Shown: positions 1-64,000 of the stretch, in pieces | Numbering within the stretch: position 1 is the first letter of the stretch | How the letters are laid out: each line of letters opens with the position of its first letter | Made by a program: the position numbers and the translations under genes | The notes under the pieces: generated by a model | Databases searched by the model: none | What the model saw: only the letters and a program-made list of their open reading frames with translations | What the model was told of the DNA's origin: nothing | Source: Cytophagales bacterium | GTDB lineage: Bacteria > Bacteroidota > Bacteroidia > Cytophagales > Cyclobacteriaceae | Direction of reading: 5' to 3' | Length of the DNA: 64,000 nt | Assembly: GCA_017303795.1 (NCBI GenBank) | Contig: JAFLBR010000001.1 | Location: forward strand, 124,001 to 188,000

Positions 1-1143
1 GGCTTTTTGGTTCTGATTAATTTTTTGATTGGGGTATTTACCAAACCCGATACGAGTAATCCCGATCAGGTGCTGAAAAACGAAGGGCTTATCTTTAAGC
101 CGAACTCAGCAGCGGTTTATACTACGGTAGAGTTTAACTATCGTGCCGATATAAACGGATTAGGCCTGCGCAACAAAGAAATAAAAGTTGAAAAAGAGAA
201 AGGCACGTACCGCATTTTATGTTTTGGCGATAGCTGGACGTTTGGCTGGGGCGTAGATGTGGAATACAGTTGGCCCATGCAAATGGAGAACTATCTGAAA
301 GCAAATGGCTATACAAACGTAGAGGTTATTAATTGCGGCCAGGGCGGACAGTTTACTTCAACATATAAGGAATTTATTTCAAGAGCAGTGCCGGTATTAA
401 AACCAGATTTAGTGTTGGTGGGTGTACTTCAGTTGGATGATCTGGCCCAACTCTTCGAAAACAAATTAGCAGCAGTGAAGGCTAATGTAAACAGTCCTAA
501 ATTTTTTTTAAAGGCATTTCTGATGGCCTCGTTTGGTAACTACCTGAAGTTGGTAGCTCAAAACAACTCCGCCATCGAGATCAGAACGGTTTGGGAAGGA
601 AATAATAATGATTTGATTAAGGACTTTAGCGGCATGCGGAAGCTGCGCTTCACCACGCTTACAGATACCATTCAAACTTTATTTAGAACCGGAAATCTGA
701 ATCCCGGCTTGTTAAATAACTACATCGATTTTCCAGATCGGGTAACTATTTTCAATAACCCGAATCACCCCACAACACAAGAAGCTAAAAAGGAAATGAC
801 CGAAGACTTTGAAAAAATGAATGCGGTGTGTAAAGCAAACGGAGCTGCGTTGATGTTTCTAAACTTACCTATGAATTATTTTACGGGGCATGTGGTAGAG
901 CGAATGCCATCGGATGTGTTAAATGGATATTATCAGCAGAACAATAACATAGATTCTATTTATGCTTCCATCGCAAAAGCCAACCAGCTTCCGTACTTTC
1001 AACTTACCCAACATTTTATAGACCTGCCTGAGAAAGAGAAGTACTTTTTTAAGTATGATGGCCACCCTAATAAAATTGGCTACCAGGAAATTGCTACCGA
1101 GATAGGCAAGCATTTAATTGAAGCACAATACGTGGTGAAGTAA
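1..1143 (+). CDS. SGNH/GDSL-type hydrolase, 5' end outside the window
   Basis: The reading frame is open from the first base, and the first residues in view are hydrophobic (LVLINFLIGVF), so the true start and probably a membrane anchor lie upstream. About 380 residues are visible. Block I is FGDSWTFGWG with the catalytic serine, block II is NCGQGG, and block V is DGHPNKIGY with the Asp-x-x-His pair. The usual GxND of block III is replaced by a GVLQLDD stretch, so the oxyanion-hole asparagine is not obvious. Family members are esterases or acyltransferases acting on envelope polymers; the substrate cannot be read here. Fold assignment is firm, function is not. Confidence 0.75.
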   Translation, partial: GFLVLINFLIGVFTKPDTSNPDQVLKNEGLIFKPNSAAVYTTVEFNYRADINGLGLRNKEIKVEKEKGTYRILCFGDSWTFGWGVDVEYSWPMQMENYLKANGYTNVEVINCGQGGQFTSTYKEFISRAVPVLKPDLVLVGVLQLDDLAQLFENKLAAVKANVNSPKFFLKAFLMASFGNYLKLVAQNNSAIEIRTVWEGNNNDLIKDFSGMRKLRFTTLTDTIQTLFRTGNLNPGLLNNYIDFPDRVTIFNNPNHPTTQEAKKEMTEDFEKMNAVCKANGAALMFLNLPMNYFTGHVVERMPSDVLNGYYQQNNNIDSIYASIAKANQLPYFQLTQHFIDLPEKEKYFFKYDGHPNKIGYQEIATEIGKHLIEAQYVVK

Positions 1144-1152
1144 GTTGATTGC

Positions 1153-1766
1153 ACACTCCATCTATGAAACTGTCATTCCGGAGGAGCGAGAGAATGTTGG
1201 TTTGAAATTCAATTTCAATAAGCAGGTTGTAAATCATTACAGAAGCCTGCGAATTCCGGAATCCCGACTAAACAAGCACGCGATAACTTTGAAATGCTTT
1301 CATGGCTTGCTCACTGGTAACTTATTCGAGATCGCGGTATGGGATTTACATTACTGGCCTAATTATTTAAGGCAAGATACCAACCGCGATGACCGTGTTT
1401 GTAGATGTGGCGTTGATTGCCTTGTGGGAAACGCACAATCCATGTATGAAACTGTCATTCCGGAGGAGCGAGAGGGAATTGTTGATTGAAGCTCGGTTTC
1501 AATAAGCAAGTTGTAAATTAAAACAGAAGCTTGCGAATTCCGGAAGCTCAGTAATGTAAGCACGCGATAACTATGAAATGCTTTTACTAGCTCGCTCACC
1601 AGTAACTTCAACGAGATCGTGGTATGGGTTTGAAGTTTGGGACTACAACGATTCAACCCAAGCCACCCAACCGCGATGACCACTTTGTAGAAAGTGCGCT
1701 AACTGAATTGTAGGAACGCTCAATCCATTTTCGAAATGTCATTCCCAATAGCTATCGGGAGGTGTG
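1153..1766. repeat. Tandem non-coding repeat, two full units of about 283 bp plus a partial third
   Basis: The word TGTCATTCC recurs at 1171, 1453 and 1737, giving two full units of 282 and 284 bp and the beginning of a third. Both units carry the same landmarks in order: GAATTCCGGAA, CACGCGATAACT, GAAATGCTTT, GAGATCG and ACCGCGATGACC. Each has a hairpin GCAGG/CCTGC (1222-1226 with 1246-1250) or GCAAG/CTTGC (1506-1510 with 1530-1534), and a second pairing ATCGCGGT/ACCGCGAT (1331-1338 with 1383-1390) or ATCGTGGT/ACCGCGAT (1616-1623 with 1670-1677). Reading frames here are not protein-like. This fills the only gene-free stretch longer than 300 bases. Confidence 0.85.
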
Positions 1767-1808
1767 GGTAATATTTTGTGAATTTTTGAAAAACTTAACT
1801 TTCAATTT

Positions 1809-2600
1809 TCACAAAAATCCACGCTGCCGCCTGGCTTCAAAAACCGTTACTGCAGCCGCATTCGATACATTCATCGAATCGATTTTGCCCTGCATGGGGA
1901 TGATAATGTTGGCGGTACTGTTTTGCACCCATACATCTGAAAGTCCAGTGGCCTCGGTGCCCATTACAATGGCACACGGTTTTGTAAAGTCGGTTTCGTG
2001 GTAGGGCTTTGACGCTTTCAGATACGTGCAATAGATATTGATGTGTTGTTGGTTCAACCAGTTAATAGTTTCTTCGCTGGTGGCGGAAGCAATTTGTTTG
2101 GTGAACACACAGCCCACGCTGCTGCGGATAACATTAGGATTATAAAAATCGGTTTGTGGATCGCAGATGATCACCGCATCTACTCCGGCTGCATCGGCTG
2201 TGCGAAGTATGGCGCCCAGGTTACCAGGCTTTTCTACCGCTTCTAAAATTAAAAGTAAAGGGTTAGCACTTAACTTAATGTCTTGCAGTCGATGCAATTT
2301 CTGTTCGGCAACAGCCAGAATACCGCCTGTGCTTTCGCGGATGGCAATTTTATCAAATACATCTTTTGAAACCGGAATCAGTAGTTTGTCTTGCTTCAAC
2401 AAATCGCCCGATTCTTTTTCATCTAAAATCTCTTCACAAAAAAAGATATTGCCGATACGGTAACCAGCTTCCATAGCCATGCGCACTTCTTTTGCCCCCT
2501 CTACTACAAACAGTTGCTGCTTTCTGCGTTCGCGTGGTTTTTCCAGCGCAAGCAGACTTTTGATTTTTGGGTTTTGAGTGCTGGTGATGAGGAAGTGCAT
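1809..2600 (-). CDS. TrmH/SpoU-family RNA 2'-O-methyltransferase
   Basis: A 263-residue SPOUT-class methyltransferase that transfers a methyl group from S-adenosylmethionine to a ribose 2'-OH in rRNA or tRNA. The N-terminal 100 residues resemble the substrate-binding domain of 23S rRNA enzymes (motifs NPKIKSLLALEKPRERR and FVVEGAKEV). The C-terminal half holds the three SpoU motifs: EKPGNLGAILRTADA, VMGTEATGLS and IPMQGKIDSMNVSNAA, which form the knotted cofactor site. Length is normal. The ATG at 2600 gives the expected N-terminus. It is read away from the tandem repeat. Which nucleotide is modified cannot be told. Confidence 0.88.
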   Translation of the reverse strand: MHFLITSTQNPKIKSLLALEKPRERRKQQLFVVEGAKEVRMAMEAGYRIGNIFFCEEILDEKESGDLLKQDKLLIPVSKDVFDKIAIRESTGGILAVAEQKLHRLQDIKLSANPLLLILEAVEKPGNLGAILRTADAAGVDAVIICDPQTDFYNPNVIRSSVGCVFTKQIASATSEETINWLNQQHINIYCTYLKASKPYHETDFTKPCAIVMGTEATGLSDVWVQNSTANIIIPMQGKIDSMNVSNAAAVTVFEARRQRGFL

Positions 2601-2615
2601 ACTTTAAAAATAGTT

Positions 2616-3242
2616 TCAAAAATTTTCTTCACGACCATAATCCGATATAAAGTTGATAACCTCGGGGAGATAACTAACTAAACTTGACGGAATGGGAGCA
2701 AACGTAATGGCGTTACTTTTACCAGGTTCTAAAATGACAATTGCATTTACGGTATTTTGTTCTGATAAATAAAGGGAAACACTATCGAACACTTGAAAAC
2801 TTTCGTTAATAAGAGTCAATCCGTTATTGAATCTTTGAATAATTGTTTCTTCATCAACCGGATGTCCACCTTTTGCAACTCTGTCTTTTACACGCTCCAT
2901 AGCAATAGAAGTACTTTCCAGAAATATAAAAATTAACTCTACGGTATAACCGTTAGACTTAAATAAGTTTACAACGGGGAGAATATCTTTTGTATGGTAA
3001 TTGGTTTCAAACGCAAAATTTTGGTTCTTGGATAAGGCTGAAGTTCTTTGATTTAAATACAAATCAAGTGCACTGTCAAAAGCAGCTTGTTCAACTGCCG
3101 GATCAAAACTGAATTGCGACCAGATAGAATAGAATGATTTATCAAAGTCGAATGCCTCAATACCGTAATCTTCCAAAAGTTCCTTACTGTGTGTAGATTT
3201 TCCCGCCCCATTAGGGCCACCGATAACCGTTAGAACTGGCAA
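2616..3242 (-). CDS. Zeta-toxin-like P-loop kinase
   Basis: A 208-residue nucleotide-binding protein with a Walker A motif GGPNGAGKST at residues 8-17 followed by an Asp-containing DFDKSF segment, the arrangement seen in zeta toxins and related small-molecule kinases. Zeta toxins phosphorylate UDP-N-acetylglucosamine-type sugars and block wall synthesis; that activity is family knowledge, not proven here. The likely start is TTG at 3242, because no ATG lies before the Walker motif. This start sits inside the end of the small upstream gene (13-bp overlap), which points to translational coupling. The substrate could equally be another metabolite. Confidence 0.7.
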   Translation of the reverse strand: MPVLTVIGGPNGAGKSTHSKELLEDYGIEAFDFDKSFYSIWSQFSFDPAVEQAAFDSALDLYLNQRTSALSKNQNFAFETNYHTKDILPVVNLFKSNGYTVELIFIFLESTSIAMERVKDRVAKGGHPVDEETIIQRFNNGLTLINESFQVFDSVSLYLSEQNTVNAIVILEPGKSNAITFAPIPSSLVSYLPEVINFISDYGREENF

Positions 3243-3343
3243 CTAACTTCTTTTTTTGATTTAATACCCTTCGATGCAGGAAGAACAATCTTTTGCATAA
3301 CTGACTTCGGGGTACGGGTAATTTTGCTGGCCGAGACCTGCAT
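3230..3343 (-). CDS. Small basic protein upstream of the zeta-like kinase, possible antitoxin
   Basis: A 37-residue, lysine- and serine-rich protein beginning MQVSASKITR and ending SCQF, overlapping the start of the kinase gene by 13 bp. An in-frame ATG at 3379 would add 12 residues, but the upstream promoter would make that form almost leaderless, so the start at 3343 is preferred. No family is recognised. Its position, size and overlap resemble the antitoxin gene of a toxin-antitoxin pair, but it is far shorter than the classical epsilon antitoxin. It may instead act only as a leader that couples translation. Confidence 0.4.
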   Translation of the reverse strand: MQVSASKITRTPKSVMQKIVLPASKGIKSKKEVSCQF

Positions 3344-3384
3344 TTTCTTTAACCGCTTCAGGTAAATTTCTGTTACCATAATAG

Positions 3385-3414
3385 CAAAGATAAGAATCTG
3401 TAAGCGGGCTACAA
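3385..3414 (-). promoter_or_regulatory. Bacteroidota-type promoter for the small-ORF/kinase pair
   Basis: On the minus strand TTG (3414-3412) is followed by a 19-base spacer and TATCTTTG (3392-3385), an exact match to the Bacteroidota TAnnTTTG box with ideal spacing. Transcription would begin near 3379. Confidence 0.6.
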
Positions 3415-3520
3415 GTGTGATTTTAATCAAGACAAGTTTTAACTAAGTCGATGTGGTAAACATCTTGACATCAGTTCAAATTGAAAGTTATTTCTTTACT
3501 TTGAATCGAAATCTGAATCC

Positions 3521-4411
3521 TTGAACTTAATACATCCCTCATCCTGGAACGAATACGAGCTACTCGACTCGGGCAATTTCGAAAAGCTGGAACGCTTTGG
3601 TAAAGTTATTTTGATAAGACCCGAACCTCAGGCAATCTGGCAACCTTTGCTTTCGGTTGAGGAATGGAAGGAGCGTGCCCATGCTCATTTTACCCGCGAA
3701 CAAAAAGACAATTTTCGTTTTGGCGATGAGGTTAAGGGCGGTTGGAAAAAACTTAAACCGATTGATGATAGCTGGCAGGTTGTTTATAATTATGGTTCGT
3801 TAAAGCTAACCCTTCGCCTTGCCCTTACCGGCTTTGGGCACGTGGGTGTTTTTCCGGAGCAAGGTTCTAACTGGAATTTTATTTACGATACGGTTTCAGC
3901 ATGGAACAAACCCAGCCGGGTACTTAACCTGTTTGCTTATACCGGTGCAGCATCGGTTGTGGCGCGCGCAGCAGGGGCAGAAGTTATACATGTTGATGCC
4001 TCGCGGCCCGGTTTAAACTGGGCTAATCAAAACATGCAGTTAAATAACTTGAAAGATATTCGTTGGGTATATGAAGATGCGCTCAAGTTTGTAAAGCGCG
4101 AAGTAAAACGCGGAAATAAATACAACGGCATTATTATGGATCCACCACCGTATGGGCGCGGGCCCGAAGGCGAAAAGTGGACACTGCAAGAACAATTAGA
4201 CGAACTGGTTTATCTCGCCAGTCAATTGCTGGAACCAACACCATCTTTCTTTATACTGTCTATGTATGCCGTGGGGTTGTCATCGTTGGTTGGATTGAAT
4301 GTAGTGAAGACATACTTTGCAGATGTTAATCCCGAGTTTGGTGAGTTCTATCTTAAGTCCAAAACTGGAAAAGATTTACCAATGGGTACATTTCTACGAT
4401 TTAACTGGTAG
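3521..4411 (+). CDS. RlmI-like class I SAM-dependent methyltransferase
   Basis: A 296-residue Rossmann-fold methyltransferase. The cofactor loop is LNLFAYTGAASVVAR, followed by an acidic strand end (VIHVDASRPGLNWA), and the catalytic-loop region is IIMDPPPYGRGP, close to the DPPxF motif of RlmI-type 23S rRNA cytosine C5 methyltransferases. The N-terminal PUA-like part of RlmI is missing or replaced by about 100 residues resembling the cytoplasmic Bacteroidota version. No ATG is available: the frame closes at 3482 and the first usable start is TTG at 3521. A TTACTTTG box at 3496-3503 is a plausible -7 element. The target base is not determined. Confidence 0.75.
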   Translation: MNLIHPSSWNEYELLDSGNFEKLERFGKVILIRPEPQAIWQPLLSVEEWKERAHAHFTREQKDNFRFGDEVKGGWKKLKPIDDSWQVVYNYGSLKLTLRLALTGFGHVGVFPEQGSNWNFIYDTVSAWNKPSRVLNLFAYTGAASVVARAAGAEVIHVDASRPGLNWANQNMQLNNLKDIRWVYEDALKFVKREVKRGNKYNGIIMDPPPYGRGPEGEKWTLQEQLDELVYLASQLLEPTPSFFILSMYAVGLSSLVGLNVVKTYFADVNPEFGEFYLKSKTGKDLPMGTFLRFNW

Positions 4412-4432
4412 GCTTCAACTTTTTGGTAACGA

Positions 4433-5137
4433 ATGGCATCCTATAAGCCAGAAACTTCCAACTTGTTACGATTAGTTTTTTTTCTGATCATTTGCACCAT
4501 TCCTGAATTACTATGGGCTCAAACCATTTACCGTGGCATTGTGGTCGATTCTGCCAGTCTTGTCAATTTACCGGGCGTGCATATCACCATTAAGAATACC
4601 AACAAAGGTGTGGCCACCAACGCATCAGGTGGTTTTCTTATCTCGGCAAAGCCAATTGATACCTTGGTATTCACCGCAGTGGGCTATCACGCGCTGGAGT
4701 TGCCACTGATGTTTGAAGAAGATGCACTATTTATTCTGCTGCGCGAAAACCGGATTATGCTACAAGAGGTAACGATTAAATCGCACCGGCTTTATCCCAA
4801 CAAAGTAGAAGAACGCACCAAAGTGGCGCCCCGAACATTGGGCAAAATTCAAATGTTCGAATCACCCTTCGATTATTTCTGGAAGTTAGAGCGTGAAAAA
4901 CGCAAACTCAGTCGAGTAATAGAAGAGAACAACCGCACACAAACCTTCCGGCAGGTAATCACCGATCCGGATGTAAAAAAGATTATGATGGAAGATCATC
5001 ATATCGAGGAGGAGACATATTATTCCTTAATCGAAAGATTCAACATTCAACATCCTTCCGTACACTACTTTACCGATCCCGATGCCATTATGGAAGCCCT
5101 GCACGGCTTCTTCGAAAAGTACAAACCGCAGCAATAA
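4433..5137 (+). CDS. Exported CarboxypepD_reg-like domain protein
   Basis: A 234-residue protein with an N-terminal hydrophobic export signal (LVFFLIICTIPELLWA) and then a beta-sandwich resembling the carboxypeptidase regulatory-like domain (IYRGIVVDSASLVNLPGVHI ... GVATNASGGFLI). The rest (residues 110-234) is charged and of no recognised family. In Bacteroidota such domains occur alone or as the N-terminus of TonB-dependent receptors; no receptor follows here. It starts 22 bp after the methyltransferase gene and may share its transcript. Probably periplasmic or anchored at the outer membrane; the role is unknown. Confidence 0.7.
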   Translation: MASYKPETSNLLRLVFFLIICTIPELLWAQTIYRGIVVDSASLVNLPGVHITIKNTNKGVATNASGGFLISAKPIDTLVFTAVGYHALELPLMFEEDALFILLRENRIMLQEVTIKSHRLYPNKVEERTKVAPRTLGKIQMFESPFDYFWKLEREKRKLSRVIEENNRTQTFRQVITDPDVKKIMMEDHHIEEETYYSLIERFNIQHPSVHYFTDPDAIMEALHGFFEKYKPQQ

Positions 5138-5211
5138 ATCGATTGAAATTCAGCCCCTCAGGAGTTTCGGGAATATTGTAAGTGCCCACCGGTAAAATCG
5201 CCAAATAAAGC

Positions 5212-5219
5212 TATCTTTG
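5212..5219 (+). promoter_or_regulatory. -7 promoter box upstream of typA
   Basis: TATCTTTG matches TAnnTTTG exactly, 39 bases before the typA ATG. No clear TTG is found at the expected upstream distance, so the assignment rests on the -7 box alone. Confidence 0.4.
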
Positions 5220-5258
5220 CGGCCTTAAAGTTGAAAAAAGCAGCGGAAACCACTATTT

Positions 5259-7067
5259 ATGGAAGTAAGTAAGATCAGAAACATTGCCATTATTGCCCAC
5301 GTTGACCACGGAAAAACTACCCTGGTTGATAAATTATTGCACGCAGGTCACTTGTTTAAAGACCACGAAAACCCTGGTGAGTTGATTATGGATAGCAACG
5401 ACCTGGAGCGCGAGCGGGGTATCACCATCCTTGCCAAAAACGTTTCGGTTAGGTACAAGGATTATAAAATCAACGTAATCGATACTCCAGGCCACAGCGA
5501 TTTTGGTGGTGAGGTAGAACGCGTACTCAACATGGCCGATGGCTGTTTGTTGCTGGTAGATGCGTTTGAAGGCCCAATGCCGCAAACCCGCTTCGTATTA
5601 CAAAAAGCATTGCAACTTGGCTTAAAGCCGATTGTGGTTATTAATAAGGTGGACAAGAAAAACTGTACACCCGATGAAGTGCATGAGTCAGTATTTGATT
5701 TGATGTTTGCCTTGGATGCCAACGAAGATCAACTCAATTTCCCCACGTTTTATGGTTCGGCCAAGCAAGGTTGGATGAGTGCGGATTGGAAAACTCCTAC
5801 CACAGATATTACGGCTTTAATTGAAGGCATCATTGAACATATTCCTGCACCTAAAGTGGATGAAGGAACTACTCAATTGCTGATTACTTCATTGGAATAT
5901 TCTTCTTTCATTGGCCGGATTGCCATTGGGCGTATTCAACGCGGTTCGGTAAAAGCCGGACAACAAATAGCGTTGGTAAAACGCGATGCCGGTGGTGTTG
6001 TAAAAACCCGCATCAAAGAAGTATATGTGTTTGAAGGTTTCGAGAAAAAGAAAGTAGAAGAAGTTCATGCCGGAGAAATCTGTGCATTAGTAGGACTTGA
6101 AGGTTTTGAAATTGGCGATACCGTAGCTGATATTAACAAGCCCGAGGCATTAAAATCAATTGCGATTGATGAACCAACCATGAGTATGTTGTTTACTATC
6201 AACAACTCACCGTTCTATGCCAAAGAAGGGAAATTTGTTACCTCACGCCACATTAAAGATCGTCTTGAAAAAGAATTAGAAAAGAACCTGGCGTTGCGCC
6301 TTGGGGAAACCGGATCGGCCGATAGCTTTATGGTGTTTGGTCGTGGTGTATTGCACTTGTCGGTTTTGATTGAAACCATGCGCAGAGAAGGCTACGAATT
6401 ACAGATTGGTCAGCCGCAGGTTATCTTCCGCGAGATTGATGGTGTGAAGAGCGAACCCGTTGAAGAATTAACTATCGACTTACCTGAAACTGATGCCGGT
6501 AAAGCGATTGAAACTGTATCGATGCGCAAAGGTGAAATGGTAAACATGGAACCAAAGGCCGATCGTATGATCTTAAAGTTTATGATTCCCTCACGCGGGA
6601 TTATGGGCTTGCGAAATTATTTGTTGAACGTAACTGCCGGTGAAGCTGTAGTAACGCACCGCTTTAAAGAATATCAACCGTATAAGGGTGAAATTCCGGG
6701 TCGTATTAATGGTTCGTTGATTGTAATGGAACAAGGTGAAGCCATTCCTTACAGCTTACACAACCTGCAAGACCGTGGTAAGTTCTTTATCAATCCAGGC
6801 GAACCTGTTTACGAAGGCCAGGTAATTGGCGAACATAGCCGCAGTGGCGATCTGGTAATTAACGTTACTAAAACCAAGAAGCTTACCAACATGCGCGCAT
6901 CTGGTGCCGATGAAAAAATGAAAATTGCACCTCCGCTTAAGCATACATTAGAAGAAGCATTGGAATATATTCAAGCCGATGAGTACGTGGAGGTAACTCC
7001 AAAATCAATCCGCTTGCGCAAAATATTTTTGAACGAGAACGATCGTAAACGTAACAAGGCTTCTTAG
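5259..7067 (+). CDS. typA: Ribosome-associated translational GTPase TypA/BipA
   Basis: A 602-residue GTPase that binds the ribosome and supports 50S assembly and stress adaptation. The G1 loop is AHVDHGKTT (residues 13-21), the switch region holds ERERGITI, G3 is [15 protein letters not shown] and G4 is NKVDKK. The EF-G-like domains follow, and the characteristic TypA C-terminal stretch [20 protein letters not shown] ends in [17 protein letters not shown]. Length and domain order are typical. The next gene begins one base after the stop, so cotranscription with the TPR protein is likely. Confidence 0.97.
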
Positions 7068-7068
7068 A

Positions 7069-7908
7069 ATGCATAGAGGTTTCCTGATCGGTATTCTTAC
7101 TCTGGCGATGTTCACTTCGGGTTTCGCACAAAACCCGAAGTGGACTGCCTGGGAAACCGAAGCAGACACCTTGATGGGGCGCGAAGATTTTAAGAAAGCA
7201 ATTGCGCTCTATACTAAAGTCATCAAGGCTTCAGGCCTCAAACAAAAAGAAAACTACCGCACACTGTATAAAAGGGCTGTTGCCAATTACAGTTCTGCCC
7301 AATGGCAACCGGCTATTGCCGATATTTCAAAATTCATTCCTGAGTTCCCACAAAGTTATCAGGCTCGTATTTTAAGAGCACTCGTTTATCGTGAGTTGAA
7401 CGATACCGAAAATCAATTAACAGATGTGAATGCAGCTATCGAATTAACCGGTGGCGATCCGCAATTGCTACGCTGGCGCGGAAGCTTATACATGGAGAAA
7501 GAAGCGTATGCGTTAGCCCGCAAAGATTTTGAGTCGGTTATTCAGATTCAGGACGATCCGGAGATTCAGATGAACCTGGCGCTGGTGTATTACTCCATGC
7601 AAAATTTAGATAGCGCGATGGTGGCGGTTAATCAGGCTATTCAATTAGATGGAGCCTATCCGCCAGCTTATTATTATGGCGGAGCATTTTCATTAGAGTT
7701 GGAGCAATATGAACAAGCTTTGAAATTTCTGGATGTAGCGTTGCGCCTCGATCCTGAAAACCAACAGGCTTTATTTTATAAAGGCATAGCATTGGTAGAA
7801 TTGAAACGTGAAGAAGAAGGTTGCCGCTGCCTGAATAAAGTTTTTTATCAGGGTTTTGACGATGCAGCAGATTATTTGAAGCAGTATTGTTACGAGGTAT
7901 TAAAGTAA
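7069..7908 (+). CDS. Exported tetratricopeptide-repeat protein
   Basis: A 279-residue protein with a signal peptide (FLIGILTLAMFTSGFAQ) and about six TPR motifs covering residues 30-265, for example the unit starting PPAYYYGGAFSLELEQYEQA. TPR arrays are helical scaffolds for protein-protein contacts; no enzymatic domain is present. It begins one base after typA and ends 30 bp before guaA, so it is embedded in a housekeeping operon. A periplasmic scaffolding role is inferred; partners are unknown. Confidence 0.8.
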   Translation: MHRGFLIGILTLAMFTSGFAQNPKWTAWETEADTLMGREDFKKAIALYTKVIKASGLKQKENYRTLYKRAVANYSSAQWQPAIADISKFIPEFPQSYQARILRALVYRELNDTENQLTDVNAAIELTGGDPQLLRWRGSLYMEKEAYALARKDFESVIQIQDDPEIQMNLALVYYSMQNLDSAMVAVNQAIQLDGAYPPAYYYGGAFSLELEQYEQALKFLDVALRLDPENQQALFYKGIALVELKREEEGCRCLNKVFYQGFDDAADYLKQYCYEVLK

Positions 7909-7938
7909 TCCCGGTCGGGTTATAAAATTTTAGTTCGC

Positions 7939-9465
7939 ATGGCACAACAAATTCTTATTCTCGATTTTGGTTCTCAATACACACAACTGATTGCCCGCAG
8001 GGTACGCGAGTTAAATGTGTATTGCGAAATTCATCCCTTCAATCACATTCCAGAAATTACGCCCGACATTAAAGGTGTAATTCTTTCAGGCAGTCCATGC
8101 TCAGTGCGCGATGCTGGTTCGCCCGATGTGGATTTAGAACAATTCGGAAAAATTCCGGTGCTGGGTGTTTGTTATGGTGCCCAGTTAATTGCACACAAGA
8201 GTGGCGGTTCAGTTGCGCCATCTCAAATCCGGGAGTATGGTCGCGCCAAGCTTACTACAGTTAACCATCACAACGAGTTATTAAAAGAAATCTCGCTCGA
8301 CTCACAAGTGTGGATGTCGCATGCCGATACTATTACTTCCATACCTGATCAGTTTGAAATTATTGCAAGCACACCATCTGTAAAAGTGGCGGCTTTTCAT
8401 TTAAAGGGCGAAAAGTTGTATGGCATTCAGTTTCACCCTGAGGTAACGCATTCGCTGGAAGGCAAAAACCTGCTGCGCAATTTTGTTGTTCATATTTGTG
8501 GTTGCGCACAAGACTGGACACCCGATCAGTTTGTAGAAACAACTGTAGAAGACTTAAAGAAGAAATTAGGCAGCGATAAAGTGGTGATGGCTTTATCCGG
8601 TGGTGTAGATTCTACTGTGGCGGCTATGCTCATCCATAAAGCAATAGGCAAAAACCTGTATTGCATTTTTGTGGATAATGGGCTGTTGCGCAAAGACGAG
8701 TTCGAACAAGTTTTACACTCCTATCAAGGCATGGGCCTTAACATTAAGGGCGTTGATGCCAAAGATAAATTCTATGCAGCGTTAAAAGGATTATCCGAAC
8801 CCGAAGCAAAACGCAAAGCCATCGGTAAAACTTTTATTGATGTGTTTGATGAAGAAGCTCACGCCCTTACGGAAGTAAAATGGCTGGGGCAGGGTACTAT
8901 TTATCCCGATGTAATTGAATCCGTTTCGGTGAAGGGGCCATCGGCAACTATTAAGTCTCACCACAATGTGGGTGGCTTACCCGAAAAAATGAAAATGAAA
9001 GTGGTGGAGCCATTAAATACTTTGTTTAAAGATGAAGTAAGGCTTGTAGGTAAAACATTGGGTATTGACCCACTTATTCTGGGCCGGCATCCGTTTCCGG
9101 GACCAGGCTTAGGAATTCGAATTTTGGGTGAGATTGATGCTGCTAAAGTAAAAGTACTGCAAGAGGTAGATGCAATTTTTATTGCAGGCTTGCGTTCGCA
9201 TGGTTTGTATGAAAAAGTGTGGCAAGCGGGTGCGGTGTTGCTTCCGGTTTATTCGGTAGGCGTAATGGGCGATGAACGTACCTACGAACAAGTTACCGCG
9301 CTGCGAGCAGTTGTAAGTGTAGATGGAATGACAGCCGACTGGGCACATTTGCCACACGAGTTTTTGAGCGAAGTATCATCTGACATTATTAATAAAGTAA
9401 AAGGCGTTAACCGGGTGGTGTACGATATCAGCTCCAAGCCCCCGGCAACCATCGAATGGGAATAG
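7939..9465 (+). CDS. guaA: GMP synthase (glutamine-hydrolysing)
   Basis: A 508-residue enzyme that aminates XMP to GMP using glutamine and ATP, the last step of de novo guanine nucleotide synthesis. The N-terminal class I amidotransferase domain has the catalytic cysteine in GVCYGAQL (Cys78) and the histidine in [11 protein letters not shown]. The ATP pyrophosphatase domain has the PP-loop SGGVDST near residues 220-226. The C-terminal dimerisation domain ends with the conserved PPATIEWE. Length and architecture match the family. Together with apt downstream it makes this stretch rich in purine metabolism. Confidence 0.98.
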
Positions 9466-9519
9466 CGGGTTAATTTTTGATTCCTTATATTGGCCAACTG
9501 AATAAAAAAAGCTTTGCGC

Positions 9520-11235
9520 ATGAGTAAGTATTTATACCTGTTGTTAGTGGTGGCAAGTCTTACACAGGCTACCGCGCAGGATTTCAGAAAACAATTCCGC
9601 CAGGCAAAAGACTTATACGAAGAGAAGCAGTACAGCGCAGCTATGGCTGCATTTAAACCGCTCACGGTTTACGATCAGGCCAACCCGTTTCCAGAATATG
9701 CCTCGTATTATTATGCATTAGCATCGCAGCAACTTGGTTATGGTTCCGTAGCTAAAGACATGTTTCTGCAAATCAAAAAACTGTATCCTACATGGGATCA
9801 GATGCAGGAAGTGGACTATTGGCTTTGCAAATTGTATTTCGATCAAGGCGATGTTTTTCAGGCGCTTAAAGTTGCTTCCGCGATTACAGATTCAAACTTG
9901 CAAAAAGGCCTTACCGACCTGAAGCGTTTCTATCTCGATAAAGTTAACGATAGCGAAACCCTTAAAATGGTTTTGGAAGATTACCCGGAAGAACGTGAGG
10001 CTGGCCGCGCATTATTGAAAGTATTGGGTAAGCAACCCCATCATTTGCAAGAGAGTGCTATGATGGAGTTATTGATTAACAAATTCAATCTCCCCCGCGA
10101 AAAGCTTGTAACCGTAGAAACTCCTAAGCCCATTTTTAAAGACACTTATCGTGTGGCTCTAATCATGCCTTTTCTTGCGGCCACGTTAGATCCATCTCCA
10201 GTAGTAAAACGAAATCAGTTTGTGTTGGATATTTATGATGGTGTAAAGTTGGCAGCAGACTCGTTGCGCAAGCAGGGAATTAATCTGGAGATACTGGCTT
10301 ATGATAATGAACGTTCGGCACAGGCAACTAAAAAAATACTGGCGCAGGAAGAACTAAAATCAGCCGATGTAATTCTTGGGCCACTTTTTCCGGAAGAAGC
10401 GAAACCGGTTTTAGAGTTTTCGCAGGCCAATCAGGTTAATGCATTAATCAATCCGGCTTCTAACACCATTGAGTTTGCACCCCATCCGTATTCATTTTTA
10501 TTTCAGCCAAGCCACGAAACGTTGGGCGTTCGTTCGGCCGAGTGGGTAGCACAACACGTGCGCAGAAAAAACTGCTTAGTATATTATGGCGAAACCGTAA
10601 AAGATTCAATAGTGGCTTTTTCCTTCATTAAGAAGGCGCTTGAGTTAGGAGTTAAAGTGGTGTATGCCGAAGAGGTACGCAAAGAAACTTCGGCCAGTAT
10701 TCTTACCAACCTGGTTTCGGCAACTGAGCATGACGAATGGAAGAATCCATTGCAGTTTAAACTCAGAAAAGATAGTCTGGGTAGCATCTTTGTGGCATCC
10801 GATAACGAATTGATTTATTCTAAAGTGGTAAACGGAGTAGAAACCCGAGGCGACTCCATTACTGTAATAGGGCAGGAGAGTTGGCTTACCGATACCTCCA
10901 TCGACTACTCTAAATTTGAGCGCACCCGTGTTAATCTGGCCGCACCGAACTATCGGGCTGTTAACAGCCCCGCTTATGTGGAGTTTCGTAAAAAGTTTAT
11001 TCAAAAGCACGGCCTGCTTCCGGGCGAGTATGCCACATTAGGCTATGAAGTTACCATGATGTTAGGCCAGTTTTTCAGCAAGTATGGTGCGCATTTTCTG
11101 GAACTTATGCCTCCGGGCGAAATCCAACCGGGCCACCTGGGCACGGGTTATCTGCCCTTGCCGGCCCGCGATAATGGACGCATTCCATTCATCAGTTTTA
11201 AGAAAGGTGCCATTGTTACCTCAGGGCTTGAGTAG
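9520..11235 (+). CDS. Periplasmic binding-fold protein, LpoA/amide-binding type
   Basis: A 571-residue exported protein. The ATG at 9520 is preferred over an in-frame TTG six bases earlier; it opens a signal peptide (YLYLLLVVASLTQATAQ). Residues 20-190 look like TPR helices, and residues 205-560 form a type 1 periplasmic binding fold (YRVALIMPFLAATLDPS, LGPLFPEEAKPVLEF). This helical-repeat plus binding-fold order is that of LpoA-like activators of penicillin-binding proteins and of Bacteroidota proteins named as amino acid ABC binding proteins. No permease or ATPase gene is adjacent, which favours an envelope-biogenesis role over transport. Confidence 0.65.
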   Translation: MSKYLYLLLVVASLTQATAQDFRKQFRQAKDLYEEKQYSAAMAAFKPLTVYDQANPFPEYASYYYALASQQLGYGSVAKDMFLQIKKLYPTWDQMQEVDYWLCKLYFDQGDVFQALKVASAITDSNLQKGLTDLKRFYLDKVNDSETLKMVLEDYPEEREAGRALLKVLGKQPHHLQESAMMELLINKFNLPREKLVTVETPKPIFKDTYRVALIMPFLAATLDPSPVVKRNQFVLDIYDGVKLAADSLRKQGINLEILAYDNERSAQATKKILAQEELKSADVILGPLFPEEAKPVLEFSQANQVNALINPASNTIEFAPHPYSFLFQPSHETLGVRSAEWVAQHVRRKNCLVYYGETVKDSIVAFSFIKKALELGVKVVYAEEVRKETSASILTNLVSATEHDEWKNPLQFKLRKDSLGSIFVASDNELIYSKVVNGVETRGDSITVIGQESWLTDTSIDYSKFERTRVNLAAPNYRAVNSPAYVEFRKKFIQKHGLLPGEYATLGYEVTMMLGQFFSKYGAHFLELMPPGEIQPGHLGTGYLPLPARDNGRIPFISFKKGAIVTSGLE

Positions 11236-11349
11236 GCCGGAGTCGGCTATTTTTGCCAAATCCTTACACCAAAGCACGCATCCCAAAGCCTTTTAATACC
11301 TTTGGGCCTTACTTGAATCCGCATCTTTTAGTACTTTTAGGATTAACTT

Positions 11350-12384
11350 ATGGTTAAAGTGCGCGCAACAATTATCTGCCTCTTGCTACTTGGTTCGGTT
11401 ATGGCGTTTAGCCAAACCACCGAAAAGGTAGCTGTTACATTCGATGAGCTTTACGATGAACCGTATTCCATCAATAAACTCTTCATTGCCTTTCAACCGC
11501 TTTACGCGGAAATTTTTGCTACCAATGTAAATGCTGGGTATGGAGTGGAAGCTCAATATTTTCACAAGAATAAATTCAATATCAAGGGCCAGTTCCGCAA
11601 ATCGTATAGCAGCAAGTTTATGGACTTTAACCGCGAGAATGCCTTACGCAACAGCACGGTTTCGCTTACGCCAGAAATCTTTAACTACTTCGAATTTGGT
11701 GGAACTTATCACATCAAAGATTTTGATGAAACCTCAACCGCTAAAATTTTCCTGCACCAGAAAAAAATTCCAAGTAGCAGATGGGCTTCCACGGTGGCTA
11801 CCTATGCCGAAGTGCCAAGTAAGCTGCGTAAAATTTATGGTGCCCGCCTTGGTACAGTAATCTGGGATGCTACTGCCGATATTAATCGTACACTTGATAA
11901 GCAAGGATTAACCTATGCCGATCTGGTAAACAGCGAAGGCAACAGCTTGCCCGAAACGTATGTAGATGGTAATGGTGAAATACAGGACATGCTGGCTTTC
12001 TCAAATTTGTATGCTACTAATGTTTACGTGGGCGCTTCACTTACGTGGATCAGGAATATTGCCGTAAGCTTCGATAAGTATGACGATGCAGTGGATGATG
12101 GCATGTTTAATGTTTACCTCGATGTGCTGTTTGCTCCATCTATGAAACTTGATCCTATCAGCTACGATGGTTTTGATTATTCTACTAATGCTATCAAGTT
12201 GAATAAGATAGGTGTGCGAGCCGGTTTTGAAGGCAAATACAATCGCACGCTTGGCTGGTCATACGGTGGCGAACTGGGATACAGACCTTCTTTAGACGGT
12301 CGCGGTTTCTTTGCCGTGTTTAAAATTGCGTTTCCGGTTTTCAGTTCCAACCTCGACAATAAAGTCGAAGCTTTCCAAAAGTAA
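11350..12384 (+). CDS. Predicted outer-membrane beta-barrel protein of unknown function
   Basis: A 344-residue protein with a signal peptide ending near VMAFSQ. The mature part is built of alternating polar and hydrophobic strands with many aromatic residues (FNYFEFGGTYHIKDF, WSYGGELGYRPSL), typical of a Bacteroidota outer-membrane barrel, and the last segment (FFAVFKIAFPVF) could be a closing strand. No named family is recognised. It sits between the LpoA-like gene and hutI with its own 114-bp leader. Confidence 0.6.
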   Translation: MVKVRATIICLLLLGSVMAFSQTTEKVAVTFDELYDEPYSINKLFIAFQPLYAEIFATNVNAGYGVEAQYFHKNKFNIKGQFRKSYSSKFMDFNRENALRNSTVSLTPEIFNYFEFGGTYHIKDFDETSTAKIFLHQKKIPSSRWASTVATYAEVPSKLRKIYGARLGTVIWDATADINRTLDKQGLTYADLVNSEGNSLPETYVDGNGEIQDMLAFSNLYATNVYVGASLTWIRNIAVSFDKYDDAVDDGMFNVYLDVLFAPSMKLDPISYDGFDYSTNAIKLNKIGVRAGFEGKYNRTLGWSYGGELGYRPSLDGRGFFAVFKIAFPVFSSNLDNKVEAFQK

Positions 12385-12391
12385 CTTTAGG

Positions 12392-13642
12392 ATGATGTCC
12401 GACATCCTGATCACGCACATTCACAAACTGGTGCAGGTGCGGGAACAGACACAAGGCGTGGTGAGTGGCGCAGCTATGCGTGTTCTCCCCGAATTAGAAA
12501 ATGCATACCTGCTTATCTCTAAAGGTGTAATTACCGATTTTGGGTTGATGGACAATCTTTCATCAGGCATAAAAGCGGCAACGACATTAAATGCTTCCGG
12601 TAGATTGGTCTTGCCCTCTTTTGTTGATTCGCATACGCATTTGGTTTTTGCCGCTACACGCGAAGAAGAATTTGTGATGAAACTGAAAGGTGCAACGTAT
12701 CAGGAAATTGCGGCAGCGGGTGGAGGTATTCTTAATTCAGCGCGCAAACTTCAGCTTGCCACCGAAGATGAACTTTTTGAAAAGGCATTAACACGCGTAG
12801 CTGAAATTATAAGCACGGGTACTGGGGCTGTTGAAATTAAAAGTGGTTATGGATTAACCACTAAAGATGAATTAAAGATGCTTCGCGTGGCCCGCAGGCT
12901 GGGTGAACAAACTCCGCTTACCGTAAAAACAACCTTGCTAGGGGCACATGCGGTACCTAAAGACAAATCGAAAGAACACTATATTGAAGAAGTAATCAAT
13001 GAAATGATTCCGGCTGCAGCCGAACAAAACCTGGCCGACTACATAGACGTATTTTGTGAGGCTGGTTTCTTTTCGCCCGATGAAACGGAGCGCATAGTAG
13101 AAGCCGGAAAACAACATGGTCTTGTACCGCGTCTGCATGCCAATCAATTGGGCCGCTCAGGCGGTGTACAAGTGGGTGTAAAAACGAAAGCGATCAGTGT
13201 CGATCATTTGGAGAATATTGGAACTGAAGAAATAGAAGCGTTGAAGGGAAGCAGTACTATGCCCGTGTCGTTACCCGGAGCTGCTTTTTTTCTGGGCTTG
13301 CCTTTTACGCCCGCACGACAACTTATTGATGCAGGGTTGCCTTTAGCTATTGCAACCGATTATAATCCAGGCAGTGCACCGGGTGGAAGCATGCCTTTTA
13401 ATATTTCATTAGCGTGTATGAAAATGCGCATGCTGCCGGAAGAAGCAATTAATGCGGCTACTATTAACACAGCGTATACCCTGAACTTATTGCAAAGCCA
13501 TGCTAGCATCACCAAAGGGAAAGTAGCCAATGTATTTATTACAAAACCTATGCGCTCAGTTGCCGCTATTCCATATGGATACAGCAATAATCCGGTAAGC
13601 CAGGTAATTTTGAATGGAAAATTAATTACAGAAAACAAATAA
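12392..13642 (+). CDS. hutI: Imidazolonepropionase
   Basis: A 416-residue amidohydrolase that opens the ring of 4-imidazolone-5-propanoate in histidine degradation. The metal-binding motif is VDSHTHLVFA, and AGGGILNSARKLQ, KSGYGLTTKDELKMLR, HANQLGRSGG and ATDYNPGSAPGG are all hallmarks of HutI. Two adjacent ATG codons (12392 and 12395) start the protein; longer upstream starts would run through the previous gene. The other hut genes are absent from the window. The apt gene follows after one base. Confidence 0.95.
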   Translation: MMSDILITHIHKLVQVREQTQGVVSGAAMRVLPELENAYLLISKGVITDFGLMDNLSSGIKAATTLNASGRLVLPSFVDSHTHLVFAATREEEFVMKLKGATYQEIAAAGGGILNSARKLQLATEDELFEKALTRVAEIISTGTGAVEIKSGYGLTTKDELKMLRVARRLGEQTPLTVKTTLLGAHAVPKDKSKEHYIEEVINEMIPAAAEQNLADYIDVFCEAGFFSPDETERIVEAGKQHGLVPRLHANQLGRSGGVQVGVKTKAISVDHLENIGTEEIEALKGSSTMPVSLPGAAFFLGLPFTPARQLIDAGLPLAIATDYNPGSAPGGSMPFNISLACMKMRMLPEEAINAATINTAYTLNLLQSHASITKGKVANVFITKPMRSVAAIPYGYSNNPVSQVILNGKLITENK

Positions 13643-13643
13643 G

Positions 13644-14180
13644 ATGTTGAAAGAAGAAAGCATAAAAGCGTTGTTGCGCGATGTACCCGATTTTCCAAAG
13701 CCCGGAATTTTATTTAAAGACATTACTCCGTTATTGGCCGAACCAGAAGCCAGAAAATGGGTTGTAACTGAAATTGCCAACCACTTTCGTGATCAAAAAA
13801 TTGATGCAGTAGCTGCTGTGGAGGCGCGTGGATTTATTTTTGGAATGTTGTTGGCAGAAGCACTTGATGTGGCATTCGTGCCGGTGCGCAAAGCAGGCAA
13901 ACTTCCGTATCATAAAATCCGTGAAGAGTATGATCTCGAATATGGTAAAGCTTCTATCGAAATGCATGTGGATGCACTTAAGCCGGGGAGTAGGGTGTTG
14001 ATACATGACGATTTATTGGCAACAGGAGGAACGGCTGGTGCGGCCGGTAACCTGATCCATAAGCTAGGCGGGGTGGTGGCTGGTTATTCGTTTATTATTA
14101 ATCTGGCTTTTTTACCGGGCGAGGCGATTCTAACCAACAAGTTTGGATTGAGGCCGCACTACCTGGTGAAGTACGAATAA
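13644..14180 (+). CDS. apt: Adenine phosphoribosyltransferase
   Basis: A 178-residue purine salvage enzyme that joins adenine to PRPP to form AMP. The start region FPKPGILFKDITPLL, the AAVEARGFIFG segment, and the PRPP-binding loop VLIHDDLLATGGTAGA are diagnostic. The ATG lies one base after the hutI stop, so the pair is probably one transcript. Length is typical. Confidence 0.97.
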   Translation: MLKEESIKALLRDVPDFPKPGILFKDITPLLAEPEARKWVVTEIANHFRDQKIDAVAAVEARGFIFGMLLAEALDVAFVPVRKAGKLPYHKIREEYDLEYGKASIEMHVDALKPGSRVLIHDDLLATGGTAGAAGNLIHKLGGVVAGYSFIINLAFLPGEAILTNKFGLRPHYLVKYE

Positions 14181-14239
14181 TTTGGATAAAAATATTTTAC
14201 ACATAACTTTCCGGCAAATTTGATTGTTATAGCAGGGTA

Positions 14240-14824
14240 ATGAATGTGATTAAGATTCCGATGTTTCCTCTTTCCATTTTCCCGCTACCGGGCGAAATGG
14301 TTCCGCTTCACATCTTTGAACCGCGCTACCGCCAATTGCTGGAAGATGCCGAGAACAAAGACATTGCCTTTGGAATTTATTATAATCATGTCTCCAATGT
14401 TGAAAAACTGGGCTCGTTGGTAAAACTTGAAAGTGTTATTAAACGCTATCGTACAGGCGAATCGGATATCATTGTGAAGTGTATCGACCTTTTGTCGATG
14501 AGCAAATTATTTCGAACCTATCGCGATAAACTTTATCCGGGAGCCGAAGTTGAGTTATGGAATATTGATCTCAACGATTCAATGGATAGCACGTTGCGCC
14601 ATTATTTTTCGGAATATATGAACATGATGCGATTGAACCATCCGGAGAAGAGTACTTCTATTTATGATGTGGCTAATGAATTGAACCTTGGTTTTGAAGA
14701 TCGTCTCAAATTCGTACAGTTACCGGACGATCGTAAATCACCGTTCATGGTTACCCGCCTTAAATATCAAATGACGTTGTTGAAAGAAGTAGAAAAGGCT
14801 AAAGACGTTTATCATCTCAATTAA
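14240..14824 (+). CDS. LON peptidase N-terminal (substrate-binding) domain protein
   Basis: A 194-residue cytoplasmic protein consisting only of the LON N-terminal domain: it opens IPMFPLSIFPLPGEMVPLHI and continues FEPRYRQLLEDAENKDIAFG. The ATPase and Ser-Lys protease domains of Lon are absent. Stand-alone LON-N proteins are widespread; their function is not settled, but substrate recognition or ubiquitin-ligase-like adaptor roles have been suggested for relatives. The ORF follows apt by 59 bp. Confidence 0.85.
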   Translation: MNVIKIPMFPLSIFPLPGEMVPLHIFEPRYRQLLEDAENKDIAFGIYYNHVSNVEKLGSLVKLESVIKRYRTGESDIIVKCIDLLSMSKLFRTYRDKLYPGAEVELWNIDLNDSMDSTLRHYFSEYMNMMRLNHPEKSTSIYDVANELNLGFEDRLKFVQLPDDRKSPFMVTRLKYQMTLLKEVEKAKDVYHLN

Positions 14825-14992
14825 GTTTCATTCCCGAAACTATTTACGTACTTCTTAAACTTTCTGTATCTCTTACCGTTTGAAGCGGGTTTCGTTCAGA
14901 ATTTACTTCACAAAATATTTAACATTGTTTAACACCACTCGTGCAACAATTAACGATTGCGCAGCGTCCTAAGGCTATAAAATTTATTTTTC

Positions 14993-15568
14993 ATGAAAGC
15001 ATTAAGATTGGTGTTGGCAGGTGTGCTATTCAGCACATGTGCATTTGCGGGTGTGGTTGATGAACCAGCTTCGGCAGAAGGTGTTGCGGTTACGCATGTT
15101 ACCGGAAGTTCAGTATTAAAAGTATACTATACTTCGGTGCAAGCGGGTGATGTTAAGGTTACAATCCTGAATCAAAAAGATCAAACAGTATTTTCTGAAA
15201 CAATCAAAAAGATTTCGGGCTTTGTAAGGCCTTATAATCTTACCGGATTGGCAGCAGGTAAATACACAATAGTGATTCAGGATAAAAATGGTAAGCGTGA
15301 GGAAGTAGTAAATTATTCGGCTGGCAAGATTGAGAAGCTGATCAACATTGTTCGTTTACCGGAAGATGGCAAGTATTTGCTTTCTGTTAAATCAAACGCT
15401 TCCGATAAAATTAATGTGAATGTGTACGACCGCGACAATCGATTGATTCATTCAGAAGCGCGCGACATTAAAAAAGATTTTGCAGAAGTACTCAATCTCA
15501 AAAACATCAATGAGTTTACAATTGAAATCACCGACAGCCAGGGTGTATTAAAAACATTGAAGAATTAA
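14993..15568 (+). CDS. Exported Ig-like beta-sandwich protein, paralogue A
   Basis: A 191-residue protein with a signal peptide (LVLAGVLFSTCAFAG) and two repeats of a beta-rich domain with motifs such as VKVTILNQKDQTVFSETI and GFVRPYNLTGLAAGKYTI. The pattern resembles the C-terminal sorting-type beta domain used by Bacteroidota surface proteins, but the whole protein is made of it. It is clearly related to the gene at 15832 (shared pattern GF-R-NL/NFGG-LAAG/MAAG-YTI-V and NKYLL/GKYLL). A strong terminator follows. Possibly a surface or periplasmic filler protein; function unknown. Confidence 0.65.
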   Translation: MKALRLVLAGVLFSTCAFAGVVDEPASAEGVAVTHVTGSSVLKVYYTSVQAGDVKVTILNQKDQTVFSETIKKISGFVRPYNLTGLAAGKYTIVIQDKNGKREEVVNYSAGKIEKLINIVRLPEDGKYLLSVKSNASDKINVNVYDRDNRLIHSEARDIKKDFAEVLNLKNINEFTIEITDSQGVLKTLKN

Positions 15569-15591
15569 GAGGGGTTAGGTTAGTGAAGCAG

Positions 15592-15622
15592 AATAATCCC
15601 GCTTAGGCGGGATTATTTTTTT
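15592..15622 (+). terminator. Rho-independent terminator after paralogue A
   Basis: The stem AATAATCCCGC / GCGGGATTATT, with a 3-4 base loop, is followed by a run of seven T. It isolates the first secreted-protein gene from the second. Confidence 0.9.
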
Positions 15623-15831
15623 GTATCAGGTTGCAATCGTTTGAGAAATAAATTTTTTCGAAGCGATGCGTTTTCTTTCCATTTCACCTATCAGTAAACG
15701 TTCATTTTTCTATAAATGAATTGCAAAAGTTTCGCAAACGATTTTTCATTTCAAAAATCAAGTTTACTTACAACTAACCAACCTGGCTTTGATGCAACCG
15801 TATATTTGTATCGAAACAAAACAAACAAACT

Positions 15832-16395
15832 ATGAAAACTAAATCAGTTGTATTTGCCTTAGTGATGGCTTTAGTATCGGTGGCAGCTCTTGCGGCTGAT
15901 CCCGTAGGACCTAAAATGGTTGTAGTAAACCAGAAGGATCCTTCAACCTTCAAAGTAATTTATGAAGGTACTCAAACTGGAAAACTTACTTTAAGAATAT
16001 TAGATAGTGAAGGTAAGAAAGTAGTTGCTGAAACTATTTCTGGAGTAGATGGTTTTATGCGCACCGTAAACTTTGGTGGCATGGCTGCCGGTGAATACAC
16101 AATCGAAGTGATTGGCGTTAACGGAAAGCAAGTTCAGAAAATCAACTACCAGCCACTTACAGAAGAAGGTGCAATCCACGTGGCAAGATTATCGGAAGGT
16201 AATAAGTATCTGCTTGCTGTTGCAAACACTAAGCAGGTTAATGTGAAGATTTATGATGGCACGAACAATCTGGTTCACGATCAAAACGTAGCGGTAAATG
16301 GTAGCATTGGTTTGGTATATGACTTAAGCAAAATTTCTGGTGCACCTAAGTTTGAGGTAAGCAACGCTACCGAAACTAAAGTTGTTAAGTATTAA
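15832..16395 (+). CDS. Exported Ig-like beta-sandwich protein, paralogue B
   Basis: A 187-residue protein with signal peptide SVVFALVMALVSVAALA and the same two-domain beta pattern as its neighbour at 14993 (GKLTLRILDSEGKKVVAETI, GMAAGEYTIEVIGVNGKQV). A TATATTTG box at 15801-15808 fits the Bacteroidota -7 element and would give a leader of about 20 bases. With its own promoter and terminator it is expressed separately from its paralogue. No enzyme motifs are seen. Confidence 0.65.
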   Translation: MKTKSVVFALVMALVSVAALAADPVGPKMVVVNQKDPSTFKVIYEGTQTGKLTLRILDSEGKKVVAETISGVDGFMRTVNFGGMAAGEYTIEVIGVNGKQVQKINYQPLTEEGAIHVARLSEGNKYLLAVANTKQVNVKIYDGTNNLVHDQNVAVNGSIGLVYDLSKISGAPKFEVSNATETKVVKY

Positions 16396-16422
16396 TTAAG
16401 ATAGTTGTTTTAGGAGTGTGTG

Positions 16423-16450
16423 AAAGCCCCGCTTATGGCGGGGTTTTTTA
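16423..16450. terminator. Terminator between convergent genes
   Basis: The stem AAAGCCCCGC / GCGGGGTTTT with loop TTATG is flanked by A on the left and T on the right, so it can act in both directions. It separates the secreted protein gene from the end of icmF. Confidence 0.85.
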
Positions 16451-16453
16451 TGT

Positions 16454-19400
16454 TTACATATTCCTGCGATACTGGCCACCCACTTCAAAAAGTGCTTTGG
16501 TGATTTCGCCCAGCGAACACACCTTACAGGCTTCCATTAACGCCTCAAAAATATTTTGATTCTGAACAGCCGCATGTTGAACCTGCATCAACAACGCTTT
16601 AGCCTTGTCGCCCTGGTGGGCATGCAAATTCTTTAGCATGGTAATCTGATATTCTTTTTCTTCTGTTGTCGCGCGAATTACTTCCTGTGGAATAATGGTA
16701 GGTGAGCCTTTCGAACTTAAGAAAGTATTCACACCAATGATCGGAAACTCGCCTGTGTGTTTCAGTGTTTCGTAATACAAACTTTCTTCCTGAATTTTTC
16801 CGCGCTGGTACATCGTTTCCATCGCACCCAATACACCACCGCGTTCGGTAATGCGATCGAATTCAAGCAACACAGCTTCTTCTACCAGGTCGGTTAGTTC
16901 TTCAATAATGAACGAACCTTGTGTCGGGTTTTCGTTTTTTGCTAATCCTAATTCTTTGTTAATGATTAACTGAATCGCCATTGCCCTACGCACACTTTCT
17001 TCGGTGGGGGTGGTAATGGCTTCATCGTAAGCGTTTGTGTGCAACGAATTACAGTTATCATAAATCGCGTAAAGCGCCTGTAATGTTGTGCGGATGTCGT
17101 TGAAATCAATCTCCTGTGCGTGCAACGACCGTCCCGATGTTTGAATGTGATATTTCAACATCTGGCTGCGGGCGTTTGCATTGTATTTATTCTTCATCGC
17201 TTTCGCCCAGATTCTTCTGGCTACCCGACCAATCACCGCATATTCCGGATCAATACCGTTGCTGAAGAAGAATGATAAGTTGGGCGCAAACTCGTTAATG
17301 TCCATGCCGCGACTCAAATAATATTCCACGTACGTGAAACCGTTGGAGAGTGTAAATGCTAATTGCGTAATTGGGTTGGCACCAGCTTCAGCAATGTGAT
17401 AGCCAGAAATGGATACAGAATAAAAATTACGAACTGCATTATTGATAAAGTATTGTTGCACATCGCCCATCAAACGCAACGCAAACTCGGTTGAGAAAAT
17501 GCACGTATTCTGGGCCTGATCTTCTTTTAGGATGTCGGCTTGCACAGTACCACGCACTTGCGATAACGTTTCGGCTTTAATTTTTTCATAGACGTCTTTC
17601 GGTAATACCTGATCACCGGTAACGCCCAGTAACATTAGCCCTAAACCATTGTTACCCTTTGGTAATCCACCTTGGTACGATGGCCGCTCTTTGCCTTTGT
17701 AGATCGCGGTTATTTTTGCCTCAACGTCTTTCTCAAGACCGTTTTGTTTGATGTATAGCTCGCATTGCTGATCAATGGCTGCGTTCATAAAATAACCAAG
17801 CAACATCGGGGCTGGCCCGTTAATCGTCATCGATACCGATGTTTTGGGATCGGATAGATTGAAACCACTGTATAATTTCTTAGCATCATCCAAACAACAA
17901 ATGCTTACACCTGAGTTACCAATCTTACCATAAATATCGGGTCGGTAATCGGGATCATTTCCATAAAGCGTTACCGAATCAAATGCAGTTGATAAACGTT
18001 TGGCCGGCATGGCCATACTTACATAGTGAAAACGTCTGTTGGTTCGTTCGGGTCCGCCTTCACCGGCAAACATACGGGTAGGGTCTTCGCCTTCGCGTTT
18101 AAACGGATAGATACCGGCTGTATAAGGAAACTCACCCGGCACGTTTTCCTGTAAATTCCATTTTAATAAATCGCCCCAGGCTGTATAGCGTGGCAACGAT
18201 ACTTTTGGAATTTGCAAATGCGAAAGCGATTCTGAATGTGTTTTAATACCGATTTCTTTATCGCGTACCTTAAACTTGAACACGGGTGATTGGTATTGTT
18301 TTACTTTAGTTTTCCAGTCTTCGATAAGTTTTATGTTTTTTGGATCGATGTTGAGTTTGAGTTTTTCCGCCTCACCCTCTAACTCCATCTCCACAGGAGA
18401 GGGAGAACCTGTTCCCTTAAGATGTTGAATAGTTTTTTGAACCGCATACAATTTTTGTACGGTTTCACTTTGTTCGTTTACCCACTGATCGTACGCGCGG
18501 TTGCTTTCGGAAATTTCGCTTAGGTAACGGGTGCGGTTAGGTGGAATCACAAACACCTTCTCCGACATTTCGTGTGTAATCTCAAACGATGAGTTAAGAT
18601 CAGCACCTGTTTTCTCAGCAATCTTTTCGATGATGTGTTTATACAAACGATTAGTGCCCGGATCGTTGAACTGCGAAGCAATCGTGCCAAACACTGGCAT
18701 GTCTTCCGGTTTTTTATCCCATAATTGATGGTTGCGCTGGTATTGTTTTTTTACATCGCGCAACGCATCCAGACCACCACGCTTATCAAATTTGTTCAAC
18801 GCAATCACATCGGCAAAATCAAGCATGTCGATTTTCTCTAATTGTGTAGCGGCACCATATTCGGGCGTCATCACGTAAAGTGACACATCGCTGTGATCCA
18901 GTATTTCAGTATCGCTTTGTCCAATACCTGAAGTTTCTAGAATAATCAAGTCAAAACCAGATGCTTTTAAAATGCTGATGGCATCTTTAACATAAGCCGA
19001 AAGCGCGAGATTACTTTGGCGTGTAGCCAATGACCGCATATACACGCGTGGATTGTTAATCGCATTCATGCGGATACGATCGCCTAACAAGGCACCACCG
19101 GTTTTACGTTTGGATGGATCGACAGATACAAGCCCGATTTTTTTATCTTTAAAGTCAACCAAAAACCTGCGCACAATTTCATCCACCATCGATGATTTAC
19201 CCGCACCACCCGTACCGGTTATTCCCAACACAGGTGCTTTTGATTGTTCTGCTTTTTTATGAATGTCGTTTAGAATCTCACGATGTTCATCAGAATAATT
19301 TTCAGCAGCCGAAATGAGTTGAGCAATCTTTAAATGATTGTCAACTGCCAATTGTTCATTGCCAACTGCTTTGCCCGTAGGATAATCAGCTTTTTCAACC

Positions 19401-19867
19401 AGATCATTAATCATTCCCTGTAAGCCCATCGCACGGCCATCATCTGGCGAATAGATTTTGGTAATACCGTAATCCATCAACTCCTTAATTTCTTCCGGAA
19501 GAATTACGCCACCGCCACCGCCAACAATTTTTATATGACCTGCACCTTTTTGTTGCAGCAAGTCGTACATGTATTTAAAATATTCGTTGTGCCCGCCCTG
19601 GTAGCTGGTCATGGCAATGGCCTGCGCATCTTCCTGAATGGCAGTATTCACCACTTCTTCCACACTACGATCGTGCCCGAGGTGAATTACCTCAACACCA
19701 GTGGCTTGAATAATTCTGCGCATGATGTTGATGGCAGCATCGTGCCCATCGAACAAACTGGCAGCCGTTACTATACGAACTTTGTTTTTGGGTTTATAAG
19801 GTTGTGGTGCCGCGTGGCCGGCAAGATTGGTTTGTGGAGTTTTGGCAGTTGTAGTTTCAGCGCTCAT
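16454..19867 (-). CDS. icmF: Fused acyl-CoA mutase with G-protein chaperone (IcmF type)
   Basis: A 1137-residue coenzyme-B12 enzyme that rearranges the carbon skeleton of a short branched acyl-CoA (isobutyryl/butyryl in characterised homologues). Order: B12-binding domain (residues 30-165) with the base-off motif D40-x-H42, MeaI-like GTPase (about 205-450) with P-loop [12 protein letters not shown] near 214 and NKFDKRG, then the mutase barrel (about 560-1137) with [19 protein letters not shown], characteristic of IcmF rather than methylmalonyl-CoA mutase. Residues 488-499 ([12 protein letters not shown]) come from a palindromic repeat in the linker. No B12 riboswitch was seen upstream. Exact substrate is open. 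Confidence 0.93.
18370..18403. repeat. Decayed GC-rich palindrome inside icmF
   Basis: The + strand reads CCTCACCCTCT, then after a short divergent stretch CTCCACAGGAGAGGGA, a degenerate copy of the palindrome seen at 43621-43655 and 43685-43719. It lies in frame and encodes part of the linker between the GTPase and mutase domains. Confidence 0.6.
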
Positions 19868-19875
19868 TACTTAAC

Positions 19876-19895
19876 CGATTAATCGTGTAAAAGTA
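19876..19895 (-). promoter_or_regulatory. Possible icmF promoter box and operator
   Basis: On the minus strand TACTTTTA (19895-19888) resembles TAnnTTTG, and between it and the start codon is the perfect 10-bp palindrome CGATTAATCG (19876-19885), within 10 bases of the ATG. The palindrome could be an operator or part of the initiation region. No good -33 element was found. Confidence 0.3.
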
Positions 19896-19978
19896 CTGAT
19901 AAAAAAGCAGGAAGCTAACAGGTGGTAGGCGTTTGAGACTCCCACTGTTTCTCTTAATTTTGTTAATTATTCTATTTG

Positions 19979-21937
19979 ATGCTGAGCCGTTCTACTATTT
20001 ATGCGCCTTCCGGGAATGTTCCAGAGTCGCTGCGGACGGCAGTTTACATAACCAATATTTTAGCTTCCGTTTTAGCCGCCCTCACCTTAATTCTTTTTGG
20101 GATTCTCTTTTCACTTTTCGGATGGAAGCCGACCTCCATGCTCATTATCTCGATTGCAATAATTTTTGGATTGATTCCGGTTATAAACAGGAGCAATTAC
20201 AATTTTGGGAGATTGCTGTTTTGCCTCGTTCCTGTGTTTGTAACTTTCAGTATAAGCGTGTACGGTAAGCTAACGGTGCCCGAGCAGTCTTATATTACTT
20301 ATTTTGATGTTCGATTTATAATTTTAATAACTACCATTTTACCGGCAATTGTTTTTACGATTGAGGAAAAATGGAAAATTACTATTTGCATGGGTTCAAC
20401 CTTGTTGTGTTTGCTCTTGTTTGATCCGATCCATAATGCATTTGGTTTGGGGTATTTTCAAAGAGGCTTTACAGCCCGGTCGTATTATTATATAAACTAC
20501 ATCTCCTTTATTTCTTTTCTGGTGTTATCGTTTGGTGTAATTGTATTGAAGTTGATAACCGGCAGAGCTGAAGCTCAGGAAAGAAAAACAGTACATGAAC
20601 TAAATGCAAGCAACAAACAATTGCTGATTAAGAATGATGAGTTGATGAGATTAAATGAATCAATGGCGCAACAAAGTGAAGAATTGATTCGGCAGAAGAA
20701 AGAGATTCATGAAAGCCGGGAGTTGATTTCAGAAGCTAATTTATTAATCAGCCAGCAACAGGAAAGACTAGTAGAGACCAACAAAGTATTGTCTAAGCTG
20801 GTAGAAGAAAAAACACAAGACCTTAGTTCAACCAACGAAGAACTGGTGCGTCATAATAATGAACTGCGTCAGTTTTCGTACACGGTTTCGCACAACCTGA
20901 GGGCACCGGTGGCGCGGTTGCTTGGGCTAACCGATTTATTAGACAGAAGTAAACTGGATCACGATCGAACCGAAATCTCAACCATGATTCATAAATCAGG
21001 TCGGGAACTAGACGAAGTATTAAAAGATTTAAATCAGATCATTGATTTACGAAACGATTTATATCAGGTACGAGAGAAAATATCGTTTGCTGATGAATGG
21101 CAGAAAACACTTTTTGTTTTGCAAGAACAACTGAGGCCTGGCTATCATCTGAATGTCGATTTTAATCAGGCTCTTTATATTTATTCGATACGCGCTATGA
21201 TTCAGAGTATTGTTTACAACCTGGTAAGCAATGCAATCAAATATCGAAATCCTGAAAAAGAACTTCGGATTGATGTAACCACATCTTTACAGCCGGATGG
21301 TGCAGTAGTGTTGCAGGTAAAAGACAATGGACTGGGTATTAATCTGGGAACCCAAAAGGAAAATATATTTAAGTTGTACCGGAGGTTTCACACCCATGTG
21401 GACGGAAAAGGACTTGGGCTTTACCTGGTGAAAACGCAAGTAGATACACTGGGTGGATCAATCGAGATTGAAAGTGAAATAAATCGCGGTACCACTTTCA
21501 TCATTACATTGCCGCATCCGAAAAACATAAGTAAGCAAGTGTTTTTTGAAAGCGATGCGGCTCAGATTTATTATGATGCAGATATTAATAATACAGTTAT
21601 AGTCTGGAAAAAGAATATTTCTGGTTTGGAATACCGCAAGGCTTTTCAAACCGTACTACATACGCTGCGAACATACCACACACCGGGTTGGATTGCCGAC
21701 TTAAGATTACAAGGGGTTGTACCCGATGAAGAGCAGCAGTGGTTTTTAACTACCGTTATGCCCGAAGCCGTTAATTGTGGATTGAAGCGGATAGCCGCTG
21801 TTGGTTTTTCTGACCCCATTCGGAAAAATTACTTTGAGCGAATGACTGCAAAGACTGATCTGCTTAAAATTGAATTAAAAGTTTTTGATCAACTGGAGGA
21901 TGCCGTTCATTGGATGAAAGGTTTTATCCGAAATTAA
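19979..21937 (+). CDS. Membrane sensor histidine kinase with C-terminal STAS-like domain
   Basis: A 652-residue kinase; the ATG at 19979 is preferred to the adjoining TTG. The first 200 residues carry about six membrane spans. A long coiled coil (about 205-295) leads to the phospho-acceptor region FSYTVSHNLRAPVARL with His305. The ATPase domain shows NLVSNAIKYRN (N box), DNGLGI (G1) and GKGLGLYLVK (G2) and ends near residue 515. The remaining 135 residues (IYYDADINNTVIVWK to HWMKGFIRN) form an alpha/beta domain like the STAS/SpoIIAA-type proteins of Cytophagales. No response regulator is adjacent. Signal unknown. Confidence 0.85.
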   Translation: MLSRSTIYAPSGNVPESLRTAVYITNILASVLAALTLILFGILFSLFGWKPTSMLIISIAIIFGLIPVINRSNYNFGRLLFCLVPVFVTFSISVYGKLTVPEQSYITYFDVRFIILITTILPAIVFTIEEKWKITICMGSTLLCLLLFDPIHNAFGLGYFQRGFTARSYYYINYISFISFLVLSFGVIVLKLITGRAEAQERKTVHELNASNKQLLIKNDELMRLNESMAQQSEELIRQKKEIHESRELISEANLLISQQQERLVETNKVLSKLVEEKTQDLSSTNEELVRHNNELRQFSYTVSHNLRAPVARLLGLTDLLDRSKLDHDRTEISTMIHKSGRELDEVLKDLNQIIDLRNDLYQVREKISFADEWQKTLFVLQEQLRPGYHLNVDFNQALYIYSIRAMIQSIVYNLVSNAIKYRNPEKELRIDVTTSLQPDGAVVLQVKDNGLGINLGTQKENIFKLYRRFHTHVDGKGLGLYLVKTQVDTLGGSIEIESEINRGTTFIITLPHPKNISKQVFFESDAAQIYYDADINNTVIVWKKNISGLEYRKAFQTVLHTLRTYHTPGWIADLRLQGVVPDEEQQWFLTTVMPEAVNCGLKRIAAVGFSDPIRKNYFERMTAKTDLLKIELKVFDQLEDAVHWMKGFIRN

Positions 21938-21946
21938 TTTTCAATT

Positions 21947-22165
21947 ATGAGTCAGGCATTTGTACGAGAAGGTGATGAGCAAAGTTTGTCAGAGATTTCG
22001 CCCACGCTACCAGCTTTAATTAATTTTCTTACCCGCGATAATAATGGCGTTAGGGTGTATGAGAAGAAGGCGCTTAATGTGAACGGACAGCCTGTACATG
22101 AAATGAGTAATGGATTGCGTTATGCGAAAGATGAGAACGGACGCTGGACTATAGTAGAGCTATGA
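21947..22165 (+). CDS. Small hypothetical protein
   Basis: A 72-residue acidic protein starting with ATG ten bases after the histidine kinase and overlapping the next gene by four bases (ATGA), so it belongs to the same transcript. It is polar throughout, with no signal peptide or membrane span; the middle NNGVRVYEKKALNVNG and the end ENGRWTIVEL look like short beta strands. No family is recognised. Confidence 0.6.
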   Translation: MSQAFVREGDEQSLSEISPTLPALINFLTRDNNGVRVYEKKALNVNGQPVHEMSNGLRYAKDENGRWTIVEL

Positions 22166-22461
22166 TTTACCATGTCATTACAGAAGCCGCCTGGAACGAA
22201 CAACAACAAGCAGATGCGATTGAAGTAGCTTCCTTGCAAACCGAAGGATTTATTCATTGCTGTACGCAGGAACAAGTGGCCGGAGTTTTATTCCGATACT
22301 TTAAAGATCAAACCGGGTTGCTGATTCTCGCTATCCATGAACAAAAGTTAAAACCGGAATTGAAGTTCGAAAAATCTACGAATGATGAATTGTTTCCGCA
22401 CGTATATGGCCCCATCAACAAGAGTGCTATCATTAGTGTGAATCCGATTCCTGAATCGTAA
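22162..22461 (+). CDS. DUF952 family protein
   Basis: A 99-residue protein with the features of DUF952: IYHVITEAAW at the start, TEGFIHCCTQEQ in the middle and FPHVYGPINKSAI near the end. The fold of this family is distantly like ADP-ribosyl-transferring enzymes, but activity is unproven. Start and previous stop overlap as ATGA, indicating translational coupling with the 72-residue protein. It ends 22 bp from the convergent oxidase gene. Confidence 0.85.
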   Translation: MIYHVITEAAWNEQQQADAIEVASLQTEGFIHCCTQEQVAGVLFRYFKDQTGLLILAIHEQKLKPELKFEKSTNDELFPHVYGPINKSAIISVNPIPES

Positions 22462-22482
22462 ATTCATTTTACTAATTAAGTC

Positions 22483-23631
22483 TTAACCTTTTAGATACTT
22501 TTCAAGATCAATAGTGGTTTCGCAGCCGACCTGATTCATTACTTGTTTGAGTTGCGTTTTTAGAATGGCGATAGTATGATCGCCACCTGCATTGCCTAAG
22601 GCAGCCACACCATACATAAATGATCTTCCGAGAAACGTAAACTCCGCACCACTGGCTAACGCTCTGCCTACATCCGGCCCCGAACGAATGCCGCTATCCA
22701 TCATAATTTTGATTTTGTGCTTGTACTTTTTTTCGATGGGGATCAACGAATGAATAGCTGATTCACCGGCATCAATCTGCCGGCCACCATGGTTAGAAAC
22801 AATGATGCCATCCAAACCAAGTTGCACCGCCATTTCCGTATCGGCTTCGCTGGCTACACCTTTTAATACCAGCTTACCTTTCCATTGATCGCGGATAGCA
22901 GCAATTTTTTCTTTACTCAGTCTTCCTGAAAAAGTTTTGTCCATGAACTGCCCAAGTTTTTTCATGTTCAAGCCTTTGGGCATGTAGGGTTTTAACGTAG
23001 CAAATTCGGGAGTGCCATGAAGCAATGTTTGTAAAGCCCAATTCGGTTTGCTTAAAATCTGCAAAATGTTTTGCATCGACATATTGGGTGGCATAGCCAA
23101 ACCATTGCGAATGTCGCGTGGGCGAAATCCGAATGAAGGAACATCGCACAACAACACTAAAACTTCGTACTGCGAATTTTTTAATCGTTTGATAATGTCA
23201 TCGCGCAAAGCATCTTCGGCTGGGTGATAAAGTTGAAACCACGCTTTACCTTGTGTAAGTTCACTTACCCGTTCAATGCTTGAAGTAGTAACCGTACTTA
23301 GAATGAAGGGTATGTTGTGGTTGTGCGCAGCTTTCGCCAGGATCTCAGTAGCGTTTGGCCAGATTAACCCTTGCAATCCCACAGGGGCAACCCCGAAAGG
23401 CGCATCATAAACAGTACCAAAAAGTTCAGTCTGAAGTTTAACATCAATGGCAGGTTTTAGATAGGTTGGCACCAACTCAACTTCCCGAAGTTCACTGGTA
23501 TTCTTATGCAGGTTTACATCTTCGTTACATCCGCCATCTAAATATTCAAATGCAAAACGCGGTATGCGACTGCGTGCTTTTTTGCGCAAGTCATCAATGG
23601 AAGGATAGCTTGTGTTGAAGGACCAACTCAT
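22483..23631 (-). CDS. FMN-dependent alpha-hydroxy-acid oxidase/dehydrogenase
   Basis: A 382-residue TIM-barrel flavoprotein of the L-lactate dehydrogenase, glycolate oxidase and lactate oxidase family, oxidising a 2-hydroxy acid to the 2-keto acid. Visible features are the N-terminal PRFAFEYLDGG, the FMN-binding APVGLQGLIWP, and the catalytic HisxxxArg segment SNHGGRQID near residue 279, then MDSGIRSG and ALGAEFTFLGR-like phosphate binding (ASGAEFTFLGRSF). The ATG at 23631 is used in place of a TTG 18 bases upstream. It lies downstream of the isomerase gene but after a terminator. Substrate is not determined. Confidence 0.88.
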   Translation of the reverse strand: MSWSFNTSYPSIDDLRKKARSRIPRFAFEYLDGGCNEDVNLHKNTSELREVELVPTYLKPAIDVKLQTELFGTVYDAPFGVAPVGLQGLIWPNATEILAKAAHNHNIPFILSTVTTSSIERVSELTQGKAWFQLYHPAEDALRDDIIKRLKNSQYEVLVLLCDVPSFGFRPRDIRNGLAMPPNMSMQNILQILSKPNWALQTLLHGTPEFATLKPYMPKGLNMKKLGQFMDKTFSGRLSKEKIAAIRDQWKGKLVLKGVASEADTEMAVQLGLDGIIVSNHGGRQIDAGESAIHSLIPIEKKYKHKIKIMMDSGIRSGPDVGRALASGAEFTFLGRSFMYGVAALGNAGGDHTIAILKTQLKQVMNQVGCETTIDLEKYLKG

Positions 23632-23709
23632 CGGGTATTTTTCTGCCAAGGTATAGATTATTAAGCTTTGTTGCGAACAACTTATCAGTACTTGAATTGG
23701 TTGTTACTC

Positions 23710-23749
23710 AAAAAAAATTCCAAAGACGGCTTGCCATCTTTGGAATTTT
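23710..23749 (-). terminator. Terminator after the isomerase/epimerase gene
   Basis: A long stem AATTCCAAAGACGGC / GCCATCTTTGGAATT with one mismatch and a tiny loop. Read on the minus strand it ends in eight T, so it serves the gene ending at 23775. Confidence 0.9.
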
Positions 23750-23774
23750 ACGAAAGTGTAAAATTTATCTCAAC

Positions 23775-24812
23775 TTATCCTAACGCGCTCTTACAAAACT
23801 CCAGACACTTTTTCACTTCTTCGATGGGTGAAGAACCTTCGGGTACTTTGTATTCTAACTCAATAGTTGCAGGGAAGTTGTATTTGTTATCGCGGATAAT
23901 GCGCAGCGCATCGGCAAGGGGAGTATCGCCTGTACCCCACGGCAAGTTGTCGCCACCGTTGGCTTTACTTTTACGATCCTTCATGTGCATGCTTACAATG
24001 TGTTTACTTTTTTCTTTGATGAAATCAAGTCCGTTGGTATTGCCCGCAGCAATGTAATGGCCAAGATCCAGGTTAAGTGCATTAGCAGAGGATTGTGTAA
24101 GGGCAGTATCCCAGAAGGTTGGTGTTTGCTGTTCGTGTCCGTGATAGCCCACTTTTATTCCGTACTTCTCTGCAGCCTTGCCTAGTTTTAAAGTGTGGGC
24201 ATCATTGCTGGGATGTTCCAAAGTAACATGCGATGCTCCCAAGGCTTTGGCCGCGTGTAATCCGTAATCAATATCAGCATCTGAGTTTTGCATGCCGAAG
24301 GCATCCGGCTTGAACGCATAAATTTCTATACCGGCCTTCTTATACATTTTACCAAACTCTTCGAACTTCGACATGCTTGCTTTTTGTCGCCACAAACTAA
24401 TCTCTTCGCGATATACTTTGTTTTTGGCTTCTACTTCGGCAAGTGTTTTCTTTTCTTCTTCGGTTAACTCTTGCTGTTGCTGGCGCTTGCGCCAGATGGG
24501 CAACATCACTCTGAAGTCAACCGGATTTTTTGGAGCTCCGGCAAATGATTCGGCCGGGCCGCCCATTAATTCAATGTTGGTAATTCCACATTGGCGGATG
24601 TAATCCAATGTGGCTTCAGCACTTTGATCAGGTAAATCGCGAAACGAGTAGGTGATAACTCCTAACCGTACACCTTTAATGGTTGAGCCTGTTTTACCCA
24701 GGTTGTTGATGAAGTTAGGAAAGGCAAATGTTTGGTGACCTGCTAATACCGAGCCAGCAATAAGGGTAGAGGCTGCTCCGATAAATTTCCGTCTTGTGGT
24801 TTTTGTTTCCAT
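23775..24812 (-). CDS. Tat-exported sugar phosphate isomerase/epimerase family protein
   Basis: A 345-residue xylose-isomerase-like TIM barrel. The N-terminus METKTTRRKFIGAASTLIAG is a twin-arginine signal, so the enzyme is exported folded, probably with its metal. Barrel motifs include GVITYSFRDLP, NIELMGGPAESFAG, VGYHGHEQQTPTFWD, LDLGHYIAAG (metal-binding Asp and His), MHMKDRK and TIELEYKVPEGSSP. Relatives act as epimerases, dehydratases or lyases on sugars, including 3-keto-glycosides in Bacteroides. Its position next to GH3 and DUF1080 genes suggests work on glycoside breakdown products. Confidence 0.85.
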   Translation of the reverse strand: METKTTRRKFIGAASTLIAGSVLAGHQTFAFPNFINNLGKTGSTIKGVRLGVITYSFRDLPDQSAEATLDYIRQCGITNIELMGGPAESFAGAPKNPVDFRVMLPIWRKRQQQQELTEEEKKTLAEVEAKNKVYREEISLWRQKASMSKFEEFGKMYKKAGIEIYAFKPDAFGMQNSDADIDYGLHAAKALGASHVTLEHPSNDAHTLKLGKAAEKYGIKVGYHGHEQQTPTFWDTALTQSSANALNLDLGHYIAAGNTNGLDFIKEKSKHIVSMHMKDRKSKANGGDNLPWGTGDTPLADALRIIRDNKYNFPATIELEYKVPEGSSPIEEVKKCLEFCKSALG

Positions 24813-24838
24813 GTTTGATTTTTTAGGGAAGTGTTGAG

Positions 24839-27163
24839 TTACTTTTTATATTTTTTGGTACGTTCATCACTGATTACACCTTTCCAGTTTAAGCCAAAGG
24901 CAAAGTCGTATTTATTACCCTGATCGTCCACATAACATTCCAGATCATGTGCAACATCTTCAGCTTGTTTTTCAACAGTAGCCATGTTAGCTGGCATTTG
25001 AAGCGGTAATAAACCAGAAGGCTCTGCTGCTCCGGTTATGATATCTAACAATGCCTGATCCTGTACACTGAAATGAGTAAGTATAGCATTAGCATTTTTT
25101 TCGAACTCAGAAAAAATCATCGGAGTGTTCAGGTTAATTGAAACGATTACAGGTTTGCCTTTCATTTTTTGGTAGGTATCGTTTACCATAGCCAGATCGC
25201 TCACGTTAATAGCCGTGTTCTTTTTATTCTTATACGATCGGTTGGATGTTTTCTCTAACGGATCGCCACCTGCAATACTTGCTTCGCGCGCTTCGGTTGC
25301 AGTGTAAGTTGCATATTGCAGTGAAATGGGTATATACCCATTGCCACCTTTCCTGGTGTCTTCCGCGTTGTAACCAATCCCAGTATTCGGGCTGCTGATA
25401 AACACCAGTGCATAATCTGCTTCGCTGGGATTTTCGGTTACATTAAAATACTTTTTCACGATTTCAATATTCACCGGATACTCCAGCTTTTCAGGGATCT
25501 CCATGCCCAGAAAGTTTCTTCCGGCTGGTGTAAATTTCTTAGGGATATAGACGGTCTTATTTTTCTCAAGTGGCAAGGCATTGCTTTTGTTCTTTAGCAT
25601 TACAATGGATTTCAATTGAGCATCGTATCCGGCTTTCATGTATTCCGGATTTCCAACAATTGTTTTTGTTTCTTCCGGATTGAGGTAAGGGTTTTCAAAC
25701 AAACCCGTTCTGAAAATATTTTTAAGCAAGCGCACAGCCGACTGCTCGAAGCGTTTGCGCATAAATTCTTCACCATGTTCTTTTACGCCTAAGTTGTAAG
25801 CCTCAATTACAGGTTTCATGTCGTTGTTACCACCAAACTGATCGCCACCCGCCATCAACACTTTGTAATGCCTTTCCGCTAACGATAAACTTTCTACACC
25901 CCAGGCTTTACCAGTTAGAAAAATATCCAACTGCGTTACATCTCCGGTAACAAGCCAATCAGTACACACCACACCATCGTAATTATATTTATCGCGAAGC
26001 AGATCGGTAATAATGTATTTGTTGTAGGCATTGCCCACGTTTTCATTATTTTTTGTGTCTTGGTTAAAAGATATAGTATAGTAAGGCATTACAGCCGATG
26101 CCATTCCGGTTTTACCTTTTAGTTTAAATGCACCTTCGGTAAACGGAATCATGTGTTCCGCAAAATTATTTCCCGGATACACAGCAAACTTTCCCACACC
26201 GTAATGTGCATCGCGACCGCCTTCGCCCGAGCCACCACCCGGCCAATGTTTCACCATCGCATTCACGCTGGTGTAACCCCAGCCATCAGCAATCTCTCTA
26301 TCACCAACCGAAGTTTGAAAGCCATCGATGTATGCGCGGGCCAGATCAGTTGCAAGTGCGGGGTCTTCACCAAATGTACCACTGGTGCGATACCAACGCG
26401 GATCAGTTGCCATATCAATTTGGGGGGAGAGCGCAGTGGTAATACCCAACGCGCGATATTCTTTCGCGCCAATGCTTCCAAATTTTTCTACGAGTTCGGC
26501 ATCGAATGTTGCCGCTAAACCAAGTGAGCCTGGCCACATCGAAATTTTTCCGCCAGCCCCTTCATTGTATTCTTCGCTGGCATCGGTACCATGTCTGGGG
26601 TCGGTACTGTTATTGGCTGGAATGCCCAACCCAAATCCTTCTACCAACGCTTGTGCATTGTTATTCCACCGCGCAGCTACTTCCGGACTTTCAACGGAAG
26701 TAATCAACACGTGTCTTAAATTATCTTTTGTTAAAAATTCTTTCTGCTGATCGGATAAGTCATACGCATGGGCACCACTTTCCGAAAATGACTTTCCGTT
26801 ATAGGTGGCTGCAAAGAAGCCACGATTCTGCGCGGGTACAGATTGATGTCGGCTATACAACATCAAGCCTGCAATTTCTTCTACCGACATTTTAGAGGCA
26901 AGATCTTTTGCGCGTTCATCGGCAGATAATCGCCAGTCTTCATACTTATCTAACTGATCATTTTTATTCAGGTCTTTAAAACCTAATCTATCCACCGTTA
27001 AAATTTTAACACCGGAGGTGGATGAGTAGCCCAGTGTTTTACCACCCTCGTTTGTTACAGTTTTTATTCCATCCGTTTCAGTTTCGGTCCACTTTGGCCC
27101 GCAACCAATAAGCATCAGGCCAGCCAGGCCACCGCCTATTATCAAGTTCAGCGTTTTTTTCAT
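24839..27163 (-). CDS. Glycoside hydrolase family 3 lipoprotein (beta-glucosidase-like)
   Basis: A 774-residue lipoprotein. The ATG at 27163 opens the signal MKKTLNLIIGGGLAGLMLIGC with the lipobox cysteine; a TTG further upstream lies before the predicted transcription start. GH3 features are DPRWYRTSGTFGEDP, MVKHWPGGGSGEGGRDAH and YDGVVCTDWLV near residue 400, where Asp is the expected nucleophile. The C-terminal alpha/beta sandwich follows, but the fibronectin-like third domain appears reduced. It probably faces the periplasm and removes terminal beta-linked sugars. The divergent NUDIX-type regulator is the obvious candidate controller. Confidence 0.92.
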   Translation of the reverse strand: MKKTLNLIIGGGLAGLMLIGCGPKWTETETDGIKTVTNEGGKTLGYSSTSGVKILTVDRLGFKDLNKNDQLDKYEDWRLSADERAKDLASKMSVEEIAGLMLYSRHQSVPAQNRGFFAATYNGKSFSESGAHAYDLSDQQKEFLTKDNLRHVLITSVESPEVAARWNNNAQALVEGFGLGIPANNSTDPRHGTDASEEYNEGAGGKISMWPGSLGLAATFDAELVEKFGSIGAKEYRALGITTALSPQIDMATDPRWYRTSGTFGEDPALATDLARAYIDGFQTSVGDREIADGWGYTSVNAMVKHWPGGGSGEGGRDAHYGVGKFAVYPGNNFAEHMIPFTEGAFKLKGKTGMASAVMPYYTISFNQDTKNNENVGNAYNKYIITDLLRDKYNYDGVVCTDWLVTGDVTQLDIFLTGKAWGVESLSLAERHYKVLMAGGDQFGGNNDMKPVIEAYNLGVKEHGEEFMRKRFEQSAVRLLKNIFRTGLFENPYLNPEETKTIVGNPEYMKAGYDAQLKSIVMLKNKSNALPLEKNKTVYIPKKFTPAGRNFLGMEIPEKLEYPVNIEIVKKYFNVTENPSEADYALVFISSPNTGIGYNAEDTRKGGNGYIPISLQYATYTATEAREASIAGGDPLEKTSNRSYKNKKNTAINVSDLAMVNDTYQKMKGKPVIVSINLNTPMIFSEFEKNANAILTHFSVQDQALLDIITGAAEPSGLLPLQMPANMATVEKQAEDVAHDLECYVDDQGNKYDFAFGLNWKGVISDERTKKYKK

Positions 27164-27178
27164 TGTGTATGATTTACA

Positions 27179-27209
27179 CAATAGTATTTAATTTTGCTTG
27201 AGTTATCAA
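27179..27209 (-). promoter_or_regulatory. Promoter of the GH3 gene
   Basis: On the minus strand TTG (27209-27207), a 20-base spacer and TACTATTG (27186-27179) fit the Bacteroidota promoter with one mismatch in the -7 box. Transcription would start about ten bases before the ATG at 27163. Confidence 0.5.
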
Positions 27210-27222
27210 CGATTTACGATAG

Positions 27223-27232
27223 ATTGGCCAAT
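27223..27232. promoter_or_regulatory. Palindrome in the divergent GH3/regulator intergenic region
   Basis: ATTGGCCAAT is a perfect 10-bp palindrome just upstream of the GH3 promoter and about 30 bp upstream of a TATTTTTG box (27260-27267) for the regulator. Its position suits an operator for a dimeric repressor such as the adjacent NUDIX-like protein. Confidence 0.35.
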
Positions 27233-27272
27233 ATTTTAGATAGAACGGTTGGTAGGTTTTATTTTTGGCGAA

Positions 27273-28007
27273 ATGACAGGGTTTAAGTCGCAGGATGAAT
27301 TTTATGAAGCTGGGGATCGGGTGTATTTGCCGCACCTTTCCGTTGATTGTGTGATTTTTGGTTTTCATGAAAATTCGCTGAAAGTATTGTTGCTGAAATG
27401 GAAAAACGGACCATGGTGTTTGCCGGGCGGTTTTATTAAACACAAAGAATCGCTTGATCAGTCGGCTAACCGAACGTTAAAAGAAAGAACCGGCTTAACC
27501 GAAATATTTCTGAAACAATTTCATGCTTTTGGCGAACCAGATCGTGAGAACGGTAAACGAGCCAAAGGTTCGTGGATTGGAAAAAGATTTATAACGGTTG
27601 GCTATTATGCGTTGGTAGAATATTCAAAAGTATTTCCCGAGCCAGATTTGTTGAGCAGCGAATGTAAATGGTTTGATGTAAATGCGGTGCCCGATTTAAT
27701 TTATGATCATAACCAGATTATGAATAAAGCATTAGAGACTTTGCGGCTCAGTCTCAACGATCATCCGGTGGGTTATAATTTACTTCCGGAAAAATTCACA
27801 ATGCCGCAGCTTCAGAAACTATACGAAACTATTTTGGGCGAAACACTCGACCGTAGAAATTTTCAGAAGCAAATGATTGCGTTGGATGTACTGATCCGGT
27901 TGAACGAGCGCAAAACGGGTGGCGCGCACAAAGCACCATATCTCTACCGCTTCGATAAACGCAAGTACGATAAAGCCATGAAGCAAGGCCTGCGGCTTAG
28001 TTTTTAG
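27273..28007 (+). CDS. NUDIX-domain transcriptional regulator, NrtR/AraR type
   Basis: A 244-residue protein: an N-terminal NUDIX domain (residues 15-160; WCLPGGFIKHKESLDQSANRTLKERTGL) and a C-terminal winged helix (about 165-244) with MPQLQKLYETILGETLDRRNFQKQM. In the NUDIX box the catalytic REXXEE core is degenerate (RTLKERTG), as expected for a sugar- or nucleotide-sensing regulator rather than a hydrolase. In Bacteroidota this family includes the arabinose regulator AraR as well as NAD-related NrtR. Divergence from a GH3 gene favours sugar control. The ATG at 27273 is used over a TTG 24 bases upstream. Confidence 0.82.
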   Translation: MTGFKSQDEFYEAGDRVYLPHLSVDCVIFGFHENSLKVLLLKWKNGPWCLPGGFIKHKESLDQSANRTLKERTGLTEIFLKQFHAFGEPDRENGKRAKGSWIGKRFITVGYYALVEYSKVFPEPDLLSSECKWFDVNAVPDLIYDHNQIMNKALETLRLSLNDHPVGYNLLPEKFTMPQLQKLYETILGETLDRRNFQKQMIALDVLIRLNERKTGGAHKAPYLYRFDKRKYDKAMKQGLRLSF

Positions 28008-28020
28008 TATCCAACTAAAT

Positions 28021-28069
28021 TAGGTGTCTTGACAGTTTTTTATAAAGCCCTTAAGCAGCTTGACGCCTA
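28021..28069. repeat. Dispersed short repeat, copy 1 (AGGTGTC...GACGCCT)
   Basis: TAGGTGTCTTGACAG and CAGCTTGACGCCTA are imperfect inverted arms around a TTTTATAAAG centre. The same layout occurs at 60815-60860. Here it lies between two convergent genes and may end both transcripts. Confidence 0.6.
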
Positions 28070-28071
28070 TT

Positions 28072-29655
28072 TTACTTTCTCTTCAGCGCTTCCGCGATTG
28101 CTTTTTCGGCTAATGGAGCCATCACTTTATAACCTGCTTCATTCGGATGCACGCCATCGTAACCTAATTCTTTTTTCAGACCGTTGCGTTCATCTTTCAT
28201 AACTGTGTGATAATCGAGATAAACGATTTTATTAACCTCACAGTAAGCTTTAATCATTTGATTAAGTGCAACAATTTTTGGTGCGGGTTCCAAGCCTGGC
28301 CGCCAAGGGAAATCAAATGCCGGAATAACCGATGATAGCACAACTTTTATTCCGTTAGCTTTTGCCAACTGCGCCATGGCAATAATATTATCGCGACTTT
28401 GTTCTAACGTCATCGGGCCAGTGTTGCCGGCAATGTCATTCGTACCAGCCAGGATCACCACCACTTTTGGTTTCAGATCAATTACATCTTGTTTAAAGCG
28501 TAATAACATTTGTGGAGTAGTTTGTCCGCTGATGCCACGATTAACATACGGTTTATCTTTCCAGAAGTTCGGATCAAGACGGCTCCAACCTTCGGTAATG
28601 GAGTTGCCCATAAATACAATGCGGTTCTCGGTGTTCACAGGTTTTGCTAAATTTTTATTATCACTATCAAAACGTTTCAGGTTAGCCCATTCTAAGTTGG
28701 GTTCAAAATTTCTTTTAATCCAACGCAGGCAAGCATCAATCCATTGTTCTTTGGCCGTGGGATTATACATGCCAAAACCATGCGGTCCGTTCTCATAAAT
28801 AAATGTTTCAACCGGCACTTTGTTTTGTTGCAAGGCCGCTACAAATGCAAAGGTGTTTCCTACCGGTACCACATTATCAGTTAAAGGCGCAGTAATAAAT
28901 GTTGGCGGAGTTTTAGGTGTTACCTGCAGTTCGTTTGAAAACAACACCACATCTTCTTTGCTCATGCCCAACTCCTGAAATTTTTTAGAACCCTTTACTG
29001 CTACATCTGCATTTCCAATTAGATTCAAACGCGAGCCCTGATGCGTAAGGCTATCTGAAAAACTGATTACCGGATAATTGAGAATCATAAAGTCGGGGCG
29101 AAGACTGATGTTATTAGGATTATCGATAAACGCTTTTTCAAAATGTGTTCCGGCTGTGGATGCCAGATGCCCGCCTGCTGATGAACCAAGAATTCCGATT
29201 TTGTTAGGATTGACGTTCCATTGCTTTGCATTTTCACGCACGAGTTGAATGGCCCGCTGTGCATCTTGCAAGGATCCAATGCGTTTATCGGTCATCAACT
29301 CTTTCCGCGGCAAGCGATACTTTAACACGAACGCAGCAATACCGGATTCATTAAATTTTTTAGCCATGTCGTGGCCTTCGTGGCTGGTGGCCAGAATAGA
29401 ATAGCCACCGCCTGGGCAAATGATAACCGCAGTTCCGGTTGCCTTGGCGGGATCGGGTAAATACAGGGTTAGGGTAGGCGTAACAACGCCATGCAGAATA
29501 TCAATTTTATTGTTGCCCACATTTCGCGTTAACGAAGTATCTATGGTAACTGTGGGTTTAATGGAATTGGGAACATTTCCACTATAAAGCGAAATTTCTT
29601 TTTGAGCGAAAGCAGTGTGTGCAAAAAGTACAAGTCCTAACAGAATCCTTTTCAT
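28072..29655 (-). CDS. Exported two-domain esterase: alpha/beta hydrolase fused to SGNH hydrolase
   Basis: A 527-residue protein with signal peptide LLGLVLFAHTAFAQ. Residues 20-310 form an alpha/beta hydrolase of the BD-FAE/acetylxylan esterase type: oxyanion segment CPGGGYSILA, nucleophile elbow GILGSSAGGHLAST, and ENGPHGFGMY with the catalytic histidine. Residues 340-527 form an SGNH hydrolase with FMGNSITEGW (block I in GNS form), LAGTNDIAGN (block III) and YDGVHPNEAGY (block V). Both active sites look complete. The natural reading is a bifunctional deacetylase removing acyl groups from plant or microbial polysaccharide, in keeping with the neighbouring glycosidase. Confidence 0.85.
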   Translation of the reverse strand: MKRILLGLVLFAHTAFAQKEISLYSGNVPNSIKPTVTIDTSLTRNVGNNKIDILHGVVTPTLTLYLPDPAKATGTAVIICPGGGYSILATSHEGHDMAKKFNESGIAAFVLKYRLPRKELMTDKRIGSLQDAQRAIQLVRENAKQWNVNPNKIGILGSSAGGHLASTAGTHFEKAFIDNPNNISLRPDFMILNYPVISFSDSLTHQGSRLNLIGNADVAVKGSKKFQELGMSKEDVVLFSNELQVTPKTPPTFITAPLTDNVVPVGNTFAFVAALQQNKVPVETFIYENGPHGFGMYNPTAKEQWIDACLRWIKRNFEPNLEWANLKRFDSDNKNLAKPVNTENRIVFMGNSITEGWSRLDPNFWKDKPYVNRGISGQTTPQMLLRFKQDVIDLKPKVVVILAGTNDIAGNTGPMTLEQSRDNIIAMAQLAKANGIKVVLSSVIPAFDFPWRPGLEPAPKIVALNQMIKAYCEVNKIVYLDYHTVMKDERNGLKKELGYDGVHPNEAGYKVMAPLAEKAIAEALKRK

Positions 29656-29710
29656 AGAGATTGGTTTCTGTTAAAGTTAGAATTATTTTTAGCTATCCTA
29701 AAAAGTAGCT

Positions 29711-32374
29711 ATGAATAATAAATCAATCCGAACACCGCTCATAGGGAAAGTTATCAGCGGTATTTTGGTGAGCTTAATGGTTATATCCTGTAACCAACCT
29801 CCAGCGCAAATTGTCAACCCCAAAATCGACAAACTAAAATTGCCGCCTGGCTTTAAAGCCGAACATTTATACAGTCCGGAAGAACACGACCAGGGTTCGT
29901 GGGTTGCCATGACGTTTGATCACAAAGGCCGGATGCTGACATCCGATCAGTATGGCGCCATCTACCGGATTGAATTGCCCGCGGTAGGCGACACAACAAA
30001 AGTGAAAGTTGAAAAACTGATTATCGGTTCCGAAGCCGATCGCAGTGCAGACTCCACTACTTTAAAAATCGGGATGGGCTTTGCGCAAGGCTTGTTGTAT
30101 GCCTTCAATAGTTTGTATGTGATGGTGAATCACAACAGTGATAAAAATTTTGATAAAAATACCGGCTTGTATCGATTACAGGATACTGATGGTGATGATC
30201 AGTTTGATAAGATCACCTTATTAAAATCATTTGAAGGCGAACCGGGTGAACACGGCCCACACAGTATTGTATTGTCGCCCGATAAAAAATCCATTTACAT
30301 CTCGGCTGGTAATCACGTGGATGTTCCGAAGTTTGATACGTATCGGTTGCCACCGGTTTGGCAGGAAGACAATTTGTTTCCGCAGATAAAAGATCCGCGC
30401 GGACATGCCAATAACCGGAAAGCACCGGGTGGTTGGATTGCGCACATTGACTCGCTGGGCGAGAAGTGGGAATTGGTAGGAGCAGGCTTTCGTAATGAGT
30501 TTGATATTGCATTCAATAATGCAGGCGATTTGTTTACGTATGATTCAGACATGGAGTGGGATTTTGGAATGCCGTGGTATCGGCCCACGCGCATTTGCCA
30601 TGTAACCAGCGGCAGCGAGTTTGGCTGGCGCACCGGAAATGGAAAGTGGTCGCCCACATATCCCGATAATCTTCCTGCGGTAATTAATATTGGTCAGGGT
30701 TCGCCCACCAATTTTATGAATGGAGGCACTGCGAAATTCCCTGCGAAGTATCGCAATGCCTTGTTTGCCTTCGATTGGAGTTTTGGAATTATCTACGCAA
30801 TTCATCTAACACCCGTTGGTGCTTCTTACACAGCCGATGCTGAGGAATTTTTATCAGGCTCACCATTGCCGTTAACCGATGGCGGTATTGGCCCCGATGG
30901 TGCAATGTATTTTTTAACCGGTGGCAGAAGATTAGAATCCGATTTATATAGAATTACGGCAACTGAAAATGTGGACGTGACTCCACTGGCTGCGACAACA
31001 ATTAACGAAGCCAATCAATTACGCAGAACATTAGAACAATATCACGAACCGAAAAAAGGTGCCGTAGATATTGTGTGGCCAAATTTAAAACATGAAGATC
31101 GTTTTGTGCGGTATGCTGCCCGTATTGCTGTAGAACATCAACCGGTAGCCGAGTGGCAGGAACGGGCTTTGAAAGAAACCGATCCTATAATATTAACACA
31201 AGCCATGCTGGCACTTGCACGACAAGGAAAACCTGCTGTGAAAAATAAAATGATTGCTGCTTTGGTGAAAATCGATTTCGATAAACTTTCGCCAGCACAA
31301 AAGATTGATCTTGTCCGTGCATTTGAAGTCTTGGTTTTTCGTTTGGGTAAACCCGATGCGGACGCACAGAAACAATTGATCGCTTATTTGGATGCCCGTT
31401 TCCCATCTTCATCGAATGAATTAGATCGGGTACTGGCAAAAGTATTAGTTCATGTAGCAGCTCCGGGTTCAACCGAAAAAACATTGGCGTTGTTGCAAAC
31501 TGCAAAAGATGACGCACAGGAAAAAACAGTGAGTGCTTCCAGCGATTTGATTATGCGCAATCCACAATACGGTTTGGATATTGCGCGCATGCTTTCCAAT
31601 GTTCCGCCTGCACAACAAACGTATCTCGCTACGGTTCTGTCGGAAGCTACTGAAGGGTGGACTCCTGAGCTTCATGAAACGTATTTCAAATGGTTTGCCA
31701 ATGCCTTTACCTACAACGGTGGCGTGAGTTATGTTGGGTTTATCGACAAAGCGCGAAAGAAAGCTTTAACGCATACGCCAAAAGAAAAAACTGATTATTA
31801 CGATACACTTTCTGGTGCGGCATTACTTACCGAATCGGGTAATGATATTGCCGACCGACCACAGCCTCAAGGCCCCGGTAGAAGAAGAACACAAGAAGAA
31901 GCCGTTGCGTTGGTTGAAATGCTTTCGAAACGAAATTTTGAGCAAGGCAAAAATATGTACGAAGCTACGTTGTGCAGTTCGTGCCATTCCATGCGGGGCG
32001 AAGGTGGTGCTGTTGGTCCGGATTTAACCAAAGTAGGTTCGCGGTTTTCTGCAAAAGATATTTTGATTCACACCCTTGATCCGAATAAGGAAGTTTCTGA
32101 TCAATATGCGGCAACGGTATTTACCATGAAGGATGGAAGTTCTATTGTGGGTCGATTAATCAATGAAGAAAATGGAAAATATTTTGTGTCGCAGAATCCG
32201 TTTATGCCACAATCGTTGCGTGAAGTGCCTAAAGCTGATGTCGTATCTACCAAACTCTCGAAGGTTTCGTTAATGTTGCCGGGCTTGTTGGGCAGGTTGA
32301 ATGATGAAGAGATCAAAGACATTGTTGCGTATTTGGTGGCGGGCGGAAACCCGGAGCATGAGGTGTATAAGTGA
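29711..32374 (+). CDS. Large lipoprotein: sugar-dehydrogenase-like propeller, HEAT-like helices and cytochrome c
   Basis: An 887-residue lipoprotein (signal ending LVSLMVISC). Residues 40-410 resemble the beta-propeller of glucose/sorbosone dehydrogenases and the putative membrane-bound dehydrogenase family common in Planctomycetes and Bacteroidota (GEPGEHGPHSIVLSPDKKSI, GAGFRNEFDIAFNNAGDLF). Residues 430-720 are helical repeats. A class I cytochrome c with CSSCH near residue 755 and the distal-region GPDLTKVG follows, ending in a helix VAYLVAGG. It probably oxidises a sugar or related compound at the cell surface and passes electrons to the heme. Substrate is unknown. Confidence 0.8.
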   Translation: MNNKSIRTPLIGKVISGILVSLMVISCNQPPAQIVNPKIDKLKLPPGFKAEHLYSPEEHDQGSWVAMTFDHKGRMLTSDQYGAIYRIELPAVGDTTKVKVEKLIIGSEADRSADSTTLKIGMGFAQGLLYAFNSLYVMVNHNSDKNFDKNTGLYRLQDTDGDDQFDKITLLKSFEGEPGEHGPHSIVLSPDKKSIYISAGNHVDVPKFDTYRLPPVWQEDNLFPQIKDPRGHANNRKAPGGWIAHIDSLGEKWELVGAGFRNEFDIAFNNAGDLFTYDSDMEWDFGMPWYRPTRICHVTSGSEFGWRTGNGKWSPTYPDNLPAVINIGQGSPTNFMNGGTAKFPAKYRNALFAFDWSFGIIYAIHLTPVGASYTADAEEFLSGSPLPLTDGGIGPDGAMYFLTGGRRLESDLYRITATENVDVTPLAATTINEANQLRRTLEQYHEPKKGAVDIVWPNLKHEDRFVRYAARIAVEHQPVAEWQERALKETDPIILTQAMLALARQGKPAVKNKMIAALVKIDFDKLSPAQKIDLVRAFEVLVFRLGKPDADAQKQLIAYLDARFPSSSNELDRVLAKVLVHVAAPGSTEKTLALLQTAKDDAQEKTVSASSDLIMRNPQYGLDIARMLSNVPPAQQTYLATVLSEATEGWTPELHETYFKWFANAFTYNGGVSYVGFIDKARKKALTHTPKEKTDYYDTLSGAALLTESGNDIADRPQPQGPGRRRTQEEAVALVEMLSKRNFEQGKNMYEATLCSSCHSMRGEGGAVGPDLTKVGSRFSAKDILIHTLDPNKEVSDQYAATVFTMKDGSSIVGRLINEENGKYFVSQNPFMPQSLREVPKADVVSTKLSKVSLMLPGLLGRLNDEEIKDIVAYLVAGGNPEHEVYK

Positions 32375-32377
32375 TGG

Positions 32378-32439
32378 TTAACCACAGCGTTCACAGAGAA
32401 ATAAAGCCTCTGTGTAAACTCAGTGAACTCCGTGGTTAA
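32378..32439. repeat. Dispersed inverted repeat, AACCACAG type, copy 1
   Basis: TTAACCACAGCGTTCACAGAG on the left mirrors CTCTGTG ... GAACTCCGTGGTTAA on the right, an imperfect hairpin followed by TTTTT. It sits in the 91-bp gap between two + strand genes and could act as a terminator or attenuator. A related copy is at 59741-59812. Confidence 0.6.
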
Positions 32440-32465
32440 TTTTTGAGGTAAAAAAATGAATCAAT

Positions 32466-33200
32466 ATGAGACTATCTGTAAAATATACTTTGATGTGCAT
32501 AGTGGCCCTTCTATTTCAGATCAACGCAACTGCACGGCAAAAGAAGAATGACTTCGTGTCAATCTTTGATGGTAAAACCTTAAACGGGTGGGAATGTGAT
32601 ACCGCGTATTGGCGAGTAGAGAATGGAATTCTGATTGGTGAGATAATACCAGCTAAACCTTTGAAGTCAAACACATTTGCCATTTGGCGTGCGGGCGAGC
32701 CTAAAAATTTTGAATTAAAGTTTCAGTATAAAATCAGTAAGGACGGCAATAGTGGGATCAATTATAGAAGTGAAAAAGTTACTGGTGTGCCATATGCCTT
32801 AAAAGGGTATCAGGCTGATATCGATGGCATGAATCGTTATACCGGCCAGAATTATGAAGAGCGGGGGAGAACTACGCTCGCCTATCGCGGCCAGACGACA
32901 AAAGTAAATGCTGCAACCGGAACGGAGTCTATAAAGAACAACGCGTGGGTAAGTTCTGTGGTAGTTAAATCGCAAAGCAGAGATTCGTTGCAACAGTTTA
33001 TTAAAACAGACGACTGGAACGAGGTGCACCTGATTGTTAAAGACAACCGACTACAACATTATGTAAATGGTGTACTGATGAGTGATGTTACCGATAACGA
33101 CACCATGAATCAAAAATTAAAAGGTTGGCTTGGAATGCAAGTGCATGTGGGGCCACCGATGAAGGTGGAGTTTAAAGATATTTGGTTGAAAGCATTATAA
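32466..33200 (+). CDS. Exported DUF1080 protein (3-keto-disaccharide hydrolase family)
   Basis: A 244-residue protein with signal peptide LMCIVALLFQINATA and one concanavalin-like domain of the DUF1080 family: VSIFDGKTLNGWECD, FELKFQYKISKDGNSGINYRSE, GYQADIDG and DWNEVHLIVKDNRLQHYVNG. Family members bind or hydrolyse glycosides oxidised at C3. It is separated from the dehydrogenase gene only by a short inverted repeat, so the two are likely coexpressed. A second, diverged DUF1080 gene lies on the opposite strand at 33273. Confidence 0.88.
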   Translation: MRLSVKYTLMCIVALLFQINATARQKKNDFVSIFDGKTLNGWECDTAYWRVENGILIGEIIPAKPLKSNTFAIWRAGEPKNFELKFQYKISKDGNSGINYRSEKVTGVPYALKGYQADIDGMNRYTGQNYEERGRTTLAYRGQTTKVNAATGTESIKNNAWVSSVVVKSQSRDSLQQFIKTDDWNEVHLIVKDNRLQHYVNGVLMSDVTDNDTMNQKLKGWLGMQVHVGPPMKVEFKDIWLKAL

Positions 33201-33272
33201 AATTAGTACCTCGTTGAGTCACCATTAATATGTTCTTAACCAATCACAATCGTCACGCTTGTGATTGATTAC

Positions 33273-33950
33273 TCACAACTTTCTAATCCCAATATTTCTA
33301 TACCGATGTTTTGCACTCGGTATCCATGAGCTTAATGGCATTCCACCGCTGGCTTCAGGTGCATATACGGCTGTCCAATGGCATTGTAAGGCAATCATAC
33401 CTGTAACAGCACCGGCTATAAAATCATTTTTGGTTTGTTGTACGCTATACATTTCAACCTCGTTAATCCATAAGGTAACTTTTGGAATCTCGCCCGTCAT
33501 GCGAATGCGAAACGAGTTCCAGTCGCCAGCTTTCCAAACCGAATCGCGTTTAAGGGCTTTGCCGGGAACACTTACCGGAGTACGCTCACCTAACAAATAA
33601 CCGGTGTTGCCGGGCAGTACTAATTCTATCTGATAAGCCGCACCACCTTCATTCGATCGCAGGAAAATTCCACCATTCGCAAACGAATCAATTTTAATTT
33701 CCATGTACAATTCAAAATCGCCAAAGCTTTGATCGGTTAATAAAATTCCTCCTTGCCCAAACGGCTGCTGACTCGCTACAATAGCACCATCTTCCACAAA
33801 AAAATTGGGCGTGGTACCCTGATGTGTTGTACGACTAACATGCCAACCTTTTAAATTTTTTCCATTAAAGAGTGGCTTAAATCCTTTTGGAATCTGCGCC
33901 AGACTTAGTGAGCTGATTAGGCTGAATGCTATGAGCGAGAGGAGTTTCAT
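33273..33950 (-). CDS. Exported DUF1080 protein, second copy
   Basis: A 225-residue relative of the gene at 32466, convergent with it, with signal peptide LLSLIAFSLISSLSLA. Key segments are FKPLFNGKNLKGWHV, GGILLTDQSFGDFELYMEIK, DSFANGGIFLRSNEGG and DWNSFRIRMTG. The ending PLSSWIPSAKHRYRNIGIRKL is typical of the shorter subgroup. Sequence divergence between the two copies is large, so this is probably not a recent duplication but two specificities. It lies downstream of the SUMF1-like gene across a heptamer repeat. Confidence 0.86.
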   Translation of the reverse strand: MKLLSLIAFSLISSLSLAQIPKGFKPLFNGKNLKGWHVSRTTHQGTTPNFFVEDGAIVASQQPFGQGGILLTDQSFGDFELYMEIKIDSFANGGIFLRSNEGGAAYQIELVLPGNTGYLLGERTPVSVPGKALKRDSVWKAGDWNSFRIRMTGEIPKVTLWINEVEMYSVQQTKNDFIAGAVTGMIALQCHWTAVYAPEASGGMPLSSWIPSAKHRYRNIGIRKL

Positions 33951-33953
33951 TAT

Positions 33954-34064
33954 TGTTTCTGGTTGCTAGTCTCTGGTTTCTGTTGCTTTGAATAACTTAT
34001 TAAAACATTTACTGAATACTACTTACCGATCACCGCTTACTACTCACTGATTACCATTTACCGA
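33954..34064. repeat. Heptamer-periodic repeat, locus 1
   Basis: Degenerate 7-bp units run through the intergenic gap: first CTGGTTT-like units, then a core GAATAACTTATTAAAAC (33990-34006), then TACTGAT/TACCGAT units. The last units run into the 3' end of the SUMF1-like gene and encode its final residues. The same order occurs at 40453-40579 and 40986-41130. Confidence 0.75.
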
Positions 34065-34904
34065 TTCACTTATCACTACCACAAGTCTAAAACCCGTATC
34101 ATATCCACTTCCCGGACCACCGGCATGCGTCATGTACGTTGCATTTTTTACATCGCCATAAAAGCAGGAGCCTTTTAGTACGTGTTGTTTTGCTTTCTTA
34201 GGTGGAGTAGGATCGGCAAAGATTTTTTCATTGTAATAATCGTCAACCCATTCCCACACATTGCCCAGCATATCGTACAAACCCCAGGCATTTGGTTTTT
34301 TCTGTCCAACGGCTTGTGGCGTTAGTTTGGCAAGGTGTGCACTTTCGTTTATTTCGTTCCAGGCAATGTCTTCTTTATTACCGGCACGGGCCGCATATTC
34401 CCATTCAAATTCGGTAGGTAAACGATATGTAGCTTTACCTTTCTCGAGTTGATTTAATTTTTTAATAAAGCGTTGCGCATCATTCCAACTCACGCGTTCA
34501 ACAGGAAAGTTATCGGTGTTGCCTGTTATGTTGTTTCCTTGAAAGTAAGCAGGATTACTGCCCATTACCTTTTTCCATTGGGCTTGTGTTACCTCAAACT
34601 TACCCATATAAAATGCTCTGGCGATTGTTACTTCAAAACCTGAACTTGCATCGCGCAACGCAAGTTGTTTGGCGACTTCGTAATCGCTGGCTTTAAGTTT
34701 GGGTAAACCCATATCATCGTCAGCGCTTTTGCGGTATTGTTCCAGAAAGCCAAACTGCGAAGTAGTAGGTTGAAGTTTTCCTACGGTAAAACTTCCGGCC
34801 GGCACTTCAATAAATTCTATGCCTATGGTGTTGGTATACGTTTTTAACGGTTGTACATAACCGGTAAGGCTTACCGAGAGAAGAAGCAAAATAATCCTAT
34901 ACAT
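34044..34904 (-). CDS. Exported SUMF1/formylglycine-generating-enzyme-like protein
   Basis: A 286-residue protein with a signal peptide (IILLLLSVSLTGYVQ) and a C-type-lectin-like SUMF1 domain: FIEVPAGSFTVG, AFYMGKFEVTQAQWKKVMG, PVERVSWNDAQRFIKKLNQ, YRLPTEFEWEYAARAG and GLYDMLGNVWEWVDDYY. True sulfatase-activating enzymes carry two cysteines near the end; here only one (KGSCFYGD) is visible in that region, and no sulfatase gene is near, so sulfatase maturation is doubtful. The last residues (SESVNGNQ) are encoded by a heptamer repeat. It ends up four bases after the serine hydrolase gene. Confidence 0.85.
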   Translation of the reverse strand: MYRIILLLLSVSLTGYVQPLKTYTNTIGIEFIEVPAGSFTVGKLQPTTSQFGFLEQYRKSADDDMGLPKLKASDYEVAKQLALRDASSGFEVTIARAFYMGKFEVTQAQWKKVMGSNPAYFQGNNITGNTDNFPVERVSWNDAQRFIKKLNQLEKGKATYRLPTEFEWEYAARAGNKEDIAWNEINESAHLAKLTPQAVGQKKPNAWGLYDMLGNVWEWVDDYYNEKIFADPTPPKKAKQHVLKGSCFYGDVKNATYMTHAGGPGSGYDTGFRLVVVISESVNGNQ

Positions 34905-34907
34905 GGA

Positions 34908-36176
34908 TTAATCGTTTAGTGCCTGATAGACTAACGTATTGAACGTTTCTCCAATTTCGCTATCGTGCGCGCCCCACATTTGCCGGTACATTAACACCAC
35001 CATCTTTTCTTTTGGATCTACCCAATAGGTTGTAGAGAATGCACCGCCCCATGAATAGGATCCTTCTGAAAGTGGTTGCATTGCGGAGCCTTTTTCCGTT
35101 TGAACTTCAAATCCTAGACCGAATTTATTATCACCAAAAGGAAGATCATTAATCTGATTCATTGTCATCATGCGTACTGTGTTACGCGATAGCAGACGCG
35201 CACCATTATATTCGCCACCATTCAATAACATTTGTAAAAAAATGGCATAGTCATAAATAGTAGAAGATAATCCGCCACCACCCGAGAAATAACTTTTTAT
35301 GCGAGTAGGGTAGTCTATGCTGGTACCTAAACCACCAGAAGCTTTTTCAAGTTGTCCGTCTTTGTTAACGGTAAAGAAGTTAACTACTCGTGCAGCTTTA
35401 TCTTCAGGCACGTTAAAATAAGTATCGTTCATGCCCAAGGGTTTAAAAATATGATCTGCAAAAAATGCATCTAATGTTTTGCCCGACCACACTTCAACCA
35501 ATCGCCCTAATACATCGGTGTTTAGCCCGTATGTCCAGCGCTCACCAGGGTTATGCATAAGCGGTAACACACCTAATCGGTTTATGGCATCCTCCAGTGT
35601 ATCGTCATAAACATCAAGACCTGCTGTGATTTTAGTTTTAGCATAAATGGAAATGGCTTCAGGGCTACCGATTTGTGCGTACCCGATACCGGAAGTGTGT
35701 GTAAGCAAATCGCGGATAGTTACTTGCCGCTTTGCAGGTACGGTAGTGTAGCTGCTGTCTTTTGGATTAAATTTATCCAATACAGTAGCATTGGCAAATG
35801 CTGGAATGTATTTTGAAACGGGTTCGTCCAACAAAAATTTTCCCTCTTCCCATAACATCATGGCCGCTACGCTGGTAACGGCTTTTGTCTGCGAAGCAAT
35901 TCTAAAAATGTCGGTGTTTTCGAATGTGTCTTTGGTTTCTGGATTTTTGTAACCGGTTGCTTTGAGATAAACGATTTTACCATCGCGGGCGATAAAAGCT
36001 ATGGCACCATTCATCCAGCCGGCATTAACCCATTTGGTAAATGTAGAGTCAATCCGCGCAAGCCGGGCTGTTGAAAACCCAGCGGCTTCTGGTTGAGCTG
36101 GTGATAAGATTTTTTTAGTTTCTACCGGTTGCTGGCAGGCCAGGCATACCAATAACAATATCCCGATGTGTTTCAT
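34908..36176 (-). CDS. Exported serine hydrolase of the class C beta-lactamase family
   Basis: A 422-residue lipoprotein (signal LLLVCLAC). It has the SxxK motif SQTKAV near residues 92-95, the Tyr-x-Asn motif YGLNTDVLG, and a late GSYSWGGAFSTTYWVD where HTG-like motif sits in relatives. Members are esterases, peptidases or beta-lactamases; nothing here proves antibiotic hydrolysis. A TATCTTTA box lies about 30 bases upstream of the ATG. The SUMF1-like gene starts three bases after its stop, so the two form an operon, probably with the DUF1080 gene. Confidence 0.87.
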   Translation of the reverse strand: MKHIGILLLVCLACQQPVETKKILSPAQPEAAGFSTARLARIDSTFTKWVNAGWMNGAIAFIARDGKIVYLKATGYKNPETKDTFENTDIFRIASQTKAVTSVAAMMLWEEGKFLLDEPVSKYIPAFANATVLDKFNPKDSSYTTVPAKRQVTIRDLLTHTSGIGYAQIGSPEAISIYAKTKITAGLDVYDDTLEDAINRLGVLPLMHNPGERWTYGLNTDVLGRLVEVWSGKTLDAFFADHIFKPLGMNDTYFNVPEDKAARVVNFFTVNKDGQLEKASGGLGTSIDYPTRIKSYFSGGGGLSSTIYDYAIFLQMLLNGGEYNGARLLSRNTVRMMTMNQINDLPFGDNKFGLGFEVQTEKGSAMQPLSEGSYSWGGAFSTTYWVDPKEKMVVLMYRQMWGAHDSEIGETFNTLVYQALND

Positions 36177-36294
36177 GGTGATTTGTTTTGTTGTGTGTGG
36201 TTTAAAGATAGAAAAGGTAAGTGGCTATTCTTAAAAGTATATGACTTTTTACGTAGGCCTACGTTACCGGATTAAATTTGAAAGTGAGCGGAGT

Positions 36295-36702
36295 TTATTT
36301 TTGCCGTGCAAGTTTGTCTTGTAATCGCCAGAAGGCATCGCCATAGTGTACCAGAATTTCTTCGCCCGCTAAAATATTGCGCGTGGCTTCAATAAAACAT
36401 TTGCGGCCCGCCTGCACATAAGCTGAATTGTTACGCAGACCTTTTACACGCACCAGACCGCGGGCATCGTTGGCATAGCGGCCATACGTATTAAGCGCAG
36501 GTCGGGCATCGATTACTGTTCTGGTACTTAGAAACATCAGGTAGCCGTTGTAACCATCTTCGTGTTTCACCTCTTTCCAGGAGCAAATGCGGCCTTTGTA
36601 TTCAACAATGTACTCGCCTTTTTTTATAGGGCGTGTAGTAAACAAACCTTTGCCTGCACCGGGCAAGCGCGATTTCTTTACACGCAGGTAACGGGTATTC
36701 AA
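36295..36702 (-). CDS. Small SET-domain protein (putative protein lysine methyltransferase)
   Basis: A 135-residue protein that is almost only a SET domain: GAGKGLFTTRPIKKGEYIVEYKG at the start, YGRYANDARGL where eukaryotic enzymes have the RFINHS motif, and AGEEILVHYGDAFW in place of the catalytic EELTYDY segment. The tyrosine is present. It overlaps the preceding PiT gene by four bases (ATGA), a tight translational coupling that is unusual for a SET protein. Substrate unknown; histone-like proteins or ribosomal proteins are possible. Confidence 0.85.
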   Translation of the reverse strand: MNTRYLRVKKSRLPGAGKGLFTTRPIKKGEYIVEYKGRICSWKEVKHEDGYNGYLMFLSTRTVIDARPALNTYGRYANDARGLVRVKGLRNNSAYVQAGRKCFIEATRNILAGEEILVHYGDAFWRLQDKLARQK

Positions 36703-38909
36703 TTATATGTTGAATAAACTTTCTGTAAAGACAACACGGCATCGGCAAGGTCGCGTAGTTCCAACAACAAACGGGTTTGCAGCAAACCCATACGATTTCC
36801 GATGTCATCGTTTTGAATGTCCACAACCAGTTCGTCTATTTTTTTGGTGATGAAATGCTGCAACTGCAGTGCTTCATCAAATGCAGGTTGTTGTTGTTTG
36901 GATATAGAATCTATACCTGACTGGATGAAATGACTTAACCTTTTCTCTAATGATGCAGTCAACTCAGCGTATTTTTTCTTGGGTGGTGAATGATGGTTTA
37001 CCACGTGATTCATAATCACATCGTTTATCAGACTTGTGCTTTGATACATGTCCTGCATCAGATCAAATACCTGAATATACAACCGCCCGGCAGCCTGATT
37101 GCCTTTGTCCATCTTGCGCACATACTTGATAATGCGTGAGTCTAATTTTTCATTTTGTTGCCGGAGTTTTTCAAGTTGTGTATGCGCTTTGCGCAACGGA
37201 TCGGTGGTTTCGCTGAGTAAGGCTTGCAAACTTTTTTCTGTTACCGAACGAATTGTCTCCAGCGCACTTACCGTATTCTTGCGACTCTCTTCAATAGCCT
37301 GTTGTGCACTTACTTGTTTTTGTTCCAGCAAGGGGGCATCGGCCTTGGCTTCTTTTTCTTTTTTACTAAATACTAAATGACTACGGATAAGCAAGAATGC
37401 TGCCGCTACGGTTAACGCAATAAAGCCTGCATTACCGGTATAATACATTATGAAGGCAAGCAGACCGCTTGCCAATAAAGCCACCACGGCTGTAACCAGC
37501 CAACCGGCAATTACATTAATAACACCGGCTACACGATACACTGCGCTTTCGCGACCCCATGCCTGATCGGCAAAGGAAGAACCCATCGCTACCATAAATG
37601 TAACAAAGGTTGTACTAAGCGGAAGTTTTTGCGAGGTACCATAAGCAATCAGTACGCTGGCCACCACTAAGTTTATGCTGGCGCGAATTAAATCGAATGA
37701 GGCTTGATCTGCCGCTACATCGCCTGATGTATCTTTTGCAAACTGAATAGAAATTTTTCTTGACCAGCGCTCGGGTATTACTTGTTCGGCCAATCGGCCA
37801 ATCCACATGGCGCTACCCACCAGCACCCGCGATACAACATTAGGTTTAAATTTTTCATCGCCCTCATCTTGCCGCCCAAGTGAAACTTCGGTTTCCGTTA
37901 CCTTTCTACTTTTCGAGTTTGTCCAGAGTGTAATCACCATTACCAATCCGCCCAAAAATAAAATCCAGGTGGGCGTTACAATCTTTTCATTCAGAATGCC
38001 AAGTGTAAACTCAGAAGCGGGAACGTTGGAGGCAGCCCACGATTGAAATGAAACCAATCCGGCAACGGCCACGCCAATAAAGTTTACCAGGTCGTTTCCG
38101 GCAAAAGCCATCGCCAGCGAAAATGTTCCTAACAGCACAACACCTTTAAGGGGATTGATTTTTTTCCACCACATTAAAATCTGAATGAGGATAGACCATA
38201 CCACAACCGAAATCAACACAATGGGTAAGGTATTGGCTGTAATCCATTTTATCTGGGCATCGGAAACAAACGAACTTCCTTTGGCACCTTTAATCAATAG
38301 AAAATAGATGATTGAGGTAATAGCAATACCACTGAATATGGCACCGTATCTGCGCAGTGATTTTTTTAATTTGAATGAGAATATTATCCGCGCAAGATGT
38401 TGCACAATAGAACCCACAATAAATGAGAGGAACACCGAAAGAAAAATCCCAACTATAATCGTTATTGCGCTGGAGTAGTTGATGATCTCCGACCATTTTT
38501 CAAAACCGAAACCATTATCAAATGAAATAAGTAATCCGGTAACCAGTGCTGCGCCCAATAACTCAAACACAAGCGATACAGTGGTGGAAGTTGGGAGGCC
38601 AAGCGAGTTGAAAAAATCCAGCAGAATAATATCGGTAAGCATCACAGCCATAAACACGATCATGATCTTATCGAACGAAAAATAACTAGGGTTAAAAATT
38701 CCGTTGCGGGCAATCTCCATCATACCGCTGGAAAACATGGAGCCGCAAATAATACCAACGCTGGCTACCAATAAAATTATTTTGAACGATGCTACCCTTG
38801 AGCCAATGGCTGAGTTAAGAAAATTTACGGCATCGTTACTAACGCCAACAATCAGATCGACCACGGCAATCGCCATCAGGATTACGGTCAGGATAAGATA
38901 AAAGTCCAT
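36699..38909 (-). CDS. PiT-family inorganic phosphate transporter with PhoU-like cytoplasmic tail
   Basis: A 736-residue membrane protein. The two PiT signature regions are GVSNDAVNFLNSAIGSRVA near the N-terminus and GNDLVNFIGVAVAG in the middle, with about eleven membrane spans to residue 500. Residues 520-736 are a charged helical domain (SVTEKSLQALLSETTDP, IGNRMGLLQTRLLLELRDLA) resembling PhoU or DUF47 regulators, which in many bacteria are separate genes beside PiT. The ATG at 38909 replaces a TTG six bases upstream. A TAACTTTA box (38935-38928) may drive it. Confidence 0.88.
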   Translation of the reverse strand: MDFYLILTVILMAIAVVDLIVGVSNDAVNFLNSAIGSRVASFKIILLVASVGIICGSMFSSGMMEIARNGIFNPSYFSFDKIMIVFMAVMLTDIILLDFFNSLGLPTSTTVSLVFELLGAALVTGLLISFDNGFGFEKWSEIINYSSAITIIVGIFLSVFLSFIVGSIVQHLARIIFSFKLKKSLRRYGAIFSGIAITSIIYFLLIKGAKGSSFVSDAQIKWITANTLPIVLISVVVWSILIQILMWWKKINPLKGVVLLGTFSLAMAFAGNDLVNFIGVAVAGLVSFQSWAASNVPASEFTLGILNEKIVTPTWILFLGGLVMVITLWTNSKSRKVTETEVSLGRQDEGDEKFKPNVVSRVLVGSAMWIGRLAEQVIPERWSRKISIQFAKDTSGDVAADQASFDLIRASINLVVASVLIAYGTSQKLPLSTTFVTFMVAMGSSFADQAWGRESAVYRVAGVINVIAGWLVTAVVALLASGLLAFIMYYTGNAGFIALTVAAAFLLIRSHLVFSKKEKEAKADAPLLEQKQVSAQQAIEESRKNTVSALETIRSVTEKSLQALLSETTDPLRKAHTQLEKLRQQNEKLDSRIIKYVRKMDKGNQAAGRLYIQVFDLMQDMYQSTSLINDVIMNHVVNHHSPPKKKYAELTASLEKRLSHFIQSGIDSISKQQQPAFDEALQLQHFITKKIDELVVDIQNDDIGNRMGLLQTRLLLELRDLADAVLSLQKVYSTYN

Positions 38910-38998
38910 AAACAATAAAATGCGGGGTAAAGTTAGCGAAATGCCGCTTTCAGATTTTAGAAACTGTTACCTTTAAACCGTAAGTTTTACCACTTAAA

Positions 38999-39391
38999 AT
39001 GAAGGACTTTAAGAAATATTTTATTATTACCGCCCGGCCCGATCAGGTGTATTTGGCGCTTACTACCGAGGCTACCATTCAGTTATGGTCGGGCGATAAG
39101 GTTGAAATGAAACCTGAGGCGGGTACCGAGTTTTCGTTGTGGGATGGCAGCATTGTGGGTAAAAATCTGGAGTTTGAAAAGGACAAAAAGATTGTACAGC
39201 AATGGTATTTTGGCGAACAAACTGAGCCTTCTATTGTAACCCTTAAATTACATGAGCATGGGCAAGGCACTTCCGTGGAAGTACGGCACACCAACATTCC
39301 CGATGAAGATTATGATGACATTGCCGAGGGTTGGATACACAGCTACATGGCCTCGTTGCAGGAGTTTTATGAGGGCGAACCGGAGGAATAG
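38999..39391 (+). CDS. SRPBCC/AHSA1-like protein
   Basis: A 130-residue protein with the START/Bet v 1-like fold: YFIITARPDQVYLALTTEATIQLWSGD, EPSIVTLKLHEHGQGTSVEVRHTNIPD and a closing amphipathic helix GWIHSYMASLQEFYEGE. This family binds hydrophobic ligands or co-chaperones Hsp90. A TACCTTTA box lies at 38968-38975. Start is the ATG at 38999. It ends at a long hairpin shared with the convergent MaoC gene. Confidence 0.85.
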   Translation: MKDFKKYFIITARPDQVYLALTTEATIQLWSGDKVEMKPEAGTEFSLWDGSIVGKNLEFEKDKKIVQQWYFGEQTEPSIVTLKLHEHGQGTSVEVRHTNIPDEDYDDIAEGWIHSYMASLQEFYEGEPEE

Positions 39392-39450
39392 TTAGTTACC
39401 AGTTACCTGTTTCCTGTTACTGGCAACTTGTAACAGGAAACAGGGAACTA
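39391..39450. terminator. Perfect 15-bp stem between convergent genes, made of heptamers
   Basis: CCTGTTTCCTGTTAC (39406-39420) is perfectly complementary to GTAACAGGAAACAGG (39430-39444) with a 9-base loop. The whole stretch parses into 7-base units (CCAGTTA, CCTGTTT, CCTGTTA, CTGGCAA, CTTGTAA, CAGGAAA, CAGGGAA), linking it to the heptamer repeats nearby. Position suggests a two-way terminator. Confidence 0.75.
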
Positions 39451-39963
39451 ATTAAAGTGATACAAAAACACCAGCAACCCATTAAATGCTGGTTTGGGAT
39501 TGTCTTTTATCTCTAAAGTAACTTCTACTTCAAACTTGGTAATGCCACGCAGGTTAGCGATGGAATGCAGCTTGGCCCGGAGTCGTACTTCGCTGTTAAC
39601 CGTTACGGCCTGATTGAATTTGAACTTTTCAATGCCGTAGTTGATCATCATTTTAATATTTCTGAACTCAGCAATCTGATCCCACAAATGGGGTACTAAC
39701 GAAAGCGTTAAATAGCCGTGAGCAATAGTCCCTTTAAATTGAGTTTCGGCTTCGGCCCGTTTAGGGTCGGTATGTATCCATTGGTGATCTAATGTGGCAT
39801 CGGCAAACAGGTTAATCTGAGCCTGCGTTATTTTCAGGTATTCTGATACGCCCAATTCTTTTCCTTTGTAGGTTTCAAATTCTGCGTGACTGCTAATGAG
39901 GAGCGGCATTGATTTAGTAGGTTTGTGGGTTCGCGAATTTAAAGATTCGGTAACATTATTCAT
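39448..39963 (-). CDS. MaoC-like hot-dog-fold dehydratase
   Basis: A protein of up to 171 residues with a hot-dog fold, resembling (R)-specific enoyl-CoA hydratases: ITQAQINLFADATLDHQWIHTDP holds the Asp and His of the hydratase motif, followed by FKGTIAHGYLTLSL. The first 18 residues (to MPLLISSH) are not family-like, so the real start may be the ATG at 39909. It converts trans-2-enoyl-CoA to 3-hydroxyacyl-CoA or performs the reverse. It is divergent from, and three bases apart from, the YdeI-like gene. Confidence 0.85.
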   Translation of the reverse strand: MNNVTESLNSRTHKPTKSMPLLISSHAEFETYKGKELGVSEYLKITQAQINLFADATLDHQWIHTDPKRAEAETQFKGTIAHGYLTLSLVPHLWDQIAEFRNIKMMINYGIEKFKFNQAVTVNSEVRLRAKLHSIANLRGITKFEVEVTLEIKDNPKPAFNGLLVFLYHFN

Positions 39964-39966
39964 ATC

Positions 39967-40449
39967 ATGTTAAAAAAACAACGCTTTTCTTTTGAAACCC
40001 GCCTTATAGAGTATGAAGATACACTGGTTAACACCGTGGTAGAACTTCCTGCCGATATAATTAAAAAATTACCCACCGGTAGGGTGCGGGTAGAGGGCAA
40101 GTTGAATACAGTACCTTTTAACCTTGGGGTTCAATTCAAGAAGAGCGGAGCGCGATACCTGAGCATTAGTCAGGCCATGCGCAAGGCGGCTAAAATAAAA
40201 CCGGGTGATAAAGTAAAAGTGAGTTTTGAAATTGTTGATCCGGATAAATTAGAATTGCCTGAAGAAATGGAGGCTGTGCTGGCCCAAGATGAAGCTGGCG
40301 CAAAGCTGTGGAATAAACTTACAGTTGGATTACAGCGCAGCTTAGTCCATTATATAAACAGCACCAAAAATGTTGACTTACGTATTGAACGTGCGCTCTT
40401 CCTTTTGAATAAGGTTAAGTCGGGTGCGTATAAGGATAGAATGAAGTGA
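39967..40449 (+). CDS. YdeI/OmpD-associated and DUF1905 domain protein
   Basis: A 160-residue protein: residues 5-95 form the DUF1905 beta barrel (FSFETRLIEYEDTLVNTVVELP, GRVRVEGKLN, KPGDKVKVSFEI) and residues 100-155 the YdeI/OmpD-associated helical part (WNKLTVGLQRSLVHYINSTKN, RIERALFLLNKVKSG). Function is unknown; relatives have been linked to envelope peptide resistance. The ATG is three bases from the divergent MaoC gene start, so their promoters must overlap the two coding regions. Confidence 0.8.
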   Translation: MLKKQRFSFETRLIEYEDTLVNTVVELPADIIKKLPTGRVRVEGKLNTVPFNLGVQFKKSGARYLSISQAMRKAAKIKPGDKVKVSFEIVDPDKLELPEEMEAVLAQDEAGAKLWNKLTVGLQRSLVHYINSTKNVDLRIERALFLLNKVKSGAYKDRMK

Positions 40450-40452
40450 TGG

Positions 40453-40579
40453 GCTTGCTGGTTACTTGCTTCTGGTCTCTGGTCACAAGTCACTAGTCAC
40501 TGGTTTATTCAGACCAACTTACTCAAACTGATCACCGAATACCGATTACTGATTACCGATTACCTAACCTCCCAGTACC
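40453..40579. repeat. Heptamer-periodic repeat, locus 2
   Basis: The gap holds a run of CTGGTNN units (CTGGTTA, CTGGTCT, CTGGTCA, CTAGTCA, CTGGTTT), then the core GACCAACTTACTCAAAC (40512-40528), then GATCACC, GATTACT and GATTACC units up to the start of the next gene. All parts keep a 7-base step. Confidence 0.8.
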
Positions 40580-40581
40580 CT

Positions 40582-40977
40582 ATGCCCGTCATCGACATCC
40601 CTACAAAGCCCAAAGTTGAAACCGATGTTCTAACCGCTATTGATTCATGGACGTTGGAAGATCAACATGTGTATGTACATTGTTATTATAAAAACGAGTT
40701 AGACGAAATGTTAATCCGCGTATGGCGATCTACTTTTTTGATTGATAAAGTAAGCGGAGCGCATAGCGAATTAGTTCATGCCGAAAATATTTCTTACGCT
40801 CCGCAATGGACAATCATTCCCGGTAAAAAAGTATTTTCATTTCTGCTTATTTTTTCAGCCTTGCCTAAAGATTGTAAAGTGTTCGATCTGGTAGAGGATA
40901 TTCCCCAGGCCGGTGGTTTCTATGTTTCAGGTATCAAACGCAATGAGTTGGATGTGTATCATGTGGATATTCTTTAG
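40582..40977 (+). CDS. Hypothetical protein between two heptamer repeats
   Basis: A 131-residue protein with no signal peptide or long hydrophobic stretch. It starts MPVIDIPTKPKVETDV and looks beta-rich (HVYVHCYYKNELDEMLIRVWRSTFLI, FYVSGIKRNELDVYHVDIL), perhaps one compact sandwich domain. No family is recognised. It is bracketed on both sides by copies of the 7-bp repeat, which leaves little room for an ordinary promoter. Confidence 0.7.
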   Translation: MPVIDIPTKPKVETDVLTAIDSWTLEDQHVYVHCYYKNELDEMLIRVWRSTFLIDKVSGAHSELVHAENISYAPQWTIIPGKKVFSFLLIFSALPKDCKVFDLVEDIPQAGGFYVSGIKRNELDVYHVDIL

Positions 40978-40985
40978 GTGCTCGC

Positions 40986-41130
40986 GCTGGTTTCTGGTCA
41001 CTAGTTGCTGGTTTCTGGTTGTTCTGACTAACTTACTAAAACGGTATACTGATTTACTGATCACCGATTACTGATTACCACTTACTGAATACCAATCACC
41101 GATTACTACTTACTGATTACTGAATACTAT
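40986..41130. repeat. Heptamer-periodic repeat, locus 3
   Basis: This is the longest copy: CTGGTTT, CTGGTCA, CTAGTTG, CTGGTTT, CTGGTTG, then the core GACTAACTTACTAAAAC (41026-41042), then about ten GATTACY-like heptamers. It fills the space up to ten bases before the hrpB start codon. Confidence 0.8.
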
Positions 41131-41139
41131 CTTGCACCC

Positions 41140-43632
41140 ATGCAATACCCCGTCCTCGAGATTGTTCCGAAACTCAAAGAGCAATTCAACGCGCAGAAGA
41201 TTTTAATTCTGCAAGCACTACCCGGTGCGGGTAAGAGTACCGTATTGCCGTTGCAGATTTTAGAAGAACTCTGGCTTCAGCAAAAGAAAATTATTATGCT
41301 CGAACCCAGACGACTGGCAGCACGCTCGGTTGCCATGCGCATGGCGCAATTACTTGATGAAGAAGTAGGAGAGACCGGGGGCTATCGCGTTCGCTTCGAA
41401 AATAAAGTGAGTGCAAAAACACGCATCGAAGTTGTAACCGAAGGCATTCTTACACGCATGATTCAAACTGACAGCACATTAGAAGATGTGGGGTTGGTGA
41501 TCTTCGATGAATTTCACGAACGCAGTCTGCAAGCCGATCTGGCATTGGCTTTATGTTTACAAGTACAAACGTTGCTGCGCGATGATTTGCGTTTGCTCAT
41601 CATGTCGGCCACATTAGATGGAGAAAAGATTTCAGGTGTGCTAAACAACGCACCTATTCTTACCAGTCTTGGGCGCCAGTATCCCATCACACACCAATAC
41701 ATCAATCCCGATAAGGATTTACGCCTTACACAAAATGTGGCGCGCGTAATCCGCAAAGTATTAAAAGAACAACAAGGCGATATGTTGGTGTTTCTGCCTG
41801 GCGCGGGCGAGATACAACACGTTCAACAATTGCTGGAAGCTGAAAATATTTCGGGTGTGGTTCCGCTCTTTGGCGATTTACCTTTTAAGAAACAGCAGGA
41901 AGCGATACTACCGCATCCACAAGGACTACGAAAAATTGTATTGGCAACTTCACTTGCCGAAACATCGCTTACTATTGAAGGCATCACCACAGTAATTGAT
42001 TGTGGCTATGCGCGTGTGCCACGGTTCGATCCGCGCAGTGGCTTAACGCGATTGGAAACAGTACGCGTTACGCGCGATGCAGCCGATCAACGTGCAGGTC
42101 GTGCCGCGCGATTAGGTCCCGGTGTTTGTTATCGGCTGTGGCCGGAAGCAACACATCATACCTTGCAACCCAATCGCCAACCGGAAATACTGGAAGCTGA
42201 TCTTGCTTCACTTATGTTGGAGTTAGCCAACTGGGGTGTTTATGATTTGAATGAACTTACGTGGATTACACCGCCACCACCGGGTGCAATCAGTCAGGCG
42301 CGCGAGTTGTTGCACAACCTCGAAGCGCTGGAAGAAAATAAGATCACAACCAAAGGCAAAGCGATGTTGAAGCTGCCCACACATCCGCGCATTGCACACA
42401 TGTTACTTTCCCCCCTCTCCCTCGGGAGAGGGGCAGGGGGTGAGGGACTGGCCACCGATCTCGCATCTCTTCTCGAAGAGCGCGATCCATTACCAAAAGA
42501 AACTGGTGCTGATTTAAGTTTACGTATTGAAGTGTTGCGCAAGTGGCGTGCAGGTGAGCGTGTAAATGCTGACCGGAATGTATTGGAACGCATTGAACGC
42601 ATCGCAGCCAATTGGCGTAGAATTTTTAAGTTGAATGTAGATAACACCATTCCATCTGATAGTGAGGTGGGCCGATTGATTGCGGAAGCCTATCCCGAAC
42701 GCATTGCACAACAACAAGAGAAGAAAAGCGAGCGCTATAAACTAGCCAATGGTCGCGTAGTGAAATTACCCCAACACGATGCGCTGGTGCGCGAACGCTG
42801 GCTGGCCGTTGCGCACTTAGATGCGGGCAGCACAGAAGGTAAAATTTTTCTGGCCGCACCGTTAGATGAAACCGATTTACAACACCGTGCAATAGAAACT
42901 GAAACGGTTAAGTGGGATGCAACCCGTGGTATGGTAGTAGCAACTCTCGAAAAGAAAATTGGCAACACGGTGTTATCTGCAAAGCCGTTAACACAAATAC
43001 CCGAAGCTAAACGCATACTTGTTTTAGTAAACGCTTTGCGCGATGAAGGAATAAAATTATTGGGTTGGGATGAAGCCCATACCGAATGGCAAAACCGGGT
43101 GTTGAGCATTCGCGCCTGGCGACCGGATGAAGGCTGGCCTGATGTAACAACAGAAAATTTAATAGCCACAGCCGATAGTTGGTTGACACCTTACTTAAAC
43201 ACCATTACCAAACGCAGTGAGTTACAAAAGCTCGACATGCTAAACATACTCACCGGTTTGTTTCCGTGGGAGTTGCAGCCCAGGTTAGATAAACTGGCAC
43301 CGGTGCGCATGGGTGTGCCCAGCGGCTCACACATTAAACTCAATTATTTTGCTGATGGTCGTGCGCCCGTAATGGAGGTACGCTTGCAGGAAATGTTTGG
43401 GTTGTTGGAAACACCGGTTATCAATGAAGGGCGTACAAAAATTTTGTTGCACCTGCTCTCGCCTGGTTATAAACCTGTGCAGGTTACACAAGACTTAAAA
43501 AGTTTTTGGCAAACTACATACCACGAAGTGCGCAAAGAGTTACGCATGCGCTACCCACGCCACCATTGGCCCGAAGACCCGTGGACAGCAGAGGCGGTAA
43601 GGGGAGTGAAGAAGAGGACACCTCATCCCTAA
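41140..43632 (+). CDS. hrpB: ATP-dependent helicase HrpB
   Basis: An 830-residue DExH RNA helicase. Walker A is LPGAGKST (residues 27-34), motif II is IFDEFHERS near 120, motif III is MSATL, and motif VI is DAADQRAGRAARLGPG. The HrpB-specific C-terminal domain follows, with LNYFADGRAPVMEVRLQEMFG and TAEAVRGVKKR. Two foreign features stand out: residues 424-436 (SPLSLGRGAGGEG) are encoded by a palindromic repeat inserted in frame, and the last residues and stop codon (TPHP) come from a second copy. Cellular role of HrpB is poorly defined. Confidence 0.95.
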   Translation: MQYPVLEIVPKLKEQFNAQKILILQALPGAGKSTVLPLQILEELWLQQKKIIMLEPRRLAARSVAMRMAQLLDEEVGETGGYRVRFENKVSAKTRIEVVTEGILTRMIQTDSTLEDVGLVIFDEFHERSLQADLALALCLQVQTLLRDDLRLLIMSATLDGEKISGVLNNAPILTSLGRQYPITHQYINPDKDLRLTQNVARVIRKVLKEQQGDMLVFLPGAGEIQHVQQLLEAENISGVVPLFGDLPFKKQQEAILPHPQGLRKIVLATSLAETSLTIEGITTVIDCGYARVPRFDPRSGLTRLETVRVTRDAADQRAGRAARLGPGVCYRLWPEATHHTLQPNRQPEILEADLASLMLELANWGVYDLNELTWITPPPPGAISQARELLHNLEALEENKITTKGKAMLKLPTHPRIAHMLLSPLSLGRGAGGEGLATDLASLLEERDPLPKETGADLSLRIEVLRKWRAGERVNADRNVLERIERIAANWRRIFKLNVDNTIPSDSEVGRLIAEAYPERIAQQQEKKSERYKLANGRVVKLPQHDALVRERWLAVAHLDAGSTEGKIFLAAPLDETDLQHRAIETETVKWDATRGMVVATLEKKIGNTVLSAKPLTQIPEAKRILVLVNALRDEGIKLLGWDEAHTEWQNRVLSIRAWRPDEGWPDVTTENLIATADSWLTPYLNTITKRSELQKLDMLNILTGLFPWELQPRLDKLAPVRMGVPSGSHIKLNYFADGRAPVMEVRLQEMFGLLETPVINEGRTKILLHLLSPGYKPVQVTQDLKSFWQTTYHEVRKELRMRYPRHHWPEDPWTAEAVRGVKKRTPHP
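42409..42447. repeat. GC-rich palindrome inserted in frame in hrpB
   Basis: CCCCTCTCCCTCGGGAGAGGGG is an inverted repeat followed by CAGGGGGTGAGGG, the same order as at 43685-43719 read in the other frame. The segment is 39 bases, a multiple of three, so hrpB stays open. Confidence 0.85.
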
Positions 43633-43655
43633 CCCTTCTCCTACAAGGAGAAGGG
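43621..43655. repeat. GC-rich palindrome at the hrpB stop codon
   Basis: CCTCATCCCTAACCCTTCTC, CTACAAGG and AGAAGGG form a copy of the palindromic repeat. The stop codon of hrpB (43630-43632) lies within it. As a stem between convergent genes it could also terminate transcription. Confidence 0.85.
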
Positions 43656-43661
43656 AACATA

Positions 43662-44075
43662 CTAAGATTTAAGCGATTCACTTTCCCCCTCTCCCAAAGG
43701 AGAGGGGCCAGGGGTGAGGTGCTTTCTGATTTCAGCTAAAACCTCTGACATATTCTTCAAAACTTCCTCATTTCTAAACCGAATCACTTTCAACCCAAAT
43801 GCTTCCAACTGAAGTGTTCTTAATTTATCATACTCAACATTATCATCTATGAAATGAATTCCTCCATCTACTTCAATAACAAGTTTGGCCTCGTGGCAAT
43901 AAAAATCAACGATATATTTTGATATAGGATGCTGCCTTCTGAATTTGTAACTATTGACTTTCCTGTTTCTCAGGTTTTGCCACAGCAGATTTTCCGAAGG
44001 CGTCATTACTTTTTTTAACGAACGCGCATTTTCGAATATTCTCCACGATGCATTTTCATGAAAAGGTAAATCCAT
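43662..44075 (-). CDS. DUF559 domain protein (Vsr/PD-(D/E)XK endonuclease-like)
   Basis: A 137-residue protein with the DUF559 signature: TPSENLLWQNLRNRKVNSYKFRRQHPI, IVDFYCHEAKLVIEVDGGIHF and KLRTLQLEAFGLKVIRFRNEEVL. The glutamate, Asp and Lys pattern is that of very-short-patch-repair-type nucleases. Frequently found as a stand-alone gene of unknown role in Bacteroidota. Its C-terminal tail (LTPGPSPLGEGES) is encoded by the palindromic repeat at 43685-43719 and is probably not part of the functional fold. Divergent from the broken abortive-infection gene. Confidence 0.85.
   Translation of the reverse strand: MDLPFHENASWRIFENARSLKKVMTPSENLLWQNLRNRKVNSYKFRRQHPISKYIVDFYCHEAKLVIEVDGGIHFIDDNVEYDKLRTLQLEAFGLKVIRFRNEEVLKNMSEVLAEIRKHLTPGPSPLGEGESESLKS
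43685..43719. repeat. GC-rich palindrome at the 3' end of the DUF559 gene
   Basis: CCCCCTCTCCCAAAGGAGAGGGG forms a stem and is followed by CCAGGGGTGAGG. It provides the last coding residues of the DUF559 gene. It lies 30 bases from the copy at 43621-43655. Confidence 0.9.
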
Positions 44076-44173
44076 TATCTAAGCTAATGATTTGGATGGA
44101 ATTTTTAATCTCCCCTGTCCAAATGCTTTGCAGGTTTTTTTTTACCTTCACTTGCCATTTTAAATAATTATCA

Positions 44174-45063
44174 ATGAAGGCGAATGATGAAATAAAAAAG
44201 GTGAGCTGGATTAAAACTAACTGGCTGTTCCTACTAATAGGTGTCACTATAGGTGGCTATCTGTTATGGGCAATTTGGTATTGGCAATGTCATCCCAGTG
44301 AAGCTGGACAATTTGGAGATATGTTCGGAGCAGTAACATCTATTCTGACTTTCTTATCAGTTTTTCTATTAATCAAAAGTATAAAATTGCAGTCCGAAGA
44401 ATTGCAAAATTCATCGAAAGCATTGAAGCACTCAGCATCTGAGTTGGAATTAACCAGAAAGGAGTTTCAAAAGCAAAATGATACAAGCTATCAACAATTA
44501 AAAACAATAAATTATTGCAACAAACAACACGGAAACAACGAATTGAGGCAACCTTTTTTAATCTAATTCAACTTCACCAGAATTCACCAAAGTTTAGAGT
44601 ACTTGATGAACTGAAAACTATTCATTATACCGCGTTCAGAGAGCATAAACAAAATGAGTTCACTCACCTCAGTAAGGTGATGGGCACGGACCAAGTCAAT
44701 TATTATGTAGTAAATGATGCTTCGATAGATCTTATTACTGAAAGGTATAATGCTAGAAATCGAAGTGACAACTCAGCTAACTATTACCAGATAGCCCTTT
44801 CTATTTTAGAGTATTTAAAGGATGTGGACTTATCGAATGAGAGTACCCAAAAGTTAGTTTATATTTTTCGATCATTGCTTTCTCAGGAGGAGCTGCTTAT
44901 ACTATTTTATTATATGAAACTACATAGACAGTTTAATAATAAATTTGTAGATTCTGATATTTTTGATTTTGCTATGAAATATCATTTGTTTGAGAACGTT
45001 GATGCGTTAATGTTTCCGAATTTAACAATAAAAAACCTATTTGATATTAAAAGGTACAAATAG
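44174..45063 (+). pseudogene. Frameshifted PutAbiC-like (phage abortive infection) membrane protein
   Basis: Two overlapping frames make one protein. The first (44174-44566) has two membrane spans and the motif AGQFGDMFGAVTSILTFLSV, then a coiled coil (LQSEELQNSSKALKHSASEL). The second, open from 44482 to 45063, continues with KQRIEATFFNLIQLHQNSPK and LSQEELLILFYYMKLHRQFN, the soluble half of the putative abortive-infection family PF16872. The frames differ by one position and the switch must fall in the A-rich stretch near 44482-44520. A one-base indel in a living gene, or a sequencing error, explains it best. Base composition is more AT-rich than the surroundings. Confidence 0.7.
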
Positions 45064-45236
45064 AATGTTTCATTGTAGTTGGGTATACTAATTGTTACAA
45101 TATTTCAGAAGAGTAATAAAGTCGAAATAGTCCCAGATAAAATGGATATCCAATCCAAACCTTCAATCAATTTTTTAGAGAATTCATAATTTTACTCACA
45201 ATAAATTGAATACCTGACTTCAATCCAAATAATCGA

Positions 45237-45596
45237 ATGAACGACAAAAACAACGCGCGTGTTTATAAAATGATTTTTGCCGGAGTGTATCCGCATTACA
45301 TAACCAAAGCCGAGAAGAAAGGTCGCACCAAAGAAGAAGTAGATGAGATTATTTGCTGGTTAACCGGATACACCAAAAAATCTCTGCAAAAGCAACTTGA
45401 TACCAAAGTAGATTTTGAAACCTTCTTCGCGCAAGCGCCACAACTTAATCCCAATGTGTCGAAAATTACCGGAGTAATCTGTGGCTACCGGATAGAAGAA
45501 ATTGAAGACCCGCTGATGAAGAAGGTTCGCTACTTAGATAAGTTGGTAGATGAATTGGCAAAAGGTAGGGCGATGGAGAAGATTTTGCGGCAGTAG
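45237..45596 (+). CDS. DUF2200 family protein
   Basis: A 119-residue cytoplasmic protein matching DUF2200: [47 protein letters not shown] and [27 protein letters not shown]. It is small, alpha-rich and without catalytic motifs that I can name. It stands alone, with 173 bp before it and a hairpin after it. Function unknown. Confidence 0.87.
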
Positions 45597-45634
45597 ATTT
45601 AAAAGTCTTTAGTCTATTAAAATATACTCTATTG

Positions 45635-45658
45635 CAGTCAGGTCTCTCGACCTGACTG
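45635..45658. terminator. Hairpin between convergent DUF2200 and DinB genes
   Basis: CAGTCAGGTC and GACCTGACTG form a perfect 10-bp stem with loop TCTC. There is no strong T run directly after it, so it may be a repeat-derived stem rather than a classical terminator. Confidence 0.6.
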
Positions 45659-45667
45659 ATTGCTCTC

Positions 45668-46195
45668 TTAAAATAGCTTTTCAGTGGGAGGGGTAACCTT
45701 AGCCAACCGAAGATATACCGTAGTTTGCCCGCGGTGGTGTGTTTGATGTTCGAACAATTTTGTAAACGCCATTGCCTTCGTCATTTCAAATTGACCAAAC
45801 AACTTCGTTTGTTCGGCTAATTGTGCCGCAGTCATTTTCTTTAAGCTACTGATTACAAAGTCATAACCGGCCAACACCAGTTTGGTGACATTGGCTTTTG
45901 ATTTGTCAACTGTTTTCTCAGATTCACCAAAACCAACAGGACTTTTTTCGCCTGATGCTGCGGAGGCAAAAACGTAACTGGCATCTGTTAGGTGTAGCAT
46001 TTGTTCAGCAAAGGAGCGCATCTCAGGAGTTGGCTTTAAGCCATAACCAGATTCAGGCATGGCATCGAGATATTCTTTTGTATAAATCTTGGCGCGTTCC
46101 CATTCCTTTAGCATTTCGTTTACATCCTGTGCGTAGCTAAAAGGAATAAGTGTAATCACAAATATCAGGGTGAATAGTAGTTTGATTGTTTTCAT
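45668..46195 (-). CDS. Exported DinB-family protein
   Basis: A 175-residue four-helix DinB-like protein carrying a signal peptide (LLFTLIFVITLIPFSYAQ). Metal-ligand histidines are visible in EQMLHLTDASY and FEHQTHHRGQTTVYLRL. DinB-like folds include thiol transferases such as bacillithiol and mycothiol S-transferases; most are cytoplasmic, so export to the periplasm is noteworthy though common in Cytophagales. Activity is unknown. Downstream of the SRPBCC gene by 45 bp. Confidence 0.85.
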   Translation of the reverse strand: MKTIKLLFTLIFVITLIPFSYAQDVNEMLKEWERAKIYTKEYLDAMPESGYGLKPTPEMRSFAEQMLHLTDASYVFASAASGEKSPVGFGESEKTVDKSKANVTKLVLAGYDFVISSLKKMTAAQLAEQTKLFGQFEMTKAMAFTKLFEHQTHHRGQTTVYLRLAKVTPPTEKLF

Positions 46196-46240
46196 TTTAT
46201 GATTGATTTATTTTTTTGTTCAGATTCTTAATTGAAGCGG

Positions 46241-46687
46241 TCAATTCCAATTGTCTATTTTAACATCGTGTGGATTTGGATTGCCCTTACCGGTTTCAAC
46301 AAGATTTTTCAGACTCATTAGAAAGATTGCCCATTTTGTACTGCAATGATGCATAAATTCTACCGGTTCTTTCCACCCCATGTGTTTAAAAAGGATTACA
46401 ATGTAATCACCTTCTTTCTTCAATTCCCAGCTGACGGTAGTGCCTATCCATTCTTCAGGCCCTTCAACTACTTGCCACAACACATGGCTTGAAGGAGTAA
46501 GTTCAATAACCTTAATATCAAACCCTCCGGCATCAAACCGAAATTTTAAAAGGTCTTTCACTTTATTGCCTTCGCCTTCTGTATCGGTTGTCCACCAGCC
46601 AGCCAGGCCTTTTTGGGTGGTTATTGCCGAGTAAACCTCAGTCAGCGTTGCTGACTGAATTCCAACCTTGTGTAGGATATCTGCCAT
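46241..46687 (-). CDS. SRPBCC/AHSA1-like protein
   Basis: A 148-residue START-fold protein: ILHKVGIQSATLTEVYSAITTQKGLAGWWTTD, VIELTPSSHVLWQVVEGPEEWIGT and a closing helix AIFLMSLKNLVETGKGNP. It belongs with the AHSA1-like proteins that often sit beside DinB or VOC genes in Bacteroidota, possibly forming a small stress cassette. The ATG at 46687 fits the promoter 30 bases upstream. Ligand unknown. Confidence 0.85.
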   Translation of the reverse strand: MADILHKVGIQSATLTEVYSAITTQKGLAGWWTTDTEGEGNKVKDLLKFRFDAGGFDIKVIELTPSSHVLWQVVEGPEEWIGTTVSWELKKEGDYIVILFKHMGWKEPVEFMHHCSTKWAIFLMSLKNLVETGKGNPNPHDVKIDNWN

Positions 46688-46714
46688 GATAATTTTTAAA
46701 TTAATTTATTGATA

Positions 46715-46743
46715 TAAAGGTATTGTCTGAATTACAGATTCAA
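46715..46743 (-). promoter_or_regulatory. Promoter of the SRPBCC-DinB pair
   Basis: On the minus strand TTG (46743-46741), 18 bases and TACCTTTA (46722-46715) fit the Bacteroidota consensus with one change in the -7 box. Confidence 0.45.
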
Positions 46744-46903
46744 GAGGTGTATTTTAGACATAGTAACGGGTTGATCCGGCCACGTAATTGGTTGTACCTT
46801 TCCTCAAAAAAAATCTGGAATGAAATCGCCATTAAGTGACTTGCGCAAGTGGGACGATATTTTTCTGGCGATTTCAGGTTTCCTTTACCATAATTATTGA
46901 CAC

Positions 46904-47884
46904 ATGAAACACATTACCATACTTGTTCCGGCCGGGCAGAATAACCTGAGTAGCATTGTAGGCGCTTACAAAATTTTGTCACGAGCCAATACGTATTGGA
47001 AGGCAACGCATAAGAATTACCGCTACAAGATTGAACTTGCCGGCAGCGCAAAGAAAGTTGACTTTCATGATGGTTTGTTTTCCTGTAAGCCACATACGCA
47101 GTTTTCATCTATAACGAAAACCAATTTGATTATTGTTCCTTCGTTAAATCACAATTACGAAACAGCGATAAAGGGTAATAAACCATTACTTGATTGGATT
47201 AACAGACAACACAAGAATGGAGCTGAAGTTGCCAGCATTTGTACGGGTGCATTTTTATTGGCTGCTTCGGGTTTGCTTAACGGAAAAAGATGTTCCACAC
47301 ATTGGGCCTTTGCCGATACATTTCAAAGCATGTTCCCAACTGTGAATCTGCAAGCCGATCAAATAATAACGGCTGAGAACGGCATTTACACAAATGGTGG
47401 AGCTTATTCTTTTCTGAATCTGATTATTTATTTAGTTGAAAAATACTTTGACAGGCAAACCGCAATTTTTTGTTCTAAAGTTTTTCAGATCGAAATCGAC
47501 AGACAAAGCCAATCTGAGTTTACCATCTTTACCGGGCAAAAGTCGCACAACGATGACGTGATTAAGCGAGCACAATCCTTTATTGAAAACAATCTGCAAG
47601 AGAAAATATCAATGGAAGATTTGTCGCTGAAGCTGGCAGTAAGCAGGCGCAACTTCGACAGGCGATTTATAAAGGCAACGGGTAATACACCTGTAGAATA
47701 TACCCAACGGGTTAAGATTGAAGCGGCCAAAAAGAAGCTTGAAACCAGTCGGAAGAATATAAATGAAGTAATGTATGAAATCGGTTATTCTGATGTGAAA
47801 GCCTTTCGGGAAGTGTTTAAGAGAATAACCGGTTTGTCGCCTTTGGCATATAAAACCAGGTATAATAAAGAAAGTATGAATTGA
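46904..47884 (+). CDS. GlxA-type AraC-family transcriptional regulator with DJ-1/PfpI domain
   Basis: A 326-residue regulator. Residues 1-195 form a DJ-1/PfpI class I amidotransferase-like domain with the nucleophile-elbow segment ASICTGAFLLAASGLL and STHWAFADTF. Residues 220-326 hold two AraC helix-turn-helix motifs (ISMEDLSLKLAVSRRNFDRRF and NINEVMYEIGYSDVKAFREVF). The sensor half probably binds a small ligand. The divergent SRPBCC-DinB pair lies upstream and is a plausible target. Confidence 0.92.
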   Translation: MKHITILVPAGQNNLSSIVGAYKILSRANTYWKATHKNYRYKIELAGSAKKVDFHDGLFSCKPHTQFSSITKTNLIIVPSLNHNYETAIKGNKPLLDWINRQHKNGAEVASICTGAFLLAASGLLNGKRCSTHWAFADTFQSMFPTVNLQADQIITAENGIYTNGGAYSFLNLIIYLVEKYFDRQTAIFCSKVFQIEIDRQSQSEFTIFTGQKSHNDDVIKRAQSFIENNLQEKISMEDLSLKLAVSRRNFDRRFIKATGNTPVEYTQRVKIEAAKKKLETSRKNINEVMYEIGYSDVKAFREVFKRITGLSPLAYKTRYNKESMN

Positions 47885-47896
47885 GTAGTGCTGCAA

Positions 47897-48352
47897 TCAC
47901 AATCCTTCAAACCCATACCGGGCATTTTCCCAAAACCGATCCAACGCCATAATGCGCGGTTTAAAAAATGAAATCAATTCGGGCCATTGTGCTTTATTAT
48001 TAACAGAAACATTCGGCAAGGTTTTATAAATGCGACTGATAACGCGGTGGTTACGTACATCATGTAATTGCCAGTTCCACTCTTCTTGTAATTCGGCCTG
48101 TAGCATATTTTTAAACTCACTAAATTTTGCGAAATATAAAGTTTGCAAAGCCACATCCCGATGTTCTAAGGTAATCGAAATAGTTGCTTCACCAGCATCG
48201 GCATTCATGCGAAAGAATACATCGCTTATCCCGGTGTGGTAATTAATCCAGTTTACTTTATTGCCTTCTGCTGAAGGAACAGGATTCATATGTCGCCCAA
48301 AGGTAGTCCAGAACTGTTGCCGTAAGCGGGAGGATTCTTCGCGGGTGTACAT
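47897..48352 (-). CDS. DUF4268 domain protein
   Basis: A 151-residue protein with the DUF4268 pattern: QQFWTTFGRHMNPVP at the start, KVNWINYHTGISDVFFRMNA in the middle, and FFKPRIMALDRFWENARYGFEG at the end. The domain is often fused to or near restriction-like or repair functions, but alone its role is unknown. Convergent with the GlxA-type gene, 13 bp apart, with no clear terminator between. Confidence 0.85.
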   Translation of the reverse strand: MYTREESSRLRQQFWTTFGRHMNPVPSAEGNKVNWINYHTGISDVFFRMNADAGEATISITLEHRDVALQTLYFAKFSEFKNMLQAELQEEWNWQLHDVRNHRVISRIYKTLPNVSVNNKAQWPELISFFKPRIMALDRFWENARYGFEGL

Positions 48353-48410
48353 TCGCGCAAAAATAATAACTTAACCTTTAAGTTAGATTGCGATGTCGCA
48401 CGTGTTATAC

Positions 48411-51083
48411 CTATTCTGTTTTTAATGACTTGACAGGATTAGTTGTTGCCGATTGCAATGCTTGAAAGGCAATGGTAAGAAATGCAATGAGCACTGCCGT
48501 AACTCCAGATGTCGCAAATATCCACCACGACAATTCAATTTTATAAGCGAAGCCCTGAAGCCATTGGTGCATGACATAACCTGCAAGGGGCGCGGCAATA
48601 CAAAATGAAAGCAGCACCAATTTCAGAAAATCTAATGACAACAAGCTAACAATATTGTTGACGGAAGCTCCCAGCACTTTGCGGATACCAAATTCTTTGG
48701 TGCGCTGTTCGGCAGAAAACATAACCAAGCCCAAAAGGCCAAGGCAAGAAATAATAATAGCCAGTATGGCAAAGGCATTAGAGAGTTGCGCTACAACATG
48801 CTCGGTATGGTAAAGTTTATTATATTCTTCATCCAGAAATTGATAAGCAAAGGCATAGTTGGGATTTATACTTTTATAAACGTGTTCAAGTCCTTCGAGC
48901 GTTTCTTTTGTTTTGCCATTTTCAATACGCACCAGCAACACACCAAAATTTTCATACTCTTTCACATCTACAATCAAGGGTTTGATAGGTTCGTGCAAGG
49001 AGTGTGTATTGTAATTTTTTAGTACCCCAATAATATGACCGCGTTTGTTCCAGGCAGAAACCCATTTACCAATGGGGTCTTTCAAACCCATTTGTTTTAC
49101 GGCTTCTTCATTTACCATAAAGGCATCGGCTGAGTCGGTAGCAAACTGGCGTGAGAATCCACGACCATCCGCAATTTTCAAATTCATTGTGGGAATAAAA
49201 TCAAACCCTACCGACATCGGTTTAAAACCGGTAGGCGTTCCTTTCTCTTTTCCTTCCCAATTAATAGCATCACTGTTATCGGCAGTTTCAGTTTTACCAT
49301 CTTCGGCACGATCTACTACAAACGTCATGGCATGTGGTGTTTCGCTTGCGCGATCAACCATTAATACGCCCGACACTTCGGAAGCTTGCTGCTTAAAGCG
49401 TTGGTACCCTTGTGGGGTTGCGAGTTCTCCTTCCACACTTATATAAACCATGTTCTCCCGATCGTAACCAATATTGGTGTTCCGGATGAATTGTGTTTGC
49501 TGTGTCATTACTATTGTTGCAATCAGTAATGCAATAGAGATTACAAATTGAAATGTGGCCAGGCCTTTTCTAAACCAGATGGAAGATTTGGAGAAGCGCA
49601 ATGAGTTTTTAAGAATACCTGCGGGTTTAAGTCCGGAGAGAAACAGAGCCGGGTAGCTTCCGGAAACAAGCCCGGTAAAAACTACTAGAGAAAGTAACAA
49701 CAAAACAATAGGCAAATTAAACTCAAGTTGAACATGCTTGCCAGTGAAGAGATTGAAAGCCGGAAGGAGCGTAACCACAAGTGCGACCGACAATAACAAA
49801 CCCAATAGTGCCAGTACGACCGACTCACCAAAAAATTGTCCTATTAATCCGGCCCGTGTTGATCCTACTACTTTTCTTACGCCCACCTCTTTGGCTCTTT
49901 TTATAGAGCGGGCTGTTGCAAGATTCATAAAATTGATACAAGCTATAATTAGAATGAAAAGTGCCACATAGGTAAAGATGCGGATATACTCAAAACGGCC
50001 TCCTTGTGGTTTACCATTCACAAATTGAGCAACAAGATATTGATCACGATAGGGTTGCAATCCTAATTCTATTTTATACGGTGCATTCGGATCCATACGC
50101 GATTGCAGCAACCGATTTAGTTTAGTTTCTACACTTTTTGTTTCAGATGCATCGGTTAACAATAGTGATGTAAGTGGAGCAGGCGAGGCCCACGCCAATT
50201 GTGTCATTTGCGATTCCCAGTTAAGAAGAAAATCAAATTGCTGAGTGCTGTTGGAAGTAACATTTTCAAAAACCGCATTCACCACAAAATCGATCCTGTT
50301 TTCATATCGAATACTTTTTCCAACAGCATTTTCAGGAGAACCAAAATAAACATCAGCCAGCTTGCGCGAGATAGCCATACCTTTAATATCTTTCAGTGCG
50401 GTGGCTGCATCGCCCGCAATTACCGGGTAACTAAACATGGTTAAAAAATTTTCATTAGCCCGAGCTCCATTCCACTTATGAATGGAGTTACCTACTTGCA
50501 ACGTTTCCGGATGTCCCCACGGTAATTCATAACCGGTGGCATAAAAACTGATGGCTTTTACCTCGGGCGCTACCTGCGTTATGTCCGCAATTGGAATTTT
50601 AGGACCGAGGCTGTCAAACTGCATGGGCGTGTTGTAGCTTCCTTCAATTCGGCCATCGGCTGTTATGGTTTGGTACACGTTAAACAGCCGGTCACCATTG
50701 GTATGGAAATTATCCATGCTCCGTTCATCCTGAATCCACAGATATATAAACAAGCAACATGTCATGCCTAAGGCGAGGCCAAAAACATTTAGAGTTGCAA
50801 AGGTTTTGTGGCGCACCACATTGCGAAATGCTACCAGCAGGTAATGTTTAGTCATAGTAGTAATAGAAGTTGAAGTATAATGTTTTCTTTTAATGGCAAA
50901 AGGTTTCATAAAACCGAATACACTACGGATGTAATCAAGTTTAGCTTTGAAAACTCCGGAATGTTTTAGCTGATAATCAAATTCTTCCTGTAGGTCACCT
51001 TCTACTTCTTCTAGTAAGTGTGACGCACAATACCAGCGCAGCAGTTGGTTGGCCCAGCGCGGAGGAAGCTGTTTATTACTCAT
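48411..51083 (-). CDS. MacB/FtsX-type ABC transporter permease with N-terminal prefix domain
   Basis: An 890-residue permease. The start at 51083 gives MSNKQLPPRWANQLLRWYCA, the start of the permease-prefix domain (residues 1-75); ATG codons at 51092 and 51089 are alternatives. Then come a first membrane span, a large MacB-like periplasmic domain, three spans with CINFMNLATARSIKRAKEVGVRKVVGSTR, a second periplasmic domain, and three more spans with EQRTKEFGIRKVLGASVNNI. The duplicated layout is typical of Bacteroidota. No ATPase gene is adjacent. The PadR gene just upstream probably controls it. Confidence 0.9.
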   Translation of the reverse strand: MSNKQLPPRWANQLLRWYCASHLLEEVEGDLQEEFDYQLKHSGVFKAKLDYIRSVFGFMKPFAIKRKHYTSTSITTMTKHYLLVAFRNVVRHKTFATLNVFGLALGMTCCLFIYLWIQDERSMDNFHTNGDRLFNVYQTITADGRIEGSYNTPMQFDSLGPKIPIADITQVAPEVKAISFYATGYELPWGHPETLQVGNSIHKWNGARANENFLTMFSYPVIAGDAATALKDIKGMAISRKLADVYFGSPENAVGKSIRYENRIDFVVNAVFENVTSNSTQQFDFLLNWESQMTQLAWASPAPLTSLLLTDASETKSVETKLNRLLQSRMDPNAPYKIELGLQPYRDQYLVAQFVNGKPQGGRFEYIRIFTYVALFILIIACINFMNLATARSIKRAKEVGVRKVVGSTRAGLIGQFFGESVVLALLGLLLSVALVVTLLPAFNLFTGKHVQLEFNLPIVLLLLSLVVFTGLVSGSYPALFLSGLKPAGILKNSLRFSKSSIWFRKGLATFQFVISIALLIATIVMTQQTQFIRNTNIGYDRENMVYISVEGELATPQGYQRFKQQASEVSGVLMVDRASETPHAMTFVVDRAEDGKTETADNSDAINWEGKEKGTPTGFKPMSVGFDFIPTMNLKIADGRGFSRQFATDSADAFMVNEEAVKQMGLKDPIGKWVSAWNKRGHIIGVLKNYNTHSLHEPIKPLIVDVKEYENFGVLLVRIENGKTKETLEGLEHVYKSINPNYAFAYQFLDEEYNKLYHTEHVVAQLSNAFAILAIIISCLGLLGLVMFSAEQRTKEFGIRKVLGASVNNIVSLLSLDFLKLVLLSFCIAAPLAGYVMHQWLQGFAYKIELSWWIFATSGVTAVLIAFLTIAFQALQSATTNPVKSLKTE

Positions 51084-51094
51084 ATGCATCATGT

Positions 51095-51415
51095 TTAAAT
51101 AGAAGCGGGTACGAGGTTCCACAAGTGCGCACGAACTTCTTTAATATCGTGCAGGGTTTGTGTGCCATAAGCGGTTACAGTGAATAGCCGTTTTCGTCTT
51201 CCACCACGCTCGGCAACGGGGTTGCTCATACGCGAGGTAATCATTCCTTTTTCCTCCAGGCGTTGCAGGGAGGCATGCACTTGATTAATGCGAACTTCGC
51301 GCGAAGTTTGTGCAATAATTTCGTGGGTAATGTTTACTCCGTAGGCTTCGCCCTGCAAGGCGGCAACCAGCAGGAGTACAATTTCTTCAAACTCACCCAG
51401 ATAAACTCGTTTCAT
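51095..51415 (-). CDS. PadR-family transcriptional regulator
   Basis: A 106-residue winged-helix repressor. The ATG at 51415 gives MKRVYLGEFEEIVLLLVAAL; earlier in-frame residues are not family-like. Core features are GEAYGVNITHEIIAQTSREV, HASLQRLEEKGMITSRMS and the charged wing GGRRKRLFTVTAYG, which binds DNA. It ends 12 bp before the permease start. PadR genes paired with prefix-domain permeases form a recurring cassette in this phylum, usually autoregulated. Confidence 0.92.
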   Translation of the reverse strand: MKRVYLGEFEEIVLLLVAALQGEAYGVNITHEIIAQTSREVRINQVHASLQRLEEKGMITSRMSNPVAERGGRRKRLFTVTAYGTQTLHDIKEVRAHLWNLVPASI

Positions 51416-51593
51416 AAATAACCTGCTTATTATTTCCATTTTTGCTGAACAAATGGCTTGCCACAATTGGAATATTTACAAATTCCTCTAAAATCAATGT
51501 TTAAGAAATAGGTTGATGTCCGATTGCAGACACTGGGCGTTTGTATCAGGACGGTTAAGAATTGTTAAACTTTAGAAAAAATTCTTCGATTCC

Positions 51594-51624
51594 TTGTTTT
51601 ACTTTTAAACACAAAGTACTTTTG
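51594..51624 (+). promoter_or_regulatory. Promoter of the membrane-protein group
   Basis: TTG (51594-51596), a 20-base spacer and TACTTTTG (51617-51624) match the Bacteroidota consensus exactly. The leader to the ATG at 51657 is about 27 bases. Confidence 0.65.
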
Positions 51625-51656
51625 AATCGTAATAATTCAAGCACAAACAACATCTT

Positions 51657-52229
51657 ATGAAATCCCTGATCAAATTCCTGCACACCATTCCCGGAGTAGG
51701 GGCAACTACATTGCTCATCTTGTCTATACCCTTAATCGCCATGCAGTTTACATCCGAAGTGAACTGGAGCGTAGGCGATTTTATTATTATGGGTATTCTC
51801 ATTTTCACAACGGGTTCAGCCTATGTGTTGCTAACACGATACACACCTAACTTTATTCAACGGGCAGCTTATGGTATGGCTATAGGTTCTACTTTTTTAA
51901 TGGTGTGGGCTAACCTCGCAGTTGGTTTAATTGGAGCCGGACCACATGCAGGCAACTTAATGTACATAGGCGTTGTAGCCGTGGTAGTAGTCGGCACTTT
52001 CTTTTCTGGTTTTACAGCTAAAGGCATGGAGTTAACCATGTTTGCTGCAGCTTGCGCGCTGGTGTTGGTTGCCATTGTAGCCTTGCTGGCTAACATGCAA
52101 TCTTATCCGGGTAGTTCAGTAGCCGAAATTATTGCGGTGAATGCATTCTTTGTATTTCTGTATTGCTTAGCGGGGTTGTTGTTTCGATTTGTAACCTTGC
52201 ATCAGCCGCAAGCAAAAACAGAAGGTTAG
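51657..52229 (+). CDS. Hypothetical membrane protein with six spans
   Basis: A 190-residue protein whose hydrophobic segments (TTLLILSIPLIAMQF, FIIMGILIFTTGSAYVLL, AYGMAIGSTFLMVWANLAVGLIGAG, MYIGVVAVVVVGTFFSGF, MFAAACALVLVAIVALLA and IIAVNAFFVFLYCLAGLLF) suggest six spans with both ends inside. No catalytic motif is visible. It heads a + strand group that includes a DUF2809 protein and an MpaB-like oxygenase. Confidence 0.75.
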   Translation: MKSLIKFLHTIPGVGATTLLILSIPLIAMQFTSEVNWSVGDFIIMGILIFTTGSAYVLLTRYTPNFIQRAAYGMAIGSTFLMVWANLAVGLIGAGPHAGNLMYIGVVAVVVVGTFFSGFTAKGMELTMFAAACALVLVAIVALLANMQSYPGSSVAEIIAVNAFFVFLYCLAGLLFRFVTLHQPQAKTEG

Positions 52230-52240
52230 TATTGCTAACA

Positions 52241-52621
52241 ATGTTGAAATTCAACAAGACATATTTTGGTTTAACTGTTCTGCTTTTTGTGGTTGAAGTA
52301 CTGATTGCTTTATTCGTGCACGATAACTTCATAAGACCGTATGTGGGCGATGTTCTGGTGGTTATTCTAATCTATTGTTTTGTTAAATCATTCTTAGATC
52401 TACCGGAATTTGTACTGGCCATTGGTGTTTTACTTTTCGCTTTCGCGATAGAGTTTTTGCAATACATAAAAATTGTACACGTGTTGGGTCTTGAAAAATC
52501 AGAACTGATGCGCACGGTTATAGGAACTTCTTTCGCGTGGTTAGATCTGCTGGCCTACGTGGTGGGTATTGGTATTGTGTTGATGGCCGAGAGATACATT
52601 TGGCAAAAGCAGTTGGTATGA
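52241..52621 (+). CDS. DUF2809 membrane protein
   Basis: A 126-residue integral membrane protein with four spans and the DUF2809 features: FNKTYFGLTVLLFVVEVLIALFV, RPYVGDVLVVILIYCFVKSF, FAFAIEFLQYIKIVHVLG and GTSFAWLDLLAYVVGIGIVL. The ATG at 52241 excludes a 26-residue N-terminal tail that reads through the previous gene. It overlaps the next gene as ATGA. Function unknown. Confidence 0.88.
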   Translation: MLKFNKTYFGLTVLLFVVEVLIALFVHDNFIRPYVGDVLVVILIYCFVKSFLDLPEFVLAIGVLLFAFAIEFLQYIKIVHVLGLEKSELMRTVIGTSFAWLDLLAYVVGIGIVLMAERYIWQKQLV

Positions 52622-53439
52622 GAAAGGAATTTTTTGTAGCTGAAAATTCTATTGTGCGCCAGATCTGGGGCCGCAGCGATACTGTTCTTTTTATTTTTGC
52701 AGGCGCTGCTGCGGAGTTTGCACTTAACAAATCGGTGGACTGGTTATACTTTACGGGTCGCCTTCCGGCCGATCCTATAGGAAGATTATTTTCTACCGTA
52801 GCGTATGCGCGCAGCATTATGTTTTCTGAAAAGCAAACTGCACTACGCACCATTGATGCGATGAATAGCATTCATGCGCAGGTAGAACGAGATCGCGGTA
52901 CAAAAATTCCTGATTGGGCATATCGCGATGTGCTGTTTATGTTAATCGATTATTCCATTCGCGCATTTGAAGTATTAGAACGCAAACTCACGCACTCTGA
53001 AAAAGACGAAGTGTTTGATGTGTTTTACCGATTAGGAAGCCGCATGCAGGTAAAGGATTTGCCATCAACTTTTCAGGAATGGCAAGGTATGCGACAAACG
53101 CACCTTGAGCAAAATCTGGAATTTAGTTCGCACACCGCTGATCTGTCTGATCGATATGCTGAACACCTGGGTTCACTTCGTTACCGCATATTGCTGGAAG
53201 TGCAAACTAAAATTGTTCCACAGCATGTGCAAGGGCTCTTGAGTTTACGCAAATTCTCATTGTTGTTTCCTGTGTTGCTGTTTTACAAACTAAGCAGAAT
53301 GGTAAAACTTGATACTGCTGTTAAAGCACTCATCTTACCGACTAAATATAAAAAAGCAATTCTGGGACTGGATGTGAAACCAACGGTAACTCGGAAATCA
53401 ATTCAGGTTTATCATGCTCCGGCAACCACACATTCGTAA
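52618..53439 (+). CDS. Oxygenase MpaB family protein (DUF2236)
   Basis: A 273-residue protein of the MpaB/DUF2236 family. The start MRKEFFVAENSIVRQIWG is preferred since upstream residues come from the DUF2809 frame. Motifs are LFIFAGAAAEFALN, MNSIHAQVE with a histidine, and YRDVLFMLIDYSIRAFEVLERKL. Fungal MpaB cleaves a terpenoid chain with heme; latex-clearing-protein relatives are heme oxygenases. Whether heme is bound here cannot be judged from sequence alone. Translational coupling with the DUF2809 gene is likely. Confidence 0.85.
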   Translation: MRKEFFVAENSIVRQIWGRSDTVLFIFAGAAAEFALNKSVDWLYFTGRLPADPIGRLFSTVAYARSIMFSEKQTALRTIDAMNSIHAQVERDRGTKIPDWAYRDVLFMLIDYSIRAFEVLERKLTHSEKDEVFDVFYRLGSRMQVKDLPSTFQEWQGMRQTHLEQNLEFSSHTADLSDRYAEHLGSLRYRILLEVQTKIVPQHVQGLLSLRKFSLLFPVLLFYKLSRMVKLDTAVKALILPTKYKKAILGLDVKPTVTRKSIQVYHAPATTHS

Positions 53440-53451
53440 CTGGTTACGAAT
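53432..53451. terminator. Inverted repeat covering two convergent stop codons
   Basis: ATTCGTAAC and GTTACGAAT form a perfect 9-bp inverted repeat with a two-base gap. It contains the stop of the oxygenase gene and that of the TrkA-like gene. It may end both transcripts or simply be an RNA stem at the mRNA ends. Confidence 0.5.
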
Positions 53452-54127
53452 ATTCTACAAACGCCCTTATTTTTTTTGGCTCACCAAATAACACTAACCT
53501 ATCTTCAGGTTTGAGTTGCAGGGTATCGGTAATTATACCAAGTGTTTGCATCTTTTCGCGCAACGCACCCAATAAATTTTTTTCTTCAATTTTTCGCTTT
53601 ACGGTTACTAACACAAGACCTGCATCGGCAAAGTCAATCTCGTTAATTTTGCTGCCCACTAATCGCCCCGGTACATGCACCTCAATTACCTGATACTGTT
53701 CGCACACGCGATATGAATCTACCACTCCGGTAAAACTTAATTTATGAGCCATGCGTTCGGCCGAGTTTTGTTCAGGATACACAAACTCGGTTAATCCCAT
53801 TGTTTCCAAAACCGTTTTTTGTAACGATGATGTAACGCGACAAATAATCCGTTTCACCCCAATCTGTTTTAATAAGGCTGCCAACAGAATGATGGTACCT
53901 TCATTTTCGCCAATGGCGATAATAATGGCATCGGCTTCCTGCAACGGTAAATCCAGAATGGCATCACGGTTGGTGGCATCCAACGTAACGGCATACGTAA
54001 TTTTATTTTTATTTTTTTCGGTGCGATCCTGTTGACTGTCTACACCAAAAACTTCGTGGCCAAGGTCAACTAATTTAGTGGCCAGCGATGAACCGTAGCT
54101 CCCCAATCCAAATACAATATACTTCAT
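53444..54127 (-). CDS. TrkA/KtrA-type potassium uptake regulatory subunit
   Basis: A 227-residue cytoplasmic gating protein. The RCK-N Rossmann domain (residues 1-130) opens YIVFGLGSYGSSLATKLVDLGHEVFGVD with the nucleotide-binding GxGxxG form, then ADAIIIAIGENEGTIIL. The RCK-C domain (about 140-225) is the ligand-binding half. It acts as an octameric ring under the ion-translocating TrkH/KtrB protein encoded 16 bp upstream; ATP/ADP or NAD control conductance in characterised systems. Confidence 0.9.
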   Translation of the reverse strand: MKYIVFGLGSYGSSLATKLVDLGHEVFGVDSQQDRTEKNKNKITYAVTLDATNRDAILDLPLQEADAIIIAIGENEGTIILLAALLKQIGVKRIICRVTSSLQKTVLETMGLTEFVYPEQNSAERMAHKLSFTGVVDSYRVCEQYQVIEVHVPGRLVGSKINEIDFADAGLVLVTVKRKIEEKNLLGALREKMQTLGIITDTLQLKPEDRLVLFGEPKKIRAFVEYS

Positions 54128-54143
54128 AAGCTTCAGCCTTTAG

Positions 54144-56063
54144 TTAATACATAATTTCTTCAACCGGATATTGATGTAATTGTTTTTTAGGCTGCGCGGC
54201 AAAGGCCATCAACAACGTTAAAGAACCCACACGCCCTATAAACATCACTACAATCAAAATAATTTTACTACCTACGGAAAGCTTAGGTGTAACACCAAGC
54301 GAAAGTCCCACTGTACTAAATGCCGAAAAAGTTTCAAACGAAATTTCCAGCAAGCCAAACTGACTATCGGCAACAGAAATAAGTAGAACCGCTAATCCCA
54401 TTATCATTAAGGAGATTAAGATGATCGCGAATGCACGATTTATGGAGGTTTCGCTGATTTGTGTTCGGAAAACTTCTACTCTACTATTTCCAGTTATAAT
54501 TGCCCTAAGGTTCAAGAAGGCAACAGCAATGGTTGTTGTTTTAATTCCACCACCAGTAGAAGAAGGTGATGCGCCAATCCACATCAATAATAGATAGATC
54601 ATGATGGTGGGTAATGTCAAGGCTTGAAGATTAATGGTGTTAAATCCTGCGGTTCGGGGTGTAACGGAACCAAAAATGGAAGTTACAATTTTACCAATAG
54701 TGCTTGGATGCTCGCGTAAGCTTGCATTGTATTCCAATCCAAAATACAGAGCAGTACCAACTACCAGTAAAATCAGGCTTGTCCACAAAGCAAGTTTTGA
54801 ATTAACTTGTACAATGCGCGTAGCACTTTCGGGCATGGGATTACCGAGTATTCGGTTAATGATAGCGGAGGCTTTTCTTCGGATGTAAGAAAAAATATTA
54901 AACACAATGGGAAATCCCATTCCGCCTAAAACAATCATGAGTGCAATCACAAGGTGTAACGGGTAGTTGAATTTAACCAGCGGTTCGTTTAGGCCATCGG
55001 GTAAAGTGGAAAAACCAGCATTACAAAATGCAGAGATAGCATGAAACACCGAAAAGAAAATGTGTTCAACTTGCCGGTTGAAGATGGCTTCTTCTAAGCT
55101 AAAGTAGATGAGAAGCGCTCCGAGTGCTTCGAAGAATAGTGTAACCAGAATAATGCGCCCTACAATACTAATTACATTGCTAATTCTATTGCTGCTTACC
55201 ATACTCTTTAGTGCAACCTGATTGTGAAAGGATACAGAGCCTGCTGCCAGGTATGCCAACAATCCGGTAAATGTCATAATACCCAATCCGCCCACTTGTA
55301 TCAACAGTAAAATAATTATTTTACCTACACTGGTAAAGTCTGCGGCAGTGTTCACTACCGTTAAGCCGGTAACGCAAACCGCACTGGCCGAAGTAAAAAA
55401 AGCATCAATAACTGAAATGCCTTTTACCGTAGCCGTTGGTAAAAGCAAAAGCAAGGCACCTATGGTAATGATAACAGCAAAACTGATTATAAAAACAAAG
55501 GCGGTGTTCTGTCTTCTGCGATATAGATATTTAAGCAACCCGGAAGCTTCTGTTACAAAGAGAAATGTAATGAATGCGTAAAGCAATAATTTTCTGATCA
55601 GGAAATCGGTACTATTTGCGCCCTGCAAGGCTTCTACCGTTTGTGCGATATGATGCAAATAAAACGTGAGCAGCACCAAACCAAAAGAGTAAGCATGTGC
55701 ACGCCATTTTTTAAGCTCAATAAATCCGCTGGCAAAGCGAATTATAAATAAAACTTTAAAGGTTGTTAACAGTGGGAAAAGATAAGTATGCAGGTGTGGT
55801 AACGAACTATAGAAAGGATGAAACCCAAAATCGTAAACCATCAGGCTAAATGCCGCTAACGTGCCAACAGGTAAAACAATATTGCTGATGCGATAAGCTA
55901 ATTGTAGAATGTGTTTAACCCAATAGCGACTTTGGCTTACTACACGATCAGTTATGTTGCGCTTAAGCCAACGATAGATTACTGCAATGTGGTGGATAAT
56001 GTTTTTCAAATGCTGCCCCGCCTGTTCGGGGCTAAACTTAAGGTAAGGAAACTGCAAGCGCAA
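54144..56063 (-). CDS. TrkH/KtrB-type potassium channel-like transporter
   Basis: A protein of about 639 residues. An N-terminal 170-residue extension with several membrane spans precedes the TrkH core, which contains four pore loops: DAFFTSASAVCVTGL, FHAISAFCNAGFSTLPDG, FGSVTPRTAGFNTINL and ETFSAFSTVGLSLGVTP. The glycine in each loop forms the potassium filter. The start is uncertain: TTG at 56063 is the earliest non-ATG start in a frame that is open further upstream. Forms an operon with the KtrA-like gene. Confidence 0.9.
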   Translation of the reverse strand: MRLQFPYLKFSPEQAGQHLKNIIHHIAVIYRWLKRNITDRVVSQSRYWVKHILQLAYRISNIVLPVGTLAAFSLMVYDFGFHPFYSSLPHLHTYLFPLLTTFKVLFIIRFASGFIELKKWRAHAYSFGLVLLTFYLHHIAQTVEALQGANSTDFLIRKLLLYAFITFLFVTEASGLLKYLYRRRQNTAFVFIISFAVIITIGALLLLLPTATVKGISVIDAFFTSASAVCVTGLTVVNTAADFTSVGKIIILLLIQVGGLGIMTFTGLLAYLAAGSVSFHNQVALKSMVSSNRISNVISIVGRIILVTLFFEALGALLIYFSLEEAIFNRQVEHIFFSVFHAISAFCNAGFSTLPDGLNEPLVKFNYPLHLVIALMIVLGGMGFPIVFNIFSYIRRKASAIINRILGNPMPESATRIVQVNSKLALWTSLILLVVGTALYFGLEYNASLREHPSTIGKIVTSIFGSVTPRTAGFNTINLQALTLPTIMIYLLLMWIGASPSSTGGGIKTTTIAVAFLNLRAIITGNSRVEVFRTQISETSINRAFAIILISLMIMGLAVLLISVADSQFGLLEISFETFSAFSTVGLSLGVTPKLSVGSKIILIVVMFIGRVGSLTLLMAFAAQPKKQLHQYPVEEIMY

Positions 56064-56227
56064 GTCTGTGGATGTCGATCGGGGTTTGTTGTTAAAAAAA
56101 TCAACTCTTAGCCGCTGGTAAAAACCTAAGTCTTTCTGGCAGATTTAACATTAGCTTTAATCCTTAAAATCATTAACTTTCCCTATAAATCACTTGCAAT
56201 TAAATTCAATCTTATAACAACACGATT

Positions 56228-56689
56228 ATGGCAGCATATTCAATCAACGTAAATGGCGAAACAAAAAAGGTAGATGTAGCTTCCGATACACCACTATTAT
56301 GGGTGTTGCGCGATTCGCTCGGCCTTGTCGGCACCAAGTATGGCTGCGGTATAGCACAATGTGGTGCGTGTACCGTACACCTTAACGGAACAGCCGTGCG
56401 TTCATGCGCATTACCCATCTCGGCAATTGGCACCAGCAAGGTTACTACCATTGAAGGATTATCGAAAGAAGGTGACCACCCCGTGCAGCAGGCATGGCAG
56501 GAAGTTGATGTGCCGCAATGTGGCTATTGCCAGGCCGGCCAAATTATGAGTGCTGCCGCATTACTAGCAAAAAATGCAAAGCCAACCGAAGAGCAGATTG
56601 CCACCGCCATGAACGGTAACATTTGCCGGTGCGGAACTTACCACCGGATTAAAGAAGCAGTTGTGTTGGCCTCATCTAAAATGAAGTAA
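56228..56689 (+). CDS. (2Fe-2S)-binding subunit of a molybdenum hydroxylase (IorA type)
   Basis: A 153-residue electron-transfer subunit. The plant-type cluster is held by [17 protein letters not shown], the second cluster by [13 protein letters not shown] and [11 protein letters not shown]. Together with the subunit encoded two bases after its stop it forms an isoquinoline 1-oxidoreductase or aldehyde oxidase type enzyme. Length is typical. No FAD subunit gene is adjacent, as expected for this two-subunit class. Electrons probably pass to a cytochrome encoded elsewhere. Confidence 0.95.
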
Positions 56690-56691
56690 GC

Positions 56692-58845
56692 ATGGAAACA
56701 TTAAGCAAAACAAGCAGACGAGATTTTCTGAAACTGGGCTTAACAGCAGGTGGCGGATTGATGTTGAGTTTTAATTGGAGCGATTCCGTTGCTGCAATTA
56801 TGAATACAAGCGGTGAGGCGTTGGCCGCGAATGTAGATTTCAATAGTTATCTCTCTATTTCGCCCGATGATGTGGTTACGATTTTTTCACCAAACCCTGA
56901 GTTAGGTCAGAATATCAAAACTTCTTTCCCCATGGTGGTGGCCGAAGAATTGGATGCCGATTGGAAAAAAGTAAAAGTAGTGCAGGCTGCACTGGATGTT
57001 AAGAAGTACGATCGTCAGCTAACCGGTGGTAGTGGTGCGGTGCCGCATTCATGGGAACGCTTACGCAAAGCCGGGGCAACAGCTCGCCAGATGTTAATAG
57101 AAGCAGCAGCTAAAATATGGAATGTAGCGGCATCAACACTTACAACTGCAAATGGTTTTGTGATTCACCCGAATGGTACTAAACTAAGTTACGGTGCACT
57201 GGCTACCGATGCTGCAGCACTTACAGTACCAACGGAAGTAAAACTTAAAAATCCAAAAGACTTTAAACTGATTGGCACTGTCGTGCCGAATGTAGATAAT
57301 AAAGAGATGATTACCGGCAAGCCGTTGTATGGGCTTGACTTCTACCGCGAGGGTATGTTGCATGCTATGATTCAACGCCCGCCATCATTCGGAACAAAAA
57401 TAAAATCAGTTGATGCTACGGCAGCAAAAGCATTACCGGGTATTGTAGATGTAGTTACGTTTAAAAATAATGTAGCGATTGTAGGTAAATCTACCTGGGA
57501 GATTATGAAAGCCCGCAAAGTATTGAAAGTAGAGTACGAGAATGCGGGCAACGTTGAAAGCACTTCCGATCACGATAAGTTATTCAAAGAATTGCTCGAT
57601 AAACCAGAAGCAACTGTGAGAAGAAAAGACGGTGATGTGGAAACAGCATTTAAGAACGCAGCCACGGTAATCAAACGCGAGTACCAATGTCCGTTCCTTT
57701 CGCATGCGCCAATGGAGCCAATGAATTTTTTCGCTCACGTAAAAGCAGATGGTGTAGAGTTAATAGGCCCAACGCAAACACCCGATCGCGCGCGCATGGC
57801 CACTGCCCAGTTGCTGGGTATTGCACCTGAAAAAATTACAGTTGAATTAACGCGCTTAGGTGGTGGCTTTGGCAGAAGACTACAAGCTGATTATGTTGTG
57901 GAAGCAGCCGAGTTATCCAAGCTGATTAATGCTCCGGTAAAAGTTACGTGGAGTCGCGAAGACGATATGATGGGCGGAAGTTATCGCCCAGCTGTGCGCT
58001 ACCGGTTTGAGGCAGCGCTGGATACAACCGGAAATCTGATTGGCTATAAACTTCGGGGTGTTGGTGTTAATGCAGGCAATTCTACCCGCGAAGATAATTT
58101 TCCATCGGGAGCTGTAGCGAATTTATTAATTGACTCTATCGATCATCAATCGCCTATTACAACCGGGGCCTGGCGTGCACCTATTACTAACTTTCTCGCT
58201 TTCGCGGAACAAGCTTTCTTAGATGAAGTAGCGTTGGCCGCTAAAAAAGATCCCGTTCAGTTTCGGTTGGATCTATTAGATAAAGCAAAGCAAACTCCAA
58301 CAGGTGCTATTAAATACGATATTGATCGGATGAAGAGTGTAATCAACCTCGCGGCAGAAAAATCAGGTTGGGGCAAAAAGAAAAATCTGGCGCAGGGCTT
58401 CAGTGTGTATTTCTCGCATCGCTCGTATGTGGCGCAGGTTGCCGAAGTAGAAATGGTAAGTGGCAACCCCGTGTTAAAGAAAATTATTGCTGCTTCCGAT
58501 TGTGGCATTGTGATTAATCTGAGTGGTGCAAAACAACAGGTAGCGGGTGGTATTGTAGATGGATTAGGCCATGCCCTTTACGGACAAGTTACCTTTAAAG
58601 ATGGCGCTGCCGAACAACGTAATTTTAATAATTACAAACTTATCCGCTACAACGAAGTGCCACAAGTAGAAGTGCATTTTGTAGATAATGGAATTGATCC
58701 AACAGGATTAGGTGAACCTGCCTTACCACCAACCGGTGGCGCAGTAGCCAACGCAATCTTTAAAGCAACGGGCAAACGCTTATACAATCAGCCATTCACA
58801 CTACAGGAAGAAATGAAAGGAGTGAAGTTAGGGCAGAAGATGTGA
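56692..58845 (+). CDS. Molybdopterin-binding catalytic subunit (IorB/xanthine dehydrogenase family), Tat-exported
   Basis: A 717-residue subunit with a twin-arginine signal SKTSRRDFLKLGLTAGGGL. The domain order is that of aldehyde oxidase/isoquinoline oxidoreductase: QNIKTSFPMVVAEELDADW, RLGGGFGRRLQADYVVEAAEL as a molybdopterin loop, YRPAVRYRFEAALD, TGAWRAPITN, and FVDNGIDPTGLGEPALPPTGGAVANA with the catalytic glutamate region. The small subunit probably travels with it by hitch-hiking. The substrate, an N-heterocycle or aldehyde, cannot be told. Confidence 0.93.
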   Translation: METLSKTSRRDFLKLGLTAGGGLMLSFNWSDSVAAIMNTSGEALAANVDFNSYLSISPDDVVTIFSPNPELGQNIKTSFPMVVAEELDADWKKVKVVQAALDVKKYDRQLTGGSGAVPHSWERLRKAGATARQMLIEAAAKIWNVAASTLTTANGFVIHPNGTKLSYGALATDAAALTVPTEVKLKNPKDFKLIGTVVPNVDNKEMITGKPLYGLDFYREGMLHAMIQRPPSFGTKIKSVDATAAKALPGIVDVVTFKNNVAIVGKSTWEIMKARKVLKVEYENAGNVESTSDHDKLFKELLDKPEATVRRKDGDVETAFKNAATVIKREYQCPFLSHAPMEPMNFFAHVKADGVELIGPTQTPDRARMATAQLLGIAPEKITVELTRLGGGFGRRLQADYVVEAAELSKLINAPVKVTWSREDDMMGGSYRPAVRYRFEAALDTTGNLIGYKLRGVGVNAGNSTREDNFPSGAVANLLIDSIDHQSPITTGAWRAPITNFLAFAEQAFLDEVALAAKKDPVQFRLDLLDKAKQTPTGAIKYDIDRMKSVINLAAEKSGWGKKKNLAQGFSVYFSHRSYVAQVAEVEMVSGNPVLKKIIAASDCGIVINLSGAKQQVAGGIVDGLGHALYGQVTFKDGAAEQRNFNNYKLIRYNEVPQVEVHFVDNGIDPTGLGEPALPPTGGAVANAIFKATGKRLYNQPFTLQEEMKGVKLGQKM

Positions 58846-58852
58846 CCTAAGT

Positions 58853-58911
58853 TTAGTCGTGAGACATTTTGATTTAGGCGCAGTCGTCACTTAAAGTGGT
58901 CAGACGACTAA
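58853..58911. repeat. Inverted repeat upstream of the TfoX gene
   Basis: TTAGTCGTGAGAC on the left matches GTCAGACGACTAA on the right at 11 of 13 positions, and the centre carries CACTTAAAGTG, a smaller hairpin. It ends six bases before the next start codon and resembles REP-like repeats. Confidence 0.65.
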
Positions 58912-58917
58912 GAATAT

Positions 58918-59274
58918 ATGGCATACGATTTAAAACTGGCAGATCGAATCCGTGAATATCTGGCTGAAGTACCTGCTCTTAAAATAAAAGAGAAAGAGAT
59001 GTTTAGCGGACTCGCATTTTTAGTAAACGGCAAAATGTGCGTGAATGTGAGTCACGAAAATCTGATGTGCCGGTTTAACCCTGAAAGATTTGATGAGGTT
59101 TCGGAACGAATGGGTTTTTTGCCCATGATTATGCGGGGCAAACAATTAAACGGGTATTGTTATGTAAGCCCCGATGGATTCAAAAAAAAAAAAGATTTTC
59201 AATTCTGGATGCAACTGTGTCTGGCGTATAATCCTAGGGCTAAAAGTTCAAAACCTAAGAAGAAAACTAAATGA
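58918..59274 (+). CDS. TfoX/Sxy N-terminal-domain protein
   Basis: A 118-residue protein with the TfoX N-terminal domain: RIREYLAEVPALKIKEKEMFSGLAFLVNGKMC and RFNPERFDEVSERMGF and WMQLCLAYNP. In Haemophilus and E. coli Sxy/TfoX drives competence-gene expression, but the single-domain version here has no proven role. A run of twelve A (around 59185) in the FKKKKDF region is a potential slippage site. Overlaps the next gene as ATGA. Confidence 0.85.
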   Translation: MAYDLKLADRIREYLAEVPALKIKEKEMFSGLAFLVNGKMCVNVSHENLMCRFNPERFDEVSERMGFLPMIMRGKQLNGYCYVSPDGFKKKKDFQFWMQLCLAYNPRAKSSKPKKKTK

Positions 59275-59729
59275 GAGCAGCTTTATTTTTTCTATTCGTG
59301 CTAATGGTTAGTTGCACTACTAAGATGGAGCGCATCGAATCATTTGATCTTACTGCTGTTAAGCAGCACATTCATCAAGCTAATCAAACGTATGGCGAAC
59401 GTTTCCAGAATAACTATCCGGCCTGGTATGTTGATCGCTATACAGCAGATGCTTGTGCTATGCCGCATAACGAACCAACCGTATGCGGTCGCGATGCTAT
59501 CCGTGCTTTTAATTATAACGATGGCGCCAATGCCGAAATTTATATTGTAGTAACGGAGACGGCCATCTATGGCACGGCCGAGGCAGTAGTAGAAGAAGGC
59601 ACTTTCGATTTTCCGGATGGTAAGGGTGGTAGTTATGATAAAGGAAAATTCATCGCTATCTGGAAACAGGAAGATGGCAAGTGGAAATTGTATCGGGAGA
59701 TTTGGAATAGTGATTCAGCAATGAATTAA
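59271..59729 (+). CDS. Exported NTF2-like (SnoaL/DUF4440) lipoprotein
   Basis: A 152-residue lipoprotein with lipobox LFVLMVSC, then an NTF2-like fold: YPAWYVDRYTADACAMPHNEPTVCGRDAI and KGKFIAIWKQEDGKWKLYREIWNSD. Such domains are used by hydroxysteroid isomerases and polyketide cyclases but also as scaffold folds. Coupled by a four-base overlap to the TfoX-like gene, an odd pairing. No substrate suggested. Confidence 0.82.
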   Translation: MRAALFFLFVLMVSCTTKMERIESFDLTAVKQHIHQANQTYGERFQNNYPAWYVDRYTADACAMPHNEPTVCGRDAIRAFNYNDGANAEIYIVVTETAIYGTAEAVVEEGTFDFPDGKGGSYDKGKFIAIWKQEDGKWKLYREIWNSDSAMN

Positions 59730-59740
59730 ATACTGAAAGC

Positions 59741-59812
59741 TTTAACCGCATAGACACATAAGTTCACATAGAGGGTTTAAGCTATATATTCTATGTCACT
59801 ATGTGGTTTAAA
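59741..59812. repeat. Dispersed inverted repeat, AACCACAG type, copy 2
   Basis: TTTAACCGCATAGACACAT on the left mirrors CTATGTCACTATGTGGTTTAAA on the right. The end pattern (AACC...GGTT) and internal CACATAG/CTATGTG follow the copy at 32378-32439, but the units have diverged. It lies between two + strand genes. Confidence 0.55.
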
Positions 59813-59925
59813 TCCTTATAACCTTGTCGCAAAACACCCCTTAAATGGCGGGTTTGTGTACGCTTGGGTATAGTTGCGACAACTATCTTTACATCATCAA
59901 ATCGCACTACAAACTCTAAATATTT

Positions 59926-60795
59926 ATGACAAAGAATTCGATCACCATAAAAGCATTGGTAAATGCTCCGGTACAAATAGCGTGGCGCGCATATACAAAT
60001 CCTGTTGCCGTTACCCAATGGAATTTTGCTTCCGATGATTGGTATTGCCCCACTGCCGAAAATGATTTACGCGTTGGTGGAAAAATGAAGTCGCGCATGG
60101 AAGCCAAAGACGGAAGTTTTGGTTTCGACTTTGAAGCGATTTATGAAGAAGTAATAGATCAGAAAAAGCTGGCGTATGGCCTGGCCGATGGCCGCAAGGT
60201 TGTTATCACCTTTGAAAGCGATGGCGACAAAACAAATGTAGTTACTAAGTTTGATGCCGAAAGTGAAAATCCGCTTGAAATGCAGGAAGCCGGCTGGCAG
60301 GCTATTCTAAATAATTATAAAGCCTATGCCGAGCGTGCAGTGCGCATGGAGACATTGTATTTTGAAACGGAGATTAAAGCACCTGTAGATAAAGTTGCCA
60401 CAATTATGTTAGGTGAAGAAACCTACAAGGAATGGACGGCTGAATTTAATCCTACTTCGCGGTATAAAGGTTCGTGGCAAAAAGGTTCAAAAATACTTTT
60501 TATTGGTACCGATAAAGATGGTAATGAAGAAGGTATGGTGTCGCGCATCAAAGAACATCTTCCTAATAAGTTTGTTTCAATTGAACATTTGGGTATGGTT
60601 CACAAAGGTGAAGAGATTACCACGGGTAAGGTAGTAGAAGGTTGGGCTGGCGCGTTAGAGAATTATTCGTTTGCTGAAACCAAAACCGGAACAAAACTCT
60701 GGGTAACCTTAGATTCAAATGAAGAGTACAAAGATTACTTCTCAGAAGCATGGCAACGCGCACTTAAAAAACTGAAACAAATCTGCGAAGCGTAG
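59926..60795 (+). CDS. Two-domain SRPBCC/AHSA1-like protein
   Basis: A 289-residue protein with two START-type domains. The first (residues 5-145) is AHSA1-like: VQIAWRAYTNPVAVTQWNFASDDWYCP, FDFEAIYEEVIDQKKLAYGLADG, MQEAGWQAILNNYKAYAE. The second (150-289) opens KAPVDKVATIMLGEETYKEWTAEFNPTS and ends with a helix. Duplicated domains in one chain are less common than the single form. A TATCTTTA box at 59884-59891 may be the promoter. Ligand unknown. Confidence 0.85.
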   Translation: MTKNSITIKALVNAPVQIAWRAYTNPVAVTQWNFASDDWYCPTAENDLRVGGKMKSRMEAKDGSFGFDFEAIYEEVIDQKKLAYGLADGRKVVITFESDGDKTNVVTKFDAESENPLEMQEAGWQAILNNYKAYAERAVRMETLYFETEIKAPVDKVATIMLGEETYKEWTAEFNPTSRYKGSWQKGSKILFIGTDKDGNEEGMVSRIKEHLPNKFVSIEHLGMVHKGEEITTGKVVEGWAGALENYSFAETKTGTKLWVTLDSNEEYKDYFSEAWQRALKKLKQICEA

Positions 60796-60814
60796 TAAGT
60801 ATGTTTTTTGATTG

Positions 60815-60860
60815 TAGGTGTCTGGCGGCCTTTCTAAAGTTTACAGCCATCTTGACGCCT
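60815..60860. repeat. Dispersed short repeat, copy 2 (AGGTGTC...GACGCCT)
   Basis: TAGGTGTCTGGC, a CTTTCTAAAG centre and CATCTTGACGCCT repeat the order of copy 1 at 28021-28069. The arms pair with one G-T position. It ends 32 bases before the next start codon. Confidence 0.6.
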
Positions 60861-60892
60861 GCAAATTGCTACATCAATTAAATAATAGCTTT

Positions 60893-61315
60893 ATGGAAAA
60901 TCCAATCTTCCCTTGCTTGTGGTTTAATGGTCAGGCCAAAGCAGCTGCAACATTTTATTGTTCGGTTTTTAAAAATTCCAAAATAATAGCCGATACACCC
61001 ATGGTAGTAACGTTCGAATTGAACGGTAGAAAATTTATGGGGCTTAATGGCGGCCCACACTTTACATTTAATGAAGCCGTTTCGTTTGTGGTGGAATGTA
61101 GCACACAGGCCGAGATTGATCATTACTGGAATAACTTAACCGAAGGCGGCAGCGAAAGTATGTGCGGGTGGTTAAAAGATAAGTTTGGTATTTCGTGGCA
61201 GATTATACCCACCGTGCTGGGTGATTTAATGAACGATCCTGTTCGTGCACCACGGGTGGTAGAAGCCTTTATGAAAATGAAGAAGTTTGATATTGAAACT
61301 TTATTGAAAGCTTAA
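60893..61315 (+). CDS. VOC superfamily protein (PhnB-like)
   Basis: A 140-residue vicinal-oxygen-chelate fold protein. The ATG at 60893 gives MENPIFPCLWFNGQAKAAAT; upstream codons lie in the short repeat. Motifs are FYCSVFKNSKI, LNGGPHFTFNEAVSFVVEC and WLKDKFGISWQIIPTVL, the PhnB/glyoxalase-like group misnamed as 3-demethylubiquinone methyltransferases. It binds a metal in many members; no resistance or dioxygenase activity is shown. Followed by two DUF1801 genes. Confidence 0.87.
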   Translation: MENPIFPCLWFNGQAKAAATFYCSVFKNSKIIADTPMVVTFELNGRKFMGLNGGPHFTFNEAVSFVVECSTQAEIDHYWNNLTEGGSESMCGWLKDKFGISWQIIPTVLGDLMNDPVRAPRVVEAFMKMKKFDIETLLKA

Positions 61316-61319
61316 GCTG

Positions 61320-61688
61320 ATGAAAACACCGGTTGCAACTTCTATTGAAGAATACATAGCCACGTTTCCGAAGGAAATACAAGTGCAGTTAAAGCAGATG
61401 CGCGCTATTATTCATAAAGCTGCGCCACAGGCCGAAGAAAAAATCAGTTATGGTATGGCTGCATTTACCCTTAAGGGAAAAAATCTGATCTACTTTGCAG
61501 GTTATAAAAACCATGTAGGGTTGTACGGTGTATCGGCATCGCCCGAATTCAAAACAGATTTTGCTGCATATAAAACATCAGGCAAGGGCACCATCCAATT
61601 TCCAATTGATAAACCCTTACCAGTTACACTCATTACACGTATAGTCAAACACCGCATAAAACTCATCACCCCAACTTCTAATACCTAA
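61320..61688 (+). CDS. DUF1801 family protein, copy A
   Basis: A 122-residue small alpha/beta protein: TSIEEYIATFPKEIQVQLKQMRAIIHKAAPQAEEKISYGM, then FAGYKNHVGLYG and TIQFPIDKPLPVTLI. The family was named from an iron-chaperone-like fold but its function is open. It starts four bases after the VOC gene. A paralogue follows directly. Confidence 0.87.
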   Translation: MKTPVATSIEEYIATFPKEIQVQLKQMRAIIHKAAPQAEEKISYGMAAFTLKGKNLIYFAGYKNHVGLYGVSASPEFKTDFAAYKTSGKGTIQFPIDKPLPVTLITRIVKHRIKLITPTSNT

Positions 61689-61692
61689 CATT

Positions 61693-62067
61693 ATGCAACG
61701 CATTCCCGCCAAAGATATAGACGAATACATTGCAGCATTTGAGGGCAATGTGCAGGCTAATCTGGTAAAGTTGAGAGCTACTATAAAAAAAGCTGCACCC
61801 AAAGCCGAAGAGAAAATGAGTTATGCTATTCCCACATTTTTTCTGGGTGGGAAAAACTTAGTTCACTTTGCTGCGTTCGATAAACACATTGGTTTTTATC
61901 CAACGCCCTCAGGTGTGGCCGCATTTGCCAAAGAGTTAAAGTCGTATCCTACTTCAAAGGGTGCCGTTCAATTTCCGTTAGATAAACCTTTGCCGCTTAC
62001 GCTGATCAGCAAGATTGTTAAGTTCAGGGTAACAGAAAACCTGCAAAAGACTAAAATCAAAAAGTAA
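61693..62067 (+). CDS. DUF1801 family protein, copy B
   Basis: A 124-residue tandem paralogue of the preceding gene. Shared landmarks: DIDEYIAAFEGNVQANLVKLRATIKKAAPKAEEKMSYAIP, FAAFDKHIGFYPTP and AVQFPLDKPLPLTLISKIVKF. The two proteins keep the same spacing of landmarks but differ at most positions outside these, which implies an old duplication. Four bases separate the genes. Confidence 0.87.
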   Translation: MQRIPAKDIDEYIAAFEGNVQANLVKLRATIKKAAPKAEEKMSYAIPTFFLGGKNLVHFAAFDKHIGFYPTPSGVAAFAKELKSYPTSKGAVQFPLDKPLPLTLISKIVKFRVTENLQKTKIKK

Positions 62068-62136
62068 TTTTATTTTTCACCTTTGTTAAAATAATCTAGA
62101 ACGCCAGCCGTCTACAGTCCTATAAAATCGCTGGCA

Positions 62137-62703
62137 ATGGACCTGGCAATGCAAGACTTAAAGCAAAACACATTTTTGCGCGAAAAAGATAAACTCCTGG
62201 GGTTTATCCGAAGCCGGGTTGCTACGGTGGAAGAAGCCGAAGACATTCTGCAGGATGTGTTCTATCAATTTGTAGCGGGCTTTCAAACAATTGAATCGCT
62301 GGATCGGGTAACTTCCTGGCTTTACAGTGTGGCGCGCAATAAAATTATTGATCGCTACAGGCGCGATGCTGTACGACCACAACGTACCGATTTTGAATTT
62401 CAGGCGGGCCGCGATGACGATGCACCTTTATCGCTGCACGAAATTTTGCCCGACCTCGGTAACAGTCCGGAGGCCACGTTATTACGCGAAGCCATCTGGG
62501 ACGAGATAAGTGAAGCACTTGCCGAATTGCCAAGCGAACAACGCGAAATCTTTATTCTGAACGAGATTGAAGAAAAAGGATTTCGGGAGATAGCCGAAGA
62601 GACAGGCGTATCAATTAACACACTGCTTTCGCGAAAGCGGTATGCTATAATTGCCCTGCGCAAACGGCTGCAAAAGTTTTATGATGATTTAACGAACGAT
62701 TGA
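62137..62703 (+). CDS. ECF-type RNA polymerase sigma factor
   Basis: A 188-residue sigma-70-family factor. Region 2 is AEDILQDVFYQFVAGFQTIESLDRVTSWLYSVARNKIIDRYRR, and region 4 is LPSEQREIFILNEIEEKGFREIAEETGVSINTLLSRKRYAI. The two are joined by an acidic linker. The start may be the ATG at 62137 or 62149. The small membrane protein encoded 19 bp downstream may be the regulator, although no typical zinc-binding anti-sigma domain is visible. Target genes are unknown. Confidence 0.9.
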   Translation: MDLAMQDLKQNTFLREKDKLLGFIRSRVATVEEAEDILQDVFYQFVAGFQTIESLDRVTSWLYSVARNKIIDRYRRDAVRPQRTDFEFQAGRDDDAPLSLHEILPDLGNSPEATLLREAIWDEISEALAELPSEQREIFILNEIEEKGFREIAEETGVSINTLLSRKRYAIIALRKRLQKFYDDLTND

Positions 62704-62722
62704 TTTTTAAAGAATTAACAAT

Positions 62723-63088
62723 ATGCATTCAGGTAAAAAAATAGCCAAAGTTGTTATCCTTAGTATAATGGGGGTAGCTTTTTTAATTGGCGTAATCTGG
62801 GGTACCATGTACCTGTGGAACTGGTTAGTACCAACATTATTCAACGGCCCGGTAGTTAACATCTGGCAAACGCTGGGCTTACTCGCGCTTTCGCGGATTT
62901 TGTTTGGTCGATGGGGTGGTGGATGTAAACACAAAAACTCTAACGGCCCGTGGAAGCATTACTGGAAGGAGCGTTGGGCAAACATGAATGCTGAAGACCG
63001 CGAAAAGTTTAAGCAAAAACTTAAAGACAAGTGGTGCTATAAAGAAGAAAGCACTCCGGCTGCCAATTCAGGCACTTCAAACGGTTGA
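62723..63088 (+). CDS. Small membrane protein following the sigma factor
   Basis: A 121-residue protein: two hydrophobic spans (VVILSIMGVAFLIGVIWGTMYLWN and VVNIWQTLGLLALSRILFG), then a charged, Trp- and Lys-rich tail GPWKHYWKERWANMNAEDREKFKQKL with two cysteines (GGGCKHK and KWCYK). The tail could face the cytoplasm and bind the sigma factor or a metal. No family is recognised. Its closeness to the sigma gene suggests a shared transcript. Confidence 0.6.
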   Translation: MHSGKKIAKVVILSIMGVAFLIGVIWGTMYLWNWLVPTLFNGPVVNIWQTLGLLALSRILFGRWGGGCKHKNSNGPWKHYWKERWANMNAEDREKFKQKLKDKWCYKEESTPAANSGTSNG

Positions 63089-63177
63089 GGAGCCAGTTCG
63101 CTAAAAATTCACATAAGTTTTTTCAAAAACCCTGAACAATTGCCAAAAAATGGCGTTGAAGGAAACTGTGGAAACTT

Positions 63178-63207
63178 TTGGTAATGCTTTAAGTTTCCAT
63201 ACTTTTG
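63178..63207 (+). promoter_or_regulatory. Promoter of the TetR/TolC operon
   Basis: TTG (63178-63180), a 19-base spacer and TACTTTTG (63200-63207) fit the consensus exactly. Expected transcription start is within a few bases of the ATG at 63216, so the leader is nearly absent. Confidence 0.65.
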
Positions 63208-63215
63208 CCGGCCTT

Positions 63216-63863
63216 ATGGAAGAAATTCAGACATACGATAAAATTTTGGAAGGTGCCGAGGCGCTTTTTATGAAGTACGGAATCCGCAGTGTTACCATGG
63301 ATGACATTGCGCGACACCTGGCCGTTTCTAAAAAAACATTGTATCAGCACTTTGCCGATAAAGATGAGTTGGTGTACAAAATGTCTGAAAAGTTTCTGGA
63401 TCGGGCTTTCAATCAATACGATGAGATTTCCCGAAGTTCTAAAAATTCAATTGAAGAACTGAGCAAGATTTCAGTGTGCATGAAGCTCGATATGGAAAAT
63501 ATGAATCCCTCCATGTTGTTCGACTTGCAGAAGTATCACACCAAAGCCTGGAATTTGTGGAACGAACATAAAGGTAAAGTGATTAGCGAATCGGTAATGC
63601 GCAACATTACTAAGGGGATTGAGGATGGCTACTTCCGTGCGGAAGTAAATCCTGAAATAATGGCCCTTATACGAGTAGCCCTGATTGAAAATGCATTTAA
63701 TGGTGATGTGTTTCCGCGCGAACGATTTAGCCTGATAGATGTCCAATTGCAGCTCTTCGAATTGTTTGTACATGGGCTGTGTACCGAAAAAGGAAAAAAA
63801 TTATATCAGAAATACAAAGAGAATACCCAAATAACCAACCAACCCAATGAAGCAGTTTTATAA
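63216..63863 (+). CDS. TetR/AcrR-family transcriptional regulator
   Basis: A 215-residue repressor; the ATG at 63216 is chosen because it lies downstream of the promoter and gives MEEIQTYDKILEGAEALFMKYG, a classical TetR start. The helix-turn-helix is SVTMDDIARHLAVSKKTLYQHFADKDELV. The helical ligand-binding domain fills the rest. Overlap of 17 bp with a TolC-like gene indicates an efflux operon of the TetR-TolC-membrane-fusion-RND layout. Confidence 0.92.
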   Translation: MEEIQTYDKILEGAEALFMKYGIRSVTMDDIARHLAVSKKTLYQHFADKDELVYKMSEKFLDRAFNQYDEISRSSKNSIEELSKISVCMKLDMENMNPSMLFDLQKYHTKAWNLWNEHKGKVISESVMRNITKGIEDGYFRAEVNPEIMALIRVALIENAFNGDVFPRERFSLIDVQLQLFELFVHGLCTEKGKKLYQKYKENTQITNQPNEAVL

Positions 63864-64000
63864 ATTTTTTAGTTTACTACTCATGCTTGCGGCCGCACCG
63901 GCCTTGCAGGCACAAACAACGTTTACGTTACAGCAATGCATTGATTATGCGTTAGAGAATTCGGTGCAGGTACAAAATGCCATACTGGATCAGGAGATCG
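63847..64000 (+). CDS. TolC-family outer membrane efflux protein, 3' end outside the window
   Basis: Fifty-one codons are visible: signal peptide FFSLLLMLAAAPALQAQ, then TFTLQQCIDYALENSVQVQN, the start of the TolC helical barrel (the motif LxxCIxYAxxNN at its first helix). The ATG at 63847 overlaps the TetR gene by 17 bp. The rest of the gene lies beyond the window, and the pump components are expected to follow. Confidence 0.85.
   Translation, partial: MKQFYKFFSLLLMLAAAPALQAQTTFTLQQCIDYALENSVQVQNAILDQEI

Follow-up and report, generated by a model that had tools for sequence, protein, structure and literature searches.

The window, the whole stretch of 64,000 nucleotides that was analysed here, contains four sites made of degenerate heptamers. 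At three of them two arms of heptamers are separated by a spacer, and the fourth folds upon itself. The sites and the genes used to place them are as follows.

33959..33989, plus strand: site 1, left arm, drifted CTGGTNN heptamers
33990..34006, plus strand: site 1, spacer ("core")
34010..34064, plus strand: site 1, right arm, ACYRNNN (GATTACY) heptamers
34044..34904, minus strand: flanking FGE-sulfatase/SUMF1-like gene (PF03781)
39391..39450, no strand given: site 4, heptamers folding into a perfect 15-bp stem
40458..40507, plus strand: site 2, left arm, CTGGTNN heptamers, directly past the TGA of a DUF1905/OmdA gene
40512..40528, plus strand: site 2, spacer ("core")
40526..40565, plus strand: site 2, right arm, ACYRNNN heptamers
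40582..40977, plus strand: flanking gene without a Pfam family, used in the comparison of orthologous gaps
40975..41021, plus strand: site 3, left arm, CTGGTNN heptamers, first base at a TAG stop codon
41026..41042, plus strand: site 3, spacer ("core")
41048..41128, plus strand: site 3, right arm, about eleven ACYRNNN heptamers reaching the HrpB start region
41140..43632, plus strand: flanking HrpB-type helicase gene (PF08482)

A first-pass annotation of this DNA had proposed that one array encodes the end of the SUMF1-like protein and that the fourth site is a perfect 15-bp hairpin, and both proposals were confirmed. The right arm of site 1 holds the stop codon (34044-34046) and the last codons of the minus-strand FGE-sulfatase gene, and site 4, which sits amid two convergent genes, has a stem made of positions 39406-39420 and 39430-39444 with a 9-nt loop. 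The right arm of site 2 overlaps the end of the spacer and stops about 16 bp short of a 131-aa gene. The unit families met were CTGGTNN, GATTACY, TTAGTCC and others, and the unit TAACTGA was not among them. The window arrays are without repeated GGG and their units lack the G-tract of at least three that characterizes G-quadruplex heptamers; the 7-bp units follow each other without intervening spacers, which is not the organization of a CRISPR array. The CTGGTNN and CYGATTA arms of the window can also be taken as a single direct ladder in which a G has become an A, and counting on the sequence showed that the phase is kept across such a ladder in two of the three sites.

Autocorrelation showed a peak at lag 7, with a self-identity of 0.48 (33954-34064), 0.66 (39391-39450), 0.53 (40453-40579) and 0.53 (40986-41130) at the four sites versus 0.26 for the whole window, and echoes appear at lags 14 and 21. 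The 7-bp step is thus preserved in spite of the drift of the units, as the first-pass annotation had claimed. When 70-bp windows were moved across the 64 kb, the four places with the highest lag-7 identity were the same four sites. At the lowest threshold, 602 kb of the genome that contains the window (G000) yielded 69 lag-7 segments versus 3 to 12 at lags that are not multiples of seven, lag 15 (22 segments) being the exception, in a sample whose stretches were mostly picked for pattern matches and in which one masked run of N inflates every lag; one of the 56 rows of the segment list is likewise a masked run of N. The 464 kb not picked by matches, window included, gave 14 segments at lag 7 versus 0 to 7 at the non-multiples. 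The tandem unit is exactly 7 bp, as in heptanucleotide intergenic simple-sequence repeats, but the units of the window are drifted (lag-7 identity of 0.48-0.66) rather than nearly identical as in repeats of the LSSR kind.

The sequence named the core of the arrays by the first-pass annotation lies between the arms at the three window loci, and there the claim stands, but its role as the defining element is not supported, the genome-wide search that the annotation itself named as a check having gone mostly against it. The genome contains eight exact copies of it, and heptamers adjoin only three of the eight, all three inside the window. With up to two mismatches allowed, the core outnumbered its reversed control in only one genome out of eight (G009, 20 versus 18), and in G000 it was found 11 times versus 24 for the control. 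These two results led us to reject the core as a genome-wide element. Core-like spacers recur in orthologous gaps of some close relatives and in one non-orthologous gap (L264) of the relative ACE_BAC22, and in the gap preceding HrpB the spacer is well conserved among G000, G008 and G009 while the arms vary. The core is a local spacer.

The heptamers, on the other hand, are a genome-wide, genus-wide and cross-phylum feature that is not peculiar to the window. Four consecutive ACYRNNN units occur 212 times in G000 versus 31 times for the reversed pattern, and were found in 55 of the 62 genomes of the genus, own genome counted. Comparison with the reversed control, which may itself capture other heptamer families, gave a higher count in 50 of these genomes, an equal count in 3 and a lower count in 9; 33 of the 62 had at least 10 matches and at least three times as many as the control. 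CTGGTNN...GATTACY composites were found in 51 stretches from about 35 assemblies of many phyla, in a scan run without a shuffled control and for which 0.2 matches were expected by a calculation assuming equal base use; the cultured Fulvivirga imtechensis and Snuella sedimenti are among the carriers. Heptamer arrays also crowd the gene gaps of an uncultured phage group, one locus of which (L315) gave no match to INPHARED by megablast.

The arrays are mainly intergenic, as repeats of the LSSR kind are: the clusters that lie between genes number 55 of 59 for G000, 9 of 9 for G008 and 29 of 52 for G020, according to simple longest-ORF gene calls. Comparison of orthologous gaps of G000, G008 and G009 showed 7- and 21-bp indels, which supports the gain and loss of whole units proposed by the first-pass annotation and is another property of the LSSR kind, although indels of other sizes were also present. 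Other unit families occupy much of the G000-orthologous gaps in G018, G030 and G051, and in one orthologous gap the unit family differs from species to species. The pre-HrpB gap is without an array, as judged by eye, in G042, G044, G061 and G071, and G061, where the same gene pair is present, has no pattern match in its whole genome. Not every array turns over fast, since one array and its flanks are nearly identical in G000 and G008.

In G000 the ladder begins abruptly at the stop codon: for the 56 array-edge genes, lag-7 identity is 0.35 in the final coding heptad, then reaches 0.49 at the stop codon itself and 0.68 past it, while it is flat at 0.25-0.31 in the 823 other genes. TAG is the stop codon of 24 of the 56 array-edge genes versus 168 of the 823 others, and the phase of the ladder is TAGT in 15 of 38 cases, the stop codon often being the first rung. 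TAG was enriched neither in the phages (p 0.52), where 11 of 51 ladders have the TAGT phase and 14 another phase, nor in G020 (p 0.57), and was used by one of eight genes in G008. The stop-codon register and the TAG enrichment are confined to G000 among the sets checked (phages, G020 and G008). Divergent gaps are avoided, with 3 of 54 arrays versus 110 of 484 gaps of at least 40 bp.

The orientation of the arms was determined for the ACYRNNN and NNNYRGT families. In the 266 arms of six data sets, the G/T-rich strand of the units reads inward from the edges of the gap in 219 and outward in 47, when nearly equidistant arms (difference of less than 8 bp), arms that can be read in either direction and gaps of less than 40 bp are excluded; without these exclusions, G000 has 49 inward and 9 outward arms. 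Pattern matches had served to pick 28 of the 49 G000 stretches, a selection that is neutral to orientation. Two sets, G020 (6 to 4) and the GTDB flanks (14 to 6), fall short of significance for the polarity, and the p values are no more than indicative, since neither arms that share a gap nor phage contigs that are related count as independent observations. A background of base composition was rejected as the source of the polarity, since array-free gaps of G000 have little G/T bias (0.498 at stop edges and 0.525 at start edges). The polarity holds for both gene directions and therefore looks like a rule at the DNA level rather than at the transcript level; GC skew of the 20-kb stretches, used for replication-strand orientation, is confounded with gene strand. 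Units lacking GGG obey the polarity as well, which excludes quadruplexes as its general cause.

The order of the two arms was RGT then ACY in 107 cases and the reverse in none when only exact copies were removed, the GTDB loci in this count having been fetched by that same order. Removal of near-copies left 69 to 4 within gaps, and all 4 were in phage contigs. The TAGT/ACTA pattern in 296 genomes of the phylum had the first order in 29 genomes and the reverse in 10, with G198, G207, G285 and G336 counted under both and with units like ACTAGTN, compatible with either order, in G207, G285 and G232; in G000 the order was 16 to 0.

On balance, we favour, with moderate confidence, the view that the sites are degenerate heptanucleotide tandem arrays, that is, intergenic simple-sequence repeats that slippage produces and that persist where genes tolerate them. 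New units would arise through slipped-strand events of 7 nt during DNA synthesis and would be retained only at places harmless to genes, and most of the arrays would be without a sequence-specific job. What the arrays do display is point mutation and variation in steps of entire 7-bp units. Plain slippage, however, predicts neither inverted arms nor a preferred polarity, and the recurrence of one skeleton across many phyla as well as phages calls for a common cause or for selection. The avoidance of divergent gaps also fits a function at gene ends, the array that is nearly unchanged between G000 and G008 is another difficulty, and so are the lack of significant polarity in G020 and the GTDB flanks and the restriction of the stop register and TAG usage to G000. 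Three other causes were rejected: wobble-tolerant copying, since unit differences show no excess of transitions (0.40 versus 0.52 between orthologs); template switching between arms, since an arm pairs no better with its own partner than with a foreign one; and loss of the hairpin nuclease SbcCD, since array-free genomes lack SbcD too. The SbcCD test is weak because 6 of 14 control genomes, too, fell below the cut-off, which SbcD passed in one of the 62 genus genomes (8 had any match).

The arms could instead be RNA hairpins at transcript ends, acting in termination or mRNA stability, whose pairing is held by selection. The location of arrays mostly in co-directional and convergent gaps agrees with this, as do the long inverted repeats formed by several further G000 arrays and the folding of site 4, which is much better than that of shuffles (z -5.8), but sites 1 to 3 show no such advantage over shuffles (z 0.98, 0.45 and 0.29). 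Between co-directional genes, the aligned arms of the 26 better inverted repeats of G000 held G-T and A-C pairs at equal frequency (21 of each in ++ gaps; 25 and 23, respectively, on the plus strand in -- gaps), and arms paired with their own partners no better than with foreign ones (16 G000 elements, p 0.09; 44 in phage contigs, p 0.75), so that we find this explanation unlikely. An Rfam scan of positions 33000-42000 gave no match at the gathering score. A DNA-binding protein that reads GT (or AC) every seven bases, with the two arms as a dyad of putative sites, would account for the fixed skeleton with free positions in between, for a polarity set by gap edges in both gene directions and for arrays in many phyla as well as phages. 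The arms are offset slightly unevenly, one of the seven values making up 6 of the 16 cases in G000 and 18 of the 59 in phage contigs, but all seven occur in both, hence the arm spacing is not fixed. G061, without any pattern match, keeps the gene pair and has no array, and no candidate for the reader suggested by the first-pass annotation emerged from the three families tested (SbcD, Y1 transposase and RVT_1); such a protein seems distinctly improbable to us.

We are more doubtful still of an addition of units at 3' ends pointing into the gap, a telomere-like extension at breaks followed by joining of the ends, the spacer being the joint. It would put the G/T unit on the strand that enters the gap with its 3' end, as in 219 of the 266 arms, and would leave the two arms of an element mutually independent, as they are. 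Growth at the inner end was nevertheless not borne out, homogeneity having no clear gradient along the arms (inner minus outer 0.042, s.e. 0.023, for 28 G000 arms; 0.009, s.e. 0.011, for 132 phage arms); the spacer before HrpB is well kept while the arms vary, and an RVT_1 reverse transcriptase match, found in 21 of the 62 genus genomes, is absent from G000. Mobile palindromes of the REP/REPIN type, driven by a Y1 transposase, are very improbable. The arrays are intergenic and in part palindromic, and Y1_Tnp matches occur in 53 of the 62 genus genomes, with 5 copies in G000, but the numbers of arrays and of Y1 matches are uncorrelated (Spearman 0.20, p 0.12, 62 genomes): G018 and G007 lack a Y1_Tnp match but have 56 and 47 pattern matches, while G002 and G036 are without pattern matches and have four Y1_Tnp matches. 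According to PMC3733652, the palindrome of REP/REPIN elements carries GTAG or CGTC as a tag at one of its ends.

Returning to simple repeats made by slippage, heptamers are the commonest long simple sequence repeats of prokaryotes, and slippage tied to the length of DNA contacting the polymerase was proposed as their source (Mrazek 2007, as cited in PMC4679880 and PMC4692102). These share the period of seven with the present arrays, which belong to a known, unexplained kind of repeat and are set apart from the LSSR kind by their drifted units; surveys of long regular repeats probably miss such ladders. The arrays bear on the question of the favoured seven-base repeat length in bacteria, and the inward rule, a clue to the origin of the repeats, is a testable constraint for any model of unit formation. 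A bolder and rather speculative possibility is that the ladders found in bacteria and phages across many phyla reflect one DNA-level process, working inward from gene edges and placing G/T-rich units of 7 nt on the strand with its 3' end directed into the gap, of which the TAACTGA, GGGAATC and trnL heptads and the drifted ladders would be outcomes, the stop codon often being the first rung. Phages with ladder-crowded gaps offer a small system in which to measure the process.

The first comparison is with the direct TAACTGA repeats known from Beggiatoaceae, Cyanobacteria and five Bacteroidetes (MacGregor 2015, PMC4679880). TAACTGA is ACTGATA in phase, an ACYRNNN unit of 7 bp, and its repeats, as that paper presents them, are mostly intergenic, differ between two strains mostly by 7-nt increments, are mixed with related heptamers, include sets overlapping stop codons and are oriented toward start codons, which is the inward rule of the present arrays. 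They consist of one nearly exact sequence, mostly in one arm, whereas the present arrays have several drifted families, often two arms, and occupy stop and start edges alike. The trnL intron of Nostoc has heptanucleotide repeats in its P6b stem (Kaasalainen 2015, PMC4476775) that resemble ours by their units (TDNGATT and NNTGAGT), their whole-unit indels and the replacement of families in place. They are inside a group I intron and their stem is paired, while the present arrays are mostly in intergenic DNA and their arms are unpaired at three of the four sites. The GGGAATC/GGGGAYT repeats of Xanthomonas and Nostoc (Rehm 2015, PMC4692102) have units described there as quadruplex-forming G-tracts, unlike the window arrays, and inward polarity was previously reported in that paper for GGGAATC in Xanthomonas. 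In the present arrays the inward polarity extends to units that are without GGG and of differing sequence, which speaks against explanations based on a single sequence.

We measured lag-7 identity, the self-match of the sequence at a 7-bp shift, in 70-bp windows along the 64 kb. The strongest stretches were exactly the four loci at which the first-pass annotation had described period-7 repeats, and the arms, the cores and the 15-bp stem were found in the window sequence as it had described them. The four arrays all lie at gene gaps:

33954-34064 (site 1): gap that separates the 3-keto-disaccharide hydrolase gene from the end of the FGE-sulfatase gene; the array runs into the latter
39391-39450 (site 4, hairpin): gap between the AHSA1 and MaoC genes
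40453-40579 (site 2): gap between the DUF1905/OmdA gene and the 131-aa gene
40986-41130 (site 3): gap between the 131-aa gene and the HrpB helicase gene

A conserved TATCTTGC/TATCTTTGC lies ahead of the HrpB start at 41128-41139; the arrays stop just before it, and the same gap in relatives is alike. We take it to resemble the TAnnTTTG promoter box of Bacteroidota. Elsewhere in the window, at 1151-1745, there is a tandem repeat with a period of 284 bp (2.1 copies, 78% matches).

The core AACTTAYTMAAAC, the 17-bp spacer between the CTGGTNN and GATTACY arms, had been proposed as the defining element. A search of the whole 4.87-Mb genome (G000), window included, found 8 exact copies, and heptamers adjoin only three of these, all in the window. 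A special element at this locus, local core included, is not supported, and the general feature is the heptamer skeleton rather than the core. Four consecutive ACYRNNN units matched 154+58 times in G000 vs 14+17 for the reversed pattern. Across 62 genus genomes, among them G000, totals ranged from 0 to 212, with at least one match in 55 and more matches than the reversed control in 50. In motif-free counts of the G000, G008 and G020 samples, period-7 segments were more numerous than those of any other period tested, multiples of 7 aside; the G016 sample gave a single weak period-7 segment. Several unit families occur side by side in G000 (CTGGTNN/ACCAGNN, GATTACY, TTAGTCC/ACTAAGG, ACYGGNA and GATTTNN), some of them fused in one array. 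The densest heptamers of the sampled genomes were those of G020, from another family of the same order, with 52 clusters in 240 kb, many of them with CAGTCGG/GCCGACT units.

Of the 62 genus genomes, 55 yielded an ortholog of the 131-aa protein; 30 loci were retrieved and 13 compared closely. In the gap before HrpB, the arm families and the spacer are common to G000, G008 and G009, while G013 and G060 lack the spacer between their similar arms, and G018, G030 and G051 have similar units at the stop codon followed by other families (AATCACT-like). By eye, this gap holds an array in G043 and none in G042, G044, G061 and G071. Ahead of the 131-aa gene, the ladders of G051 and G009 are interrupted by a common stretch from another family. 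One of the G000 arrays, flanks included, is almost unchanged in G008. Alignments of orthologous gaps showed indels of 7 bp and 21 bp beside point changes, which supports the proposed gain and loss of whole units, although indels of some other sizes also occur.

Beyond the genus, the composite CTGGTNNCTGGT-N25..55-GATTACYGATTACY matched 51 stretches of an 84,980-genome collection (about 35 assemblies, counted from record titles), where about 0.2 matches would be expected by calculation at equal base use, a figure that is not a control. The carriers include Bacteroidota, Chlorobiota, Chloroflexi, Planctomycetota, Deltaproteobacteria, Gammaproteobacteria, Gracilibacteria, Vallitaleaceae and Cyanobacteria (Hyella, Gloeocapsopsis, Spirulina), among others. 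The Endozoicomonas match is probably due to chance rather than to an array; several others are one direct ladder of alternating CTGGTTA and CTGATTA. Three consecutive GATTACY units were found in 48 IMG/VR stretches. Portal, terminase and tape-measure matches identify a group of overlapping, near-identical contigs among these, with a GC of 0.57-0.64, as a tailed phage. At the five loci of this group that were inspected, most gene gaps contain a spacer flanked by CAGTAAT-type arms to its left and ACTGATT-type arms to its right, and a related contig (~74-84% DNA identity) has similar arrays in most gaps. The uncultured tailed phage group of loci L298, L302, L308, L313, L315 and L335, with related IMG/VR loci (~60% GC), carries two-arm arrays with a AAAGGCAAAAAC-like spacer in many gene gaps, occupying ~6-22% of the loci; L315 had no near match among 50,697 phage records.

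In G000 the ladders begin sharply at gene ends. Lag-7 identity in the last 42 coding bases was 0.19-0.35 at 56 array-edge genes and 0.25-0.31 at 823 others, and at the array-edge genes it was 0.49 in the stop-codon heptad and 0.68 in the next. TAG stops were enriched at these edges (24/56 vs 168/823, p 0.0003), and by ladder phase GT came directly after TA in 15/38 (p 0.0001), so that in G000 the ladder often takes the stop codon as its first rung. The phage contigs showed an equally sharp start, without TAG enrichment (p 0.52) and with the TAGT phase in 11/51, another phase reaching 14; TAG was not enriched in G020 either (p 0.57). Two readings agree with this sharp start: the ladder originated at the stop codon, or selection halted its spread into the gene.

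A structured RNA finds little in its favor: at three of the four window sites RNA structure was no more than in shuffles, arm pairing did not favor G-U on the transcript side and showed no excess of own over foreign arms, and no Rfam family matched in 33000-42000. A reverse transcriptase (RVT_1) had no match in G000. The one-contig genome G037 has thirteen RVT_1 matches, eight with the same score; a reverse-transcriptase element has probably proliferated there recently. A Y1 transposase was rejected as driver because Y1 number does not track array number. SbcD passed the cut-off in only 1 of the 62 genus genomes and missed it with and without arrays alike, and therefore does not discriminate; the sole exception, G041, ranks second in array count (165). 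Most simply, the arrays would be a population of heptanucleotide simple-sequence repeats, in which whole-unit slippage in DNA synthesis would make the units, point mutation would make them drift, and selection on genes would confine them to gaps. Plain slippage does not predict the polarity of the arms.

RGT-type arms lie near the left gap edge and ACY-type arms near the right, irrespective of gene direction, so that the G/T-rich strand mostly reads inward. Inward outnumbered outward arms in G000 (59:7), G008 (8:1), other genus loci (20:4) and phage contigs (112:25), and also in GTDB flanks (14:6) and G020 (6:4), neither of which is significant alone; over the six sets, 219 of 266 arms were inward. 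In G000 the polarity held at both kinds of edge (stop 40:6, start 19:1), and the array-free gaps of this genome showed little matching base bias (G+T of 0.498 and 0.525 vs 0.583 and 0.582 in array gaps).

The heptamer arrays are real, widespread and of a known but unexplained kind. PMC4679880 and PMC4692102 cite a hypothesis that would link 7 nt to the polymerase (Mrazek 2007). The inward rule is new as a generalization: our searches of open-licence papers found none that states it in general form. PMC4692102 reports GGGAATC of Xanthomonas directly downstream of stop codons on the coding strand, directly upstream of start codons on the non-coding strand, and in convergent pairs; in PMC4679880 TAACTGA is oriented mostly toward start codons. 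Both polarities, as these papers give them, can be read as the same inward one. Across GGGAATC, TAACTGA and the drifted ladders, the rule is independent of quadruplexes and of any one sequence.
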